Below, one piece after another: positions 1 through 64,000 of a stretch of DNA of 64,000 nucleotides. A program made the position numbers and the translations under genes. Position 1 is the first letter of the stretch. Every line of letters begins with the position of its first letter. A model generated the notes under the pieces. That model saw only the letters and a list, made by a program, of their open reading frames with translations, did no database searches and had not been told where the DNA came from. This DNA comes from Burkholderiales bacterium LSUCC0115 (GTDB lineage: Bacteria; Pseudomonadota; Gammaproteobacteria; Burkholderiales; Burkholderiaceae_A). The stretch covers positions 1-64,000 of the forward strand of contig WJBW01000002.1 in assembly GCA_009646425.1 (NCBI GenBank). The letters are read 5' to 3'.

Positions 1-530
1 ACCCTCGTAAAACTCGCAGTCAACCCAGCCGGAACGTTAGAAGCACTGACCTTGCTGCCGCTCACAACCCCAGCAGCAAAAGTATCCCCCGTCAGCGTTA
101 TCGTAATGGTCGTACTGATCGAACCATCGTTCGCATTGCTCTCAGTAAACGTCCCCGCCGAATATGACAACGAGGCAGGGTCCGCAAAGTCGACCACCAA
201 ATCATTCTTCGAATAGTTGGTGACGTTAGAAGCCGTGCCTTCCGTTGTAAACGCACCATCAGCAAACGTCACCGTCAGATTGCTAATGTCTTGCGCATTG
301 GCGTGGGCAGCAGCATTGCCCGTCAGCGTCATACTGACTTGCGAATCACTGACCCTCGTAAAACTCGCAGTCAACCCAGCCGGAACGTTAGAAGCACTGA
401 CCTTGCTGCCGCTCACAACCCCAGCAGCAAAAGTATCCCCCGTCAGCGTTATCGTAATGGTCGTACTGATCGAACCATCGTTCGCATTGCTCTCAGTAAA
501 CGTCCCCGCCGAATATGACAACGAGGCAGG
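1..530. repeat. 351-bp tandem repeat inside the adhesin-like gene
   Basis: Bases 1-179 and 352-530 are identical over all 179 visible positions, a period of 351 bp or 117 codons. The first mismatch is at 180 versus 531. The array clearly continues past the left edge, so copy number is unknown. Identity at silent positions suggests recent duplication or gene conversion rather than only protein-level selection. Confidence 0.93.
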
Positions 531-1370
531 CTCATTGTCTAAAATCGTTCCAGTTGCAGACTTATTTCCAACCTGAAGGATTACAGTTTCCACCGCCTCC
601 GCTAGGGCATCATCAGTGGTGGGAATAGTTACCGTGAACGATGAGACGCCAGATGGAACACTTATGGTTCCATCTCCGAGATACGTTACACCGTTACTAA
701 AGGTGAAGTCCGCCAGGTCACTGTTGGGATCGTAATCACTGCCTCGGCTTGCGGTACCTGAGAGAGTGATTCCGTAATATTGCGTCGCTGTCGTGGCAGA
801 AGAGAGGGTGACGGAATATACAAGGTTGGTACCCTCCGTGACCGACGCACTGGTGAGAGTTAGCGCTGAGGGTTGCGGAATAGCGGAGAGTTGATCGTTG
901 AGGTTATCCACCAATCCATTCGTCGCCGCGTTCCCGGTACGATCCTCACCATCAGTAAAGGTGACGGCAGATCCAACCGCTTTGATTCCGAGCGTGCTGC
1001 TTGTATTGGCTGTAGATCCCCCAACAATTGAGAAGGTATTCGCCCCTCCGTTGTACGAGATCGATGCGGACTCTCCATCATCAAATATGACGCCAAGTAC
1101 GTCTAATGTTGCTCCACTGGTCTCCCGCCAGTTAATTGCAGCGGCCAGCGATAACACCGTGCCGTCGTTCAGATAGATCTTTACGGTACCGGGAACATCA
1201 TTGCCTTGCGTCCCAACATCGAACAGCCCATCTCCATCCGTGTCTGACTGAACAAACGACACGCGCGAAATGCCCAGTGTCTGCCAAGTGAGAATGTCGT
1301 TCGCTTGGTTGGTGTTGGTGCCCTGGGTACCTAAATAGCCAGTTTTAAAATAAATGCTTATGTCAGCCAT
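1..1370 (-). CDS. Large repeat-containing adhesin/RTX-like protein, N-terminal part (partial)
   Basis: An open minus-strand frame runs without a stop from ATG 1370 to the left window edge, giving about 456 residues of a longer protein. The N-terminus (MADISIYFKTGYLG) has no Sec signal. It contains an aspartate/glycine-rich stretch (QSDTDGDGLFDVG) that looks like a calcium-binding loop, then a Calx-beta-like section (SVTEGTNLVYSVTLS, DNE turn). After that come Thr/Ser-rich beta-strand repeats of 117 residues beginning SLSYSAGTFTESNANDGS. This composition is typical of very large surface or type I-secreted adhesins, but the C-terminal secretion signal that would prove it lies outside the window. 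No strong ribosome binding site is visible before the ATG. Function beyond a probable surface or adhesion role is not assignable. Confidence 0.75.
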   Translation of the reverse strand, partial: MADISIYFKTGYLGTQGTNTNQANDILTWQTLGISRVSFVQSDTDGDGLFDVGTQGNDVPGTVKIYLNDGTVLSLAAAINWRETSGATLDVLGVIFDDGESASISYNGGANTFSIVGGSTANTSSTLGIKAVGSAVTFTDGEDRTGNAATNGLVDNLNDQLSAIPQPSALTLTSASVTEGTNLVYSVTLSSATTATQYYGITLSGTASRGSDYDPNSDLADFTFSNGVTYLGDGTISVPSGVSSFTVTIPTTDDALAEAVETVILQVGNKSATGTILDNEPASLSYSAGTFTESNANDGSISTTITITLTGDTFAAGVVSGSKVSASNVPAGLTASFTRVSDSQVSMTLTGNAAAHANAQDISNLTVTFADGAFTTEGTASNVTNYSKNDLVVDFADPASLSYSAGTFTESNANDGSISTTITITLTGDTFAAGVVSGSKVSASNVPAGLTASFTR

Positions 1371-1817
1371 TGGGCGCTCTATCTATTTGGTTAGCCAAGA
1401 AGGGATACTGAAATTTATCCCCGCAAGATTGTATATGCAGACTGGTTCATATGTTTTGGGAGATATAAGTGACCATCTTGGGCTGCCGAAACACTACTAA
1501 CGACGCGCAAAACCAAATTTACCTAACGAGCAAATCTCAATGTAAAGAACTGCAAGGTTCCCTTTTTTGAATAATGGGGGTACCCCTGGGGTGGGTATGC
1601 GAGAGCACAGAGATCAAAACCCCCCGGGGGCCATCACCATGCCTAAATCAACTGAACCCAGAGCAGCCTGGTATCGGTCTCGAAAGAGCAGGAGGTGCTA
1701 GATCTGGAACTTGATGATGTGGGCCAAGGTCTGTTGAACTTGTACCCAATCTTGTACCCTGCGGGACGTTTGTGGATTTTTGTCCGAAGGTGACTGACGC
1801 CAAAGGCGCCTAGATAT
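1371..1817. other. Non-coding gap between adhesin-like gene and tRNA-Pro
   Basis: No convincing gene is seen here. The gap holds G/C-run palindromes (GGGGTACCCC at 1577-1586 and CCCCCGGGGG at 1621-1630). Close to the tRNA 3' end there is a short direct repeat, TTGTACCC, at 1740-1747 and 1752-1759. Such a repeat beside a tRNA 3' end could be a relic of integrase-mediated insertion, but no integrase gene is present. The 5' region and promoter of the adhesin-like gene must also lie here; no clear promoter was identified. Confidence 0.4.
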
Positions 1818-1895
<78 letters not shown>

Positions 1896-1961
1896 CCGAA
1901 GAACGAGAGTATACCGAAAGCCGACGAGGATTGCCGGCGCCGACCACTCCAATAAACGCTG

Positions 1962-2450
1962 TTACTGACCCTTGAGCAGGTTCAGAATCGCCATGAGTTC
2001 TGAACGAACCACAGGACTCAAGCCCGCTGGATTGGCAGAGGGGTTGGCCAGTGCCTGCGCAGGCGATGCAGGGGGGGAAACCTGATTGGCCACGCCGTAA
2101 CAAGCCACACCACCAGCCAGGCTGGCACGGCCATCCAAGTGAATGCCCTGCACATCCGGAGCGGTCTGCTCGGTGGCCGTGGCCATGATGCGACCACCCG
2201 AGAGCTTGGTCTTGGCACCAGAGATGGTGAAGCCCTCTTCATAGAGCAGTTCACGAATCCGACGAATCAGCAGCACCTCGTGGTGCTGGTAGTAGCGACG
2301 GTTGCCCCGGCGCTTGACCGGATTGAGCTGGCTGAACTCCTGCTCCCAGTAGCGCAGCACATGCGGCTTGACCGCGCACAGGTCACTCACCTCACCAATG
2401 GTGAAGTAGCGCTTGGCAGGAATGGCCGGCAGGGCTTGTTTAGTCTGCAT
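1962..2450 (-). CDS. MerR-family transcriptional regulator
   Basis: A 162-residue protein with an N-terminal MerR winged helix-turn-helix at about residues 14-80 ([20 protein letters not shown], then WEQEF and RRGNRRYYQ). The remainder is an Ala/Pro-rich tail with no visible effector domain or metal-binding cysteine pattern, so the ligand is unknown. Its ATG overlaps the end of ihfA by 11 bp, implying translational coupling. A MerR-like gene directly after pheST-ihfA and before tRNA-Pro is an arrangement known in betaproteobacteria. The DNA-binding call is secure; the regulon cannot be stated. Confidence 0.88.
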
Positions 2451-2790
2451 CCGTGTAGTCGTCGCCCTGGACCTGGGCCTTGAGCTTTTGGCTGACGTGG
2501 AAGGTCACCACACGTCGAGCCGATATGGGAATGGGTTCGCCGGTCTTGGGGTTGCGCCCCGGACGCTGGGGCTTGTCGCGCAGCTGAAAGTTGCCAAAGC
2601 CCGAGAGCTTGACCGCATCGCCTTTGACCAGAGCATCGCGGATCTCGTTGAAGAAGGCATCGACCACATCCTTGGCCTCACGCTTGTTCAGACCGACCTG
2701 CTCGTAGAGCACGTTGGCCAGTTCCGCCTTGGTCAGCGTGTCCGCCTCGGTCGGGGACAGCTTGGCCTCAGTCAGCGGACTGTTGTTCAT
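2440..2790 (-). CDS. ihfA: Integration host factor subunit alpha
   Basis: IhfA, a DNA-bending nucleoid protein that pairs with IhfB. The core [20 protein letters not shown], the beta-arm tip [14 protein letters not shown] and [12 protein letters not shown] are diagnostic of the HU/IHF fold. With the ATG at 2790 the protein is 116 residues. Longer forms are open: TTG at 2799, which has GGAG eight bases upstream, and GTG at 2844, which has no ribosome binding site. The short acidic extension before the core is common in betaproteobacterial IhfA. It follows pheT and overlaps the MerR gene, the classic pheST-ihfA arrangement. Confidence 0.92.
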
Positions 2791-2856
2791 GTCGGTCAAA
2801 GTGGATTCTCCAAAAAGGCCAACAAGCGTCTGACTTGTCAGCACTAATTTTTGAAT

Positions 2857-5334
2857 TTAGCGACGCACCCGTGCGCTAAAAGCTGTTTGCACTGTATCAG
2901 AAAATACCGACATCAAGGCGTCGACTTCGGAATCTTCTAGTGTTTTTTCAGTATCTTGGAGCACAAACCTAAAGGCCAGGCTCTTTTCCCCGTCCGAAAG
3001 GCCTGTTCCTCGGTACTCATCAAAGACCACAACCCGCTGCAGACGCTGGCCATTGGGGGCCTTGCGAGCAGCTTCTTGCACCTTGGCGATTACCTGGCCG
3101 GCTGCCGTCTGCTCCGGCATGACAAAGGCCAGGTCACGGGTCACGGCCGGGAATTTGGACAAGGCCGAGGGCTGGGCAATGGGCCTGGGCAGCACGACAT
3201 CCAGGTCGATCTCGAAGACTACCGGGGCCTTGGGCAACTCCAGGGTCTGGCAAAGCTTGGGATGCAACTCACCCATGGCGCCAATCACCTGCCCGGCCAG
3301 CAAGACCAGGGCAGCCCGACCGGGGTGCAGGTTGGCAAGTAATCCTTGTGCTCCAGCGGCAGGAACGGCACCAGGGCGTTCAAAGGACAGGCTCAAGGGG
3401 CTAACCAAACGCTCCAGATCGGCCTTGAGGTCAAAGAAATCCACCCACCGAGCGGGCATGGCCCACTGCTCACCCAGGGCATCGCCATAGGCCAGAGCAG
3501 CCAGTTGCACCGGCTGGTGCACGCCCTGGACCGACCAGGGGCCGGCCTTCACGCTGGCGTCTTTTATAAATTTGCGGCCGATTTCAAAGACCCGAACCCT
3601 GGATTCCTTGCGGGCCAGGTTATCGGTCAGTGCGGTCAGCAGACCCGGCACCAGGCTTGGGCGCATGACGGCCATCTGAGCGGCAATCGGGTTTTGCAGC
3701 GGCAAGAGCTGACTGGGCTGGGCAAAGGCCCCGGCCAAGGACTGCTCGATAAAGCTGTAGGTCACCACCTCGTTGTAATCGGCCCCGACCATGCGGTTGC
3801 GCAGCTGCGACTTGGTCCGCTGGCCCTCGGGCTGATGGGCCATGACCAAGGGCGCCACGGGAGGCCGGTGGTCGATGGCATCAAAGCCAACGATCCGAGC
3901 GACCTCTTCAATCAGGTCTTCTTCAATGGCCAAGTCAAACCGATAGCTGGGGGCGGCAACCGTAAAGATGAATTTGCCGTCAGCACCGGGATCGGCCTTT
4001 GCCTGGAACTCAAAGCCCAAGCCCTTGAAGACCGACTCGATCTGCTCGCGGCTGTAGGGTCGACCCAGAATCTTCTCGCAACGGGCCTGACGCATGGACA
4101 CCGACTGGGTCTGGGGCAGACGCACCACCTGATCCAGGACCGGACCGGCCTGACCACCGCAGATCTCCACCACCAGGTGGGTCAACACCGCCAGCTGATC
4201 AGCCGTGGCGGCAGGGTCTACCCCGCGCTCAAAGCGGTGACCAGCGTCTGTTGAAAACTTGTATCGGTTGGCCCGGCCCCGAACGGCATCCGGCCACCAG
4301 AAGGCAGCCTCCAAGACCACCTCGGTGGTCTCATCACCCACCGAGCAGCCATCGCCACCCATGATGCCGGCGAGTGACACGGGGCCTTTGGCATCGGCCA
4401 CCACGCCCACATCGGCAGCCAATTCCACCGTCTGGCCATTGAGCAGGGCCAGCTGCTCACCGGGCTTGGCCCAGCGAACCGACAGATCGCCCGAGAGCTT
4501 GGCGCGGTCAAAAATATGGTTGGGCTGACCCAACTCCAGCATGACGTAATTGGAGATATCGACCAGGGCTGAGATGCTGCGCTGGCCAGCCTGCTCCAGC
4601 CGGGCCTTCATCCAGTCAGGTGTCTGGGCCTTGGCGTTCACCCCGCTGACCACGCGGCTGACAAAGCGGCCACACAGGTCATGGGCTGCGGGGTCTATCG
4701 TCACCCCAATCGATGCACTGCCCTTGGCGGCCGCAGCCGATGGGTTTTGGACATAGGCGGGCTTGACCAGCGGTTTACCGATGAGTGCAGACAACTCACG
4801 GGCCACACCGGCCATGGACAGGCAGTCGGCCCGGTTGGGGGTGAGCTTGATGACCAGGGTCTTCTCATCCAGACGAAGGTGGTCGCGAATGTTGGATCCC
4901 AGCGCAGACTGACCAAGGTCGAGTTCCAGAATGCCCTCGGAGTCCTCGGTCATGCCGAGCTCTTTGCCCGAGCAGAGCATGCCCTGGCTAACGACACCGC
5001 GCATCTTGGCCTGCTTGATCTTGAAGTTACCCGGCAGCACAGCGCCATCACGGGCGCAGGCCACATAAATGCCAGCACGGGCATTGGGTGCACCGCAGAT
5101 GATCTGCAGGCTGGGCGCATCGGGTCCGGCATTTACGGTGCAGACGCGCAGGCGGTCTGCGTCGGGGTGCTTCTCGGCGGCCAGCACCTGGGCCAGCACC
5201 ACACCGGTGAAGTCAGGCGCGCGGGCCTCGATCTCTTCGACCTCGAGACCAGCCATAGTCAGGCGATCGGCGATCTCCTCGATGGAGAGGTCGTTGGGAA
5301 CCCAGGCTCGCAGCCAGCTCTCAGGAAGTCGCAT
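2857..5334 (-). CDS. pheT: Phenylalanine--tRNA ligase beta subunit
   Basis: An 825-residue PheRS beta chain, the normal bacterial length of about 800. An N-terminal tRNA-binding OB fold (VVLAQVLAAEKHPDADRL) is at about 45-65. B3/B4 editing and B5 domains occupy the middle, with the catalytic-like core around TYSFIEQSL. The C-terminal FDX-ACB anticodon-binding domain begins near LSKFPAVTRDLAFVMP and ends VQTAFSARVRR. It forms an alpha2-beta2 enzyme with PheS and charges tRNA-Phe. It starts 9 bp after pheS, so the two subunits are made from one message. Confidence 0.97.
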   Translation of the reverse strand: MRLPESWLRAWVPNDLSIEEIADRLTMAGLEVEEIEARAPDFTGVVLAQVLAAEKHPDADRLRVCTVNAGPDAPSLQIICGAPNARAGIYVACARDGAVLPGNFKIKQAKMRGVVSQGMLCSGKELGMTEDSEGILELDLGQSALGSNIRDHLRLDEKTLVIKLTPNRADCLSMAGVARELSALIGKPLVKPAYVQNPSAAAAKGSASIGVTIDPAAHDLCGRFVSRVVSGVNAKAQTPDWMKARLEQAGQRSISALVDISNYVMLELGQPNHIFDRAKLSGDLSVRWAKPGEQLALLNGQTVELAADVGVVADAKGPVSLAGIMGGDGCSVGDETTEVVLEAAFWWPDAVRGRANRYKFSTDAGHRFERGVDPAATADQLAVLTHLVVEICGGQAGPVLDQVVRLPQTQSVSMRQARCEKILGRPYSREQIESVFKGLGFEFQAKADPGADGKFIFTVAAPSYRFDLAIEEDLIEEVARIVGFDAIDHRPPVAPLVMAHQPEGQRTKSQLRNRMVGADYNEVVTYSFIEQSLAGAFAQPSQLLPLQNPIAAQMAVMRPSLVPGLLTALTDNLARKESRVRVFEIGRKFIKDASVKAGPWSVQGVHQPVQLAALAYGDALGEQWAMPARWVDFFDLKADLERLVSPLSLSFERPGAVPAAGAQGLLANLHPGRAALVLLAGQVIGAMGELHPKLCQTLELPKAPVVFEIDLDVVLPRPIAQPSALSKFPAVTRDLAFVMPEQTAAGQVIAKVQEAARKAPNGQRLQRVVVFDEYRGTGLSDGEKSLAFRFVLQDTEKTLEDSEVDALMSVFSDTVQTAFSARVRR

Positions 5335-5343
5335 AGAAAGGAA

Positions 5344-6360
5344 TTAGGCAAACTGGCGCAGAAAGCGCAGGTCGTTGTCAAAGAAGAGCCGCAGATCCCC
5401 AATGCCATAGCGCAGCATGGTCAGGCGCTCCAGGCCGCTGCCAAAGGCAAAGCCCACAAAGCGCTCGGGATCCAGGCCAAAGTTGCGCACCACATCGGGG
5501 TGCACCTGACCGGCGCCAGAGATCTCGAGCCAACGACCCTTTAAGGGGCCACTGGCAAAGCGCATGTCGACCTCGGCCGAGGGCTCGGTAAACGGAAAGA
5601 AAGACGGACGAAAACGAATGTCGAGCGCGTCGTCTTCGAAGAACTGCTTGAGAAAGTCGTGGTACACGCCCTTGAGGTCGGCAAAGCTCACGTCCTCTGC
5701 GATCCACAGGCCTTCGACCTGATGGAACATGGGCGAGTGGGTGGCATCGCTGTCCACCCGATAGGTGCGACCCGGCGCGATGACCTTGATGGGCGGTGGA
5801 TTGGCCTTGGCATAGCGCACCTGCATGGGGCTGGTGTGGGTGCGCAACAGCAAGGGCAGACCGGTCTCGTCGCGCTCTTCTAGATAGAAGGTGTCCTGCA
5901 TGGACCGCGCGGGGTGGTTGAGCGGGTTGTTGAGCGAGGTGAAGTTAAACCAGTCGGTCTCGATCTCGGGGCCATCGGCCACATCGAAGCCAATCGACCG
6001 AAAGATCTCCTCGATGCGCTGCCAGGACTGCATCACCGGATGAACACTACCCAGGCCAGCACCGCGGCCAGGCATGGTGATGTCAATGGCTTCTGCCGAC
6101 AGACGCTTGGCCAGCTGGGCGTCGGCCAAGGCCTGACGACGAGCATTGAGCAGCGCCTCGATGGCCTGCTTGGCCTGGTTAACGGCTGCGCCGAGGGTCT
6201 TTTTTTCTTCGGGGGGGAGTGCTGCCAGTCCTTTGAGCTGCTCGGTGAGCAGGCCTGCTTTGCCCAGGAACTGGGCCTTGGCGTTTTCTAGACTGGGAGC
6301 GTCAGAGGCCGCCTCGAAGGCCGCTTGGGCCTGCGAGACGATCTGGTCAAGTTGCGACAT
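5344..6360 (-). CDS. pheS: Phenylalanine--tRNA ligase alpha subunit
   Basis: A 338-residue PheRS alpha chain. An N-terminal coiled coil (residues 1-90) is followed by the class II aminoacylation core. Motif 2 is visible as [20 protein letters not shown], and motif 3 as [15 protein letters not shown]. This subunit activates phenylalanine and transfers it to tRNA-Phe. It lies 20 bp downstream of rplT in the thrS-to-ihfA run and ends 9 bp before pheT. No phe leader peptide or attenuator is visible in the 20-bp gap, so expression probably follows the upstream ribosomal-protein transcript. Confidence 0.97.
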
Positions 6361-6380
6361 GGGCGCGCCAACTGCCTGTC

Positions 6381-6740
6381 TTAGGCAGCCAGGGCGGCCT
6401 TTACCTTGGACACGATGGCAGCAAAAGCAGCCTTGTCCATGACGGCCATATCGGCGAGAACCTTACGGTCCATGTCGATACCGGCTTTCTTCAGACCGTT
6501 GATGAAACGGCTGTAGGTCAGGTCGTTCATGCGGCAGGCCGCATTGATACGGGTGATCCAAAGAGCACGGAACACACGCTTGCGATTACGACGGTCGCGG
6601 TAGGCGTATTGGCCAGCACGCATGACTGCCTGCTTGGCAACACGGAAGACATTGTTTCGGCGGCCACGGAAGCCTTTGGCCAGGGCCAGGATTTTCTTGT
6701 GACGGGCACGAGCGGTAACACCACGTTTTACGCGAGGCAT
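6381..6740 (-). CDS. rplT: 50S ribosomal protein L20
   Basis: A 119-residue L20, full length. The basic N-terminal extension begins [18 protein letters not shown], with [17 protein letters not shown] following. The globular C-terminal half contains [19 protein letters not shown]20 is an early 23S rRNA assembly protein and in many bacteria represses its own infC-rpmI-rplT message. The gene is 12 bp after rpmI. No L20-binding mimic could be identified by eye. Confidence 0.97.
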
Positions 6741-6752
6741 GGTTCAGTCTCC

Positions 6753-6950
6753 TTATGCGTAGGGCATCATGTCGCGAACGTGCTTCACATCCGAAGGATG
6801 GACAGTCAGCGTGCCGCGGAGTTGACGCTTGTTTTTGGTGGTGCGCTTGGTCAGGATGTGACGCTTGGTAGCGTGAGCTCGTTTGATCGAGCCACTCCCA
6901 CGTGCGATAAACCGCTTGGAAGCGGCCTTCTTGGTCTTCATTTTGGGCAT
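6753..6950 (-). CDS. rpmI: 50S ribosomal protein L35
   Basis: A 65-residue L35 with the family signature [20 protein letters not shown] and a Lys/Arg-rich body ([16 protein letters not shown]). It is a small rRNA-binding protein of the large subunit. It stands in the universal infC-rpmI-rplT order, 102 bp after infC and 12 bp before rplT. Length and sequence are normal. Confidence 0.97.
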
Positions 6951-7052
6951 TTTCTGCTCCTTGATTTGCCATCAGTCGGTGGAAGGCACCCTGCCCTCAC
7001 TTCTTTAAACCGCCAGCTAGCTTTTTGTACTACCCACTACTACAACGACTGC

Positions 7053-7574
7053 TTACTTCTTTTTCTTGGGCGCGACGACCATCACCATCTGACGTCCCTC
7101 GAGCTTGGGCATCTGTTCGACCTGCCCCAACTCGGCCAAATCTTCTTTGACCCGCTCCAGCATTCGCATGCCGAATTCCTGGTGGGCCATCTCACGACCC
7201 CGGAATCGGATGGTGACCTTGGCCTTGTCACCCTCTTCCAGGAAACGAATCAGGTTGCGCATCTTGACCTGGTAGTCGTTGTCATCGGTACCAGGGCGAA
7301 ACTTCACTTCTTTGACCTGAATAATCTTTTGTTTGGACTTGGCCTCTGCCGCACGTTTCTGCTCTTGGTATCGGAACTTGCCGTAGTCCATGAGCTTGCA
7401 GACCGGTGGGGCGGCCTGGGGGGCAATCTCCACCAGGTCGACATCAGCCTCTTCTGCCATTCGCAGGGCCTCGGCCGAGCGAACAATTCCCAACGCTTCG
7501 TTCTCTAGTCCAACCAGCCGCACTTCTGGTGCGGCTATCTCACCGTTGATGCGGTGTGCTTTATCTGTAGCGAT
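7053..7574 (-). CDS. infC: Translation initiation factor IF-3, start at ATC
   Basis: IF3 prevents 30S-50S association and checks the initiator tRNA and codon. Homology runs upstream of the first GTG: the translation [20 protein letters not shown] precedes [11 protein letters not shown] and matches the IF3 N-terminus. In that frame a TGA (7580-7578) is followed by ATA then ATC (7574-7572), with no ATG, GTG or TTG, so ATC (or ATA) must be the start. An AGAGG ribosome binding site lies 7 nt upstream of ATC. From ATC the protein is 173 residues, normal for IF3, with the KKKK C-terminus. Rare start codons on infC underlie autoregulation in E. coli (AUU), and the same control is inferred here. A GTG start at 7523 would delete the conserved N-terminal 17 residues. 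Confidence 0.93.
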
Positions 7575-7620
7575 TATTCAGCCTCTTTCAAAATCCAAAA
7601 AATGAAAGACGCCCTGCGCA

Positions 7621-9528
7621 CTACTGCTTGGCTTCAACCACCTGGCCAAGGTGTGCAACGAAGGCGTCCACCGACATGACACCAAGGTCCTTGCCACCAT
7701 AGGCTCGGACCGCCACCTGGTTGGCTGCTTTTTCTTTGTCACCAACGACCAAGATAAAAGGCAGTTTCTGCAGGCTTAACTCACGGATTTTGAAGGAAAT
7801 CTTGTCATTTCGCAAATCGGCCTCGGCACGGAAGCCATGGCGCTGCAACATTTTTGCAACAGACTGGGCGTAATCGGCCTGGGCCTCGGTGATGCTGGCG
7901 ACCGTCACCTGCACCGGTGCAAGCCAAGCGGGCATGGCCCCGGCGTGGTTTTCGATCAGAATGCCAATGAAGCGCTCCAGCGAGCCAACAATGGCCCGGT
8001 GCAGCATGACCGGGTGCCGGCGGGTGTTGTCGTCGGCTACATACTCGGCGCCAAGCCGAACCGGCATGTTGAAGTCCACCTGAATGGTGCCGCACTGCCA
8101 GACACGTCCCAGGGAGTCCTTCAGGCTGTATTCGATCTTGGGGCCATAAAAGGCGCCCTCGCCTGGCAGCAGCTCCCAGCTCACGCCGGTGCGGTCTAGC
8201 GCATCGGACAGGGCCTTTTCGGCCTTGTCCCAGCTTTCGTCTGACCCCACCCGGTTCTCGGGGCGAGTCGACAGACGGTAGATGACATTGTCAAAGCCAA
8301 AGTCCTTGTAGACCTCGAGCAGCTTTTGGGTAAAGGCGAAGACCTCTTCTTGGATCTGGTCTTCGGTACAAAAGATGTGGCCGTCGTCCTGAGTAAAGCC
8401 GCGAACCCGCAGCAGGCCGTGCAGGCTGCCCGAGGACTCATTGCGGTGGCAGGAGCCAAACTCACCATAGCGAAGCGGCAGGTCGCGGTAGCTGCGCAGG
8501 CCGCTATTGAAGACCTGAACGTGGCCAGGGCAGTTCATCGGCTTGACCGCGTACTCGCGGTTTTCGCTGGCCGTGGTGAACATGTTGTCTTTGTAATGCT
8601 CCCAGTGGCCAGACTTCTCCCAAAGGCTGCGATCCAGGATCTGGGGGCATTTGATCTCCAGATAGCCCGCCTCGACATAGACCCGGCGCAGGTACTGCTC
8701 GACCACCTGCCAGATGGCCCAGCCCTTGGGGTGCCAGAAGACCAGACCCGGGGCGTTGTCCTGCACGTGGAAGAGGTCGAGCGACTTGCCCAGCTTGCGG
8801 TGGTCGCGCTTTTCGGCCTCTTCTAGCTGGTGCAGGTACTGCTCGAGGTCCTCTTTTTTGGACCAGGCGGTGCCGTAGACCCGCTGGAGCATTTCGTTGC
8901 GATGGTCGCCACGCCAATAGGCGCCGGCCACTTTCATGAGCTTGAAGACCTTGAGCTTGCCGGTCGAAGGCACGTGGGGCCCGCGGCAGAGGTCTACAAA
9001 GTCGCCCTCGCGATAGAGCGAGATCTGCTCGCCGGCGGGGATGGACTCGATGATCTCGGCCTTGTACTTCTCGCCCATGCCCAGGAACATCTGGATGGCG
9101 GCGTCCCGGTCCATGACCTCGCGGACCACGGGCTCGTCCTTGGCGGCGAGCTCACGCATCTTGGCCTCAATGGCCTGCAGATCCTCGGGCGTCAGGGCCC
9201 GGTGATAGGAAAAGTCGTAATAAAAGCCGTTGTCGATGACCGGGCCGATGGTGACCTGCAGCCCGGGAAAGAGCTTCTGGGCTGCATAAGCCATGAGGTG
9301 GGCGGTGGAGTGCCGAATGATCTCAAGACCGTCTGTGTCCTTGTCGGTCACGATGGCCAGTTGGGCATCGGACTCAATCAGATGACTGGTGTCGACCAGT
9401 TTGCCGTCGACCCGACCGGCCACGGCCGCCTTGGCCAGACCGGCGCCAATGTTGGCAGCCACCTGGGCCACGGTCACGGGCTGATCGAACGAACGCTTGG
9501 ATTGGTCTGGGAGCGTGATCTGAATCAT
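7621..9528 (-). CDS. thrS: Threonine--tRNA ligase
   Basis: A 635-residue ThrRS, normal length. In order: an N-terminal TGS domain ([20 protein letters not shown]), the editing domain with [12 protein letters not shown] and the metal-site [10 protein letters not shown], and the class II catalytic core ([11 protein letters not shown] zinc ligand, [35 protein letters not shown]). The C-terminal anticodon-binding domain ends the protein. It lies 17 bp downstream of tRNA-Val on the same strand and 46 bp upstream of infC, the standard thrS-infC order. A short dyad (ACTCT-TT-AGAGT) sits in the 17-bp gap; no separate promoter is visible there. Confidence 0.97.
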
Positions 9529-9545
9529 GGGACTCTAAAGAGTGT

Positions 9546-9622
9546 TGGTAGGCGCGATTGGACTCGAACCAACGACCCCCACCATGTCAAGGTGGTGCTC
9601 TAACCAGCTGAGCTACGCGCCT
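9546..9622 (-). tRNA. tRNA-Val (GAC)
   Basis: The cloverleaf on the minus strand has acceptor AGGCGCG/CGCGCCT, D-loop AGCTGGTTAGAGC, anticodon arm CCACC-TTGACAT-GGTGG giving anticodon GAC, and T-loop TTCGAGT. CCA is encoded at 9546-9548. It ends 17 bp before the thrS start codon in the same direction, so it is probably the first gene of the thrS transcript and is released by tRNA processing. Confidence 0.95.
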
Positions 9623-9658
9623 GCCGCCGCAGTTTTCACCACGGTTGCGAAGACTGGG

Positions 9659-9687
9659 AGTGTAGCGATTTACGGACCGCTTGGCAA
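9659..9687 (-). promoter_or_regulatory. Sigma70 promoter for tRNA-Val (and probably thrS onward)
   Basis: On the minus strand TTGCCA (9687-9682) and TACACT (9664-9659) are separated by exactly 17 bp. The predicted transcription start is near 9652, about 30 nt before the tRNA 5' end. Both hexamers match the consensus at four or more of six positions. It is the best promoter seen for the minus-strand block running to tRNA-Pro. Confidence 0.6.
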
Positions 9688-9740
9688 AGCGTCCCGTCAC
9701 ACAAACTTCATTGGATCGAAACGCTTTCGTCATCTTGGCA

Positions 9741-9778
9741 GCCCAGACTCCCATCCAATGCAAGGCCGGAGTCTGGGC
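9741..9778. repeat. Perfect 11-bp inverted repeat upstream of olsB
   Basis: GCCCAGACTCC (9741-9751) and GGAGTCTGGGC (9768-9778) are exact reverse complements separated by 16 bases. The right arm ends about 13 bp before the olsB ribosome binding site. There is no T-run, so it is not a standard terminator. It could be an operator or a hairpin in the olsB leader. Confidence 0.6.
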
Positions 9779-9806
9779 CTGGCAGACCCTAGAGGGGAGA
9801 CACAAG

Positions 9807-10610
9807 ATGAACGCGCCACTGAATCCTTCGCTTCTCAGGCAAACGCACTACTTCTCGCGCATGGACCGCCCCCAGCTGGCGGCGTCCGGTCAGCCAGTTG
9901 AGCATTACTGCGTCAGCCTGGCCACCGACTTGGATGAGCTGCGCGAGGCCCAGCGTCTGCGCTACAGCGTCTTTAGCGATGAATACCAGGCCGTCATCCA
10001 CACCAGTCTGCCCGGGGTCGACGAAGACATCTACGACAGTTTTTGTGACCACCTGCTGGTTCGCGACCTGGGCACTGGCGATGTGGTCGGCACTTATCGC
10101 ATCCTGCCGCCCGAGCAGGCCAAGCGCATGGGCAGCTACTACAGCGAATCCGAGTTCTTCATCAACCGATTGGCCGCCCTGCGCCCCCAGATGGTGGAGC
10201 TGGGCCGCTCCTGCGTGCACCCGGACCATCGCAATGGCGCGGTGATCATGTTGCTCTGGTCGGGCATTGCCCAGTACATGCGCCACTATGGCTACGAGCA
10301 TCTGATTGGCTGCGCCAGCGTTTCCATGCGCGATGGTGGTCGCAACGCCGCAGCCATTTGGGACAGCCTGTCGGCCAAGGCCATGGCCCCCACCGAACTA
10401 CAAGGCTTTCCCAAGCATGCCCTGCCCCTGGAGAAAATCGAGCGCGAGGCCAATGTCCAGGAGCCGCCGCTGATCAAGGGCTATGTGCGAGTGGGCGCCA
10501 AGGTCTGCAGTGCTCCCAGCTGGGACCCTGACTTCAACACGGCTGACTTTTTGATGTTACTCACGCTCAGCCAGATGAACCCCCGCTACGCCCGTCACTT
10601 TGGACTCTGA
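9807..10610 (+). CDS. olsB: OlsB-like ornithine N-acyltransferase (GNAT/AHL-synthase-like)
   Basis: A 267-residue protein of the hemolysin/OlsB family (COG3176-type). Visible marks are LREAQRLRYSVFSDEYQ near residue 50, DEDIYDSFCDHLLVRD, VGTYRILP, and VELGRSCVHPDHRNGAVIML, the acyl-ACP-binding GNAT core. OlsB transfers a 3-hydroxyacyl chain to ornithine to give lyso-ornithine lipid, the first step of phosphate-free ornithine lipid synthesis. OlsA, the second enzyme, is not nearby. The start at 9807 is chosen over an ATG at 9681 because AGGGGAG lies directly upstream and homology begins here. It is close to ppx/ppk, so a phosphate-related theme is possible but is inference. The ornithine substrate is inferred from family only. 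Confidence 0.75.
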   Translation: MNAPLNPSLLRQTHYFSRMDRPQLAASGQPVEHYCVSLATDLDELREAQRLRYSVFSDEYQAVIHTSLPGVDEDIYDSFCDHLLVRDLGTGDVVGTYRILPPEQAKRMGSYYSESEFFINRLAALRPQMVELGRSCVHPDHRNGAVIMLLWSGIAQYMRHYGYEHLIGCASVSMRDGGRNAAAIWDSLSAKAMAPTELQGFPKHALPLEKIEREANVQEPPLIKGYVRVGAKVCSAPSWDPDFNTADFLMLLTLSQMNPRYARHFGL

Positions 10611-10670
10611 CCAGATGAAGACCATCCTTTGAAAACTGACCAGTCGATTGATGCAGCGCCGGGCCGCCAG

Positions 10671-10690
10671 GCTGGCCGATGCAGGCCAGC
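10671..10690. terminator. Hairpin between convergent olsB and ppx
   Basis: GCTGGCC (10671-10677) and GGCCAGC (10684-10690) form a 7-bp GC-rich stem with a 6-nt loop between the two convergent genes. Neither side has a T-run, so it would be a weak, possibly bidirectional terminator at best. Confidence 0.35.
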
Positions 10691-12207
10691 TAGTTGACCT
10701 GGAGTTCAAACCCCACTTTGCTCCATTCTGAGCATTCCTGATCCAGGCTGTACTGGGTCAGGGGGTGGTTCTGAAGCCACTTGGCGTCTAGGCCTAGGCG
10801 GAACCGTTTGCCCTTGGCGCTGAACTTGAGCTCAGGCAGGCTGGTCGGCCGCCTGCTGCGGTAGAAGATGCTGGCCAGCCGGATACAGGCCAATGCCGCC
10901 CACTGTTCGTCTGAGGACATCAGACCAGCCAACTTGCCCAGCTTGCCCACATGGCCGAGCACCAGGTTGCTCATCAAGCGCTGGTCGCGCCGAGAAAACC
11001 CAGGCATGTCAGCCTGGGAGACGATGTAGGCCGAATGCTTGTGATGGCTGTTGTGGGAGATGGAAAAACCAATCTCCAGTAGACAGGCCACCCAACGCAG
11101 CACCAGCGACATCTCCTCGCGCTCCTCTGAACTGCCCAGACGGGCCTGCTCCCACAGGTCGATGGCCATTTTGGCCACCTGCTCGGCCTGAACACGATCG
11201 ACTGCATACCGAGTCATGAAGTGCTCGACAGTGGTGTAGCGCATGTCGTCTTGACGGGTGCGTCCCAAGACGTCGTAGAGCACGCCCAGGCGAAGGGCCC
11301 CATCGGAATACTGCATCTCCTCGATGCCCAGCTCTTCGAAGATGGCGGTCATGATCGCCAGCCCGCCAGGTAGCACCGCCACCCGATCGGCCTTGATCCC
11401 CGGCAACTCGGCTGGGTCTACCTCGCCACGCTTGATCAGCAGGTTGCGAAGCTGCTCGAGGCCCTCGTAGGTGATGGCATGGTTGGTCGCCAGCCCCAGT
11501 TGATCCAGCACCTCGACCAAGGCCTTGGCCGAGCCACTCGCCCCGACCGCCTGATCCCAGCCCATGGACTTGAACTCGTTGGTGATGACCTGGATCTCGC
11601 GGCGAGCCTCGAAGATGGCCTGCTTGAAGCCCGATCGGGTGATCTGGCCCCCAGGGAAGTAATCACGGCTAAACCGGATGCAGCCCACAAAGACACTCTC
11701 GAGCAAGGCCGGGGAGTAGTCTGTGCCAATGATGAACTCGGTCGACCCACCACCAATATCCACCACCAGGCGTTTGGTGCCATCTGCGGCCAGCGTATGG
11801 GCTACGCCGTTGTAGATGAGTCGGGCTTCTTCCTTGCCCGCAATAATCTCAATCGGGAACCCAAGCGCGGCCTCACAGGTCTTGAGTAAATCCGCGCCAT
11901 TTTTTGCAACCCGAAAGGTGTTGGTGGCGACCACCCTAACCTTCTGAGGATGAAATGCCCGCAACCGCTCACCAAATCGGGACAAGGCCGCAACGGCTCT
12001 GGCTTGCGAGGACGCGTCCAGGCGTTTGTCAGCAGAGAGTCCAGAAGCCAGCCGAACAGCCTCTTTTAGGCTGTCGATGGGCACCACGCGAGATCCCTGG
12101 GGCGTCTGTTCGACGCGGCCTACCAGCAAATGAAACGAATTGGACCCCAGATCAACGGCTGCAACCAACTCTGGTGTGGCGGCTTCGGCCGTTAATTGCT
12201 TTGTCAT
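10690..12207 (-). CDS. ppx: Exopolyphosphatase (Ppx/GppA family)
   Basis: A 505-residue Ppx/GppA phosphatase. The ASKHA-fold nucleotide/phosphate loops are clear: VAAVDLGSNSFHLLVGRV at about 15-32 and RLVVDIGGGSTEFIIG near 140. A C-terminal HD-like helical domain contains ISHNSHHKHSAYIV. Length suits full Ppx rather than the short (about 300-residue) form. It releases phosphate from polyphosphate chains or hydrolyses pppGpp. It diverges from ppk across 34 bp, so synthesis and breakdown genes share one short control region. Confidence 0.93.
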   Translation of the reverse strand: MTKQLTAEAATPELVAAVDLGSNSFHLLVGRVEQTPQGSRVVPIDSLKEAVRLASGLSADKRLDASSQARAVAALSRFGERLRAFHPQKVRVVATNTFRVAKNGADLLKTCEAALGFPIEIIAGKEEARLIYNGVAHTLAADGTKRLVVDIGGGSTEFIIGTDYSPALLESVFVGCIRFSRDYFPGGQITRSGFKQAIFEARREIQVITNEFKSMGWDQAVGASGSAKALVEVLDQLGLATNHAITYEGLEQLRNLLIKRGEVDPAELPGIKADRVAVLPGGLAIMTAIFEELGIEEMQYSDGALRLGVLYDVLGRTRQDDMRYTTVEHFMTRYAVDRVQAEQVAKMAIDLWEQARLGSSEEREEMSLVLRWVACLLEIGFSISHNSHHKHSAYIVSQADMPGFSRRDQRLMSNLVLGHVGKLGKLAGLMSSDEQWAALACIRLASIFYRSRRPTSLPELKFSAKGKRFRLGLDAKWLQNHPLTQYSLDQECSEWSKVGFELQVN

Positions 12208-12241
12208 AAATGCAGATTATAGGGTGGCTAGAATCCAGAAG

Positions 12242-14323
12242 ATGACAGTCAAAAGACAGTTCATAACCAAGCTCACCAGTCCGCAGCCAGGCGATGGCCG
12301 CTACGTCAACCGTGAACTAAGTCTGCTCGCCTTTAATGAGCGGGTGCTGTCCATGGCCGAGCGCCCGGATGTGCCCTTGCTGGAACGTCTGCGCTACCTG
12401 TGCATCGTCTCCAGCAACCTGGACGAGATCTTCGAGATTCGGGTCAGTGGCATGAAGGCCAAGATTCGTCAGGGCTCAGGCGATCTGCTGGAGGCCGATG
12501 GCTACAGCCCCCAAGGCAATTACCTGGCCGTGAGCGAACGCGCCCACGACTTGATCGACCACCAGTACCGGCTGCTCAACGAGTCCATCATGCCGGCGCT
12601 GGCCAACGAGGGCATTCGGCTTCACCTGGCCATCAGCTTCAATGAGGCCCAGCGCAAGTGGGCTCATCAGTACTTCATCAAAGAGGTGCTGCCGGTGCTC
12701 ACGCCCATCGGGCTGGACCCCTCCCACCCCTTCCCCAGGACCCTGAACAAGAGCCTGAACTTCATCGTCGAGCTCAAGGGCAAGGACGCCTTTGGCCGTC
12801 GCGGCACAGTGGCCGTCGTCCAGGCCCCACGCATCCTGCCGCGACTGATCCCCGTGCCCCCAGAGGTCTCGGGCTATCCCCACGGCTTCATGATGCTGAC
12901 CTCGGTGGTTCAGGACAACGTCCAAGAGCTTTTCCCGGGCATGACGGTGCTGGGGGTCCATCAGTTTCGGGTCACCCGCAACAGCGACCTGTTCGTGGAT
13001 GACGAAGAAATCACCGACCTGCGCGAGACCCTGCGCGGTGAGCTCTCGCAGCGACAGTTTGGCGATGCGGTTCGCATCGAGGTCTCCGAGGCCACGCCCG
13101 ACCACCTGCTGGAGCTGCTCAAGCGCGAATACCGCCTAGAGACGCAGGACTGCTATCGGGTCAACGGACCGGTCAACCTGGTGCGCCTGATGAGTCTGCC
13201 CGACCTCATTCATCGACCAGACCTGAAATTCCCGGCCTTCATGGCGAGTTATCCCAAGCGACTGGCCAACGAGAACCCCTTTGTCGAGATCGCCAAGGGT
13301 GATGTCCTGGTGCACCACCCCTACGAGAGCTTCAATGCGGTGACCGATTTTCTGCAGGCTGCGGCGCGAGACCCGACTGTGGTGGCCATCAACATGACCA
13401 TCTACCGAACCGGTCAGACCTCTGAGCTCATGGACTCTCTGATCCTCGCGGCCAAATCCGGCAAAGCGGTCACCGTGGTCGTGGAGCTCATGGCCCGCTT
13501 CGATGAAGAGACCAACATCAACTGGGCCTCCAAGCTCGAGCAGGTCGGGGCCCACGTGGTGTTTGGGGTGGTGGGCAACAAGACCCATGCCAAGGCCTGC
13601 CTGGTGGTTCGACGTGAGAAGACGGGTCTTCGACGCTATGCCCACCTGGGAACCGGTAACTACCACCCGGGCAAGGCACGCCTCTACGAAGACTTTGGCC
13701 TGTTCACCGCAGACCCTCAAATCTGCTCAGACGTCCACGAGATCTTTCATCAGCTCACCGGGCTGGGCCAGAACAAGCCCACCCGCAAAGTCTGGCACTC
13801 GCCCTTTACCCTGCATGCCAATGTCATGAAGGCCATCTCGCAGGAAATCAAGTTCGCCAGGCAGGGCAAGCGGGCCCACATCATGGCCAAGATGAACTCA
13901 CTCGTGGAGCTCGAAGTCATCGAGAAGCTCTATGCCGCGAGTCAGGCCGGGGTCAAAGTGGATCTGATCGTCCGTGGCATCTGCATGCTGAGGCCAGGCC
14001 TGCCGGGACTCTCTGAGAACATCCAGGTTCGCTCCACCATTGGACGATTTCTGGAGCACAGTCGCATCTTTTATTTTCGCCATGACGGCGACGAACAGGT
14101 CTACCTGTCGAGTGCCGACTGGATGGATCGCAACTTCTTCCGCCGTGTCGAGCTGGCGTTTCCGGTGCTCAACCCCACTCTGAAAAAGCGAGTCATTCGG
14201 GAAGGGTTGCGCATGCACCTGACCGACACCGATAGCAGCTGGGTCATGCAGCCCAACGGCAGCTATCGCCTACGCCGCACGGGCCAGGGTCGATCCGTTC
14301 AACACGAATGCTGGATCAGTTAG
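12242..14323 (+). CDS. ppk: Polyphosphate kinase 1
   Basis: A 693-residue PPK1 that makes polyphosphate reversibly from ATP. The order is: N-terminal domain (RYVNRELSLLAFNERVL, SSNLDEIFEIRVSG), head domain, then two PLD-like catalytic domains. The phosphohistidine region is visible as GNKTHAKACLVVRRE with AHLGTGNYHPGKARLYEDF, and the second domain has VRGICMLRPGLPGLSENI and the SSADWMDRNFFRRVE end. ATG 12242 is preferred because PPK1 homology starts there; an ATG at 12140 would overlap ppx. The stop overlaps the convergent permease stop by 4 bp (14320-14323). Confidence 0.96.
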   Translation: MTVKRQFITKLTSPQPGDGRYVNRELSLLAFNERVLSMAERPDVPLLERLRYLCIVSSNLDEIFEIRVSGMKAKIRQGSGDLLEADGYSPQGNYLAVSERAHDLIDHQYRLLNESIMPALANEGIRLHLAISFNEAQRKWAHQYFIKEVLPVLTPIGLDPSHPFPRTLNKSLNFIVELKGKDAFGRRGTVAVVQAPRILPRLIPVPPEVSGYPHGFMMLTSVVQDNVQELFPGMTVLGVHQFRVTRNSDLFVDDEEITDLRETLRGELSQRQFGDAVRIEVSEATPDHLLELLKREYRLETQDCYRVNGPVNLVRLMSLPDLIHRPDLKFPAFMASYPKRLANENPFVEIAKGDVLVHHPYESFNAVTDFLQAAARDPTVVAINMTIYRTGQTSELMDSLILAAKSGKAVTVVVELMARFDEETNINWASKLEQVGAHVVFGVVGNKTHAKACLVVRREKTGLRRYAHLGTGNYHPGKARLYEDFGLFTADPQICSDVHEIFHQLTGLGQNKPTRKVWHSPFTLHANVMKAISQEIKFARQGKRAHIMAKMNSLVELEVIEKLYAASQAGVKVDLIVRGICMLRPGLPGLSENIQVRSTIGRFLEHSRIFYFRHDGDEQVYLSSADWMDRNFFRRVELAFPVLNPTLKKRVIREGLRMHLTDTDSSWVMQPNGSYRLRRTGQGRSVQHECWIS

Positions 14324-15963
14324 CGAGCCCTGGGGCCTAAGACCAGCACTGGGATCAGACCCACCAAGGCAATCGCCATCGATGGCCAGGCCGCATCGGC
14401 CAGGCGCTCGTCAGCCGCAAAGTTGTGAGCCGCCACGGCCAGGGTCTCCACATTAAAGGGCCGCAAGACCAAGGTGATCGGCAGCTCTTTGACCACATCG
14501 ACAAAGACCAGCAGGCCGCCCACCAGCACGCCCCGGCGCAGCATGGGCAGGTGCACCAGTTGTAGGACCCGAATGGGCGACAGGCCCAGGCTTCTGGCGG
14601 ACCAATCCAGGCTAGACGTGATGCGGTTCATCGAGGTCTCGACGCTGGAAAAACCCACCGTAAAGAAGCGAGTCAGGTACCCACCGAGCACGAGCAGGCT
14701 GGTCACCGTCAGGGTGATGCGCCAGTCAAACCAGGCCATCATCGACTGGGTGAAGATTGCGGACCAGGCCAATAGACCCACGGCCACCACCAGACCAGGC
14801 ACCGCATAGCCAGAGCAGGCCAGCCGGGTGGCCTTGGCCAGCCACGACTGCGTGTTGGACCGCAGAACGTAGGCCTGTAACACCGCAATCGGCAGAATCA
14901 ACAAGACCGCATAACCGGCATAGAGCGCTGTCTGGCCAGCCTGCGCCAGCAAGGTCCCCGCACGCAGCTCGACATTCTCGGATAGGGCGGCATGCACCAA
15001 CAGCAGCATGGGCAGCACAAACCCAAGCAGCCCGGCGATGCTGCAGACCACCGGCACCCAGACCCGTGCCATGCCGCGAAGCGGTTCACGGTTGACGACG
15101 GGCCGGGCCCGCCCCGCATAGCTTGCCCCACCCCGAGCCGAGCGCTCCCAGGCCAGCAGTGCAAAGGCCATGACCAACATCATCAGACCGATCAAGGCGG
15201 CGCCATTTCGATCGCCATAACTAAACCAGGTCTTGAACAAACCCGTGGAAAGGGTCTGTACCGAGAAAAAGGCCACCGTGCCGTAATCAGCCAGACACTC
15301 CATGATGACCAGCGCGCCACCGGCCACCAAGGCCGGCCTGGCCATGGGCAGGATCACTCTGAAAAAAGCCTGGCGACTGGTCAGGCCTGACAGGCGAGCA
15401 GCCTCGGCCAGGTTGGCCTGTCGTTCATCAAAGGCCGTGCGCGCCAGCAGCGCCACGTAGGGACTCAAGGCCACACCCAGAATCAGCGCTGCCCCCCAAA
15501 GCGAGCGAATCTCAAACCAGGGATAGGCGCCAACCCGCGGTGCGAGCAGACCCCAATTCAGCAGACTCTCGCGAAGGGCGGTTGAGATCCAACCGCTGTA
15601 ATCCAGGGCATCGGTATAGGCATAAGCCACCACATAGGCCGGCATGGCCATTGGCAGAATCATCCCCCACTCCAAGACCCGACCAAAGGGCACCCGATAC
15701 TGCGACAGCAGCCAGGCACTCGAGACCCCCAGGGCCAGAGCCACCGACAAGCCCATCAGGCAGAGCAAGACCGTATTGGCCAGGTACTCTGGCAACACAG
15801 TGCCGGCCAGACTGATCAAGGCCGACAGATCGCCAAAGGCCATGGCCCCAAAGACCAGTACCGCAATGAGCGGCAGACCAATGGCCAGCACGAAGACAGC
15901 CGACAGGCTGGTCATCCAGCTGGGTAAGCGCTGCGAGGTCATGGGGTTTTGCGAAGTGGGCAT
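14320..15963 (-). CDS. Iron(III)-type ABC transporter permease (fused double domain)
   Basis: A 547-residue inner-membrane permease with two binding-protein-dependent transport modules in tandem, about 12 predicted hydrophobic segments. Each half carries an EAA-like loop: EAARLSGLTSRQAFFRVILP in the first and SLGLSPIRVLQLVHLPML in the second. This double layout is the FbpB/SfuB type for Fe3+, also used for thiamine or aminoethylphosphonate uptake, so the substrate is not proven. Its partner ATPase gene diverges from it 22 bp away, and no periplasmic binding-protein gene is present nearby. The start at 15963 has no ribosome binding site; a later Met at 15942 is possible. Confidence 0.85.
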   Translation of the reverse strand: MPTSQNPMTSQRLPSWMTSLSAVFVLAIGLPLIAVLVFGAMAFGDLSALISLAGTVLPEYLANTVLLCLMGLSVALALGVSSAWLLSQYRVPFGRVLEWGMILPMAMPAYVVAYAYTDALDYSGWISTALRESLLNWGLLAPRVGAYPWFEIRSLWGAALILGVALSPYVALLARTAFDERQANLAEAARLSGLTSRQAFFRVILPMARPALVAGGALVIMECLADYGTVAFFSVQTLSTGLFKTWFSYGDRNGAALIGLMMLVMAFALLAWERSARGGASYAGRARPVVNREPLRGMARVWVPVVCSIAGLLGFVLPMLLLVHAALSENVELRAGTLLAQAGQTALYAGYAVLLILPIAVLQAYVLRSNTQSWLAKATRLACSGYAVPGLVVAVGLLAWSAIFTQSMMAWFDWRITLTVTSLLVLGGYLTRFFTVGFSSVETSMNRITSSLDWSARSLGLSPIRVLQLVHLPMLRRGVLVGGLLVFVDVVKELPITLVLRPFNVETLAVAAHNFAADERLADAAWPSMAIALVGLIPVLVLGPRAR

Positions 15964-15972
15964 AAATAAGAA

Positions 15973-15979
15973 CTATACT
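15973..15979. promoter_or_regulatory. Candidate symmetric -10 element for divergent permease/ATPase genes
   Basis: The 22-bp gap between the two start codons holds ACTATACT. Read rightward this gives TATACT (15974-15979); read leftward it gives TATAGT (15978-15973). Each is one base from TATAAT. A start 6-7 nt downstream would fall at or within a few bases of each ATG, predicting leaderless or nearly leaderless messages. That fits the absence of a ribosome binding site before either gene. Only a weak -35 (TTGCGA, 15949-15954, 19-bp spacer) is visible on the plus side. Confidence 0.4.
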
Positions 15980-15985
15980 CACTTG

Positions 15986-17125
15986 ATGCCCCAGACCCTG
16001 CAGATCGACACCCTGAATATCCATTACCCAGTGACCGCGGGAGCCGCCCGCAAGCCGGGTGCAGGAGCGGGCGAAGACGGTCATGCGGTCAAACACCTGA
16101 GCCTGGATTTGGCAGCTGGTGACATCGCCTGCCTGCTGGGGCCATCGGGCTGCGGAAAGAGCAGCCTGCTTCGGGCCATTGCAGGATTTGTTGTGCCGTC
16201 GACCGGCCGCATCACCCTAAATCAGCGCGTTTTGAGCGATGCGAACACCTTTGTGGCACCAGAGTCCCGGGGCATTGGCATGGTCTTTCAGGACTACGCC
16301 CTGTTCCCGCACCTGACAGTCTTGGACAACGTGCTCTTTGGGCTGGCCTCTGGTCGCCCCAAGCAGGCCAATGCTGAACAGAAATGCAGGGCTCAGGCCA
16401 TGCTCGACCTGGTCGGTCTGAAAGGCTTTGAGGCCCGCTTCCCGCATGAACTTTCTGGTGGACAGGCCCAGCGTGTGGCGCTGGCCCGAGCGCTGGCCCC
16501 CTCTCCCGGCTTGGTCTTGTTAGACGAGCCCTTCTCCAGCCTGGATCACAGCCTGCGGGTCCGGTTGGCGCGGGAGGTTCGCGAGATCCTCAAAAAGGCT
16601 GGGACCACCGCCATTGTGGTGACCCATGACCAGACCGAGGCCTTTGCCATGGCGGACCAGCTGGGCGTGATGTTCGATGGGCGTTTGGTGCAATGGGCGA
16701 ACCCCTACATGGTCTATCACGAGCCCTGCAACACCGAGGTCGCCAAGTTCATTGGTGACGGTGCGCTGATCAGTGGCACTCAGCGACATCACAGTGTGGA
16801 GACCCCTCTTGGCACCTTGAGCCTGGCACCTTGCTGCTGCAACGAGAGCACACCAGAGCGGGCCGTCAACGTGCTGCTGCGGCCAGACGATGTCATTCAC
16901 GACGATGACAGCCCGCTGCAGGCCAAGGTCTTGGCCAAGACCTTTCGCGGGGCTGATTTCCTCTACACCCTAGAGCTGGCCAACGGCGAGAAGATTCTCT
17001 CGCTGGTGCCCAGCCACCACGACCACCCGCTCGATCACCCGATCGGCATCCGACTGGAAGCCGATCACGTGGTGACCTTCGCCGCCACCGAGAAGCCCAG
17101 CGCCTTCGGAGGCGACGCCGCCTGA
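15986..17125 (+). CDS. ABC transporter ATP-binding protein (FbpC/PotA type)
   Basis: A 379-residue ATPase. Walker A LLGPSGCGKSSLLRAIAGF is near residue 50, the Q-loop region GMVFQDYALFPHLTVLDNV follows, the signature is LSGGQAQRVALARAL, Walker B is LVLLDEPFSSLD and the H-loop is VVTHDQTEAFAMAD. A C-terminal regulatory TOBE-like extension (LLRPDDVIHDDDSP) completes it. It energises the divergent double permease, most likely for ferric iron or a similar small anion complex. An insertion after the first strand (about residues 13-30, Ala/Gly-rich) and a CCC stretch near 270 are unusual. It ends 1 bp before the convergent metY stop. Confidence 0.88.
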   Translation: MPQTLQIDTLNIHYPVTAGAARKPGAGAGEDGHAVKHLSLDLAAGDIACLLGPSGCGKSSLLRAIAGFVVPSTGRITLNQRVLSDANTFVAPESRGIGMVFQDYALFPHLTVLDNVLFGLASGRPKQANAEQKCRAQAMLDLVGLKGFEARFPHELSGGQAQRVALARALAPSPGLVLLDEPFSSLDHSLRVRLAREVREILKKAGTTAIVVTHDQTEAFAMADQLGVMFDGRLVQWANPYMVYHEPCNTEVAKFIGDGALISGTQRHHSVETPLGTLSLAPCCCNESTPERAVNVLLRPDDVIHDDDSPLQAKVLAKTFRGADFLYTLELANGEKILSLVPSHHDHPLDHPIGIRLEADHVVTFAATEKPSAFGGDAA

Positions 17126-17126
17126 T

Positions 17127-18422
17127 CTAGTCGATCTTGGCGAGGGCCTGTTCCAGGTCTGCCATCAAGTCCTTGATGTGCTCGATGCCAATCGACAGGC
17201 GAACCATGTCCTCGCTAACACCAGCGCTGGCGAGTTCCTCGGGGGACAACTGACGGTGCGTGGTGCTGGCCGGGTGACAGGCCAGTGACTTGCAGTCGCC
17301 AATGTTGACCAGACGCGTGAAAAGCTGCAGCGCATCTTGGAACTTGGCGCCAGCCTCACGTCCACCCTTCAGGCCAAAGTTCAGAATGCCACTGGCACGC
17401 CCGCCCATGTACTTCTGCACCAGACCGTGGTCCGGGTGGTCGGGCAGACCGGCATAGTTCACCCAGTTCACCTTGGGATGGCGCTTAAGGTACGTGGCAA
17501 TGGCCAGGGTGTTCTCGCAGGTCCGGTCCATGCGCAGCGGCAAGGTCTCTAGACCTTGCATGATCTGAAAGGCATTGAAGGGGCTGACTGCTGCACCCAT
17601 GTTGCGAAGGGGAACCACTCGGGCCCGGCCAATGAAGGCTGCTGGGCCAAAGGCCTGGGTGTAGACCACGCCGTGGTAGCTGACGTCCGGTTCGTTGAGA
17701 CGCTTGAAGCGCTGGGTATGATCGGCCCACGGGAAAGTGCCCCCGTCCACAATCACACCGGCCACCGTGGTGCCATGACCGCCCATGTACTTGGTGGCAC
17801 TGTGAACCACGATGTCGGCACCATGCTCAATGGGACGACACAGATAGGGGCTGGGCACCGTGTTGTCGACGATCAGGGGCACGCCGTGGGCATGCGCGAT
17901 CTGGGCCAGCCGACCGATGTCGGTGATGTTGCCCAATGGATTGCCGATGGTCTCGCAATAGATGGCCTTGGTCTTGTCGTCGATCAGCTTGGCAAAGTCA
18001 TCGGGCTTGCGGTAATCGGCAAAGCGCACCTGAATGCCGAACTGCGGCAGGGTGTGGGCAAACAGGTTGTAGGTGCCGCCGTACAGGGTCGAAGCCGACA
18101 CAATGTTGTCGCCGGCTTCGGCAATGGTCTGGATGGTGTAGGTGATCGCGGCCTGACCAGAGGCCACAGCCAGGGCCGCAATGCCGCCCTCGAGCGCAGC
18201 GACCCGCTTTTCCAGCATGTCCTGGGTCGGGTTCATGATCCGGGTATAAATGTTGCCCAGAACCTTCAGATCAAACAGGTCTGCACCATGCTGGGTGTTG
18301 TCAAAGGAATAGGCCACCGTTTGATAAATCGGGGTAGCGACGGCCCGTGTCGTGGGGTCCCCCTCGTAGCCGGCATGAACGGCCTTGGTCTCAAATTGCC
18401 AATTGGGGTTGTTTGCTGCCAT
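17127..18422 (-). CDS. metY: O-acetylhomoserine sulfhydrylase (PLP-dependent)
   Basis: A 431-residue Cys/Met-metabolism PLP enzyme that joins O-acetylhomoserine with sulfide (or methanethiol) to make homocysteine (or methionine). The N-terminus NWQFETKAVHAGYEGDPTTR and AVATPIYQTVAYSF are typical of MetY. The PLP lysine is in VVHSATKYMGGHGTTVAG, and the long form (about 430 residues) separates it from MetB/MetC (about 390). The start at 18422 is chosen because GAGGAG lies just upstream; the ATG at 18473 would add 17 non-homologous residues. No SAM riboswitch fits in the 38-bp upstream gap. Confidence 0.92.
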   Translation of the reverse strand: MAANNPNWQFETKAVHAGYEGDPTTRAVATPIYQTVAYSFDNTQHGADLFDLKVLGNIYTRIMNPTQDMLEKRVAALEGGIAALAVASGQAAITYTIQTIAEAGDNIVSASTLYGGTYNLFAHTLPQFGIQVRFADYRKPDDFAKLIDDKTKAIYCETIGNPLGNITDIGRLAQIAHAHGVPLIVDNTVPSPYLCRPIEHGADIVVHSATKYMGGHGTTVAGVIVDGGTFPWADHTQRFKRLNEPDVSYHGVVYTQAFGPAAFIGRARVVPLRNMGAAVSPFNAFQIMQGLETLPLRMDRTCENTLAIATYLKRHPKVNWVNYAGLPDHPDHGLVQKYMGGRASGILNFGLKGGREAGAKFQDALQLFTRLVNIGDCKSLACHPASTTHRQLSPEELASAGVSEDMVRLSIGIEHIKDLMADLEQALAKID

Positions 18423-18460
18423 GGCTGACTCCTCTTGTGGTCTTGTAGGACAATCTTCGC

Positions 18461-18673
18461 ATGAGTGATTCATTTGCGCCGGTCATCATCATCGAGGGGT
18501 TTCTAGGCCTTGGCGTGGTGCTCTGGCTCTACTTCTCCCACCAGCGTGAGATGAAGCGGATTCGCGCAGACAAGGCCAAAAAGGCCCAGGCTGGGGCGCT
18601 TGGCAGCAGTCCCGCCAAGTCCGAGGCGGGGGGCTCAGACCGTGATCCCAAGTCGTCACAACAAGACGTTTAG
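18461..18673 (+). CDS. Small single-pass membrane protein of unknown function
   Basis: A 70-residue protein not recognised as any named family. It has one hydrophobic segment at residues 6-25 (APVIIIEGFLGLGVVLWLYF). The tail is short, basic, then Ser/Lys/Gln-rich and probably cytoplasmic (MKRIRADKAKKAQ). It starts 38 bp from the divergent metY start and ends 9 bp before rmuC, so it probably leads the rmuC transcript. The consistent hydrophobic/basic layout and tight spacing support a real gene. Function is unknown. Confidence 0.6.
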   Translation: MSDSFAPVIIIEGFLGLGVVLWLYFSHQREMKRIRADKAKKAQAGALGSSPAKSEAGGSDRDPKSSQQDV

Positions 18674-18682
18674 ACTCCTGGC

Positions 18683-19960
18683 ATGACAAACGCCCTTCCC
18701 TCGATTGCCCTGCTGGCCATTGGCCTGCCCATTCTGATTCTGCTGGTGCTGGTGTGGCGAAAGCTTGGCCAGTCTGCGCCTTCAGAGTTGCAGCAGACCC
18801 TTCAGCAGCCCTTCGATGCCTTAGGCCAGCGTCTGGACTCGTTGAACAAAGAGCTCATCGCCATTCGGGCGGTCACCGACAACCAGACCAAGACCCAGGA
18901 AGTCCGTTTTCAGTCCCTCACCCAGCAGATCCAAGACAGCCTGGAGACCAGTCGTCGAACCATCAACGAGCGGCTTGGCGAGATTCAACAAGACAACGCC
19001 AAAAAGCTAGAAGACATGCGCAAGACCGTGGACGAGAAGCTGCAGTCCACCCTAGAAGAAAGACTCGGTGCGTCGTTCAAGATTGTGTCCGAGCGACTCG
19101 AGCAGGTTCACCGTGGCCTAGGCGAGATGCAGTCGCTGGCCTCCGGCGTGGGCGACCTCAAACGCGTGCTGACCAACGTGAAGACGCGGGGCACCTGGGG
19201 CGAGATTCAGCTCGAGGCCATGATCGAACAGGTGCTCACCGCCAACCAGTACGCCAAGAACATGGCTACGCGTCCCGGCAGCAGCGAGCGCGTGGAGTTC
19301 GCGATTCGATTCCCAGGGCGTGACGAAGACTGCCCGGTCTGGCTGCCCATCGATGCCAAATTCCCCATGGAGGACTACCAGCGCCTGATCGAGGCGCAGG
19401 ATCAGGCCGACCTGGCCGGCATCGAGCAAGCCGGCAAAGCCCTGGAGAATCGCATTCGGCTCGAGGCCAAGACCATTGCCGACAAGTATTTAGAGCCGCC
19501 GCACACGACGGACTTTGCCGTGCTGTATCTGCCCACCGAGGGCTTGTACGCAGAAGTCATTCGTCGCCCCGGCCTGGCGGACAGCCTGCAGCGCGACCAT
19601 CGGGTGACACTCGCTGGGCCCACCAACCTGCTGGCCCTGCTCAACAGCCTGCAGATGGGCTTTCGCACACTGGCCATTGAGCAGCGGTCCTCCGAGGTCT
19701 GGCAGGTCTTGGGCCAGGTCAAAACAGAGTTCGGCAAGTTCGGTGCAGTCATCGAGGCCACTGAGAAGAAGTTGCAAGAGGCCAGCAACAAGTTCAGCGA
19801 GGTGGGTCGTCGCAAGCGGGCCATCGATCGCAGCCTCAAAGAGGTCGAGGCGCTGCCGATTGCCGGTGCAGGGGTGGCCGCCGGGTCAGCGTCTCTGCTG
19901 GGTGACGACTTGGACGATTCCGATGACGCTGACCGAGATGGGGACAGCCCGAGGACCTAG
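18683..19960 (+). CDS. rmuC: DNA recombination protein RmuC
   Basis: A 425-residue RmuC-type protein. An N-terminal membrane anchor (residues 5-25) is followed by a long coiled coil (about 35-150). The PD-(D/E)XK-like nuclease domain has TRGTWGEIQLEAMIEQVL, EFAIRFPGRDEDCPVWLPID and AKFPMEDYQRL. RmuC limits recombination at inverted repeats in E. coli; the biochemical activity is still inferred from the fold. The tail is very acidic (DDLDDSDDADRDGD). The operator or promoter is probably shared with the small membrane gene just upstream. Confidence 0.93.
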   Translation: MTNALPSIALLAIGLPILILLVLVWRKLGQSAPSELQQTLQQPFDALGQRLDSLNKELIAIRAVTDNQTKTQEVRFQSLTQQIQDSLETSRRTINERLGEIQQDNAKKLEDMRKTVDEKLQSTLEERLGASFKIVSERLEQVHRGLGEMQSLASGVGDLKRVLTNVKTRGTWGEIQLEAMIEQVLTANQYAKNMATRPGSSERVEFAIRFPGRDEDCPVWLPIDAKFPMEDYQRLIEAQDQADLAGIEQAGKALENRIRLEAKTIADKYLEPPHTTDFAVLYLPTEGLYAEVIRRPGLADSLQRDHRVTLAGPTNLLALLNSLQMGFRTLAIEQRSSEVWQVLGQVKTEFGKFGAVIEATEKKLQEASNKFSEVGRRKRAIDRSLKEVEALPIAGAGVAAGSASLLGDDLDDSDDADRDGDSPRT

Positions 19961-19971
19961 GAACTGAGGGC

Positions 19972-20000
19972 AAAAAAAGCCCCAGAACCAGTCTGGGGCT
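19972..20000 (-). terminator. Intrinsic terminator reading leftward
   Basis: On the minus strand AGCCCCAGA pairs with TCTGGGGCT (9-bp stem, 5-nt loop) and is followed by seven T. The T-run exists only on the minus strand, so it ends a leftward transcript. The only candidate for that transcript is the small RNA at 19972-20088; rmuC runs the other way. Confidence 0.85.
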
Positions 20001-20088
20001 GTAAGCCATTCCAATCGATCGAGGAGGAGGATCGTGTTTGGTCTGGAAGGAGGAGACAACATGCTGATCGAAGCTCGATCAACGTATA
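19972..20088 (-). ncRNA. Candidate small RNA with anti-Shine-Dalgarno hairpin loops (CuckooRNA-like)
   Basis: Between rmuC and tRNA-Gly the minus strand can form four hairpins in a row. The first is TGATCGA-GCT-TCGATCA (20081-20065). The second has a GTCT/AGAC stem around loop CCTCCTTCC (20057-20041). The third has a CGATC/GATCG stem around loop CTCCTCCTC (20034-20016). The last is the terminator above. Two CU-rich loops complementary to ribosome binding sites, flanked by small stems and ended by an intrinsic terminator, is the layout known for the alphaproteobacterial CuckooRNA (alpha-r14/CcsR) family. Homology to that family is inferred from layout only. The 5' end is approximate and no clear promoter was found. 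Confidence 0.6.
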
Positions 20089-20260
20089 CATTTCACCTCT
20101 TGCCCTGCCGCTACAGGCTGAGCCGTTTTGTCCAACCCATTCAAGTTTTTTGAACGTAATCGGTTTTTTCGAAAAATCAGAGCCTTAGAAAACCTTTTTC
20201 AGCACAGGGCTAGTTTTTCCCAGGGGTTTCCATTAGACTACCGCTGGTCCCACCGTTTCT

Positions 20261-20334
20261 GCGGGCGTCGTTCAATGGCAGGACCTGAGCTTCCCAAGCT
20301 CAAGACGTGGGTTCGATTCCCATCGCCCGCTCCA
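20261..20334 (+). tRNA. tRNA-Gly (CCC)
   Basis: The cloverleaf has acceptor GCGGGCG/CGCCCGC, anticodon arm TGAGC-TTCCCAA-GCTCA giving anticodon CCC, T-loop TTCGATT, discriminator T and an encoded CCA at 20332-20334. It reads GGG glycine codons. It stands alone between the small RNA candidate and rhlE. Confidence 0.95.
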
Positions 20335-20409
20335 AAACTTGTTGTTAAACCCTGCTGCCCCATGCGCTGATTGATTTCCTTGTTTTAGGGCGGCTCACAG
20401 AAAGCCACC

Positions 20410-22041
20410 ATGAAATCTTTCGCCGATCTCGGTCTAGCCGAGACCATTGTGCGTGCTGTTGCCGCTGAAGGTTACACACACCCCACTCCCATTCAGGCCG
20501 GGGTAATCCCCGCCATGATTCAGGGCCAAGACGTTTTGGGCATCGCCCAGACCGGTACTGGCAAGACCGCAGCCTTTGTGCTGCCCTTGCTGCACAAGCT
20601 TGGCGCTGACAACCCCAACCGCATGGCACCTCGCATGCCCAAGAGCTGCCGAGCCTTGATTCTGGCCCCAACCCGTGAGTTGGCTGGCCAGATCGTGGCC
20701 AGCATCCAGACCTACGGCAAGTTCGCTCGCCTCACCACGGCCCTGGTCGTTGGTGGTGCCCGCGCACTGCCCCAGATCAAGGCCCTCGCCCCAGGCGTGG
20801 ACATCCTGGTAGCCACACCTGGCCGTCTGCTCGACCACCTGCAGGCCAAGCATGTTCGACTGGACCAGGCTCAGGCCATTGTTCTAGATGAAGCCGATCA
20901 GATGATGGACCTGGGCTTTCTGCCGGCCATCAAAGACCTGCTCTCTCGCCTGCCCAAAGAGCGCCAGACCCTGCTGCTATCGGCCACCATGCCCAAAGAA
21001 ATCCGCGGCCTGGCCGATCAGTTCCTGCGCAACCCACTCGAAGTCAAAGTGGCCGCCGAGAGCAAGCCCATTGAGCGCATCGAGCAAAAGCTGGTCATGG
21101 TCGACTCGGGCAAGAAGCCGGAGGCCCTGATTGATCTGCTTGCCGACCAAGCCATTACCCAGGCCATCGTCTTTACCCGCACCAAGCATGGCGCTGACCG
21201 CGTCGAGAAGCTGGTTCGCAGCTACGGCCACTACAGCATGGCCATTCACGGCAACAAATCCCAAGGCCAACGTGACAAGGCCCTGCTGGCCTTCCGCCAA
21301 GGCAAGGTCAAGATTCTGGTCGCCACCGATGTCGCAGCCCGCGGCATCGACGTCGACAACGTGAGCCACGTCTTTAACTACGACCTGCCCAACGTGCCCG
21401 AAGCCTATGTCCACCGTATCGGCCGTACCGGTCGCGCTGGACGCAGTGGCATTGCCGTCTCACTGTGTGACAGCACCGAGATTGGCCTGGCCATTCAGAT
21501 CGAGCGCCTCACCGGCTGCAAGCTGATCCCCGATGAGCTGCGCAACCAGCAGCGTCGCGGGACTGGCAAACCCGGTGCCCGACCCGCCAGTCGTGCCGGT
21601 GGCAAGCCACAAGGTCGCTACCAAGGCAAACCCGCTGCTGGCGGCAAGCCGTTCGGTGCTAAACCCTTTGGCGATCGACCAACCGGTCCACGCCCTGAGC
21701 GCAGCTTTGAGCCCAGGACTGCTGCTGGTGAGGGATCTGCAGAGGTCAAGCCTTTTGCCAAACCCTTCGCAAAGCCAGGCTCCAAGCCCTTTGCCAAACC
21801 TGCTCACGCGGGCGCCTCCGGCGCACCGGCTCGAGATGGCAAGCCCTTTGGCAAGCGCGAGGACAGGCCAGCCGGCAAAGCCTTTGGCAAGCCTTTTGCC
21901 AAGCCCGGTGCCAAACCTGGCCAGTCCGGATCGGGCCACAAGCCCCGTCCTGCCGGTGCTGCAAGCGGCAACGGCGCAGGCGGCAAGACCTTTGGTGGCA
22001 AGCCCAGCTTTAACCGTGGCGATGTCAAACGAGCAGCCTAA
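20410..22041 (+). CDS. rhlE: DEAD-box RNA helicase, RhlE type
   Basis: A 543-residue ATP-dependent RNA helicase. The motifs in order are: Q motif region (HPTPIQAGVIP), motif I AQTGTGKTAAF, Ia PTRELAGQI, Ib TPGRLLDHL, II DEADQMMDLGF, III SATMPKE, V DVAARGIDV and VI HRIGRTGRAGR. After about residue 390 the protein becomes a long Lys/Pro/Gly/Phe tail with repeating KPFGK/KPFAK units, probably RNA-binding. It is expected to act in ribosome assembly or mRNA turnover. The tail is prone to length variation. The stop overlaps the next gene by 20 bp. Confidence 0.92.
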   Translation: MKSFADLGLAETIVRAVAAEGYTHPTPIQAGVIPAMIQGQDVLGIAQTGTGKTAAFVLPLLHKLGADNPNRMAPRMPKSCRALILAPTRELAGQIVASIQTYGKFARLTTALVVGGARALPQIKALAPGVDILVATPGRLLDHLQAKHVRLDQAQAIVLDEADQMMDLGFLPAIKDLLSRLPKERQTLLLSATMPKEIRGLADQFLRNPLEVKVAAESKPIERIEQKLVMVDSGKKPEALIDLLADQAITQAIVFTRTKHGADRVEKLVRSYGHYSMAIHGNKSQGQRDKALLAFRQGKVKILVATDVAARGIDVDNVSHVFNYDLPNVPEAYVHRIGRTGRAGRSGIAVSLCDSTEIGLAIQIERLTGCKLIPDELRNQQRRGTGKPGARPASRAGGKPQGRYQGKPAAGGKPFGAKPFGDRPTGPRPERSFEPRTAAGEGSAEVKPFAKPFAKPGSKPFAKPAHAGASGAPARDGKPFGKREDRPAGKAFGKPFAKPGAKPGQSGSGHKPRPAGAASGNGAGGKTFGGKPSFNRGDVKRAA

Positions 22042-22666
22042 AACCAAACTCGACACACAGCCCATCGCCCTGTTTCCACTGGGCCATGGGCTTTTTCCTG
22101 ATGGGCTGCTGGCCCTTCAGCTCTTTGAGGTTCGCTACCTCAGCATGATCAAGAAGGTCCTTAAAGGGGACCTTTCTTTTGGCGTGGTGCGATTGGTCCA
22201 AGGGGCCGAGGTAGCCAAGCCCGGTCAAGAGGAAGTCTTTGAGACCCTGGGCACCATGGCCGAGGTCATCGTCCACCATCAGCCCCAGCCAGGTCTGATT
22301 CAGATTCGATGCAGGGGTACTGAGCGATTCCGAGTTCAATCAGCGGAGCGTGACAAGACCGGTCTCTGGATGGCCGAAGTTAATCTGCTGCCGGGCGATC
22401 AGCCAGAAGGCATTCCCAGTCACCTTCAGCCTGCGGCCAATCACCTGGGACGGGTGATTGCCGATCTTCAGAAACAAGGGCTGGATCAGGCCGACATGCC
22501 CATCCTGCCGCCCTACCGTCTGGATGAATCAGGCTGGGTGGCCAACCGCTGGGCGGAGATTCTGCCGCTCTCGCCTCAACAGAAACAAGTGCTGCTGGCC
22601 ATGGAAAGCCCATTGGGCAGGCTCGCCACCCTTCGAGACTGGGTGGGCGAGTTGTTTCAGGATTAG
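22022..22666 (+). CDS. LON substrate-binding domain protein (peptidase S16-like)
   Basis: A 214-residue stand-alone LON N-terminal domain: IALFPLGHGLFPDGLLALQL with FEVRYLSMIKKVL, then FGVVRLVQGAEV and a helical end. It has neither the AAA+ nor the protease domain of Lon, so it is not a protease by itself. Such proteins are widespread in betaproteobacteria with no settled function. The ATG at 22022 overlaps the rhlE end and is chosen because the LON homology begins just after it. It ends directly against the convergent oxidoreductase stop. Confidence 0.85.
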   Translation: MSNEQPKTKLDTQPIALFPLGHGLFPDGLLALQLFEVRYLSMIKKVLKGDLSFGVVRLVQGAEVAKPGQEEVFETLGTMAEVIVHHQPQPGLIQIRCRGTERFRVQSAERDKTGLWMAEVNLLPGDQPEGIPSHLQPAANHLGRVIADLQKQGLDQADMPILPPYRLDESGWVANRWAEILPLSPQQKQVLLAMESPLGRLATLRDWVGELFQD

Positions 22667-24001
22667 CTAGGCAAACATTCTGAGCATCTCGTCGCGAAGG
22701 TCCAGGGCCTTCGACGGCACACGCTCCACATCGTCCCAACTGAGTGACTGACCGGCCTTCACCGGTCGCGTGACCTTGATGCCATGGGCCAGCCCCAAGG
22801 GCAGACCCTTCATGGCTCGAGAGGTTGCAGCGGGTAAGAGCTTGCCCCAGACGGTGTAACCGCCCTCACCGTCCAAGGCCTCACCGACCTTCAGATCGCG
22901 CTTGGCCGTGGCCACCACATCGGCTTTCCAGAATTCAGCCGTGCCGGTGGGCTCACCGCGCAGGGCGACGCTGGCCACCGACATGCCCACCTCCAGGCCA
23001 ATTAAATGCCAGCGCTTGTAGAGCGTGAAGTAGCGGCCGGATGGATCGGTGTGCGCCTTGTATTCCTCAAAGCAGTTCTTGATGTAGTCGGTCTCGGCCT
23101 CGACGGTGACCCAGACCCCCATACGAATCTCATAGGGAATCTCGCGGCCGTCGGTCTCCAGCGACGAGATCACCTCGACCATGCCTTTTTTCTCCAGCTG
23201 TCCGCCCTCTGATCGGGGACGCGTGACGTAGGGAATGTCGGCGATGCTGGCTGGCGGATAGAGAAGCCCGTCGCTTGGCACATCCAGGTTGCAGGCATTG
23301 GCCACGGCCGTGGATTCGATCGAGGGCTTGGAGCCATCCAAGAAGCTGTTGAACATCTTGGGGTTCAGGCCACCACGCGCCGCCTGCTCTGGCGTGAGGC
23401 CCCAATTGTCCCAGACGGTATCGGGCGTTGACTGTGAGAAGTGCGGCAGCCACTTGTGGCCACGGCCAGCTGCGACCACCGGGAATCCACAGGTTCGAGC
23501 CCAGTCAACCAGATCACAGATCAGGGCCGGTTGATCACCGAAGGCCAGCGAATAGACCCGTCCAGCGGCCTGCGCACGCCCGGCCAGCAGAGGACCACAA
23601 AAGGCATCGGCCTCAACCGTCACGTTGACCACATGCTTGCCATGATCGAAGGCGCCCAGAATGTGGTCTACCGCGGCAATGGGGTGGCCCGTGCACTCCA
23701 CGATGATGTCGATCTTGGGATGCTTGACCAGCAGCTCCCAGTTGTCTGTGATGTGCGTGCTGCCCTTGGCGATGGCCTCGTCGAGATCCTTGGCGCCCAC
23801 CTGCTCCGCAGACCAGCCCACTCGAGCCAGGTTCTTGCGAGCCGCCTCTGGCGACAGATCAGCAATGCCCACCAGGTGAACACCGGGGGTACGCGGAATC
23901 TGCGACAAATACATGGAGCCAAACTTGCCCGCACCAATCAAGCCGATGCGAATGGGATTGCCGTCGGCCTGACGGGCCAATAACTTGCGATGCAGACTCA
24001 T
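22667..24001 (-). CDS. NAD(P)-dependent oxidoreductase with C-terminal SAF domain
   Basis: A 444-residue protein. The N-terminal Rossmann domain has IRIGLIGAGKFGSMYLSQI (18-36), and DIIVECTGHPIAAVDHIL with KHVVNVTVEADAF as in homoserine-dehydrogenase-like enzymes. A C-terminal SAF domain (about 355-440) contains AKRDLKVGEALDGEGGYT and HGIKVTRPVKAGQSLSWDDV. Homologues are annotated only generally. It lies 26 bp after the AceE-like gene on the same strand, so both are probably one operon under the divergent Lrp regulator. The substrate is unknown; a sugar-acid or amino-acid-derived aldehyde is conceivable. Confidence 0.82.
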   Translation of the reverse strand: MSLHRKLLARQADGNPIRIGLIGAGKFGSMYLSQIPRTPGVHLVGIADLSPEAARKNLARVGWSAEQVGAKDLDEAIAKGSTHITDNWELLVKHPKIDIIVECTGHPIAAVDHILGAFDHGKHVVNVTVEADAFCGPLLAGRAQAAGRVYSLAFGDQPALICDLVDWARTCGFPVVAAGRGHKWLPHFSQSTPDTVWDNWGLTPEQAARGGLNPKMFNSFLDGSKPSIESTAVANACNLDVPSDGLLYPPASIADIPYVTRPRSEGGQLEKKGMVEVISSLETDGREIPYEIRMGVWVTVEAETDYIKNCFEEYKAHTDPSGRYFTLYKRWHLIGLEVGMSVASVALRGEPTGTAEFWKADVVATAKRDLKVGEALDGEGGYTVWGKLLPAATSRAMKGLPLGLAHGIKVTRPVKAGQSLSWDDVERVPSKALDLRDEMLRMFA

Positions 24002-24027
24002 GGAATGTCTTTCAAATGTGGAAGTGG

Positions 24028-26580
24028 TCAGACTATGCGCTCAACAGCCCCGACGATGGCATTGGCATCAACCCCAAACTTTTCTCGAAGAGCCGCCCTG
24101 GTGTCGCTGCAGCCAAAACCATCCGTGGCCAGAACCTGAAAGGAACGATCAGCCGGCAAACACGCGCGGATCTGCTCGGGCACGGCCCGAACCCAGTCGC
24201 TCACCGCCACGATGGGGCCCTGACTCTGTGCGAGCAATCTCTGCAGATGGCAGTCAGCCTGGCTGGCAGCCTGCCTGGCCAACTCGCAATAGCTGGTGAT
24301 GCTGTAGAGATAGACCCGACGGCCTTTTCGAACCAACTCATCAAAAGCCTGCAGGGCCTCGGTCATCACAGCACCAGATGCCAGGATCGTGCAGGGTACC
24401 CCCTGGCCCTCGGCCTTTAACAGGTAGCCTCCCTTAACAACGGCCTCGGCCTGGTTCAGATCAAAGCTCGGCTGCGCATAGTTGGCATTGGTCATGGTGA
24501 CGTAATAGAAGACGTCCTTTTGCTGCTCCAACATTTCCTGCAGGCCGTGCTGAATGAGGACTGCCAACTCACCCGCAAAGGCAGGGTCATAGGATCGACA
24601 ATTGGGCACCGTCGAGGCCCAGAGCAGGCTGGTGCCGTCTTGATGCTGCAAACCCTCGCCGGCCAGGGTGGTCCTGCCCGATGTCGCCCCCAGCAGAAAG
24701 CCCCTTGGATTTTGATCAGCGGCGGCCCAGATCAGATCGCCAATCCGCTGAAAACCAAACATGGAATAGAAGATGTAAAAGGGCACCATGGGCTGTCCAT
24801 GGACTGCGTAGCTGGTAGCCGCTGCATTCCAACTGGAGATCGCACCCGCCTCGCTGATGCCCTCTTCCAGAATCTGGCCGTCCTTGGCCTCGCGATAGCT
24901 CAGCACCGAGCCTATGTCCTCCGGCGAGTAACGCTGGCCTACACTCGAATAGATGCCCACTTGTTTGAAGAGATTGGCCATGCCAAAGGTGCGGGCCTCG
25001 TCGGCCACGATCGGTACCACCTTGGGACCAATCGTCGGGTCTTTTAACAGCGCACCGAGTTGGCGAACAAAGGCCATGGTGGTGCTCATCTCTTTGCCAT
25101 CTGCGCTCAGCGCAAACTGGGCGTGAGAGGCGATCTGTGGAACCTGAAAGACTGGCGCATCGTTCTGTCGTTGAGGCAGGCTGCCACCGAGCTGCTGGCG
25201 AAGCTCACGCAGGTAAGCAAGCTGCGGACTGTCGGAAGCCGGCTTGTAGAACGACAATCCCAGCACCTGCTCATCGCTCAAGGGCAATCCAAACCGATCT
25301 CGAAAGGCGAGCAAATCATCGTCTTCTAACTTCTTGTTACTGTGGGTGGTCATGCGGCCTTGACCGGCCTGCCCCATGCCGTAGCCTTTTTTGGTGTGAG
25401 CCAGGACGACCGTTGGCTGGCCTTTGGTCTGCATGGCTGCAGCGTAGGCGGCGTAGATCTTCACCATGTCATGGCCGCCGCGCTTGAGGCCATCGATCTG
25501 CTCGTCGGTCATGCCTTGTACTAGGGCCGCCAGGGCCGGATGCTGACCAAAGAACGTCTCTCGGTTAAACCGACCATCTTTGGCTGCGAAGGTCTGCATC
25601 TGCCCATCGACGGTCTGCCCAAGAGCCTGGGTCAAGATACCCGTGGTGTCTCGTGCAAAGAGCCCGTCCCAGTCACTGCCCCAGATGAGCTTGATAACAC
25701 GCCAGCCGGCCCCTACGAACAGGGTCTCCAGTTCGTCGATGATGCGGCCGTTGCCTCGAACGGGGCCATCCAGCCGCTGTAGATTGCAGTTGACCACCCA
25801 AGTCAGGTTGTCCAGGCCCTCTCGAGCGGCCATGGTGAGAGCACTCATGCTCTCGGGCTCGTCCATCTCACCGTCACCAAAGATGCCCCAGACCCTGCGG
25901 CCACCGCAGTCATGCTGTCCGCGATCGGTCAGGTAACGCATGAAGCGGGCCTGGTAGATGGACTGCACCGGACCCAGACCCATCGAGGCCGTGGGGAACT
26001 GCCAGAAGTCTGGCATTGAATACGGATGGGGATAGCTCGACAGACCCCTTGTACCCTCTGGCACCTCGCCCAAGGCGACGGCCTTTTGAGCGGCCAACTC
26101 GCGCCGATAAAACGACAGGTCGTGCTCGGTCAGTCGTCCCTCTAGATAGGCTCTAGCATAGACACCGGGCGCGCTGTGGGCCTGCATAAAGACCAGATCG
26201 CCCTGCCGACCAGCTCGCCAGAAGTGGTTAAAGCCCACCTCAAAGAGGTCTGCCGCACTGGCGTAGCTCGCGATGTGGCCGCCCAACTCCCCTGTGAGTC
26301 GATTCGCTCGAACAACCATGGCCAGCGCATTCCAGCGCATCAGGCTGGCGAGCTGCTGCTCCAAGTCCAGGTCACCCGGAAAGACGGGCTGCTCATCGAC
26401 CCCGATGGTGTTGACGTAAGGCGTTACCGCCGAGGGGCGCCAGCCCAGGCGCAGGTCGTTGGCCTGGCTCTTGAGTTCATCCAGGATAAAACGCGCCCGA
26501 TCCGGGCCAGCCTGGGCCACCAGACTGGCAAAGGCCTCGCGCCACTCCTGGGTCTCTTGCAGATCAATGTCGTTTTGCAT
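24028..26580 (-). CDS. Pyruvate dehydrogenase E1-type component (homodimeric, AceE/MdeB-like)
   Basis: An 850-residue homodimeric 2-oxoacid dehydrogenase E1. The thiamine diphosphate motif GDGEMDEPESMSAL and NLQRLDGPVRGNG are clear. The N-terminus (EWREAFASLVAQAGPDRARF) and SYPHPYSMPDFWQFPTASMG are AceE-like. The C-terminus is shorter than usual (about 890) and reads GTDGFGxSDTR with Cys at x. No aceF or lpd gene is near. The neighbours are a divergent Lrp regulator and a SAF oxidoreductase. This resembles the Pseudomonas mdeB arrangement, where an E1 for 2-oxobutyrate is controlled by an Lrp-type regulator, so a branched or C4 2-oxoacid is possible. ATG 26580 is preferred over TTG 26598; neither has a clear ribosome binding site. 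Confidence 0.85.
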   Translation of the reverse strand: MQNDIDLQETQEWREAFASLVAQAGPDRARFILDELKSQANDLRLGWRPSAVTPYVNTIGVDEQPVFPGDLDLEQQLASLMRWNALAMVVRANRLTGELGGHIASYASAADLFEVGFNHFWRAGRQGDLVFMQAHSAPGVYARAYLEGRLTEHDLSFYRRELAAQKAVALGEVPEGTRGLSSYPHPYSMPDFWQFPTASMGLGPVQSIYQARFMRYLTDRGQHDCGGRRVWGIFGDGEMDEPESMSALTMAAREGLDNLTWVVNCNLQRLDGPVRGNGRIIDELETLFVGAGWRVIKLIWGSDWDGLFARDTTGILTQALGQTVDGQMQTFAAKDGRFNRETFFGQHPALAALVQGMTDEQIDGLKRGGHDMVKIYAAYAAAMQTKGQPTVVLAHTKKGYGMGQAGQGRMTTHSNKKLEDDDLLAFRDRFGLPLSDEQVLGLSFYKPASDSPQLAYLRELRQQLGGSLPQRQNDAPVFQVPQIASHAQFALSADGKEMSTTMAFVRQLGALLKDPTIGPKVVPIVADEARTFGMANLFKQVGIYSSVGQRYSPEDIGSVLSYREAKDGQILEEGISEAGAISSWNAAATSYAVHGQPMVPFYIFYSMFGFQRIGDLIWAAADQNPRGFLLGATSGRTTLAGEGLQHQDGTSLLWASTVPNCRSYDPAFAGELAVLIQHGLQEMLEQQKDVFYYVTMTNANYAQPSFDLNQAEAVVKGGYLLKAEGQGVPCTILASGAVMTEALQAFDELVRKGRRVYLYSITSYCELARQAASQADCHLQRLLAQSQGPIVAVSDWVRAVPEQIRACLPADRSFQVLATDGFGCSDTRAALREKFGVDANAIVGAVERIV

Positions 26581-26625
26581 GGAAAGAACAATAGCCAAGC
26601 CAAACCGACATTTGTTACCGAAGAT

Positions 26626-26659
26626 GAGGTATAAAACCTCTTATAGAAGCATTTTATGC
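26626..26659. promoter_or_regulatory. Two AT-centred palindromes in the lrp/aceE-like divergent gap
   Basis: GAGGT-ATAAA-ACCTC (26626-26640) and GCAT-TTT-ATGC (26649-26659) are inverted repeats in the 101-bp gap between the two divergent starts. The first has the AG...CT ends and A/T centre of Lrp-type sites. They are plausible binding sites for the adjacent regulator, acting on both genes. Confidence 0.45.
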
Positions 26660-26681
26660 CTTGATAAAGGATTTTTAAAGC

Positions 26682-27164
26682 ATGAAAACTACACACCAGA
26701 CCCTGGACCGGGTGGATCTAAAGATCCTAGAGGCGCTTCAGGCCGACGGCAGCCTGTCCAACGTCGCGTTGGCCAAGCAGGTCAACCTCTCACCCTCGCC
26801 CTGCCTGGCCCGGGTCAAACAGCTCACCCAGTCGGGTGTCATTCAGCGGACAGTCAGCCTGGTGAACGCCCAATCCGTGGGACTTCACCTGAATGTCTTT
26901 ATCAACATCAGCCTCAAGGCCCAGAGTCGCGAGGCCCTGGCAGACTTTGAGCGGCGTATCCAGGACCACGACGAGGTCATGGAGTGCTACCTGATGACCG
27001 GCGACTCGGACTATCTGATTCGGGTGGTCGTGCCCGACATGCCGGCACTTGAAAAATTTATTCTCGAAGAACTCACACCGATTGCCAGCGTCGAGAAAAT
27101 TCGTTCGAGCTTTGCGCTGAAGCAGGTGAAGTACAAGACGGCCCTGCCCCTGCAGTGGGCCTGA
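26682..27164 (+). CDS. Lrp/AsnC-family transcriptional regulator
   Basis: A 160-residue Lrp-type protein. The N-terminal helix-turn-helix is at about 8-60 (LDRVDLKILEALQADGSLSN, PSPCLARVKQLTQSGVI) and the C-terminal RAM/AsnC ligand domain follows (NVFINISLKAQ, DEVMECYLMTGDSDYLIRVV). Such regulators sense amino acids and usually control an adjacent divergent gene. Here that is the E1-type dehydrogenase, so the effector may be an amino acid whose oxoacid the E1 consumes (inference). AAAGGA lies upstream of the ATG. The next gene, uup, starts 11 bp later. Confidence 0.92.
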   Translation: MKTTHQTLDRVDLKILEALQADGSLSNVALAKQVNLSPSPCLARVKQLTQSGVIQRTVSLVNAQSVGLHLNVFINISLKAQSREALADFERRIQDHDEVMECYLMTGDSDYLIRVVVPDMPALEKFILEELTPIASVEKIRSSFALKQVKYKTALPLQWA

Positions 27165-27175
27165 CATAATTCGCC

Positions 27176-29116
27176 ATGTCTTTGATCACCCTCTCCGAGG
27201 CCCAACTGGCCTTCGGCCATGTGGCCCTGCTCGATCAAACCGGTTTTGCGCTTGAAGGCCAGGAGCGCATTGGCCTGATTGGTCGTAATGGCACGGGCAA
27301 ATCGTCTCTCCTCAAGATTCTCGCCGGCCTGGAGCATCTGGATGATGGCCGTCTTCAGGTCGCACAAGACCTGCGCATCACCTATGTGGCTCAAGAGCCA
27401 AGCTTGGACCCTGGTCACACCGTTTTTGAATCCGTCAGCCAAGGCCTGGCAACCATTCAAGCCTTGCGAACCGAGTACGAGGCCCTGGGCCATCAGGTCA
27501 GCCAGAGCGATGACCAGCAGGCGCACCACAGACTCGATGAGCTGCAGTCGGCGCTGGACGCCGCCGGCGGCTGGCAATGGGAACAGCGCGTTGAGCAGAC
27601 CATGGCCAGACTGGGACTGAACCCCTTGAGCCGAATCGGTGAACTCTCCGGCGGACTCAAAAAGCGAGTCGCCTTGGCCCAAGCCTTGGTGACCAATCCA
27701 GATGTGTTGCTGCTCGACGAGCCCACCAACCACCTGGACGTTCAATCCATTGAGTGGCTCGAAGAGCTCCTGCTGGCCTTCAAAGGCGCCATGGTCTTCA
27801 TCACCCACGACCGGCGTTTTCTGGACCGAGTGGCCACCAGCATCCTAGCCCTCGATCGCGGTCAGCTTAAAAAGTATCCCGGTAACTTTGCAGACTACGA
27901 ACGTCAACGCGACGAGGAGCTGGCTGCGGAGGCCTTGGCCAACGCGCGAGCCGACAAATTGTTGGCCCAGGAAGAAGTCTGGTCCCGCAAGGGCGTGGAG
28001 GCCAGGCGAACCAAGAGTGTCGCCAGACTCGAACGTCTGAAGCAACTGCGCGCAGAGCATGCATCCCGCCGGGATCAGATGGGTCAGGTCAACCTAAACC
28101 TCTCCAAGGGTGAGCGAAGCGGCAAGCTGGTAGCCGAGCTTAAAGAGGTCTGCAAACAGTTTGGTGACAAGACGGTGGTGCGTGACTTCAGCCTGACCGT
28201 ACTGCGTGGAGACAAGATCGGCCTGATGGGACCCAACGGTGCGGGCAAGTCCACTCTGCTCAAACTCATCCTGGGTCAACTCTCGCCAGACCAGGGTCAG
28301 ATTCGATTGGGCACCAAGATTCAGGTGGCCTACTTTGACCAAATGCGTGAAGGCCTCAATTTGGAGGCCAGCCTGGAGGACACGATCAGCCCTGGCAGCG
28401 AATGGATCGAGATCGGTGACGAGAAGAAGCACGTCAAGAGCTACCTGGGTGACTTTCTTTTTGCGCCTGAGCGCGCGGGCTCACCCGTCAAGAGTCTCTC
28501 GGGTGGCGAGCGCAATCGGCTGCTGCTGGCCAGGCTCTTTGCCAGACCCGCCAATGTCCTGGTGCTTGACGAGCCCACCAACGACTTGGACATCGAGACC
28601 TTGGAGCTACTCGAACAACTCTTGGTGGACTACACCGGCACCTTGTTTCTGGTCAGCCACGACCGAACCTTTGTCGATCGGGTGGTGACCAGCCTGCTGG
28701 CCTATGAGGGGGATGGCCTCTGGCAGGAATACGAGGGTGGCTACGAGGACTACCTGATTCAGCGCCAGCGGATGCTGGCAGCCAGGGGACTGCCAGAGGC
28801 AAGACCGTCGGACACCAAGCCTGCTGCGTCTGGTGGCCCAACCAATGGTGGAACGGCGGCAAACCCAGACAAGCCAAAGGCCAAACTCAGCAACAAGGAG
28901 CGGGCCGCCTTGGAGAGTCTGCCGGCTCAGATCGAGGAGCTGGAAACTGCACTTGCACAAATACAGTCTCGTCTTGCGGATCCCATGCTTTACAAGCAAG
29001 ATCCCGAATCGGTACCCAAGCTTCAATCCCAATTGGAGTCGCTAGAAGCCGACCTGCTCAGGGCGATGGACCAATGGGATCAACTGCTGCAAAAGGAATC
29101 TGGTCTCACCACATGA
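27176..29116 (+). CDS. uup: ABC-F family ATPase, Uup type
   Basis: A 646-residue ABC-F protein without membrane segments. The first ABC domain has Walker A LIGRNGTGKSSLLKI, signature LSGGLKKRVALAQAL and LLLDEPTNHLD. A charged linker follows, then a second ABC domain with MGPNGAGKSTLLKLI, LSGGERNRLLLARLF and LVLDEPTNDLD. A C-terminal coiled coil (about 570-640, KLSNKERAALESLPAQIEEL) marks the Uup branch. Uup affects ribosome/translation function and transposon excision in E. coli. The last bases overlap the MFS gene start (ATGA). Confidence 0.92.
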   Translation: MSLITLSEAQLAFGHVALLDQTGFALEGQERIGLIGRNGTGKSSLLKILAGLEHLDDGRLQVAQDLRITYVAQEPSLDPGHTVFESVSQGLATIQALRTEYEALGHQVSQSDDQQAHHRLDELQSALDAAGGWQWEQRVEQTMARLGLNPLSRIGELSGGLKKRVALAQALVTNPDVLLLDEPTNHLDVQSIEWLEELLLAFKGAMVFITHDRRFLDRVATSILALDRGQLKKYPGNFADYERQRDEELAAEALANARADKLLAQEEVWSRKGVEARRTKSVARLERLKQLRAEHASRRDQMGQVNLNLSKGERSGKLVAELKEVCKQFGDKTVVRDFSLTVLRGDKIGLMGPNGAGKSTLLKLILGQLSPDQGQIRLGTKIQVAYFDQMREGLNLEASLEDTISPGSEWIEIGDEKKHVKSYLGDFLFAPERAGSPVKSLSGGERNRLLLARLFARPANVLVLDEPTNDLDIETLELLEQLLVDYTGTLFLVSHDRTFVDRVVTSLLAYEGDGLWQEYEGGYEDYLIQRQRMLAARGLPEARPSDTKPAASGGPTNGGTAANPDKPKAKLSNKERAALESLPAQIEELETALAQIQSRLADPMLYKQDPESVPKLQSQLESLEADLLRAMDQWDQLLQKESGLTT

Positions 29117-30282
29117 ACCGCTCCACCAGTCTGCTGCTCAACGCCGCCCATACCCTGGATCACCTGGTCCTTTTGATTTTTGCCTCGGCTGTCAGCGTCA
29201 TCGCCATTGAATTTGGCTTTGCCAACTGGGAAGACCTGATGCCCTACACCGCCGGGGCCTTTCTGATGTTCGGCATTGGATCTATTCCATCTGGCCGACT
29301 TGGAGACCTGTGGGGCCGGCGCAAGATGATGGTGCTTTATTTCTTTGGACTGGCGGCGAGCTGTGGCCTGGTCGCCCTGACCCAGAACGCCTGGCAGATT
29401 GCAGCAGCCCTCACCCTGATGGGGTTGTTTGCCTCCATCTATCACCCAGTGGGCATTCCCATGCTGCTGCGACATGCGGCCAAGCCTGGACTGGTGATCG
29501 GCTGGAACAATCTGGCCGGCAACATGGGCATTGCCCTGGCCGCACTCTTCACAGCACTAGCCATCAAGTACTTTGGCTGGCGGGCCGCCTTTTGGCTGGC
29601 CGCCCTGCTCTCCATCGCGCTTGGCCTCTTCTTTATGAAGGTCTGTCCGACCGAATCAGAACCAGCTGGCAAGCGAAAGGCCAGTGGAGCCAGCCTACCG
29701 AGAGACCTTGTGATTCGAGCGCTGGTGGTCATGACCACGGCGGCGACCTCTGGGGCCATCTTGTTTAACTTCACGACCAACAGCAATGCCGAGTTGCTCA
29801 AGGTCAAGTTCGACCAGGTTGTCACCGATCCGGCGGTCCTGGGCTTTCTGCTGGCCGGCGTCTATGCAGTGGCCGCCTTTAGCCAGGTTGCTGCTGGCTG
29901 GCTGCTCGATCGCGTCGCCCTTAAAAAGCTGTTCATGACCATCGTCTCGTTTCAGATTGCATTTCTGCTGGCAGCCAGTCAGACCACGGGCTGGCCCTAC
30001 CTGGTCTTCTCGTTGGGCTTCATGGCGGCGATCTTTGGTGCCATTCCATTCGTGGATGCGGTCATCGTTCGGTATGTGGACGACAGCATGCGCAGCAGAG
30101 CCACCGGCATGCGTATCGCCATTACCTTTGGAGTCAGCAGCCTGGCGGTCTACCTGATTGGACCCACGGTGAAGTCGTTTGGCTTTGACACCATGCTGCT
30201 GGTCATGGCGGCCCTGGCCTGCTTTACGATCGCGGCCATGTCTTGGCTGCCCAGCGACACAGCGACTGAGCAAACGAGGTAA
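29113..30282 (+). CDS. MFS transporter
   Basis: A 389-residue major facilitator with about 12 hydrophobic segments. The loop 2-3 signature appears as GRLGDLWGRRKMM (residues 60-72). The N-terminus NAAHTLDHLVLLIFASAV and YHPVGIPMLLRH resemble MFS proteins of the fosmidomycin-resistance/YfnC-like group. The substrate is unknown. Its ATG overlaps the uup stop, giving coupling, and its 3' end overlaps the convergent hydrolase by 59 bp. The upstream ATG at 29074 lies inside uup and was not used. Confidence 0.88.
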   Translation: MNRSTSLLLNAAHTLDHLVLLIFASAVSVIAIEFGFANWEDLMPYTAGAFLMFGIGSIPSGRLGDLWGRRKMMVLYFFGLAASCGLVALTQNAWQIAAALTLMGLFASIYHPVGIPMLLRHAAKPGLVIGWNNLAGNMGIALAALFTALAIKYFGWRAAFWLAALLSIALGLFFMKVCPTESEPAGKRKASGASLPRDLVIRALVVMTTAATSGAILFNFTTNSNAELLKVKFDQVVTDPAVLGFLLAGVYAVAAFSQVAAGWLLDRVALKKLFMTIVSFQIAFLLAASQTTGWPYLVFSLGFMAAIFGAIPFVDAVIVRYVDDSMRSRATGMRIAITFGVSSLAVYLIGPTVKSFGFDTMLLVMAALACFTIAAMSWLPSDTATEQTR

Positions 30283-31258
30283 CTTCGCCGGGCAAGCCCA
30301 AGGTGCTCGGGGCCATAAACCCCACGTGGCCGCCAGCCTCTGGCTGACAGACCTGTACCGCGGCGGGTAAGTCCGAGGCAATCGGCAGACTGTCCGCAGG
30401 TACCAACGGATCGTTGCGAGCGTTGATCAACAGGCTTGGAATAGCCAACTTTGACAGATGAGACTTGGACGAAGCCCTCGCCCAATAGTCATCGACGCCT
30501 GAGAATCCGTGCAGTGGGGCTGTAAAGGCATCGTCAAACACTCGTAAGGTGTTGGCAGCCAGAACACGCGGCAGGTCAAACAGCCCGGGGTACTGCTGGG
30601 CCTTCAGCCAAGCCTTGCGCTTCATGGTGCTCAAAAACAGCCTGGCGTAGATGGATCGGTTCAGACCTTTGTCTATGGCCAGACCAGAGGCAGCCAAATC
30701 GAACGGCGCCGAGACACTCACCAAGGAATCGATCCACTGATTGGCCTTGCTCCCTCGTTGAGAGACCCATAGGCTGAGCGCGTTGCCGCCAAGCGAGACG
30801 CCGACCGCGGTGATCGGACCACGGTTGACTGCAGCGTCAGCACCACTGCAGACCGTCTGTCGAATGCTGGTGAGAGCAGCCTCGACGTCCCCAATGTCAC
30901 CCGCGTAATAGGCGCGAGGCCCTCGGTTGATCTCACCCGAGCAGCCTCTAAAGTGAACCACCGCGCATCGCCAACCGCGATGCTGGCAGACCGAGGCCAG
31001 CGCCTGAGCATAGCCACTCGCGGACGACCCCTCTAGCCCATGAAACAAGACCAACGTTGGTGCCATGGCCTGCTCTGCGTCCACCCAATCAATGTCCAGA
31101 AAGTCTCCGTCGGGCAACTCCAACCGCTGACGTCGAAAGGCGATGAGCCCATTGAGTCGCTTCTGCGCAAAGAAAACGGGGTAGATGGTCTGGGCATGCC
31201 CGCCCGGCAACCACGGTGCCAAGCCTGGCATGACGAATGAGGCTCGGGTCCCACTCAC
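30224..31258 (-). CDS. YheT-type alpha/beta hydrolase
   Basis: A 344-residue alpha/beta hydrolase. PWLPGGHAQTIYPVFFAQK at the N-terminus and VLFHGLEGSSASGYAQAL with CAVVHFRGCSGEINR are hallmarks of the YheT/COG0429 esterase family. The nucleophile elbow is GVSLGGN, the acid is near NARNDPLVP and the histidine is GGHVGF. The physiological ester is unknown. The start is GTG 31258; ATG 31231 is the alternative and neither has a strong ribosome binding site. The 59-bp 3' overlap with the MFS gene is unusually long for convergent genes. Confidence 0.87.
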   Translation of the reverse strand: MSGTRASFVMPGLAPWLPGGHAQTIYPVFFAQKRLNGLIAFRRQRLELPDGDFLDIDWVDAEQAMAPTLVLFHGLEGSSASGYAQALASVCQHRGWRCAVVHFRGCSGEINRGPRAYYAGDIGDVEAALTSIRQTVCSGADAAVNRGPITAVGVSLGGNALSLWVSQRGSKANQWIDSLVSVSAPFDLAASGLAIDKGLNRSIYARLFLSTMKRKAWLKAQQYPGLFDLPRVLAANTLRVFDDAFTAPLHGFSGVDDYWARASSKSHLSKLAIPSLLINARNDPLVPADSLPIASDLPAAVQVCQPEAGGHVGFMAPSTLGLPGEVTSFAQSLCRWAAKTWPRS

Positions 31259-31260
31259 GG

Positions 31261-31752
31261 CTAAGGCTGTGCAGCGGGCAACAAGGGCTTGAGAACCGCC
31301 TCAATCGTGTCGATGCCAGTGGCCGGTGCATAGCGGCCCACCACCCTGCCAGAGGGATCCACCAAGAACTTGGTGAAGTTCCACTTGATCGCCTGGGTGC
31401 CTAAGAGCCCGGGGGCAGCCACTTTCAAAAACTTGAACAGTGGGTGAGTATTGGCCCCATTCACATCGCACTTCTCGAAAAGGGGAAACGTCACCCCAAA
31501 ACGGGTCTCGCAGAACTGACCAATCTGTTCGGCATCACCTGGCTCTTGGCTGCCGAACTGGTTGCAGGGAAAGCCCATGACGGTGAGCCCCTGGTCTGCA
31601 TAGCGTTGATGGAGAGCCTGAAGGGGTTGGTACTGAGGTGTAAAGCCACACTGGCTCGCCACGTTCACAATCAACAGAACACGACCGGCATAGTCGGTCA
31701 GATTTTCCACACGGCCATCAAGGCGAATCAACGGAATATTGGGCAGGCTCAT
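31261..31752 (-). CDS. Glutathione peroxidase family protein
   Basis: A 163-residue peroxidase of the GPx/BtuE family. NVASQCGFTPQYQPLQAL carries the catalytic residue as Cys35 (not selenocysteine), VMGFPCNQFGSQEPG holds the second Cys and Gln, and IKWNFTKFLVD has the Trp-Asn pair. It reduces hydrogen or lipid peroxides with thioredoxin or glutathione. ATG 31752 is chosen over an upstream start at 31803 because family homology starts there (MSLPNIPLIRLDG). There is no signal peptide, so it is cytoplasmic. It is 2 bp before the hydrolase gene, probably one transcript. Confidence 0.93.
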   Translation of the reverse strand: MSLPNIPLIRLDGRVENLTDYAGRVLLIVNVASQCGFTPQYQPLQALHQRYADQGLTVMGFPCNQFGSQEPGDAEQIGQFCETRFGVTFPLFEKCDVNGANTHPLFKFLKVAAPGLLGTQAIKWNFTKFLVDPSGRVVGRYAPATGIDTIEAVLKPLLPAAQP

Positions 31753-31793
31753 ATCATTCAGAGTGTGCCCCAATTCGCGATAGAACTTTTGAC

Positions 31794-32273
31794 ATGTCCT
31801 CAAAATCCGCCCGTCTGTTGTTGCTGACCCTTACCTTGGGTCTGATGAGTCCCGCAGTACTGGCCTTCTTGTGGTCGTCGTCACCGAAGGATCTGCTCAA
31901 ACCCACTGATGCCAAGATTGTCAGCAAAGGCCAGCAGGTCTACGACATGAGTTGCGCCGCCTGTCATGGCAGCAAACTACAGGGCCAGTTCAACTGGCGA
32001 ACCCGAGACGCCCAGGGCTACCTACCTGCTCCACCCCATGACCCCAGCGGCCACACCTGGCACCATCCCAGCGAGCAGCTCTTCAACATGGTGAAGTTCG
32101 GTATTCAGCATTACGCTGGGGCCGACTACAAAAGCCACATGCCCAAGTTCGAGCGGGCCCTGACTGATGAGCAGATCGTGGCCGTGCTGTCTTACATCAA
32201 GAGCACCTGGCCCAAAGACATCCAGGCCAAGCACGACCAGCTCAACCAGCAGGCCCGCAGCCAGACCAAATAG
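31794..32273 (+). CDS. Secreted monoheme cytochrome c
   Basis: A 159-residue cytochrome c. The N-terminal signal peptide is at residues 1-24, the heme motif CAACH at 54-58 and a distal Met in SHMPKF. Helix LTDEQIVAVLSYIKSTWP closes the fold. It is periplasmic or membrane-anchored and would carry electrons, but its partners are not visible here. It diverges from the peroxidase gene across 41 bp, so a shared oxidative-stress control is possible but unproven. Confidence 0.9.
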   Translation: MSSKSARLLLLTLTLGLMSPAVLAFLWSSSPKDLLKPTDAKIVSKGQQVYDMSCAACHGSKLQGQFNWRTRDAQGYLPAPPHDPSGHTWHHPSEQLFNMVKFGIQHYAGADYKSHMPKFERALTDEQIVAVLSYIKSTWPKDIQAKHDQLNQQARSQTK

Positions 32274-32296
32274 CAGCGGGTTGATAGGGCTGTCAG

Positions 32297-33130
32297 CTAG
32301 CGCGTCGTCTCCCTGATCGCCCTGGCGATCTCGCTGGCCGGATTCGCCATCGCTTCCAGCAGGCTGAAGTGGTCATGGCCTGCCAGTAGTTCATGATGAA
32401 CATCAGCCAGGCCTGCTTGCACCAGAAGATCCCGATAGCGCTGCCCCTGCTGCCACCAAAGCTCCGGCTCTCTGGCCCCGGCATAGATGAAGGTTGGAAT
32501 GTCGGCAGGCTGACAGTGTGTCAAGGGACAGGACTGCGCCGCATCGTCCGGCGTTAAGCCGATGGTCTTGCTGATCTCGGCGGCGGCCCTGGCCTGGGGG
32601 TCATAAACCCCGCTCACCAGCACCAATCGCTTGGGCGGCACCGGCAACTGGTCGGTGTGACTGCGGCCGGCTTGTGAGTGAAACGCCATGGCCAGCAGAT
32701 GGGCGCCAGCCGAGTGCCCAGCCATGACATCGATGCCTTTGCCATCACGCTCGGTCAATTGACGGTCTATCTCGACCAGGCCGGCTGCGGTCTGATCCAC
32801 CAATTCCGTCAGGCTGAGACTCGGCATCAAGGGATAGGTCATGGCCACGAACGTCCAGCCTGCCTGCACATAGGCCTGCGCCATAAAGCTGAACTGGTCC
32901 TTGTGTCGCGAGAACCAGAAGCCCCCATGGAGGAACAGCACAGTCCCCTGGCAGGCTTGACCCGGCTGAGGCCGAAAGACGTCGTAGGTCTGCCGCTCAC
33001 CCGGACCGTAGTGATGGTTGAGCGACTGATGTGGCCAGTCTTGCCGAAAGGACACGCTGGATCGCTCAAACCGGTCCATCATCTGCTCGCTGTCCGGCAC
33101 CGCCTGACGGGGATTAAACCAGTCGACCAT
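32297..33130 (-). CDS. Alpha/beta hydrolase, kynurenine formamidase-like
   Basis: A 277-residue esterase/lipase-like protein. The oxyanion motif HGGFW is near residue 70, the nucleophile is GHSAGAH, and the terminal catalytic His is in GHDHFSLLE. HGGxW together with an N-terminal DWFNPRQAVPDS segment is typical of arylformamidase-like enzymes (KynB/BNA7 group), which hydrolyse N-formylkynurenine. No kynA or kynU is near, so that role is only a family hint. Its start overlaps the end of the MATE gene by 17 bp on the same strand. Confidence 0.8.
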   Translation of the reverse strand: MVDWFNPRQAVPDSEQMMDRFERSSVSFRQDWPHQSLNHHYGPGERQTYDVFRPQPGQACQGTVLFLHGGFWFSRHKDQFSFMAQAYVQAGWTFVAMTYPLMPSLSLTELVDQTAAGLVEIDRQLTERDGKGIDVMAGHSAGAHLLAMAFHSQAGRSHTDQLPVPPKRLVLVSGVYDPQARAAAEISKTIGLTPDDAAQSCPLTHCQPADIPTFIYAGAREPELWWQQGQRYRDLLVQAGLADVHHELLAGHDHFSLLEAMANPASEIARAIRETTR

Positions 33131-34526
33131 GTTGCATCCACCTCCCTGAAAACCAACGCCAGCCTAGCACCCCAGCCAACAGGGCAATGTAGAGCAAGGC
33201 TGCAATCCAGCCCCCTGCCGCTCCCCACCCAAGTCCTGGTAGATCAAACCATCCCTGGCCCCGCTCAAATGAGAACAGGTAACTCAGCGGTACAAACAGG
33301 CCCCATGACATGGACAGCAATAAGATCGCCGGTACACGGGTGTCGCCTGCTCCTCGCAGGCAGAAGACCGATCCCAGATGCACCCCATCAAAGACCTGAT
33401 AGGCCCCGGCGATCCATGCCAGGGTAATGCCCAGAGCGATCACAGCGGGACCGCTGGGATCCGAGGCCGAGACAAAGAGTCCCATCCAGAACTCGGCAAA
33501 CAAGGCCAGCACCACCCCAACGGCGAGCATATAGCCCGTGGTCAGACCCACCACGCGATTGCCGACCCGTCTGGCCCAGTCTGGACGGCCCGCACCAATC
33601 GACTGACCGACCAAGGTGGTACCCGCCTTGCCCAAACCGACCGCCGGCATATAGGCCACCGAGGTCAGCATCATGACGATTTGGGTGGCGGCCCCCTGAA
33701 CGGCGCCCAGCTTGGTGACCATGGCCTGAAAGGCGGCCAGACCCAAGACATCAAACGCAATGGACAGGCCAATCGGAAAGCCCAAGGCTGCAATCGCATA
33801 GATGCGTTTGGGCTGCGGCCGCCAGAAGCGGCGGGAGCGATAACGCCAGCGAAGCGAGCCATTGAGAAAGATGGTCATGGCCATGAGCCAACCACAGGCC
33901 AGAGAGGCCGTCGTCGCCCAGGCCACACCCGAGACGCCCCAGCCAAACCCCCAGATAAACCAGGCATTGAAGACGGCGTTCAGGATGGCGATGACAATGT
34001 TGACACTCAGCGCCAGGCGGACCTGGCCAATGGCCATGAAAAACGAGAGAACTGCGGTCTGGGCCACCGCAATCGGCCCGCCGGAGAACCGTGGGCCCCA
34101 ATAGTCCAAGGCACTCTGACCAACGCCATCGGGTAAGGCCAAAGCCGGCACCAAACGATCGCCCAGCCAGACCAGGAGCGCAAAGGCTGGAATGGTGAGG
34201 GCAGCAAGCCAAATCCCGTTCCAGGCCGAGCGCGCTGCCCGGCCGTATTTGCGGGCCCCATAGGCCTGGGCCGCATAGGTCTGAACCGCCATGCCCATGC
34301 CGGTCACCAGCAAGAGCAGACCCAGGATCAGCCAATAGACGCCGCCCACGCCGGCGACGGCCTGCGACGAAATCCGGCTGACAAACCAGGTATCGGTGAG
34401 GTTGAGAACGGCCTGTAATCCCGCATGTATAAAGAGCGGGAAGGCCATGGCCAAGATGGCTCGCAGGTCTACCCTGACCTGGCCGTGTTCATCGATTCGG
34501 CTGGCCGGGAGGGTGTTTTTGCGCAT
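33114..34526 (-). CDS. MATE family efflux transporter
   Basis: A 470-residue inner-membrane protein with about 12 hydrophobic segments, of the NorM/DinF-like MATE family. Early features include PLFIHAGLQAVLNLTDTWFV, TYAAQAYGARKYG and, in the second half, GTTLVGQSIGAGRP. MATE proteins export cationic compounds using H+ or Na+ gradients; the substrate is unknown. It is divergent from the bfd-like gene (36 bp) and overlaps the following hydrolase, so these two may be co-expressed. Confidence 0.92.
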   Translation of the reverse strand: MRKNTLPASRIDEHGQVRVDLRAILAMAFPLFIHAGLQAVLNLTDTWFVSRISSQAVAGVGGVYWLILGLLLLVTGMGMAVQTYAAQAYGARKYGRAARSAWNGIWLAALTIPAFALLVWLGDRLVPALALPDGVGQSALDYWGPRFSGGPIAVAQTAVLSFFMAIGQVRLALSVNIVIAILNAVFNAWFIWGFGWGVSGVAWATTASLACGWLMAMTIFLNGSLRWRYRSRRFWRPQPKRIYAIAALGFPIGLSIAFDVLGLAAFQAMVTKLGAVQGAATQIVMMLTSVAYMPAVGLGKAGTTLVGQSIGAGRPDWARRVGNRVVGLTTGYMLAVGVVLALFAEFWMGLFVSASDPSGPAVIALGITLAWIAGAYQVFDGVHLGSVFCLRGAGDTRVPAILLLSMSWGLFVPLSYLFSFERGQGWFDLPGLGWGAAGGWIAALLYIALLAGVLGWRWFSGRWMQHGRLV

Positions 34527-34562
34527 TCCACCATTCTACTGAGAAGCGATATCCTGCCCGGC

Positions 34563-34748
34563 ATGGCTGAGATCGTCTGTTACTGCAATGGGGTCTGGGA
34601 TGAAGACCTGCAGGAGTTCCTGCGCGACAACTGGATCGACACCCTGGAGGAGCTCACCTCTCGGGAGCGGATCTGCAACAACTGTCGTCAGTGTGAGCCC
34701 TTGGTCCTCGAAGAAATCGAGAAGGCCAAGGCGGCCCGGGGTCGATAG
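34563..34748 (+). CDS. bfd: Bacterioferritin-associated ferredoxin-like [2Fe-2S] protein
   Basis: A 61-residue protein with the BFD cysteine pattern: C6-x-C8, then C41-x2-C44 with a spacing of 32, plus an extra C38 (CNNCRQC). Bfd binds a [2Fe-2S] cluster and donates electrons to release iron from bacterioferritin. No bacterioferritin gene is in the window. The start at 34563 is used because the family core MAEIVCYCNG begins there; the longer frame from 34425 overlaps the MATE gene. Confidence 0.85.
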   Translation: MAEIVCYCNGVWDEDLQEFLRDNWIDTLEELTSRERICNNCRQCEPLVLEEIEKAKAARGR

Positions 34749-34777
34749 CGCTGTGCGCTGCGTGATAGCGTTCACCC

Positions 34778-35044
34778 GTGCCCGTTATCACGCTCTACAT
34801 CCAACCTGGCGCCAAGCAGTCCCGCGTTGTTGGCTTACACGATGGACTGCCCAAGATCGCCATCAAGGCCAGGCCCATCGACGGCGAGGCCAACGAGGCG
34901 TTGATCGCATTCCTGGCTGAGCTAGGAGGCGTTCCCAAACGCTCGATCGAAATCCTGTCGGGACAGACCAGTCGGACCAAACGAGTCCTGATGCCAGATG
35001 CGGTCAGCGATCACCTACAACGCTCAGGATCCTCCTCGGACTAA
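34778..35044 (+). CDS. DUF167/YggU family protein
   Basis: An 88-residue protein with the DUF167 core: ITLYIQPGAKQSRVVGLHDG, then IKARPIDGEANEALIAFLAE and SGQTSRTKRVLM. The family is conserved in bacteria and eukaryotes with no established function. The start is GTG at 34778, 29 bp after the bfd-like gene. Its 3' end lies about 50 bp before the truncated urtE, so it marks the last gene on the ordinary side of the urease junction. Confidence 0.9.
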   Translation: MPVITLYIQPGAKQSRVVGLHDGLPKIAIKARPIDGEANEALIAFLAELGGVPKRSIEILSGQTSRTKRVLMPDAVSDHLQRSGSSSD

Positions 35045-35094
35045 AATCCCCGCAACTCACCACTTTGGTGCGATACCGCTCTCTCGAGGTGCCG

Positions 35095-35312
35095 AGGCAT
35101 GCGTTCAGCCCAATGTCATTCAAATGATCGGCGACACTCTCAAGACGCTCGTGGCAAAAGGTGGTCTGACTGTTTTGCTGGTTGAACAGTATTACGAGTT
35201 TGCTAGGCAGATAGCGGACGACTATGCAGTCATGAGCCGCGGTGAGATCATAGCCACCGGAGCGGCTGCTCATATGGAGCGCGATGGTGTCGAAAAGCTT
35301 ATTACCGTCTAG
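35095..35312 (+). pseudogene. urtE: 3' remnant of urtE (urea ABC transporter ATPase)
   Basis: Only the last 70 or so residues of UrtE remain: VQPNVIQMIGDTLKTLV, LLVEQYYEFARQIADDYAVM and SRGEIIATGAAAHMERDGVE, then the stop. Walker A, the signature and Walker B, which should precede EGVQP, are absent, and no urtA-D genes are upstream. The homology begins abruptly at about 35095, about 50 bp after the DUF167 gene. The remnant overlaps the ureD start, and the ureD ribosome binding site (GGAG 35276-35279) lies within it, which may be why it was retained. A deletion or transfer breakpoint at about 35095 is inferred. Confidence 0.82.
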
Positions 35313-36219
35313 TGTCACCCTACCCCCCTGGAGGGCGGCGATCCATCTACGAGCCGAGTACAGGGATGAGAAAACCGCGATTAGGCGGCAGCGCGCCGAA
35401 GGTCCGCTCCAGATTCAGAAGGTCTTATACCCAGAGGGCGGTGACGTTGCCCATGTGTTCCTGCTTCATCCCCCATCCGGCATCGCCCAGGAAGATGAGT
35501 TAGACATTCAAATCGAGGCTGACGAGTTCAGCCACAGTCTTTATGCCACGCCGGGAGCGACCCGTTGGTACAAATCATCCGCTCAGGCGCTCTGTCCCGC
35601 ACGACAGCTTACCCAACTCAACGTTCGGGGTGGAGCCACACTCGAGTGGTTGCCATACGAGAATCTGTACTTTGATCAAACCTGGGCTGAGAGTCAGCTC
35701 ACCATCAAAATCGAGAGCGGTTCTCGTCTGTTGGGCTGGGATCTGCATCAGTTTGGTCGCACAAGTTGTCATGAGCCGTGGGCGGGTGGTCGTGTGCACA
35801 ATGCCCTGGCGTTTTACCTAGACGATCAGCTGTTTTGGACAGAGACTGGTTCCTGGACGCAGGACAGTATCGCGCGCTCAGACGATCATCATCACCTAGG
35901 ATCCTTCAGTATCACCGGATCGTTATGGGCCTACGGACCCACACTGTCCGACGAGCACTACGAGACGCTTGCTGCAAGTCTGCCCTACGACGATGTCTGT
36001 ATTGCTGGCCTCTCTCAGATTAACGCACCCCGGACGACCCAACAGGACGTCGGGACCTTCTCGTCCGACACCCCGATCAAGCCGGAGTCTCTGGTGGTCA
36101 TGCGACTCCTATCCAACGACCCCGAGCGAGCAAGACAGGTCTGTGAGAGGACCCGAGCTGCCCTTCGACCCCTTATGATCGGAAAAAGCGCTTCGGACTT
36201 GCGGATCTGGGCCACCTAA
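35284..36219 (+). CDS. ureD: Urease accessory protein UreD
   Basis: A 311-residue UreD (UreH), a scaffold that binds apo-urease with UreF and UreG for nickel insertion. Family marks are EGPLQIQKVLYPEGGDVAHV, the HPPSGIAQEDELDIQI segment, QLNVRGGATLEWLPYENLYF and SLLGWD-like RLLGWDLHQFGR. Length is slightly above the usual 270-290. The ATG at 35284 lies inside the urtE remnant and has TGGAG 4 nt upstream. It begins the urease operon and is 18 bp before ureA. Confidence 0.93.
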   Translation: MVSKSLLPSSVTLPPWRAAIHLRAEYRDEKTAIRRQRAEGPLQIQKVLYPEGGDVAHVFLLHPPSGIAQEDELDIQIEADEFSHSLYATPGATRWYKSSAQALCPARQLTQLNVRGGATLEWLPYENLYFDQTWAESQLTIKIESGSRLLGWDLHQFGRTSCHEPWAGGRVHNALAFYLDDQLFWTETGSWTQDSIARSDDHHHLGSFSITGSLWAYGPTLSDEHYETLAASLPYDDVCIAGLSQINAPRTTQQDVGTFSSDTPIKPESLVVMRLLSNDPERARQVCERTRAALRPLMIGKSASDLRIWAT

Positions 36220-36237
36220 GACCTTTTCGGAGAAAAC

Positions 36238-36540
36238 ATGGACCTCACACCCCGGGAAAAAGACAAACTCCTCATCTTTACTGCTGGCCTTCTGGCGGAG
36301 CGTCGGCTGGCTCGAGGCTTGAGATTAAATGTCCCTGAGGCCATTGCGCTGATCACCTGCGCCATTCTTGAGGGCGCACGGGACGGCAAGACCGTCGCGG
36401 AGCTCATGACAATCGGCACGCAAATTTTGTCGAAAGACCAGGTGATGCCTGGCGTCAGTGAGATGATCGCCGACATTCAGGTCGAAGCGACATTCCCAGA
36501 CGGCACCAAGCTGGTCACCGTTCATCAACCCATTGCCTAA
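36238..36540 (+). CDS. ureA: Urease gamma subunit
   Basis: A 100-residue UreA of standard length: [40 protein letters not shown] and the [13 protein letters not shown] end. It is the smallest structural subunit of the (UreABC)3 trimer that hydrolyses urea to ammonia and carbamate. It is separated from ureB by a small membrane protein gene instead of being adjacent. Confidence 0.97.
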
Positions 36541-36566
36541 AGACCAATCTAGGAAAGGAAATTCTG

Positions 36567-36743
36567 ATGTACAAACTGATCGCTGGAATCGTCGCACTCA
36601 TGACCGCCTCGTTGGCGTTCGCCCACCCGGGCCATCATCACGGTCCGAGCACACCCGAGATTCACGGGTTGTTCTCATGGGAGCAGTTGGTCTGGGTTGC
36701 CATCCTTACGGTGCTGGTGGCCTTGTACATTCGATCAAAATAG
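36567..36743 (+). CDS. Small His-rich membrane protein between ureA and ureB
   Basis: A 58-residue protein. It has an N-terminal signal-like segment (residues 1-19, ending SLAFA), then HPGHHHGP, a short linker, a second hydrophobic helix (about 40-54) and a basic end. AGGAAAGGAA precedes the ATG, and it ends 10 bp before ureB, so it is well placed for translation. HupE/UreJ nickel permeases often occupy this position and begin with a signal followed by AHPGH, but they are about 190 residues. This could be a reduced UreJ-like or nickel-handling protein, or an unrelated small protein. Function is unknown. Confidence 0.78.
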
Positions 36744-36753
36744 GACGACAACC

Positions 36754-37059
36754 ATGATTCCCGGAGAACTGATACCGGCCGACGGTCAGATCGAGCTGAA
36801 TGTCGGGCGTCCAAGTATTGAGGTCGCCGTCACCAACCGCGGCGATCGCCCCGTACAAGTCGGGTCTCACTATCACTTCCACGAAGTCAATCAGGCTCTC
36901 TCATTCGATCGCGAAAGGACCCGGGGATATCGACTGAACATTGCGGCCGGTACAGCTGTGCGCTTTGAGCCAGGCCAAAAGAGAACCGTCTCTTTGGTAG
37001 CACTCGGCGGAGACCGGATTGTTTTCGGCTTCCAAGGCCGAATTATGGGGGCGCTCTGA
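36754..37059 (+). CDS. ureB: Urease beta subunit
   Basis: A 101-residue UreB. The start [16 protein letters not shown] at 36754 is chosen by homology. It has [20 protein letters not shown] and the Gly/Phe-rich end [11 protein letters not shown]. It forms the structural trimer with UreA and UreC. Its TGA overlaps the ureC ATG (ATGA type), suggesting coupled equimolar synthesis. Confidence 0.97.
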
Positions 37060-38759
37060 TGGCCAAGATGACCAGACGCGCTTATGCGGAGATGTTCGGA
37101 CCGACCACCGGTGACCGTGTTCGATTGGCCGATACCAATTTAGTGGTCGAGGTCGAGAAGGACTTCACCACCTATGGCGAGGAAGTGAAATTCGGCGGTG
37201 GAAAAGTTATCCGAGATGGCATGGGCCAAAGCCAACGCCTATCAGCCGACTCAGCCGATACTGTTCTGACCAACGCGTTGATCATTGACCACTGGGGCAT
37301 CGTCAAGGCGGACATTGGCATCAAGAACGGGCGCATCTCAGGTATCGGCAAGGCGGGAAACCCGGATATCCAGCCCGGTGTGTCGATTGTCATAGGACCC
37401 GGCTCGGAGATTATCGCCGCAGAGGGCATGATTGTGACGGCGGGTGGGATTGACTCACACATCCACTTCATCTGTCCCCAGCAGATCGAGGAGGCTATCT
37501 CCAGTGGTATCACCACGATGCTTGGCGGTGGCACCGGGCCGGCAACGGGTACCTTTGCCACCACCTGCACACCCGGCCCCTGGCACATCCACAGCATGCT
37601 GGCCGCAATCGACAGTTTCCCCATGAATATTGGGCTCCTAGGGAAAGGCAATGCCAGCAGACCCGAGCCACTCAAGGAACAGATCCGTGCGGGTGCGATT
37701 GGTCTCAAGCTTCACGAAGACTGGGGTACCACACCGGCCGCAATCGACAACTGCCTATCGGTGGCGGAGGAGATGGATGTTCAGGTTGCGATTCACACCG
37801 ATACGCTCAATGAGTCTGGTTTTGTCGACGACACCATCGCAGCCTTCAAGGGTCGAACTATTCACACCTTTCACACGGAGGGGGCTGGCGGAGGTCACGC
37901 GCCCGACATCATCAAGGCAGCCTCGCTTCCGAATGTCCTTCCCTCCTCCACCAATCCCACCATGCCGTTTACGGTCAACACCATCGATGAGCACCTGGAC
38001 ATGCTCATGGTCTGTCATCACCTAGACGCCTCGATCGCTGAGGACATCGCCTTTGCTGAAAGTCGAATTCGACGAGAAACGATTGCCGCAGAGGATATCC
38101 TCCACGATCTCGGCGCTTTCTCGATGATGAGCTCGGACTCCCAGGCCATGGGCCGGGTTGGTGAGGTCATTGTGCGAACTTGGCAGACGGCCCACAAGAT
38201 GAAGGCCCAGCGCGGCAGTCTGTCGGGCGACAGTGCGCAATCAGATAACGAGCGCGTCAAACGCTACATCTCGAAGTACACGATCAACCCTGCTGTTACA
38301 CATGGGATGAGTCACCTGGTTGGCTCAGTAGAGGTCGGCAAGTTGGCCGACCTGGTGGTCTGGCGCCCGGCCTACTTTGGCGTCAAGCCCACTTTGGTCT
38401 TGAAGTCTGGAATGATCGCCTGGGCCCTGATGGGTGACCCCAATGCGTCCATTCCGACCCCACAACCTGTTCACATGAGACCCATGTTTGGGGCATACGG
38501 GAGGGCGCTGTCGACCTCTATCACTTTCGTCTCTCAGGCAGCACTTCACAGCCCCTCCATTGCGGCGTTGAACTTAACCAAAACACTCTCTGCCGTTCAC
38601 TCCTGTCGTGGCGTAACCAAGGCGGACATGGTTCACAACAGCTGGCAGCCCAACATCACGGTAGACCCCCAGACCTATCTGGTCCATGCCGATGGTGAGT
38701 TGCTGGTCTGTGAGCCAGCCAAGGAATTACCAATGGCGCAACGGTATTTCCTGTTTTAG
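37059..38759 (+). CDS. ureC: Urease alpha (catalytic) subunit
   Basis: A 566-residue UreC with a complete active site. His134 and His136 (GGIDSHIHF), the carbamylated Lys217 with His219 ([10 protein letters not shown]), His246 (VAIHTDT), the nearby [16 protein letters not shown] histidine and the catalytic flap (MVCHHLD) are all present at the classical numbering. It binds two nickel ions and hydrolyses urea. The C-terminus PMAQRYFLF is canonical. Nothing suggests decay, unlike the upstream transporter gene. Confidence 0.98.
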
Positions 38760-38763
38760 ACCA

Positions 38764-39291
38764 ATGCTGCTTACCGACTATCATCCGCCGTCGAATGGAT
38801 CCGAGTTAGGGCTGGTGCCGACCGACTGTCTGCTGCTTCGTTTCGATCAGAGGTGCAGGAGCCGTTTCACCGCAGTTACAACCACTCAACAGAGGCCCGT
38901 CAATGTCTTGCTGCCTCGGGGCATCATCATCAGGCATGGCGGTCTTCTGACCAATGCGGCCGGGGAATGTATAGAGGTGATTGCCGCGGACGAATCCCTA
39001 TTGCGGGTCAGTGCACAGGATCCCCACGACTTGCTTCGTGCTGCTTATCACCTCGGTAACCGCCATGTGAAACTGGAGGTCCGACCGACGTACTTGCAAC
39101 TAGAGCAGGATCCGGTACTCCAGGAGATGTTGTTGCGCCTTGGGGGACTAACTGTTGAGACAGTAGAGGCCATATTTGAGCCTGAGGTCGGCGCCTATGG
39201 GGGTGGCCATCATCATGGTCACGATGAGACCTTTGCGGAGGACTATGCCTCAGCCCAGGCGGCCTACAAACACCACCATGGCGCCTCGTAA
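38764..39291 (+). CDS. ureE: Urease accessory protein UreE (nickel chaperone)
   Basis: A 175-residue UreE. The N-terminal domain is LLPRGIIIRHGGLLTNAAGE and the metal domain AAYHLGNRHVKLEVR contains the conserved GNRH histidine. The C-terminal tail is His-rich (GGGHHHGHDE and KHHHGAS), able to carry several nickel ions. It passes nickel to UreG. ATG 38764 lies 4 bp after ureC; an earlier ATG at 38686 is inside ureC and not used. Its end overlaps ureF by 14 bp. Confidence 0.94.
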   Translation: MLLTDYHPPSNGSELGLVPTDCLLLRFDQRCRSRFTAVTTTQQRPVNVLLPRGIIIRHGGLLTNAAGECIEVIAADESLLRVSAQDPHDLLRAAYHLGNRHVKLEVRPTYLQLEQDPVLQEMLLRLGGLTVETVEAIFEPEVGAYGGGHHHGHDETFAEDYASAQAAYKHHHGAS

Positions 39292-40012
39292 GAAGACTAC
39301 CCCGAGTGATCACTCCCCGGTGCCGGTGAGTTCGGCAGGCTTGCAGGCGCTGATTCGGCTGTCTTCGGCAAGTCTTCCCATTGGTGGCTACAGCTACTCC
39401 CAGGGGTTGGAGTCGGCCGTGGCCCACGGCCGGGTCAATGGTCTTGTGGATTTGAGGCAATGGCTCGCCAGTTCCCTGACGATCTGGCCAAAGGCAGATG
39501 CCTTGTTATGGGCGCTCAGCTTTCAGACGCTAGTCGATGGACGTCCAACTCATTTGGAGAGATTCAACCAGATTCATTGGGCCAGCAGAGACTCGGCTGA
39601 GCTAAGAGCAGAGGCAGAACAGATGGGCTGGTCTCTGGTTCGGCTGTTGGTAGATTTGGGATGGGTCACCGGATCGTTGCAAGGGCAGCTGCAGGCGCTG
39701 CAGCCTCCCACTTTTCTCGTGGCCCATGCCAGTGCCTGTTGGAGCCAAGGAATTGATCTGCAGACGGGGCTGGTGTCATTTTGCTTCACCTTTGTAGAAA
39801 GTCAGATTCAGGCTGCCCAAAAGCTTCTCCCCATCGGACAGGCCGCTGCACAAAGATTGCTCTGTGAGATGCAAACAAAAATTGATCTCTGTATTGCCGA
39901 GACACTTGAGGCATTGGTACAAGGTGAATCGGCTCTGCATACGGCTGCACCTTTACACGCCATTCTCTGCGCCCGACACGAATTTCAATACTCCAGACTA
40001 TTCCGCTCTTGA
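39278..40012 (+). CDS. ureF: Urease accessory protein UreF
   Basis: A 244-residue all-helical UreF. Key stretches are IRLSSASLPIGGYSYSQGLE, the ADALLWALSFQT helix and the C-terminal RLFRS. UreF acts as the GTPase-checking partner of UreG in the UreDFG complex. ATG 39278 sits within the last codons of ureE, giving translational coupling. The short Lys/Ser-rich N-terminus before the core is normal for the family. Confidence 0.94.
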   Translation: MAPRKKTTPSDHSPVPVSSAGLQALIRLSSASLPIGGYSYSQGLESAVAHGRVNGLVDLRQWLASSLTIWPKADALLWALSFQTLVDGRPTHLERFNQIHWASRDSAELRAEAEQMGWSLVRLLVDLGWVTGSLQGQLQALQPPTFLVAHASACWSQGIDLQTGLVSFCFTFVESQIQAAQKLLPIGQAAAQRLLCEMQTKIDLCIAETLEALVQGESALHTAAPLHAILCARHEFQYSRLFRS

Positions 40013-40024
40013 TCACTACCTGCC

Positions 40025-40657
40025 ATGACAAAAGTTATACAAACCCGTACAAAGAAACTTCCCCCACTTCGCGTTGGCGTTGGAGGACCCGTTGGCTCCG
40101 GCAAGACCACTCTGCTGGAGGTCCTCTGCAAGAGGCTGCGGGGCCAATATGACTTGGTGGCCATCACCAATGACATCTACACCAAGGAAGACCAGCGCCT
40201 GCTGACTCTGTCAGGTGCCCTCCCGGCTGAGCGAATCATGGGAGTCGAGACGGGCGGTTGTCCGCACACGGCGATTCGTGAGGACGCCAGTATTAATCTC
40301 GAAGCCGTCGACCGGATGGTTCAGAGATTCCCAGACGTCGACATCGTGTTTGTAGAGTCCGGGGGAGACAACCTGGCTGCGACCTTCAGCCCAGAGTTGT
40401 CTGACTTCACCATTTATGTGATTGATGTTGCCGGCGGAGAGAAGGTGCCTCGCAAGGGCGGGCCTGGTATTACCCGATCAGACTTTTTGGTCATCAACAA
40501 GGCTGATCTGGCGCCCTATGTCGGGGCAGACCTGGACATTATGAAAGCCGACACGGCCCGAATGCGCCCCAATGCGCCGTGGTGTCTCTGCAACCTCAAG
40601 ACCGGAGAGGGGCTTGACCAAGTCGTGAGCGCCCTGGAAAAGGCCCTACTGGTTTAA
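40025..40657 (+). CDS. ureG: Urease accessory GTPase UreG
   Basis: A 210-residue SIMIBI GTPase. P-loop [17 protein letters not shown] is at about 18-34, with [30 protein letters not shown] (Cys-Pro-His nickel site), [17 protein letters not shown] and [11 protein letters not shown]. It powers nickel delivery into UreC. It is the last gene of the urease operon; a weak GGATGA/TCATCC hairpin (40667-40687) follows without a T-run. Confidence 0.97.
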
Positions 40658-40701
40658 TAGTTTGCTGGATGACGGACACCATCATCCGATAGGCTGATGG
40701 C

Positions 40702-41877
40702 ATGACTGTCGAACCGTTACTCCGTAGTCGCCGCAGGGGCCTTGTCATCGGACTGGGCCTGCTTGGCCTGGGCGCAGCCAGGCCTTCTTGGACTGCTGCC
40801 CAAGCCCCAGGACGTGTGCGCCCGGCCGATGTCCCCAAGGATCCGCCCACTCCCCTTCGGATCCGACCCCTGGCTCAGGATCTCCATCACCCCTGGGCTG
40901 TGGCTAGCCTACCGAGAGGCGAATATCTGGTCACCGAAAGGCGGGGTCAACTGCTGCGCCTCTCAGTCAAAGGGGATCGCACAGTCGTCAGTGGCCTACC
41001 GATGGTTTACGGCCAGGGTCAAGGTGGCCTTTTAGACGTCATCGTCTCGCCTAGCTTTGCCAAAGACCAGACCTTGTTCCTGAGCTATGCCGAGCCCAGC
41101 GCTAGGGGGGCCAGGACTGCCGTCTACAGGGCTGAGCTGCAGGGAAGCCGACTGGCCAATGGCCAAAGAATTTTCGCCCAGGCCGACGACTACGGCGGCG
41201 GCTTTCATTTTGGATCCCGACTGGCCATCGACCGAGCCGGCTACTTGTTTGTCACGACGGGAGACCGTTATCACCACCGCGATCTGGCACAGAACTTGGG
41301 ATCACATCTCGGCAAGATCATCCGAATTCATAGTGATGGGCGAACGCCCGTAGACAACCCCTTTGTGAATTGGCCCGGTGCGCTGGGCAACATCTACAGC
41401 TTCGGTCATCGAAACCTTCAGGGCCTGGCCATTCATCCGGATAGTGGCCAGTTGATGGCCCATGAGCATGGCCCGCAAGGTGGGGACGAGTTGAACCTGG
41501 TCCAAGCGGGCCAGAACTTCGGCTGGCCAGTGGTGACCTTTGGTCAGGAATACGGCAGTGGCGCCCCAATCGGCGAGGGTGTTCACCGATCGGATATGAC
41601 CGATCCTCTCTATGTCTGGGTGCCCTCTATTGCGCCCTCTGGGCTGGCGATTCTGGGGGCTTCATCGCAGCACCCGTGGGCCTCAAGCATGCTGATTGGC
41701 GGGCTGCGAGCTCGGTGCCTCGTTAAACTTACCGCACAACCATCAGCGGGTTTTGGCGAACGCCGCTATGCCCTGCCCGGCTCACCCAGAATCCGGGACG
41801 TACGAATTGGATCATCCGGCCAGGTTCTTGTTCTGACGGACGAACCAGCTGGCGGGCTTTTCGAGGTGTTGGTTTAG
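40702..41877 (+). CDS. PQQ-dependent sugar dehydrogenase-like protein (Tat-exported)
   Basis: A 391-residue soluble glucose/sorbosone dehydrogenase-family beta-propeller. The N-terminal RSRRRGLVIGLGLLGLGAA looks like a twin-arginine signal, so export folded to the periplasm is expected. Family marks include PWAVASLPRGEYLVTERRGQ, GQGGLLDVIVSPSF, SFGHRNLQGLAIHP and EHGPQGGDELN. The relatives are YliI/Asd, aldose sugar dehydrogenases using PQQ and calcium. No PQQ biosynthesis genes are in the window, so cofactor supply is unknown. Confidence 0.87.
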   Translation: MTVEPLLRSRRRGLVIGLGLLGLGAARPSWTAAQAPGRVRPADVPKDPPTPLRIRPLAQDLHHPWAVASLPRGEYLVTERRGQLLRLSVKGDRTVVSGLPMVYGQGQGGLLDVIVSPSFAKDQTLFLSYAEPSARGARTAVYRAELQGSRLANGQRIFAQADDYGGGFHFGSRLAIDRAGYLFVTTGDRYHHRDLAQNLGSHLGKIIRIHSDGRTPVDNPFVNWPGALGNIYSFGHRNLQGLAIHPDSGQLMAHEHGPQGGDELNLVQAGQNFGWPVVTFGQEYGSGAPIGEGVHRSDMTDPLYVWVPSIAPSGLAILGASSQHPWASSMLIGGLRARCLVKLTAQPSAGFGERRYALPGSPRIRDVRIGSSGQVLVLTDEPAGGLFEVLV

Positions 41878-41935
41878 CCCTGCTGCCACTCGGGAAAGTC
41901 ATCCCCTTCAGTTCTACACTCGCTACACTTGAACG

Positions 41936-42481
41936 GTGAAAACACTACCGTCTACATGGCTGATTGCGCTCTCGGCCCTGCTGCTCAGTCTGAATCTTGC
42001 AGCAGCCGAAATCATCGGAAAAGTCATCGCCGTCGCCGATGGGGACACCATCACCGTGCTAGCCCCTGGCAATCGTCCTACAAAAGTTCGTCTGGCCGGC
42101 ATAGACGCACCGGAGCGCAATCAGCCCTTTGGTCAAAAGAGTCGCCAGCATCTGGCTGACCTGGTCTTTGGAAAAGAAGTGCGGGTTAGCGTGGTGGACA
42201 AGGACCGTTATGGCCGAATCGTTGGGATCGTCTACGTGCCTCTGAAGATTCCCAATGGCGAAGTGATTGTGGACGTCGACCTGGCCCAGATTGAGTCTGG
42301 TCATGCCTGGGCCTACCGCGATTACCTGAAGGGTCTTCCCGCTGGGAAAGCTGGGCGCTACGTGGCGGCTGAGAAAGACGCCAAAGAGACCAAACAAGGA
42401 CTCTGGACCGATAAGAATCCGGAGCCACCCTGGCAGTGGCGAAAAGATCAGCGCAGCAAACGGCAGTCAGGCGCTAACTAG
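41936..42481 (+). CDS. Secreted thermonuclease (SNase-like)
   Basis: A 181-residue staphylococcal-nuclease-like protein. A signal peptide (residues 1-24, ending LNLAAA) precedes the SNase core VIAVADGDTITVL, KVRLAGIDAPERNQPFG and DRYGRIVGIVYV with KGLW at the end. The Asp/Arg/Glu active-site set (DGDT, R in RLAGIDAPE, DRYGR) is intact. It would degrade DNA or RNA in the periplasm or medium. The start is GTG at 41936. The stop overlaps the convergent dat stop by 8 bp. Confidence 0.88.
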   Translation: MKTLPSTWLIALSALLLSLNLAAAEIIGKVIAVADGDTITVLAPGNRPTKVRLAGIDAPERNQPFGQKSRQHLADLVFGKEVRVSVVDKDRYGRIVGIVYVPLKIPNGEVIVDVDLAQIESGHAWAYRDYLKGLPAGKAGRYVAAEKDAKETKQGLWTDKNPEPPWQWRKDQRSKRQSGAN

Positions 42482-43355
42482 CCGCCTTGGCCTGCTGATA
42501 TCGAGCGTAGAGTTTCTTAAAGACTGGACCTGGTCTCCCACTGCCCACAGGACTGTCATCCAACCTGGTCACTGGGAGAAGTTCCTTCGTCGCGGAACTC
42601 AACATCAATTCATCAGCATCTAGTACTTCGCCCTGACTGATCTTGCGCAGTTCAAAAGACAACCCCTCTTGCTGGCAGAGCTCTGCCACCAGTCCATATC
42701 GGATACCTTCGAGCACCAGGTTGTCCTTGGGAGGACCAAATACCTTGCCGTCTTTAACGACCCAGACGTTGCTAGCGGCCGCCTCGCTCAGGTAACCATC
42801 CCGAAACATGACGGTCTCGGTCGCGCCTACATCGGCACTGATCTGCCGTGACAACACGGCACCAAGCAGGCTGGTTGATTTGATGTGGGCCTTCTTCCAG
42901 CGGAAGTCCTCCTCGCTGACACAACGAACCCCATTCTCAAGGTCAGACGAAGAGACCGCCTTGAGGCTGTTGACCATGGCAAAAATGGTCGGCTTGATAT
43001 CCGACGGCATAGCGTGATCCCTCATCGCAACGCCGCGGGTCACCTGAATATAAATCAATTGATTGATGTCACTTGGCGCCTGACCAATCGACTGCGCGTG
43101 CCGATCCACGAGCTGCCTTACTAAATCTAACCAGCCTGCACGATCTAATAGGTTGGGAATTCGAATCTCAGCCAGACTGCGCTCTAGGCGACCCATGTGC
43201 TCAGCAAAACGAAAAGGACGCCCACCATAGACCGGCACGACCTCATAGATTCCATCCCCGAAGATGAACCCCCGGTCCATCACGCTGATGTTGGCTTTAT
43301 CGAGAGTAGAGAACTCACCATTGAGATAACAGGGAAGCGACTGAATAGAGGACAT
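42474..43355 (-). CDS. dat: D-amino acid aminotransferase
   Basis: A 293-residue class IV PLP aminotransferase. The N-terminus has CYLNGEFSTLDKANISVMDR and GFIFGDGIYEVVPVYGG. The catalytic Lys159 is in KAHIKSTSLLGAVLSRQ. The stretch YIQVTRGVAMRDHAMP, including the RGxxxRxH pattern, matches D-alanine transaminases rather than branched-chain (IlvE) enzymes. It interconverts D-amino acids with D-Glu/D-Ala. It is 20 bp downstream of the glutamate-type ABC transporter ATPase on the same strand, and a D-cysteine desulfhydrase diverges from that operon. This supports a D-amino-acid role. Confidence 0.85.
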   Translation of the reverse strand: MSSIQSLPCYLNGEFSTLDKANISVMDRGFIFGDGIYEVVPVYGGRPFRFAEHMGRLERSLAEIRIPNLLDRAGWLDLVRQLVDRHAQSIGQAPSDINQLIYIQVTRGVAMRDHAMPSDIKPTIFAMVNSLKAVSSSDLENGVRCVSEEDFRWKKAHIKSTSLLGAVLSRQISADVGATETVMFRDGYLSEAAASNVWVVKDGKVFGPPKDNLVLEGIRYGLVAELCQQEGLSFELRKISQGEVLDADELMLSSATKELLPVTRLDDSPVGSGRPGPVFKKLYARYQQAKAAS

Positions 43356-43375
43356 GGTCTTATCGAGGTAAAGGG

Positions 43376-44104
43376 TCAGTGACTCAGTATTTTGCTCAGA
43401 AAATCCTTGGCGCGTGGGTGCTGAGGATTTTCGAAGAAGGCATCGGGAGCCGCCACCTCCAGAATCTTGCCCTCGTCCATGAAAATCACCCGATCAGCCA
43501 CCTTTCTAGCAAAACCCATCTCATGGGTGACACAGATCATGGTGGTCCCCTGTTGGGCCAATGAGACCATCACGTCTAACACCTCCTTGACCATCTCGGG
43601 ATCCAAGGCACTTGTCGGTTCATCAAATAACATGGCAATCGGGTCCATACAGAGTGCCCGAGCAATCGCCACGCGCTGCTGCTGCCCCCCGGACAGCTGG
43701 CCTGGCACCTTGTCTGCGTGTTCCTTTAGTCCAACCCGCTCTAAGAGAGTCAAAGCGACTTGAGTGGCCTCTTCCGTTGAGCGCTTCAATACCTTCTCCT
43801 GACCCAAGGTGAGATTCTTGGTGACGGTCAGGTGAGGAAACAGCTCGAAATTCTGAAAAACCATACCGATCTGTGAACGCAACTGAGTCAGATCAGTAGA
43901 GGGGTCCTTCAGCGATGTCTGGTTCACCAGGATATCCCCCGACTGGAATGATTCCAAACCGTTCGCGCACTTGATTAACGTGGACTTGCCTGAGCCAGAG
44001 GGACCACAAACCACTACCACTTCACCCTTCTGAACCAGAGCGCTGCAGTCTTTTAGAACCTGAAAGTCACCGTACCACTTGTTGACGTTCTTAAACTCAA
44101 TCAT
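43376..44104 (-). CDS. gltL: Glutamate/aspartate-type ABC transporter ATP-binding protein
   Basis: A 242-residue polar-amino-acid transporter ATPase. Walker [22 protein letters not shown]-loop [15 protein letters not shown], signature [16 protein letters not shown], Walker [16 protein letters not shown] and H-loop [14 protein letters not shown] are intact. The best-known relative is GltL of E. coli. It drives GltJK. It is 15 bp after gltK and 20 bp before dat, likely one transcript. Confidence 0.93.
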
Positions 44105-44119
44105 GAAACCCCCAAATCG

Positions 44120-44818
44120 CTATCGAATGATCGAAATCTTCGCCTGTAGCCTGCGAACATACATAGAGGCGGTGAAACAGATCACGAAGTAAACCAGTGC
44201 TGCAAAGGTGTACATCTCCACGAGTCGACCGTCTCGGTTGGCCACCTTGACTGCAGCCCCTAAAAAGTCGGTACTCGAGATCACATAGACCAAAGAGGTA
44301 TCTTGAAACAAGATAATTGTCTGGGTGAGCAAAACGGGCAGCATATTGCGAACAGCCTGGGGCAGGACGATGTAGGTCATCGTCTGCCGATAATTCAAAC
44401 CAAGCGCGTACCCGGCAGCAGTCTGGCCCTTGGACACCGACTGAATACCCGCCCGCATGATCTCGCAATAAAACGCCGCCTCAAACATGGTGAAGGTAAT
44501 CAGGGCGCTGGAGAAGGCGCCGACCTTAACGGGCTGACCGCTGCCAACCAACCATCCCCCGATGTAAGGCACCAAGAAGAAAAACCAGAAAATCACCAAG
44601 ACCAGCGGCAACGAACGCATGAGGTTTACGTAACCAGCAGCGACCGTCGACAAGACTCGAAATGACGAGAGACGCATCAGCGCCAGGAGCGTTCCAAAGA
44701 GCACTCCACCCAGACTGGCCAGCAGCGTGAGGGTTAGGGAAAAAGTCATCCCGTCCCTAAAGAGATAGACCCAAGACCTTTGGATGACGTCGAAATCGAA
44801 GTTGTAGCCCATGGTCAA
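44120..44818 (-). CDS. gltK: Amino acid ABC transporter permease GltK
   Basis: A 232-residue HisM-type permease with about five membrane segments: SLTLTLLASLGGVLFGTLLA, LMRSLPLVLVIFWFFFLVPY, then the loop YCEIMRAGIQSVSKGQTAAG with GLNYRQTMTYIVLPQAVRN. It forms the membrane channel with GltJ. Its start overlaps the gltJ stop by 4 bp (ATGA), consistent with coupled expression. The substrate is inferred from the family (Glu/Asp or a related acidic amino acid). Confidence 0.92.
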   Translation of the reverse strand: MTMGYNFDFDVIQRSWVYLFRDGMTFSLTLTLLASLGGVLFGTLLALMRLSSFRVLSTVAAGYVNLMRSLPLVLVIFWFFFLVPYIGGWLVGSGQPVKVGAFSSALITFTMFEAAFYCEIMRAGIQSVSKGQTAAGYALGLNYRQTMTYIVLPQAVRNMLPVLLTQTIILFQDTSLVYVISSTDFLGAAVKVANRDGRLVEMYTFAALVYFVICFTASMYVRRLQAKISIIR

Positions 44819-45576
44819 TGCCCTGCCGTGATCTTGGCCGAATCTGAGCCAATCAACCCAACAATCCGCAGCCGAGACTCAAGCCGACGAGAGACTACAA
44901 CGACCAGTATGTTGACCACGAAGTAGATCAGGGTCGCAGCGGCAAAGGCCTCAAACACCTGAAACGTGAATTCCTGCATGGCCCGTGCCCTGGCGGTCAA
45001 CTCCATCAAGCCTATCGTCAATGCGAGCGAGGTATTCTTGATGCAGTTAAGAAACTCTGAGGTCAGCGGCGGCAGAATAATGCGACCAACGACTGGCATC
45101 AGCACATGCCGGTAGACCTGCCAAGTGGTGAGACCAATGGCCATTCCAGCCATCTTCTGGCCCCGGGGGATGGCACCTAGACCAGACCTCACCTGCTCTG
45201 CCACCCGAACAGAGGTGAACAGACCCAGACAGAGAACTGCGGGTACCAATGAGGCCCAAGGCGGTGGCATCTGCTTAATCGCATTGCCCATGTTGACCGG
45301 CAAGAGCTCCGGCAGAACGAAGTACCAGAGGAACATTTGAACTAGAAGCGGGATGTTCCGGAAGAGTTCCACGTAGAAAAAGCACAGACGCTCAATCGTG
45401 GCGTTACCGAGTGTGCGCAAAATACCCACGGTCACACCGAGCGTTAGCGCCAAAACCCAAGACATCAAAGCAGCAGCGACGGTCCAACCAAGACCACCAA
45501 TCAGGTACTCAAGATAAGTCCCCGTCGCGCCAGGTTCTAGGTCAAAAAAAATGCCCCAGTTCCAGTTGTAATTCAA
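44815..45576 (-). CDS. gltJ: Amino acid ABC transporter permease GltJ (TTG start)
   Basis: A 253-residue permease. The N-terminus MNYNWNWGIFFDLEPGATG parallels E. coli GltJ. The middle has LYVELFRN-like FFYVELFRNIPLLVQMFLWY and the loop VAEQVRSGLGAIPRGQKMAG. The start must be TTG at 45576, supported by GGGAGG five bases upstream and by homology beginning at this codon. The gene is separated from gltI by an intrinsic terminator, which would make permease levels lower than binding-protein levels. Confidence 0.92.
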   Translation of the reverse strand: MNYNWNWGIFFDLEPGATGTYLEYLIGGLGWTVAAALMSWVLALTLGVTVGILRTLGNATIERLCFFYVELFRNIPLLVQMFLWYFVLPELLPVNMGNAIKQMPPPWASLVPAVLCLGLFTSVRVAEQVRSGLGAIPRGQKMAGMAIGLTTWQVYRHVLMPVVGRIILPPLTSEFLNCIKNTSLALTIGLMELTARARAMQEFTFQVFEAFAAATLIYFVVNILVVVVSRRLESRLRIVGLIGSDSAKITAGH

Positions 45577-45593
45577 AAGCGCCTCCCAAGCCT

Positions 45594-45623
45594 AAAAAAA
45601 TGAGGGGGGCATGCCCCCCTCAT
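45594..45623 (-). terminator. Intrinsic terminator between gltI and gltJ
   Basis: On the minus strand ATGAGGGGGG and CCCCCCTCAT pair (10 bp) around CATG, followed by seven T. It sits 16 bp after the gltI stop and upstream of gltJ in the same transcript direction. Partial read-through would yield excess binding protein over membrane parts, as in many ABC operons. Confidence 0.9.
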
Positions 45624-45639
45624 CAACACTCGTTCGAGC

Positions 45640-46539
45640 TTACTGGTAAGCAGCAGGATCGGGCGAGTTGGTTGGGTTGGCGATGACCTTTTTGAGGTTG
45701 GGGCTCATCGGCACATTCATCGTAATGTTCTTCGGTGGAATGGGCTTGAGGAACCACTTGTCATAGATCTTGTTGATCTCGCCAGACTTCATCAGTCCTT
45801 TGACGACACCAGCAGCCAGCGCCTCAAATTTGGCATCGTCTTTGCGGACCATGATGCCGTAGGGCTCAACCGACAGAGCCTCTTTCGACACCTCAAACTG
45901 TCCGGGATTCTTGGAGGTGGCAATCAAACCCGCCAACAAGATGTCATCCATCGCAAATGCGGCAGCTCGGCCCGTCTCGACCATCAGGAAAGACTCTGCG
46001 TGGCCATTGGCGGAGGTAATGTTCACGCCAAGGTTCTTCTCGGCATTGATCTGGGTGACCTGCTTGATGTTGGTCGTACCAGCTGTCGAGACCAGAGTCT
46101 TGCCCTTCATGTCTGCTAGGACACTGATGCCCGAGCCTTTCTTGTACATGATCCGGTTGGCAGTCACGAAGGTCGTGGGCAGATAGGACACCTGCTTCTG
46201 ACGCTCAGCGTTGTTCGTCGTAGAGCCACACTCGATGTCGACCGTTCCGTTGGCCAGCAGAGGAATCCGATTGGCGGAGGTCACCAGCTGATACTTAATC
46301 TGTAGGTCAGGCTTCTTGAGCTCTTTCTTGACGGCATCGGCCACGCGCTGGCAGATCTCGACTGAGTAACCGATGGGCTTTTGCTTGTCGTCGTAATAAG
46401 ACAGTGGGATGGATGCATCCCGGTGCCCGATGGTGAATACACCTGATTCTTTGACCTTGGCCAAGGTATCGGCCTGGGTGACACCAGCCATTGACATCAG
46501 GGCCACACCAACAACGGTTGCGAATTTGATAGACCGCAT
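45640..46539 (-). CDS. gltI: Glutamate/aspartate-type periplasmic binding protein
   Basis: A 299-residue type II periplasmic binding protein. The signal peptide is at residues 1-23 (ending MAGVTQA). The core includes KESGVFTIGHRDASIPLSYY, KPIGYSVEICQRVADAVKKE, VDIECGSTTNNAERQKQV and AFAMDDILLAGLI, all close to GltI (YbeJ/DEBP). It delivers an acidic or D-amino acid to GltJKL. The ATG at 46539 has AAAAGGAGAAAGC upstream; the ATG at 46584 would add non-signal residues. It is divergent from dcyD across 141 bp. Confidence 0.93.
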   Translation of the reverse strand: MRSIKFATVVGVALMSMAGVTQADTLAKVKESGVFTIGHRDASIPLSYYDDKQKPIGYSVEICQRVADAVKKELKKPDLQIKYQLVTSANRIPLLANGTVDIECGSTTNNAERQKQVSYLPTTFVTANRIMYKKGSGISVLADMKGKTLVSTAGTTNIKQVTQINAEKNLGVNITSANGHAESFLMVETGRAAAFAMDDILLAGLIATSKNPGQFEVSKEALSVEPYGIMVRKDDAKFEALAAGVVKGLMKSGEINKIYDKWFLKPIPPKNITMNVPMSPNLKKVIANPTNSPDPAAYQ

Positions 46540-46680
46540 GCTTTCTCCTTTTATTGTGTGTAGAGGAACTCGGTACCTTAACACCCATATACTGAATCAA
46601 ATTAGTGACTCAATCCCTAGCGTAAACCCTAAACCGCCCCTGCTATCACAGCATCCTTAACCGTAGGAATCCACCGCCCA

Positions 46681-47679
46681 ATGAACCTCCAGTCCTTTGC
46701 AAGAGTCAGCCTTACGCAAGCGCCTACCCCACTCGAGTTTCTTCCGAACCTAAGTCGCCAACTGGGCGGGCCAAAGATCTTCATCAAGCGTGATGACAAT
46801 ACTGGCCTGGCCATGGGTGGCAACAAGACGCGAAAATTGGAATTCCTGATCGGTGATGCACTCCAAAAGGGCGCTACCCACATCGTCACCCAAGGGGCGA
46901 CACAGTCCAATCATGTCCGTCAAACCATAGCGGCGGCAAACAAATTCGGCCTCAAGACAACCGCTCTTTTGGAGGAGCGGGTTAGCAACGCCCATGCCGA
47001 TTACTACAACAACGGCAATGTGCTGTTGGATCAGATTCTGGGCGCTACCATCGAGACCCGACCGGGCGGTCTGGACATGAACCATGAACTCATTGCCGTG
47101 GGCGAACGGCTAAAGGCCGAAGGTGAGGTTCCTTACCTTATCCCCGGCGGCGGATCCAACCCCATCGGCGCTCTGGGCTATGTGGTCTGTGCCCTTGAGA
47201 TCATTGAACAATCGAAGGCCATGGGTATCGAAGTCCGGCAGGTAGTCCACGCCACTGGCAGCACCGGTACGCAAGCCGGTCTCGTCGTTGGACTCCAAGG
47301 GTCGGGATCCGGCATCGATCTACTGGGTATCAGTGTTCGTGCAGTTAAAGAAGCACAAGAGCAGAACGTCAGAAAGCTCGCGAGGGGCACCTGGGAACTG
47401 CTCAATCTGCCTGGCGAGTTTCCAGAGAACAGCGTTAAGGCTATCTCCGATCACGTGGGACCCGGCTACGGCCTGCCAACAGATGAAATGCGCGAGGCCG
47501 TTCGACTACTGGCCCGAACAGAGGGCATTTTGCTAGACCCGGTATACAGCGGCAAGGGCTTCGCAGGCCTCATTGCTCAGGTCAAGAACGGTGCCTATCA
47601 GCCCAGTGACAACGTCATCTTTGTGCACACCGGTGGGAGTTCTGCGCTGTTTGGTTATCGGGACATATTTGCTGAGTGA
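46681..47679 (+). CDS. dcyD: D-cysteine desulfhydrase / cysteate lyase family PLP enzyme
   Basis: A 332-residue fold-type II PLP enzyme of the ACC deaminase/D-cysteine desulfhydrase group. PTPLEFLPNLSRQLGG and KIFIKRDDNTGLAMGG are followed by NKTRKLEFL with PLP Lys49. VTQGATQSNHVRQT and VHATGSTGTQAGLVVGL bind the cofactor phosphate. DcyD turns D-cysteine into pyruvate, ammonia and H2S; the close homologue CuyA acts on L-cysteate, and sequence alone does not separate the two. It diverges from gltIJKL-dat, suggesting that the transported compound is its substrate. Confidence 0.85.
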   Translation: MNLQSFARVSLTQAPTPLEFLPNLSRQLGGPKIFIKRDDNTGLAMGGNKTRKLEFLIGDALQKGATHIVTQGATQSNHVRQTIAAANKFGLKTTALLEERVSNAHADYYNNGNVLLDQILGATIETRPGGLDMNHELIAVGERLKAEGEVPYLIPGGGSNPIGALGYVVCALEIIEQSKAMGIEVRQVVHATGSTGTQAGLVVGLQGSGSGIDLLGISVRAVKEAQEQNVRKLARGTWELLNLPGEFPENSVKAISDHVGPGYGLPTDEMREAVRLLARTEGILLDPVYSGKGFAGLIAQVKNGAYQPSDNVIFVHTGGSSALFGYRDIFAE

Positions 47680-47799
47680 AGTGTTGTCTCAGGGGGGGCA
47701 TGATCGTCCCTCTGTGACATTTTTCTGACTGGTCATTTTCTGACCAACCCAGCAAAACACGACTAGTCTTTGAAGGGGGAAAGTTATCCCCCAGACTTG

Positions 47800-47815
47800 T
47801 CCACAGATCTGTGGA
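47800..47815. promoter_or_regulatory. Perfect 16-bp palindrome resembling paired DnaA boxes
   Basis: TCCACAGATCTGTGGA is an exact palindrome. Extended, it reads TTGTCCACA on the left (8/9 to TTATCCACA) and, inverted, ATTTCCACA on the right (7/9). A further GTTATCCCCC lies at 47783-47792. It could bind DnaA or a dimeric regulator. There is no other evidence for an origin here. Confidence 0.4.
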
Positions 47816-47961
47816 AATCTAAAAAGCTCACATCAAATAGAGCTTGAAATCCTATGTGCTTGATTTGCTGATGAGGGCAACAAACTGCCCAAAAAGCGTG
47901 CACTTGATGCAATGCATTTATGGGACAAAGGGCACGTCGAACTCAACCGAGGAGGCCGCCC

Positions 47962-48039
47962 ATGAAAGAGCTGCTCGTGACTTTAGGAATGACGCTGGGA
48001 TTGTCGGTGGTGATTCTTGCGGCGACTGGCATGTCGTGA
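47962..48039 (+). CDS. Candidate 25-residue membrane microprotein
   Basis: ATG 47962 is preceded by GAGGAGG with 7-nt spacing, an excellent ribosome binding site. The 25 codons give MKELLVTL, then a hydrophobic stretch GMTLGLSVVILAATG, then MS and a stop. A short charged N-terminus plus one membrane helix is the plan of known bacterial membrane microproteins and type I toxins. Nothing identifies its function. It ends 15 bp before the convergent tRNA-Ser. Chance occurrence cannot be excluded at this length. Confidence 0.4.
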   Translation: MKELLVTLGMTLGLSVVILAATGMS

Positions 48040-48054
48040 AGAGCCAGTAAGAAC

Positions 48055-48144
48055 TGGCGGAGGCGGTGAGATTCGAACTCACGGAGAGGTCGCCCCCTCG
48101 CCGGTTTTCAAGACCGGTGCATTCAACCGCTCTGCCACACCTCC
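48055..48144 (-). tRNA. tRNA-Ser (TGA)
   Basis: A class II tRNA with acceptor GGAGGTG/CGCCTCC, anticodon arm CCGGT-CTTGAAA-ACCGG giving TGA, and the long variable arm (GCGAGGGGGCGACCTCTC) typical of serine tRNAs. The T-loop is TTCGAAT and CCA is encoded at 48055-48057. It reads UCA and related serine codons. A TACACT -10-like hexamer (48160-48155) is about 11 bp upstream of the 5' end. Confidence 0.95.
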
Positions 48145-48183
48145 AACGAACGCAAGTGTATCAAATCAGCCCATAATCCTGGG

Positions 48184-49137
48184 GTGCAGACCTCGACCAC
48201 AGCACCCCTTCAGGCCAGCGAAGAGACCTCCCTGAGCGCTAACAGAGCAGCCACTGTCGTCGCAGTCGCTGGTGCCACCGGCACGATCGGGCAGGCTGCA
48301 CTGAAGAGGCTTGCCGAGCGTGGCTACCACCCGGTTGCCCTACCCCGAGATCCGCAGAGCCTGCCTGCAGGCTGTTCAGCCGTTATCTCTTGCATGGCCT
48401 CTCGCACCGGCTTGGCCGAGGACGCTTGGCGAGTCGACCATCAAGCCCAGTCCAAGCTTCTGTCACTGGCCAGGCAACAGGGTGTTGATCAGTTCGTGCT
48501 GTTGTCGGCGATCTGTGTCCAGAAGCCCCACCTGCCGTTTCAGAAGGCCAAGCTGGCCTTTGAGGCGGAGCTGCGGGCCAGTGGCCTGCGTTACTGCATC
48601 GTCAGGCCCACGGCCTTTTTTAAATCACTCGCGGGTCAGCTCAAGCGCGTCCTCGCGGGCAAGCCATTCCTGGTCTTTGGAGATGGGCAGTTAACCAGAT
48701 GCAAGCCCATCTCAGATGAGGACCTGGCCGATTACCTGATCGATTGTTTGAGCCACGCCGACCGTGTCAATCAAATCCTGCCCATTGGCGGACCGGGGCC
48801 CGCACTGTCGCCATTGGATCAGGTGCACCTTCTGGAAGGCCTGCTTGGACACAGAGTTCGCATCAAATCGGTTCCCGTTGGGTTGCTGCGATCGATTGCA
48901 GGATTGCTCTCTGTGGCAGGCTGGTTCAGCAAAGCAGCGCGCGACAAGGCCGAGCTGGCCCGAATCGGCCTCTATTACGCCACCGAATCCATGCTGGTTT
49001 GGGATGAGAGTGCTGGCGCCTACAGCGAATCCCTGACGCCTGAGACCGGCCAGCAGCGACTGGCGGATTTCTATGCCTCGGTGATTCGAGGCGAGACCCG
49101 CGTGGACTTGGGCGCCCACGCGGTGTTCAAAGACTAG
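48184..49137 (+). CDS. BciA-like NAD(P)-binding protein (divinyl chlorophyllide 8-vinyl-reductase family)
   Basis: A 317-residue Rossmann-fold reductase of the NmrA/atypical SDR type. The nucleotide loop is [20 protein letters not shown] (29-48). [20 protein letters not shown] and [20 protein letters not shown] with [20 protein letters not shown] match the pattern of BciA/DVR, which reduces the 8-vinyl group of (bacterio)chlorophyll precursors. No other pigment or photosynthesis gene is in the window. It may be a true BciA in an aerobic anoxygenic phototroph whose photosynthesis cluster is elsewhere, or a paralogue with another substrate. The start is GTG at 48184 with no strong ribosome binding site. 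Its stop overlaps the convergent FKBP stop by 4 bp. Confidence 0.72.
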
Positions 49138-49589
49138 CGAACGCCGAGCAGCTCGACGTCAAACATCAAGGTGGCATTGGGGGGGATCACACCGCCCGCA
49201 CCACGCGATCCATAGCCCATGTCACTTGGAATGACCAGGGTGCGCTTGCCGCCCACCTTCATGCCTGCCACACCCTTGTCCCAGCCGGCGATAACGCGGC
49301 CAGCACCGAGGGGGAAGCCGAAAGGCTGACCACGGTCCACCGAGCTGTCGAACTTCTTGCCCTTGCCGTCAGCCTTGCTGGGGTCATAGAGCCAGCCGGT
49401 ATAGTGCACCGAGACCTGTTGGCCAGACTTGGCCTCATCACCCTGGCCCACCGACCGATCAATGGTCACCAATTGGGTGACGGGCGCCTTGGGCAGTCCA
49501 CCACCAGCGGCCTCAGCCCGATCACTCATGGCCAGACTCACCACAGACCCCATCGCCAAAACAGACAGAAAACGACTCCAGTTACGCAT
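49134..49589 (-). CDS. Exported FKBP-type peptidyl-prolyl isomerase
   Basis: A 151-residue protein: signal peptide (residues 1-27, ending DRAEA), then one FKBP domain. The marks are [48 protein letters not shown] and [20 protein letters not shown]. Active-site Tyr, Asp, Phe and Trp are present, so isomerase activity is expected. There is no N-terminal dimerisation domain as in FkpA/Mip. It assists folding of exported proteins. ATG 49589 has AGGAGA upstream and is preferred over 49616. Confidence 0.93.
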
Positions 49590-49624
49590 CACAGATCTCC
49601 TATCAAAAACCAACACCAGACGGA

Positions 49625-50107
49625 CTACTTGTCTTCTTTTTCCTTCACATCCACATCGATCACATTGGGGTCGTTGGGCCGCTCCCGATGGGACGGCCCA
49701 CCCCCATGTGCGCCGCCGCGACCAGCCCGGACCATTCTCATCTGCAGGCTGTTATGCCCGGTAGCCACATTGATCAGAAAAGTGGTGAAACTCACCGCCA
49801 GCGCAGCCAACACGCCCATCCAAAAACCCGAGATCTGAAAGCCTGGCACCAGCTCGGCCACCAAGACCAGGATGAAGCCATTGATGACCGGCAGCATGAG
49901 GCCCATGGTCATGACCGTAATCGGCAGGGTCACCAAGACCAGCAGCGGCTTTAAGAAGAGATTGGCCAGGGTGAGCACCAGCGCAGCCAAGGCCAGGGCC
50001 TGCAGGCTGTCAAAGTGAAGACTGTCAAAGATCGCATCCACAATCCACAGCGCCAGCATGCTCACCAGCCAGATCATGCCAGAGCGTTTGAGCAAAAGAC
50101 TGTTCAT
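49625..50107 (-). CDS. Phage holin family (holin 4 superfamily) membrane protein
   Basis: A 160-residue protein with four hydrophobic segments: [54 protein letters not shown] and [21 protein letters not shown] hydrophilic tail rich in Gly/His/Asp ends KEKEDK. The [17 protein letters not shown] pattern is that of the widespread phage-holin-4-like family; despite the name these are chromosomal proteins with no known lysis role. Its ATG overlaps the Nudix stop (ATGA), linking it to the nuo transcript. Function is unknown. Confidence 0.83.
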
Positions 50108-50739
50108 GCGGATGGTGCGAACCAATCGGGTTGCCAGACCCCCGCACGCCACTGCGACAACCAAAAGGCGGCTGTCATGGTCTTGGCATCGGTGACCTGC
50201 CCCTGGTGAACGGCCTTGAAGAAATCATCCTGAGGAAGACGCACGACATCCAGACACTCGCCGGCCTCCAACGCAGCAGAGCCCATGGTGAGCCCCTTGG
50301 CAAAAAACAAGTGAATGACCTCGGTGGAATAAGAGATGACTGGGTGCATCTGCCCTGCCCTGGCCCAGTGACTGGCCGAATAGCCGGTCTCTTCACGCAA
50401 CTCTCGAATGGCGCTCACTAAAGGATCCTCACCCGCATCCAGCTTGCCTGCCGGAAACTCCAGAAAGCTGCGGTTCAAGGGGTAACGCCACTGCCGCTCG
50501 AGCAGCAAATCGCCATTGTCGAAGACCGGGATGATGGCCGAGGCGCCGGGGTGCAAGGTGTACTCACGGACACACTCTGTGCCATCCGCAGCTCTGGCGG
50601 TGTCACGCTGAATCTTGAGCAAGACGCCCTCAAAGACCGGGTTGCCGCTGAGGCGACGCTCGGCCAGATGAGGTGCGGGTTCCTTCGGTCCTTGAGGCGG
50701 ACGAGGATCTGGGGTGGTGCGTTCTGGCGACTCGCTCAC
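50104..50739 (-). CDS. Nudix hydrolase (ADP-ribose pyrophosphatase-like)
   Basis: A 211-residue Nudix protein. The box is complete: G at GKLDAGE, then seven residues, then RELREETGY, satisfying GX5EX7REUXEEXGU. REYTLHPGASAIIPVFDNGD and LLLERQWRYPLNRSFLEFPA before it are typical of ADP-ribose pyrophosphatases. It would cleave ADP-ribose to AMP and ribose 5-phosphate. The GTG start at 50739 overlaps the DUF2818 stop (GTGA) and is preferred over a far-upstream ATG in the DUF2818 gene. Its position at the end of the NADH dehydrogenase operon suits an NAD-derivative housekeeping role. Confidence 0.88.
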   Translation of the reverse strand: MSESPERTTPDPRPPQGPKEPAPHLAERRLSGNPVFEGVLLKIQRDTARAADGTECVREYTLHPGASAIIPVFDNGDLLLERQWRYPLNRSFLEFPAGKLDAGEDPLVSAIRELREETGYSASHWARAGQMHPVISYSTEVIHLFFAKGLTMGSAALEAGECLDVVRLPQDDFFKAVHQGQVTDAKTMTAAFWLSQWRAGVWQPDWFAPSA

Positions 50740-51041
50740 GAGACGCGACGTCTCAGGTAACGCCAGACATAGCCGGGATAGGCCATCACCAGAAAGAGCA
50801 AGGCGGCAATGGCGTAGAAGTTCCAAGTCTGAGACTGGACGGCACCCATGTTGGCCTCAAGCCCAAAGCCAATCAGCAAGACCAGGCCGTAGCCCACCAG
50901 CAATTCCAACAGCCGGAAGGTAAACGACTTCTGACCCGTTGGTGGCTGACGAACCAAGAACTGGCGTTCCGTGAAAAACGGCCAGTTGGCCAGGACAAAG
51001 CCCATGACCAGCCAGACAACGGCGGAGCCCCAGACGCTCAT
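50736..51041 (-). CDS. DUF2818 family membrane protein
   Basis: A 101-residue protein with three hydrophobic segments (SAVVWLVMGFVLANWPFFTE, LLELLVGYGLVLLIGFGLEA, FYAIAALLFLVMAYPGYVWR) and a basic C-terminus. The family is largely betaproteobacterial and regularly follows nuoN, as here with a 3-bp gap. A role connected with complex I is inferred from position only. It overlaps the Nudix start, so the chain nuoN-DUF2818-Nudix-holin is tightly linked. Confidence 0.9.
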   Translation of the reverse strand: MSVWGSAVVWLVMGFVLANWPFFTERQFLVRQPPTGQKSFTFRLLELLVGYGLVLLIGFGLEANMGAVQSQTWNFYAIAALLFLVMAYPGYVWRYLRRRVS

Positions 51042-51044
51042 CGG

Positions 51045-52526
51045 TCAGGCCCCCAATGAGGTGCGAACCGCAACGACACACCAGGCCATCAAGGGGCCGG
51101 GCACGATGCCGAGGGCGATAACGGCCAGGCCGTTGGCCGAGAGGATCGAATTCTGAATGGGGCACTGCATCTGCTCTGGAACCCTGACCACTGGGTCATC
51201 AAAGAACATGACTTTGACGATGCGCAGGTAATAAAAGGCGCCAATCAACGAAGCCAACACCGCAAAGACGGCCAGACCCACATAGCCGGCTGCCACTGCA
51301 GACTCCAACACGGCCAGCTTGGCGTAAAAACCCACGGTCGGAGGGATACCGGCCAGAGAGAACACCAAGGCCAGCATGACCCAGGCCAGCATGGGCTTGG
51401 TCTTGGCCAGACCTTTGAAATCCTCCAAGGTGTCGAACTCATAGCCGCGGCTAGACGCCAGCAAGATCACGCCGAAAGAGCCGAGGGTGGTCAGCACATA
51501 GGTCAGCACGTAGAACATGCTGGCGGCATAGGCATTGACCGCGCCGTCGGTCTTCTCACCCAACACACCCGACGCAATGGCCAGCAGCATGAAACCCATG
51601 TGGGCGATCGTGGAGTAGGCCAGGATGCGTTTGAGATTGGTCTGCATGATGGCAACCAGGTTGCCCACCAACAGAGAGAGCACGCAGAGCACCAGCAGCA
51701 TCTGCTGCCAATCCGCCGCCACGCCAAACAGGCCGCTGACCAGCAGACGAATCACGATGGCATAGGCAGCCAATTTGGGCGCGGCGCCAATCAGCAAGGC
51801 AGTGGCCGTAGGAGCCCCCTGGTAGACGTCCGGCACCCACATGTGGAAAGGCACCACGCCAAGCTTAAAGGCCAGACCAGCCACCAGAAAGACCGTGCCA
51901 AAGACCATCACCAGACGGTCGGCATTGCCGGCCGCCAGCTTGTCCTGGATGGCGGTGATCTCGAGACTGCCGGTGGCGCCGTAGATCATGCTCATGCCGT
52001 AGAGCAGGAAGCCAGAGGCCAAGGCGCCCAGCACGAAGTACTTCATGGCCGCCTCGGTCGAGACTGCACTCTCTCGGCGCAGGGCCACTGCCGCATAGAG
52101 GGCCAAGGACAGCAGCTCCACACCCAGATAGACCGTCAGCAGGTGGTTGGCCGAGATCATGACGAAGCCACCGAGCAGCGAGAACAGCGCAAACAGATGG
52201 TAGGCCCCAAAGGCCATGCTTTGATCGGCCAGGGTTCGGCGGGCATAGACCAGAGTCACCGCCGTTGCGAAAGAGGCGCCGCTCTTGAGCAGGGCTGCCA
52301 TGGGATCGACCACGACCAGGCCGTTCATCCCCACTGCTGGGGTGATGGTGAGGGCATCGAGCATCTGCCACAGACCAATGAAGACCAGGCCGGCCAGGCT
52401 GCCCATATGGACCAGCACTTCAGAGCGCTTTTTGAGAAACGCGTCAGCCAGCATCACAGCAGCGAGCAGCACAAAGAGCGCGATCTCTGGAGCAATGGTG
52501 AAGAGTTTGAGTTGTTCGAGAGTCAT
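51045..52526 (-). CDS. nuoN: NADH-quinone oxidoreductase subunit N
   Basis: A 493-residue antiporter-like membrane subunit of complex I with about 14 hydrophobic segments. Key regions are ELLSLALYAAVAL, the broken-helix lysine region FKLGVVPFHMWVPDVYQGAP and RILAYSTIAHMGFMLLAIAS. It is one of three proton-pumping modules (L, M, N). The start ATG 52526 (MTLEQLKLFTIAPEIAL) is set by homology. It is the last nuo gene, followed after 3 bp by DUF2818. Confidence 0.96.
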   Translation of the reverse strand: MTLEQLKLFTIAPEIALFVLLAAVMLADAFLKKRSEVLVHMGSLAGLVFIGLWQMLDALTITPAVGMNGLVVVDPMAALLKSGASFATAVTLVYARRTLADQSMAFGAYHLFALFSLLGGFVMISANHLLTVYLGVELLSLALYAAVALRRESAVSTEAAMKYFVLGALASGFLLYGMSMIYGATGSLEITAIQDKLAAGNADRLVMVFGTVFLVAGLAFKLGVVPFHMWVPDVYQGAPTATALLIGAAPKLAAYAIVIRLLVSGLFGVAADWQQMLLVLCVLSLLVGNLVAIMQTNLKRILAYSTIAHMGFMLLAIASGVLGEKTDGAVNAYAASMFYVLTYVLTTLGSFGVILLASSRGYEFDTLEDFKGLAKTKPMLAWVMLALVFSLAGIPPTVGFYAKLAVLESAVAAGYVGLAVFAVLASLIGAFYYLRIVKVMFFDDPVVRVPEQMQCPIQNSILSANGLAVIALGIVPGPLMAWCVVAVRTSLGA

Positions 52527-52549
52527 GGTCGTGTTCACGAGGGGTCGCG

Positions 52550-54058
52550 TTACTTGGGCAGTTTGGAGACCGACAGGTGCTGCAAGAGCCCATCGACCGA
52601 GGTGGTCATGTAATCGGTAAAGGCAGCCGGGTGCAGACCCATGTAGAGCACCCAGAAGGCCAGCGCCAGCAGCATGAGGAACTCGCGCCGGCTGACGTCC
52701 TTGAGCGCGGCCACGTGGTCGTTGGCGACTTCGCCAAAGATCACCCGCTTGATCATCCAAAGGGTGTAGGCCGCACCAAAGATCAAGGTGGTGGCTGCCA
52801 GCAGACCAATCCAGAAGTTGAACTTGACCGCGGCCAGGATGACCATGAACTCGCCCACAAACCCGCTGGTCGCAGGCAGGCCAGCATTGGCCATGGCGAA
52901 GAAGACAAAGAGCGCGGCAAACTTGGGCATTCGGTTGACCACGCCACCATAGTCCGCAATCTGACGGCTGTGCATGCGGTCATAGAGCACCCCGATGCAC
53001 AGGAACATGGCACCCGAGATAAAACCGTGGGAGACCATCTGCACGATGCCGCCCTGCACGCCCAGGGCGGAGAACATGAAAAAGCCCAGCGTGACAAAGC
53101 CCATGTGCGCAATCGACGAATAGGCCACCAGTTTTTTCATGTCCTGCTGAACCAAGGCCACCAGTCCGATGTAGACCACAGCTACGAGAGATAAGGTGAT
53201 CATCAGACCAGACAATTCGGAGCTGGCATCTGGTGCGATTGGCAGTGAGAAGCGCAAGAAACCATAGGCGCCCAGCTTGAGCATGATGGCCGCCAGCACC
53301 ACCGATCCACCGGTTGGCGCCTCGACGTGGGCATCGGGCAGCCAGGTGTGGACCGGCCACATGGGGACCTTGACCGCAAAGGCCATGAGGAAGGCCAGGA
53401 AGATCAGGATCTGGGGCTCCAAGGCCAGGGGCAGCTTGTGCCAGGCCAGGATGTCAAAACTGCCGCTCTGGGAATACAGGTAAATGATCGCCACCAGGGT
53501 GAGCAAAGAGCCCAACAGGGTGTAGAGGAAAAACTTGAAGGCTGCGTAGACGCGGCGCGGTCCACCCCAGATGCCGATCACGATGTACATGGGGATGAGG
53601 GTGGCCTCGAAGAAGACATAAAACAGCAGGCCATCCAGCGCACAGAAGACGCCGATCATGAGTCCTGACAGGATCAAAAAGGACCCCATGTAGACAGCCG
53701 GGCGATCCTCGATCACCTCCCAACCGGCGACCACCACAAAGATGGTGATGAGGGCCGTCAGCGGAACGAACCAGACCGAGAGGCCATCGACGCCCAGGAA
53801 GTAGTTCACCGAAAAGCGTTCAATCCAGCTGAACTTCTCAACGAACTGAAAGCCGGCATGGGCCGCATTGAAGTCGGTGATCAGAACAATCGTCGGCAGA
53901 AGGGAGAGCACCGAAGCCCCCAAAGCGAGCTGACGCAGCAGGCTGGGCGAGCCACCCTGGAGTGGTCGGCCAAAGCCGATCAGGGCCAGTCCCAGCAGGA
54001 TCGGTGTCCAGATGGACAGCGACAGCCAGGGGATCGAGGACGTGAGCATGCTAGTCAT
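52550..54058 (-). CDS. nuoM: NADH-quinone oxidoreductase subunit M
   Basis: A 502-residue antiporter-like subunit. FLGVDGLSVWFVPLTALITI, the essential Glu in the FYVFFEATLIPMYIVIGIWG helix, FAVKVPMWPVHTWLPDAHVE and KLVAYSSIAHMGFVTLG are all conserved. About 14 membrane helices are predicted. It pumps protons within the distal arm of complex I between L and N. It starts 7 bp after nuoL. Confidence 0.97.
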   Translation of the reverse strand: MTSMLTSSIPWLSLSIWTPILLGLALIGFGRPLQGGSPSLLRQLALGASVLSLLPTIVLITDFNAAHAGFQFVEKFSWIERFSVNYFLGVDGLSVWFVPLTALITIFVVVAGWEVIEDRPAVYMGSFLILSGLMIGVFCALDGLLFYVFFEATLIPMYIVIGIWGGPRRVYAAFKFFLYTLLGSLLTLVAIIYLYSQSGSFDILAWHKLPLALEPQILIFLAFLMAFAVKVPMWPVHTWLPDAHVEAPTGGSVVLAAIMLKLGAYGFLRFSLPIAPDASSELSGLMITLSLVAVVYIGLVALVQQDMKKLVAYSSIAHMGFVTLGFFMFSALGVQGGIVQMVSHGFISGAMFLCIGVLYDRMHSRQIADYGGVVNRMPKFAALFVFFAMANAGLPATSGFVGEFMVILAAVKFNFWIGLLAATTLIFGAAYTLWMIKRVIFGEVANDHVAALKDVSRREFLMLLALAFWVLYMGLHPAAFTDYMTTSVDGLLQHLSVSKLPK

Positions 54059-54065
54059 GTCAAAC

Positions 54066-56099
54066 CTATTTGGTCAGCGGCAGGGTGGCGTGCATCAGTG
54101 GTGCAAACCACCAGAGCAAGAGGGCTACGCCCAGGATCATGGCGATGGCGTAGTGATACAGGTATCCGGTCTGGCCCAGACGCAGGACAGCGGCAACGGC
54201 AGCGACCACCCGAGCCGAGCCATTGACGAGCAGGCCATCGATGATGCCTTGGTCGGCCTTTTGCCAAAGGCCACTGCCCAGTCGACGAGCACCGCCCGCA
54301 AAAAAGACCTCATTAAACCGATCCAGGTAGTACTTCTGATCCAGGATGCGATGCAGCCAGCCAAAGGCCATGCTGATCTTGGTCGGAATGCCGGGCGACA
54401 GGATGTAAAACCAGAAGGCCGTCGCAACACCAGCAGCCGCCAGCCAGAAGGCCGGTGTGGCAACAGCATGCAGCGCAAGCGCCACGGCCCCGTGATAGTG
54501 CTCGGCCATCTTGGCCATGGCGGGATGGTTGGCGGAATCGACAAAGATCACACCCTTGAAAAAGTCGCCAAAGAGGGCCGGCTCAATCATGACGGCGCCC
54601 AGGAGTACCGAAGGAATGGCCAACAGAATCAGGGGAACCGTCACCACTGCAGGGGACTCATGGGGTTCGTGGTGGTGATCATGATGACTATGGTCATCAT
54701 GGGCCTGGTGATCCGCATGATCATCGTGAGCAGCGTGCTCGCCCCAGCGAGGCTGGCCATGAAAGACCATGAAGAAGAGCCTGAAGCTGTAGAACGCGGT
54801 CACAAACACACCCAGCAACAGCATGTAATAGACCATTTCAGCGGCAGACTGGTTAGAGAAGTGCACCGCCTCGATGATCATGTCCTTGGAGTAAAAGCCA
54901 GAGAAGAACGGCGCACCGATCAAGGCCAGCGAACCCAGCAGGCTGACGACATAGGTAATGGGCATCTTTTTGTAGAGACCACCCATACGACGCATGTCCT
55001 GCTCGTGGTGCATGCCAATGATCACCGAGCCAGCAGCCAAGAACAGCAAGGCCTTGAAGAAGGCATGGGTCACCAGGTGAAAGACCGCCACGCTGTAGGC
55101 CGATGCACCCAGAGCTACTGTCATGTAGCCCAACTGAGACAGAGTGGAGTAGGCGACGACCCGTTTGATGTCGTTCTGGACAATGCCCAGAAAGCCCATG
55201 AAGAGCGCCGTGATGCTGCCAATCACCATGACGAAAGACAGCGCAATGTCGGACAACTCGAAGAGCGGCGACATGCGGGCCACCATAAAGATGCCAGCCG
55301 TCACCATGGTGGCGGCGTGAATCAGGGCAGAGATGGGCGTTGGGCCTTCCATGGAGTCCGGCAGCCAGACGTGCAAGGGGAACTGAGCGGATTTGCCCAT
55401 GGCGCCAATGAACAGGCAGATACAGGCCACGGCCAGCAGGGGCACCGGCATGCCAGGGATGAGCTCAATGGTCTGGCTCGCCAGACTGCCCGACTGTGCA
55501 AAAACTTGTGTGTAGTTGAGGCTACCGGTATAGGCCAGCAGCAGACCAATGCCCAGAATGAAGCCAAAGTCACCGACCCGGTTGACCAAGAAGGCCTTGA
55601 GGTTGGCATAGATGGCGGTTGGCTTTTTAAACCAGAAGCCAATGAGCAGGTAGGAGACCAGGCCGACCGCCTCCCAACCAAAGAACAGCTGCAGGAAGTT
55701 GTTGCTCATGACCAGCATGAGCATGCTGAAGGTAAAGAGCGAGATATAGGAGAAGAACCGGGCGTAACCAGGGTCCTCTTCCATATAGCCAATGGTGTAG
55801 ATGTGAACCATCAGCGAGACGAAGGTGACCACCACCATCATGGTGGCCGTGAGGCTGTCGATCAGAAAGCCGACTTCCATGCGGATGCCGCCGATCGTGG
55901 CCCAGGTGTAGACCGTTCCATTAAAGACGTTGCCACCGAGCACATCGAGCAGCACGTAGACAGAGGCGATCAAGGAAATCGCGACCCCTGCAATGGTCAC
56001 CCGGTGGCTGTTGGCCCGTCCAATGGACTGCCCAAAGAACCCCGCCAGAATCGCGCCAGCCAATGGGGCCAATGCGGCCAGAAGATAGACAGACTGCAT
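54066..56099 (-). CDS. nuoL: NADH-quinone oxidoreductase subunit L (with His-rich loop)
   Basis: A 677-residue distal antiporter-like subunit with the long lateral helix. Conserved parts include FFGWEAVGLVSYLLIGFWF, GKSAQFPLHVWLPDSMEGPT and RVVAYSTLSQLGYMTVALG. At about residues 450-480 a hydrophilic loop is extremely rich in His and Asp (EHAAHDDHADHQAHDDHSHH and onward), a region that varies among proteobacterial NuoL. The core is intact, so function is expected to be normal. It is 3 bp after nuoK. Confidence 0.97.
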   Translation of the reverse strand: MQSVYLLAALAPLAGAILAGFFGQSIGRANSHRVTIAGVAISLIASVYVLLDVLGGNVFNGTVYTWATIGGIRMEVGFLIDSLTATMMVVVTFVSLMVHIYTIGYMEEDPGYARFFSYISLFTFSMLMLVMSNNFLQLFFGWEAVGLVSYLLIGFWFKKPTAIYANLKAFLVNRVGDFGFILGIGLLLAYTGSLNYTQVFAQSGSLASQTIELIPGMPVPLLAVACICLFIGAMGKSAQFPLHVWLPDSMEGPTPISALIHAATMVTAGIFMVARMSPLFELSDIALSFVMVIGSITALFMGFLGIVQNDIKRVVAYSTLSQLGYMTVALGASAYSVAVFHLVTHAFFKALLFLAAGSVIIGMHHEQDMRRMGGLYKKMPITYVVSLLGSLALIGAPFFSGFYSKDMIIEAVHFSNQSAAEMVYYMLLLGVFVTAFYSFRLFFMVFHGQPRWGEHAAHDDHADHQAHDDHSHHDHHHEPHESPAVVTVPLILLAIPSVLLGAVMIEPALFGDFFKGVIFVDSANHPAMAKMAEHYHGAVALALHAVATPAFWLAAAGVATAFWFYILSPGIPTKISMAFGWLHRILDQKYYLDRFNEVFFAGGARRLGSGLWQKADQGIIDGLLVNGSARVVAAVAAVLRLGQTGYLYHYAIAMILGVALLLWWFAPLMHATLPLTK

Positions 56100-56102
56100 G
56101 CC

Positions 56103-56408
56103 CTAGCCTTTCAGCTCGTCAAGGCGCTCGACCTCAACGGTTTTAAGATTTCTAAACAAGATGACCAAGATGGCCAGACCAATGGCCGACTCGGCCGCCG
56201 CCACGGTCAGGATGAAAAAGACAAAGACCTGACCATCGAGGTTGCCGAGGTAATGGGAAAAGGCCACGAAGTTCAGATTGACGGCCAGCAGCATGAGCTC
56301 GATGGCCATGAGCAAAACAATCAGGTTGCGTCGGTTCATGAAGATGCCAACAATGCTGATGGCAAACAAAATGGCGCCCAACACCAGGAAATGCGACAGG
56401 GTCATCAT
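56103..56408 (-). CDS. nuoK: NADH-quinone oxidoreductase subunit K
   Basis: A 101-residue three-helix subunit: [20 protein letters not shown], then [20 protein letters not shown] with the conserved Glu, and [19 protein letters not shown] with the second Glu. These glutamates lie on the proton path between J and N. Its ATG overlaps the nuoJ stop by 4 bp. Confidence 0.97.
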
Positions 56409-57040
56409 GCGCCCTCTCCTTTTGAGCCGGTGGTCTCTGAGGCCGCGGCACTGTCAGCCTTTGGAAACTGGACCATCTTCAGGCGATCTTTGGCCATGAC
56501 GCGAACCTGCTGACCGGGATCCTGGTGCTTGGCATCTTTGCGATGCCGCAGGGTGAGCGAGATGGCCGCCACCATGGCCAGCAACAAAACAACGGCGGCG
56601 ATTTGAAAGGCAAAGAAATAGTCGGTGTAGAGCACCTGACCCAGCGCCTTGGTGTTGCTAATCGGTTTGGCCAGTGGCACGGCCGACTCGGGCACCTGAA
56701 AGCTGCGCAACAAGATGGCCGCCATCTCGAAGACGATGAGCAGGCCAACCGGCAAGGCCACCTTGGCGTTTTGCCAAAAGCCCTGACGCAGCTTGTCTAG
56801 GTCTAGGTCCACCATCATGACCACGAACAAGAAGAGCACCATGACCGCACCCACGTAGACCAGCACCAGGGTGATGGCCAAAAACTCAGCCTTGAGCAAG
56901 AGCCAGATGGCCGCGGCGGTAAAAAAACTCAGCACCAGGTAGAGCGCGGCATGCACCGGATGGCGAGCCGTGATCACTCGCAAGGCCGCAAAGACCAGAA
57001 TGGCTGAGAAGACGTAAAACAGGGTCAAGGTGTCGGTCAT
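56405..57040 (-). CDS. nuoJ: NADH-quinone oxidoreductase subunit J
   Basis: A 211-residue membrane subunit with five hydrophobic segments. [20 protein letters not shown] and [20 protein letters not shown] (the conserved pi-bulge helix) are clear. The C-terminal 40 residues are hydrophilic. It helps couple quinone chemistry to the antiporter modules. It follows nuoI by 3 bp. Confidence 0.96.
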
Positions 57041-57043
57041 GGC

Positions 57044-57532
57044 TTATCGGTACTTGGCGTCAGATTCGCGTGCGCGGGCAATGTCCTGCTCATACCGATC
57101 GCCGACGGCCAACAGCATCTCTTTGGTGAAATACAGGTCACCACGTTTTTCGCCGTGGTATTCGTGAATATTGGTCTCGACGATGGAATCCACCGGGCAG
57201 CTCTCTTCACAAAAGCCACAGAAGATGCACTTGGTCAGGTCGATGTCATATCGAGTGGTACGGCGGCTGCCATCCTCACGCACGGCCGACTCGATGGTGA
57301 TGGCCTTGGCTGGGCAGACGGCCTCGCAGAGTTTGCAGGCGATGCAACGCTCTTCGCCGTTGGGGTAGCGACGCAGTGCGTGCAGACCACGAAAGCGCGG
57401 AGAGGCGGGTGTCTTTTCTTCTGGGTACTGAATGGTGATCTTGCGCGCAAAGAGATTGCGCAGGGTCACGCCCATGCCCTGGAGCATCTCCAGCAGCAGG
57501 AAGGACTTGAGGAATTGAACGATGGATGACAT
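57044..57532 (-). CDS. nuoI: NADH-quinone oxidoreductase subunit I
   Basis: A 162-residue ferredoxin-like subunit carrying two [4Fe-4S] clusters (N6a, N6b): [20 protein letters not shown] and [40 protein letters not shown] is the family lead-in. It passes electrons from the NuoG chain toward NuoB. It lies 24 bp after nuoH. Confidence 0.97.
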
Positions 57533-57556
57533 GAATTGGTCGCCTTAGGTCCGAAC

Positions 57557-58624
57557 TTAGTGCCAGATGTTCCAGGGGGTCTGCATCCAGATGCCGATCA
57601 CCACCAGCCAGACCAGGGTCACGGGAATGAAGATCTTCCAGCCCAGACGCATGATCTGGTCGTATCGGTAGCGTGGGAAGGAGGCGCGCATCCAGATAAA
57701 GGTGCTCACCACCAGGAAGGTCTTCAGACCCAGCCAGATCCAGCCGGGTATGAAGTCGAGACCAGCTACCGGTGCGCTCCAGCCACCCAAGAACATGATC
57801 GAGGCCAGGGCAGACAGCAGAATCATGTTGGCGTATTCGGCCAAGAAGAAGATGGCGAAGGACATGCCCGAGTACTCCACCATGTGGCCGGCTACGATTT
57901 CGCTCTCGCCCTCGACCACGTCAAAGGGGTGGCGGTTGGTCTCGGCGACACTCGAGATGAAATAGACCACGAACACCGGCAGCAGAGGCAGCCAATTCCA
58001 TGACAGGAAGTTGAGCCCGAGGTCGGCGAACTGCCCCTTTTCTTGGGCTTGAACAATGTCAATCAGGTTCAGGCTGCCGCTCACCATGAGCACCACCACC
58101 AAGGCAAAGCCGATGGCGAGCTCATACGAGACCATCTGGGCAGAGGCCCGCATTGCAGCCAAAAAGGCGTACTTGGAGTTCGAGGCCCAGCCCGCCAGGA
58201 TCACGCCATAGACCTCTAACGAGGTGATGGCCAGCAAAAACAGCAGACCTGCATTGATGTTGGCCAAGACGGTCTCGGGCCCGAAGGGCATGACAGCCCA
58301 GGCGGCCAGGGCCGGCATGATGGTCATGACGGGTGCCAACAGGTAGAGGCCCTTGTCGGCTGCGCTTGGCAGGATGATCTCTTTGGTGAGCAGCTTGAGT
58401 GCATCAGCAATAGGCTGCAACAGGCCCAGAGGACCCACACGGTTGGGTCCCAGACGAACGTGCATCCAGCCAATCAGCTTGCGCTCCCAGAGGGTGAGGT
58501 AGGCGACGGCGCCCAGCAATGGCAAGACCACTGCCATGATCTTGACCAAGGTCCAGGCGACCGGCCAGGCACCACCAAGCAGGTCGGCGCCAAGCGCTTG
58601 AAACTGAGTGAGCAGATCGTTCAT
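57557..58624 (-). CDS. nuoH: NADH-quinone oxidoreductase subunit H
   Basis: A 355-residue eight-helix membrane subunit at the quinone channel. [20 protein letters not shown] and [20 protein letters not shown] are its strongest signatures, followed by [20 protein letters not shown] and [20 protein letters not shown]. It contacts NuoB/D and forms part of the quinone cavity. Gaps to nuoG and nuoI are both 24 bp. Confidence 0.97.
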
Positions 58625-58648
58625 GAGTCTTGTGCCTGTTCTCTGTCT

Positions 58649-61069
58649 TTAAGCCGCAGCCTGTTGGGTGACCACAGCAACCTGGGCCTGACCCCAGCGC
58701 TGGTTCAGGGCTAGGGATTGGCCGTGCCCGGTGAGGATGCTGACCACGCCATTGGCCTGACGGACATCGGCAGCGGCCTCGAGCAGAAGCTCCTGACGAC
58801 CCTGTCGAATGCGAATCATCATGCCGGGTGCCCCACCAATGGTGGCCAAGTCCTCGGCCGAGAAGACGGCCTTGGGCATGGCCGACTGACGGGTCTGTTG
58901 CAGCGAAGCCGCCCTGCGAACGATCGGGTCAGTCAGGTAAAGGCCGGTGGAGCCCATGCGCTCAAACAGGCCCGCAGCAGCACTGGCCGACGCGGCTGGC
59001 GAATCAGCAGCCTGCCCGGCCGAAGCACCCATGCTAAAGCGCACCGAGAGTCCCGGCAGACGCTCGCCGGCCACCGCACCGGGCAGCAGGCTGTCGCGGA
59101 CTTCTTCGCTGGATTCGAAATCAAAGTCTGGCAGGTTGAGCAGGTTGCCCAGCACGCGCAGCACTTTCCAGCCAGGACGGGCCTGGCCACGAGGGGCGAC
59201 GGCCGCCTGGAAGGACTGCAGACGCCCACCCAGGTTCACAAAACTGCCTGAGGTCTCGGTGTAGGGCGTAATGGGCAGCATGACGTTGGCAACGTCCGAC
59301 ACGGCTGACTTGTAGGCCGTCAGGGCGACCACGCCCATGCCCTTTTGGGCCCCTTTGAGAGCCGATACGGCACGTGGGCCGTCAGCACAATCCAGTGCCG
59401 GCTCCAGGTGAACCAGCAGATAGGCAGCCGATGGATCGTCAAACATTTCGTGGGCGTTGGCACCACCCGACTTGGGATGCGCCTGGGCCAGGTAGGCCCC
59501 CACTGCGTTACCACCTGCTGGCATGACACCAAACCGCACGCCCAGCAGATCAGCCAGCGCCTGGGCACGGGCCGCGAGTTCAGAAGCCAAGGGATGCGCC
59601 AATAGATCGGCCCCGATCAGGATGGCCGCCTTGAGAGGACCAGTTGGTGCGGCGCGCAGGGAGGCGATGACCGAGGCGATCTGGGGATCTTTGGCATTGG
59701 CAGTGGGCTGCCCCACAAAGCCGGCCGGCAAGACGCCGGCCCCGGCTTCCGCCGCCGCCAGCAGCAGGCTGTCGAGTGCGGCCAACCACTGGCTGGGTGC
59801 TCTGACCAGGCTGGTATGCACCGGCATGAGCAGATCTTGGGCTGTGGCATGAAGCTGGTGCACCTGCGCACCCTTCTTGGCTGCCTGACGCACGCGTTGG
59901 GCCAAGAGGGGCTGCTCGGAGCGCAGGCTGCTGCCGACGATCAGGACGCGCTCCAGGCTGTTGATCTCTTCTACCGGCATGCCCAAACTGGGCACACCCG
60001 TGACGTGGCTGTCGAAGGCTGGCTCTGAGAGCGAGGGACGCGCATCGATGGCATCACTGGCCAGACCGCGGGTGATGCGAGCTGCCAAGCCCAGTTCTTC
60101 TAACGTGGCCATGGGCGCCGCCAGAGTGCGCACCTTGTTGGCGCCACGGCCAGCGGCCAATCGCAACAGGTCGGCGGCTTTGGCCAGGGCACTCTGCCAG
60201 CTCACCTCGACCCACTGGCCCTGTTCGTTGCGAATCATGGGCGCGGTGAGACGGTCGTCGCTGTTGAGGCCTTCATAGGAGAAGCGATCGCGATCCGAGA
60301 TCCAGCACTCGTTCACCTGCTCATTCTCGAAAGGCACGATGCGCTTGACCACGCCGGCCTTGGATTGAACGACCAGGTTGGCCCCCAGGCTGTCGTGTGG
60401 GCTGACCGAATGACGGCGAGACAGCTCCCAGGTGCGGGCACTGTACCGGAAGGGCTTGCTGGTGAGCGCACCAACCGGACAGATGTCGATCATGTTGCCG
60501 GAGAGTTCGCTCTCAACAGCGTTGCCCACGAAGGACATGATCTCGGAATGCTCGCCACGACCATGCATGCCCAGCTCCATGACGCCGGCGATCTCTTGGC
60601 CAAAGCGAACACAACGGGTGCAATGAATGCAGCGGGACATCTCTTCGGCGGAGATCAGTGGGCCCATGGACTTGTGAAAGACCACCCGCTTTTCCTCGAC
60701 GTACTGCGAGGCAGATGGGCCATAGCCCACTGCCAAATCTTGCAGCTGACACTCACCGCCCTGGTCACAGATGGGGCAGTCCAGTGGGTGATTGATCAGC
60801 AGGAATTCCATGACGCTCTTCTGAGCCTGCTTGGCCTTGTCGGTCTGGGTAAAGACCTTCATGCCGGCGGCCACGGGCGTGGCACAGGCCGGCAGCGGTT
60901 TGGGTGCCTTCTCAACTTCGACCAGACACATGCGGCAGTTGGCCGCGATCGAGAGCTTCTTGTGATAGCAGAAGTGCGGCACGTAGATGCCCAGCTGGTT
61001 GGCCGCATCCATGACCATACTGCCCGCCGGCACCTCTACCTTTTGACCATCGATCTCAAGTTCAATCAT
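58649..61069 (-). CDS. nuoG: NADH-quinone oxidoreductase subunit G
   Basis: An 806-residue peripheral-arm subunit. The N-terminal [2Fe-2S] domain has PHFCYHKKLSIAANCRMCLV, the His-ligated cluster region has HPLDCPICDQGGECQLQDLA, and the [4Fe-4S] site has SRCIHCTRCVRFGQEIAGV. A large molybdopterin-oxidoreductase-like domain follows, inactive in complex I, and it ends in a short Ala-rich tail. ATG 61069 (MIELEIDGQKVEVPAGS) is set by homology; the longer frame from 61294 lies over nuoF. Confidence 0.96.
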   Translation of the reverse strand: MIELEIDGQKVEVPAGSMVMDAANQLGIYVPHFCYHKKLSIAANCRMCLVEVEKAPKPLPACATPVAAGMKVFTQTDKAKQAQKSVMEFLLINHPLDCPICDQGGECQLQDLAVGYGPSASQYVEEKRVVFHKSMGPLISAEEMSRCIHCTRCVRFGQEIAGVMELGMHGRGEHSEIMSFVGNAVESELSGNMIDICPVGALTSKPFRYSARTWELSRRHSVSPHDSLGANLVVQSKAGVVKRIVPFENEQVNECWISDRDRFSYEGLNSDDRLTAPMIRNEQGQWVEVSWQSALAKAADLLRLAAGRGANKVRTLAAPMATLEELGLAARITRGLASDAIDARPSLSEPAFDSHVTGVPSLGMPVEEINSLERVLIVGSSLRSEQPLLAQRVRQAAKKGAQVHQLHATAQDLLMPVHTSLVRAPSQWLAALDSLLLAAAEAGAGVLPAGFVGQPTANAKDPQIASVIASLRAAPTGPLKAAILIGADLLAHPLASELAARAQALADLLGVRFGVMPAGGNAVGAYLAQAHPKSGGANAHEMFDDPSAAYLLVHLEPALDCADGPRAVSALKGAQKGMGVVALTAYKSAVSDVANVMLPITPYTETSGSFVNLGGRLQSFQAAVAPRGQARPGWKVLRVLGNLLNLPDFDFESSEEVRDSLLPGAVAGERLPGLSVRFSMGASAGQAADSPAASASAAAGLFERMGSTGLYLTDPIVRRAASLQQTRQSAMPKAVFSAEDLATIGGAPGMMIRIRQGRQELLLEAAADVRQANGVVSILTGHGQSLALNQRWGQAQVAVVTQQAAA

Positions 61070-61083
61070 GTTCGCGTCGTTGC

Positions 61084-62418
61084 CTAAATGTAGTCGGGCA
61101 CCGCACAGGTCTTGTGGGTGACGTGGTGTTCGAATTCGTGACGGAAGTGTTTCAGGAAGGCGCGAACCGGCATGGCCGCAGCGTCTCCGAGTGCGCAAAT
61201 GGTGCGGCCCTGGATGTTGCCGGCCACACGGTTCAACTGGTCGAGATCGGCCATTGTGCCCTGCCCCTCTTCGATGCGCTTGACCAATCGCCACAACCAG
61301 CCCGTGCCCTCACGGCAAGGCGTGCACTGACCGCAGGATTCTTCGTAGTAAAAGTAAGACAGACGCAGCAGGCTGCGAACCATGCAGCGGCTGTCGTCCA
61401 TGACAATCACCGCGCCAGAACCCAGCATGGAACCCGCCTTGCTGATGCTGTCGTAGTCCATGTCACAGGCCATCATGATGTCGGCCGGCAGCACCGGCAT
61501 GGAAGAGCCACCGGGAATCACGGCCTTGAGCTTGCGGCCGTTGCGCACACCACCGGCGAGCTCCAGCAGGGTAGCGAACGGCGTGCCCAGAGGAACCTCG
61601 TAGTTACCGGGCAGGTTGACGTCGCCTGAGACCGAGAAGATTTTGGTGCCGCCGTTGTTGGGCTTTCCAACAGCCAGATAGGCCTCACCGCCGTTTCGGA
61701 TGATCCAGGGCACCGCCGCAAAGGTCTCGGTGTTGTTGATGGTGGTGGGTTTGCCATACAGGCCGTAGCTGGCCGGGAACGGAGGCTTAAACCGAGGCTG
61801 ACCCTTCTTGCCCTCGATGGACTCGAGTAGGGCCGTCTCTTCGCCGCAGATGTAGGCGCCGTAGCCATGGTGGGCATGCAGCTGGAACTTGAAGCCCTTG
61901 CCCATGATGTTGTCACCCAGGTAGCCAGCCGCCCTGGCCTCTTCAAGCGCCTGCTCGAAGCGCTCGTAGGTCGAGAAGATCTCGCCATGAATGTAGTTGT
62001 AGCCCACCGTGATACCCATGGCATAGGCCGCAATGGCCATGCCCTCGATGACGATGTGTGGGTTGTACCGCAGGATGTCTCGGTCTTTGAACGTACCCGG
62101 CTCGCCCTCGTCGGAGTTGCAGACCAGATACTTCTGGATGGGCAGCTTGGCTGGCATGAAGCTCCACTTCAGGCCGGTGGGAAAGCCAGCGCCACCACGA
62201 CCACGCAAGACGCCAGCCTTGACCTGGGCAATGACTTCTTCTGGGGTCATGCCTGGGCCGCCGTCGGCGCCCAGAATTTTCTTGAGCGCCTGATAACCAC
62301 CGCGGGACTCGTAGTCCTTCAGGTGCCAGGCGTCCGGTGCCAGGTCCGCCAGGATCTGAGGCGATAGGTGACGACCATGGAAACAGGTGTCGATCACAGC
62401 GATGTCAGCAGCACCCAT
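61084..62418 (-). CDS. nuoF: NADH-quinone oxidoreductase subunit F
   Basis: A 444-residue NADH-binding subunit with FMN and cluster N3. [20 protein letters not shown] is the FMN/NADH loop, [17 protein letters not shown] lines the pocket, [20 protein letters not shown] follows, and the [15 protein letters not shown] motif with a later Cys binds the [4Fe-4S] cluster. It is where NADH enters complex I. Its ATG overlaps the nuoE stop by one base. Confidence 0.97.
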
Positions 62419-62969
62419 TACGCGGCTCCTTTCTGACTGGCCTGCGCTCGCAACTCGTTGAGCAGCGCATCAATCTTGTCGTTGGACATCCAGCTGCACA
62501 TGCGGTGGTTGTCCACCAGCATCACCGGCGAGTCACCGCAGGCGCCCATGCACTCGCCCTCTTTGAGCGTGAACAGACCATCGGCTGTGGTCTGGCCAAA
62601 GCCGATGCCCAACTGGGCCTTGATGTACTCGGCTGCCTGATTGCCGTTGCGCAAGGCACAGGGCAGATTGGTGCAGACCGTGATCTTGAAGCGACCATGC
62701 GGGCCGTTGTTGTACATGGTGTAGAAACTGGCGACCTCATGGACCGCAATCGGCGGCATACCCAGGTAGTGGGCAATGTCTGCCTCGATCTCTGGGGTGA
62801 TAAAGCCACACTCGGTCTGAGCGATTCGCAGCGCTGCCATGACCGCAGACTGCTTTTGGTCGGCGGGATACTTGACGAGCTCGCGATCGATGAGTGCATA
62901 GGCTGCATCCGACAGCTGGCTAACCGGTTGCTCACTGAGGGCCATCTGAGTGGGCTTGACGGTGCTCAT
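62418..62969 (-). CDS. nuoE: NADH-quinone oxidoreductase subunit E
   Basis: A 183-residue thioredoxin-fold [2Fe-2S] subunit (cluster N1a). The four cysteines are in [12 protein letters not shown] and [36 protein letters not shown] is the family's helical lead. It partners with NuoF. Its start overlaps the nuoD stop by 4 bp (ATGA). Confidence 0.97.
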
Positions 62970-64000
62970 CGGTCAATCTCTCCAAAGACGATGTCCTGGG
63001 TCCCGATGATGGTGACCACGTCAGCCAGCATGTGACCACGGGACATTTCATCAAGGGCCTGCAGGTGGGCAAAACCAGGGGCTCGAATCTTGACGCGGTA
63101 AGGCATGTTGGCGCCATCGCTAATCAGATAGATGCCGAACTCCCCTTTGGGGTGTTCGACCGCGGCATAACACTCGCCCTCGGGCACATGAAATCCCTCG
63201 GTAAAGAGTTTGAAGTGATGGATGAGCTCTTCCATGTTGGACTTCATCTCGACTCGGGCCGGCGGCGAGACCTTGTGGTTGTCCGTCATCACCGGGCCGG
63301 GGTTGTCCCGCAGCCACTTCACGCACTGGGCGATGATGCGATTGCTTTCGCGCATCTCGGCCATGCGGACCAGGTAGCGGTCGTAGCTGTCGCCCTCGGT
63401 GCCAACCGGAATGTCAAAGTCGAGCTGGTCGTAGACCTCGTAGGGCTGATGCTTGCGCAGGTCAAAGGCAATGCCAGATCCACGCAGCATGGGACCAGTA
63501 AAGCCAAGGGCCTTGGCCCGCTCGGGGCTGACCACGCCAATACCCACGAGTCGCTGCTTCCAGATGCGGTTGTCGGTGAGCAGGGTCTCGTATTCGTCGA
63601 CACACTTGGGAAAGCGCTGGGTGAAATCTTCGATGAAGTCGAGCAGCGAGCCAGACCGGTTCTCGTTGAGTTTGCGCACCGCACGCTTGCTGCGCAGGCG
63701 ATTGGGCGTGTACTGCGGCATGCTGTCTGGCAGATCACGATAGACGCCACCCGGACGGTAGTACGCCGCGTGCATGCGCGCACCCGAGACCGCCTCGTAG
63801 CAGTCCATCAGGTCCTCGCGCTCACGGAAGGCATACAGAAACACCGCCATGGCGCCAACGTCCAGACCGTGAGCACCAATCCACAGCAGGTGGTTCAGGA
63901 TGCGGGTGATTTCGTCAAACATGACCCGGATGTACTGGGCCCGAACGGGTACATCGACCCCCAAGAGCTTTTCAATGGCCATGACATAACCATGCTCGTT
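62966..64000 (-). CDS. nuoD: NADH-quinone oxidoreductase subunit D (5' end outside window)
   Basis: The 344 visible C-terminal residues of the 49-kDa subunit. The frame stays open to the window edge ([19 protein letters not shown]), so the ATG at 63982 is internal, not the start. [38 protein letters not shown] and the C-terminal DIVFGEIDR are diagnostic. NuoD forms the quinone site with NuoB. nuoA-C are expected just to the right. Confidence 0.97.

Follow-up and report, generated by a model that had tools for sequence, protein, structure and literature searches.

A predicted minus-strand small RNA gene with two anti-Shine-Dalgarno sites in the rmuC/tRNA-Gly interval of a betaproteobacterium

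The interval between rmuC and tRNA-Gly

We analysed a stretch of 64,000 nucleotides (hereafter the window) from a betaproteobacterium, in which an sRNA-like gene with two anti-Shine-Dalgarno (anti-SD) stretches lies alone between rmuC (Pfam RmuC, 260.1 bits) and tRNA-Gly, as an earlier note on this DNA had claimed. The Pfam-confirmed gene of a DEAD-box helicase lies beyond the tRNA gene. The features, in window coordinates, are:

18683..19960, plus strand: rmuC, converging on the sRNA gene
19972..20083, minus strand: whole putative sRNA gene, its extent pieced together from its parts; long form about 112 nt, processed form about 87 nt
19972..20000, minus strand: intrinsic terminator, a 9-bp stem (20000-19978) and a U-run to 19972
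20006..20046, minus strand: middle hairpin, with CCA/UGG, CCAA/UUGG and CGAUC/GAUCG stems and internal loops
20021..20029, minus strand: site 2, anti-SD loop CUCCUCCUC of the predicted fold
20047..20058, minus strand: site 1, anti-SD tail UGUCUCCUCCUU, linear, with no pairing in the predicted folds
20063..20083, minus strand: 5′ hairpin GTTGATCGAgctTCGATCAGC, 9 pairs, ahead of the CU tail
20261..20334, plus strand: tRNA-Gly (ccc), diverging from the sRNA gene

Judged from the sequence, the minus-strand sRNA gene predicted here is very probably real, and we infer a putative 5′ end at 20058 for its processed form. The stem TGATCGA/TCGATCA that the earlier note had placed ahead of the CU-rich loops is present on the minus strand and extends to 9 pairs (20083-20063); in the window DNA, TGATCGA-gct-TCGATCA is a clean palindrome, and the 5′ hairpin may be the start of a long transcript or, instead, a DNA palindrome (operator). 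The terminator was likewise correctly described as leftward only, its T-run being on the minus strand alone. A search of both strands of 19900-20420 gave no sigma-70-like promoter, and minus-strand ORFs of at least 20 aa within the rmuC-tRNA gap or reaching into it are all short (21-58 aa).

Both CU tracts had been described as closed loops. This holds for site 2, where a perfect 5-bp stem, CGATC/GATCG, closes the loop CTCCTCCTC (20029-20021, minus strand). For the first tract one can draw a 4-bp stem, GTCT[CCTCCTTCC]AGAC (in RNA, GUCU[CCUCCUUCC]AGAC), on the window sequence, but the minimum-free-energy fold lacks this stem, and it is broken in G002, a genome of the same genus, where the right arm is AAAC. 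Because of these two observations we treat site 1 as a linear tail instead of a closed loop, and the models predict it unpaired at 1.0 in the window and at 0.7-1.0 in G002.

CTCCTCC is rarer in the window than expected from shuffles (6 copies vs. 13.55), and the two copies at the sRNA locus start 26 bases apart. When a pair was defined as two starts 7-60 bases apart (both motif and test having been chosen with the site already in view), a pair with a terminator after it was found once in the window and in none of 200 dinucleotide shuffles; without the terminator, a pair occurred in 14 of 200 shuffles. The folding z-score was -3.39 for 123 nt and -3.07 for the 87-nt form, and none of 200 shuffles folded as well as the latter.

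Conservation in the genus and in the order

A DNA search of 41 genomes returned the sRNA in two, the window's own and G002, in which the gene order around it is the same. The sRNA body is identical to that of G002 in 79 of 87 columns (90.8%) and positions 20059-20083 in 24 of 25 (96.0%), compared with 101 of 177 (57.1%) upstream of the sRNA, 948 of 1278 (74.2%) in rmuC, and 22 of 61 (36.1%) in the last 61 columns of rmuC; tRNA-Gly is identical throughout (74/74). The sRNA is thus preferentially conserved relative to its flanks in one sister genome. Loops and terminator, whose conservation in close relatives had been proposed as a check, are kept in this one relative, site 1 being identical and the loop of site 2 one C shorter. 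Within the otherwise diverged stretch 20084-20260, blocks around TTCAAAAAA-TTGAA-GG-TTGGACAAA are common to the two genomes; they may serve either the sRNA or tRNA-Gly as promoter or regulator sites.

All 59 countable pair cells of the window and G002 are paired, including all 12 countable pairs of the middle hairpin (one further cell is lost to an alignment gap). Compensatory change, which had been suggested as a test, is seen in one terminator pair, A-U in the window and G-C in G002; it gains no statistical support from two sequences, for which pair counts do not exceed those of shuffles (268 of 500 as high). We therefore argue for selection from the contrast in identity and not from covariation. 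One pair of the 5′ hairpin is U-A in the window and U-G in G002, which breaks the DNA symmetry of the palindrome and keeps the RNA pair.

RmuC is matched in five of 11 genomes of the genus, in one of them with only 24% identity, and the sRNA is present in two of the other four. Of the remaining two, G009 has no more than about 55 bases between the last aligned rmuC codon and tRNA-Gly, which leaves no room for the sRNA, and G007 has no tRNA in the stretch examined beside rmuC. We also built a model of the window's sRNA (R1) and searched it in 300 genomes of the order and 26 of the family. It matched 16 of the 300 at E <= 0.01, with more than 100 bits only in the window's genome and G002 and 26-38 bits in the rest; by eye, seven of these weak matches (L049, L051, L053, L054, L055, L064, and L065) are other CU-rich sRNAs, and the others have a hairpin and terminator in common with it. 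In the family, five of 26 genomes matched at E <= 1, two of them above 100 bits. An exact-pattern scan of genome contigs returned the G002 contig as its sole match, the window's own records possibly having been excluded.

These comparisons also bear on readings of the locus other than an sRNA gene. On the plus strand, GGAAGGAGGAGACAACATG might be the ribosome binding site of a 30-aa ORF (20034-20153), the minus strand being its mere complement, and a strong SD does stand at good spacing before the ATG; the product, however, resembles that of G002 for its first 8 residues only (MLIEARST vs. MLTEARST) and then diverges, it has no Pfam match, and the terminator T-run sits on the minus strand, all of which makes this reading very improbable. 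A small protein gene on the minus strand is harder still to credit: a 58-aa ORF from 20062 and a 44-aa ORF from 20091 both open over the CU tail, but neither has a Pfam match, and the former agrees with G002 for about 11 codons only, the missing loop base then shifting the frame. It is unlikely, if less so, that the locus is an unexpressed relic whose 5′ repeat serves as a DNA operator for another purpose. Such a view fits the lack of a recognisable promoter in the region searched and the clean palindrome in the window; it sits poorly with stems and CU tracts kept while the flanks diverged, and with a G002 substitution that spares the RNA pair at the cost of DNA symmetry.

Predicted mechanism and targets

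The explanation we prefer, with a probability of about 0.7, is a stand-alone minus-strand sRNA of the double-hairpin type that masks Shine-Dalgarno sites, probably with Hfq. Sites 1 and 2 resemble the CCUCC end of 16S rRNA. Transcription would start near 20083 and end near 19972, and cleavage ahead of UGUCUCC would leave about 87 nt. Both site 1, in the linear tail, and site 2, in the loop, would then pair with strong SDs on particular mRNAs and keep ribosomes from binding, probably together with Hfq, the choice of target being made by pairs outside the CU core. The genome has hfq (100.6 bits).

Searching the window's own genome for complements of site 1 and site 2 a short distance upstream of an ATG returned 7 and 6 matches, respectively, at 12 distinct sites, and reversed control patterns gave none. 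Three of the 12 precede Pfam-confirmed starts, those of acs, amtB, and pufL; of the other nine, one is the complement of the sRNA itself, and eight were dismissed by eye as falling within longer genes or ahead of short ORFs. The acs leader is predicted to form a duplex of -27.0 kcal/mol and 17 pairs with the 18-nt stretch GCAUGUUGUCUCCUCCUU of the long form: a run of 13 pairs, a single bulge, and a further 4 pairs that cover the start codon. The processed 12-nt tail leaves it 11 contiguous pairs (-20.6). As background we took 51 window ORF starts, computed with the long stretch. The best of these 51 starts (each taken at the first ATG, a crude choice) reaches -20.8, so that only acs stands out as a predicted target; amtB (-20.5) and pufL (-17.2), also with the long stretch, do not beat this background. 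acs would accordingly be the best candidate, with amtB and pufL weaker, and all such matches are to be read as predictions only, because strong SDs match any anti-SD RNA. The pufL-like photosynthetic reaction-centre gene (L137, own-genome region C2:260545; Photo_RC, 323.8 bits) suggests that the organism is probably an anoxygenic phototroph.

Comparison with known anti-SD RNAs

Rfam matches to the window's sRNA were taken at relaxed thresholds, and none passes its cut-off. The best sub-threshold match is to the Betaproteobacteria toxic sRNA family RF02278 (29.8 bits, gathering cut-off 50), followed by anti-hemB RF02837 (23.2 bits, cut-off 49.5) and RF02344 (20.8 bits, cut-off 58.8). Elsewhere in the window, 5_ureB_sRNA matches 37211-37494 on the minus strand (115.9 bits), opposite the urease alpha-subunit gene (37059-38756, plus strand), and this match is more likely to reflect conserved coding sequence than an antisense RNA. 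Weak scores for RF02278 and anti-hemB mean little, since at E <= 0.1 they are also obtained in 6 and 8 of 14 control genomes, respectively, none over cut-off. RF02278 exceeds its cut-off in 59 of 150 genomes of the order and in none of the 14 controls; at E <= 1e-5 there are up to nine matches in one genome of the order and, again, none in the controls. Another place in the window's genome, C2:547905, scores higher against RF02278 (30.8 bits) than the sRNA itself and looks like a chance match to a terminator.

The earlier note had called the gene CuckooRNA-like and raised either analogy or homology. Analogy is a fair description: RF02344 (CuckooRNA/ar14/CcsR/NfeR1) likewise has unpaired anti-SD motifs, probably with many targets, and the window shares two CU-rich anti-SD stretches and a terminator with it. 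Homology to this family has next to no chance of being right, and membership was rejected on score, motif, and context. The covariance search that had been proposed for alpha-r14/CuckooRNA gave only the third-best Rfam score for this sRNA, and no match over cut-off in any of the 26 family genomes. RF02344 is alphaproteobacterial; passages of the reports describe a three-hairpin form with motif CCUCCUCCC (PMC10746234) and, for the CcsR type, a link to DUF1127 (PMC10253847). The window's sRNA has neither the three CCUCCUCCC motifs of NfeR1 nor the DUF1127-linked cluster of CcsR: one hairpin carries the CU motif, as CUCCUCCUC, rather than two or three with CCUCCUCCC, and none of four small ORFs that lie in the gap or overlap it encodes DUF1127 or has a Pfam match at E <= 1. 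An ar14 match elsewhere in the genome (C2:312729, 28.4 bits) was discarded as two ordinary hairpins after the end of an ORF, without CU loops.

The genome holds further anti-SD RNAs. Its anti-hemB copy (C10:15826, 56.8 bits) is over cut-off, and anti-hemB is present in 15 of 26 family genomes; like the window's sRNA it has a CUCCUCC hairpin loop and a terminator, with CGUCUCC ahead of the hairpin in the own-genome copy. At C1:398692 of the window's genome (G000) lies an RNA of UGUCUCCUUGCAG type (32.2 bits vs. RF02278), a type found in six of 11 genomes of the genus at 29.1-33.3 bits, always below the RF02278 cut-off. It resembles the window's sRNA in its UUGU-UGUCUCC start, a hairpin just upstream, a middle hairpin, and a terminator, and differs in its locus and in having no CU loop in the middle hairpin; the inverted repeat just upstream (6-7 pairs in all six) is no stronger than in shuffles of the same bases. 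Among its loci (L022, L024, L025, L026, L027, and L036), TTGCAA-N17-TGYAAT promoter-like boxes can be seen by eye in L025-L027. A canonical RF02278 RNA lies upstream of rplM in three (G001, G004, and G005) of the five genomes of the genus with a full rplM match, and is absent there from the window's genome and G003. Finally, AGTCTCCTCCTTCACCGG followed by a terminator occurs at L030 1456-1513, minus strand (own genome C1:248655-248712), and at L034 (G002 C1:16517-16574), directly after the stop codon of a dihydrolipoamide-dehydrogenase-like gene (Pfam pyridine nucleotide-disulphide oxidoreductase); this locus has GTCTCCTCCTTC in common with site 1 and is possibly a 3′-UTR-derived anti-SD sRNA.

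With at least three anti-SD sRNA loci in one genome, the choice of targets by near-identical anti-SD sites becomes testable. The comparisons suggest that the anti-SD layout, a linear and a looped complement of the ribosome binding site ahead of a terminator, persists as stem, locus, and copy vary by lineage, some loci falling below the Rfam cut-off. If the acs and pufL predictions are true, an anti-SD sRNA would be tied to phototrophy outside the alphaproteobacteria. As a long shot, the window's sRNA could have been gained recently by a photoheterotrophic betaproteobacterial lineage, in which it would replace the absent canonical rplM-linked copy and, with two SD-masking sites on one RNA, tie together carbon (acs), nitrogen (amtB), and light harvesting (pufL), a functional parallel to the alphaproteobacterial CcsR system of separate origin.

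No description of the window's sRNA was found in the literature entries and passages searched. Passages on the RF02278 RNAs of Burkholderia cenocepacia (ncS03, ncS05, ncS27, and ncS62) call them "double-hairpin RNAs" whose CU-rich unpaired stretches are predicted to cover ribosome binding sites, and report for ncS27 a processing site and slower planktonic growth on over-expression (PMC5688073, PMC4603805); slower growth on over-expression is also reported for RF02278 family members (PMC5688073). The related S17 of Bordetella pertussis binds Hfq and is cut, with RNase E implicated, to a form of 67 nt whose 5′ end lies near the CU stretch; it represses one target through its 5′ site, as compensatory mutations in E. 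coli show, and is hardly toxic in that host (PMC11722255). RF02278 RNAs are also listed in Herbaspirillum (PMC7011215). According to these passages, both ncS27 and S17 are made as longer RNAs and then cut at the CU stretch, and the S17 cut between GU and GU resembles the putative one between GU and UG in the window.

Whether the window's sRNA descends from such RNAs or arose independently at the rmuC locus, converging on the RF02278 layout and the same mechanism, was weighed with a model of our own (R2) built from 35 canonical RF02278 members, none of the window's kind. With default filters R2 ranks the sRNA 22nd of 53 rows, at 22.2 bits and an E value of 0.048 over 286 kb; with filters off it gives 11.8 bits (E 1.6), and an unrelated place in the window scores 11.2. 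Independent origin is favoured by these scores, by a middle stem unlike the canonical UCCAC/GUGGA, and by the neighbours, neither rmuC nor a DEAD-box gene nor a tRNA being found at 50 RF02278 loci checked up to 1.5 kb on each side. Against it stand a start that matches UGUCUCCUCC exactly at the corresponding position (0.17 such occurrences expected in the window), followed by CU loop and terminator, and the rank of RF02278 as best sub-threshold Rfam match. Independent origin is a serious contender that falls somewhat short of an even chance; the filters-off result led us to set these odds, and those of the preferred reading, where they are.

Descent from an RF02278 RNA is plausible. The commonest form among the 35 aligned members, UGUCUCCUCCAYCCUCCUCCUUUGGUGGAUU followed by a terminator, has one linear and one looped anti-SD site, as does the window's sRNA. 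The two differ in length (87 nt vs. about 60-71 nt in the 35 members) and in the stem, UCCAC/GUGGA directly after the CUCC tail in RF02278 and CCA..CCAA..CGAUC, longer, interrupted, and of other sequence, in the window. At least 6 pairs just upstream are found in 12 of the 35 canonical members vs. 7.2 expected from shuffles, and a 5′ hairpin is at most a trait of a subset. In both, the RNA is a stand-alone gene that starts with UGUCUCCUCC and is unpaired up to the hairpin, one hairpin (in most aligned members) bears a CUCCUCC-type loop, and the second hairpin is an intrinsic terminator. The window's sRNA is probably a divergent variant of these betaproteobacterial double-hairpin anti-SD RNAs, seen so far in two genomes.
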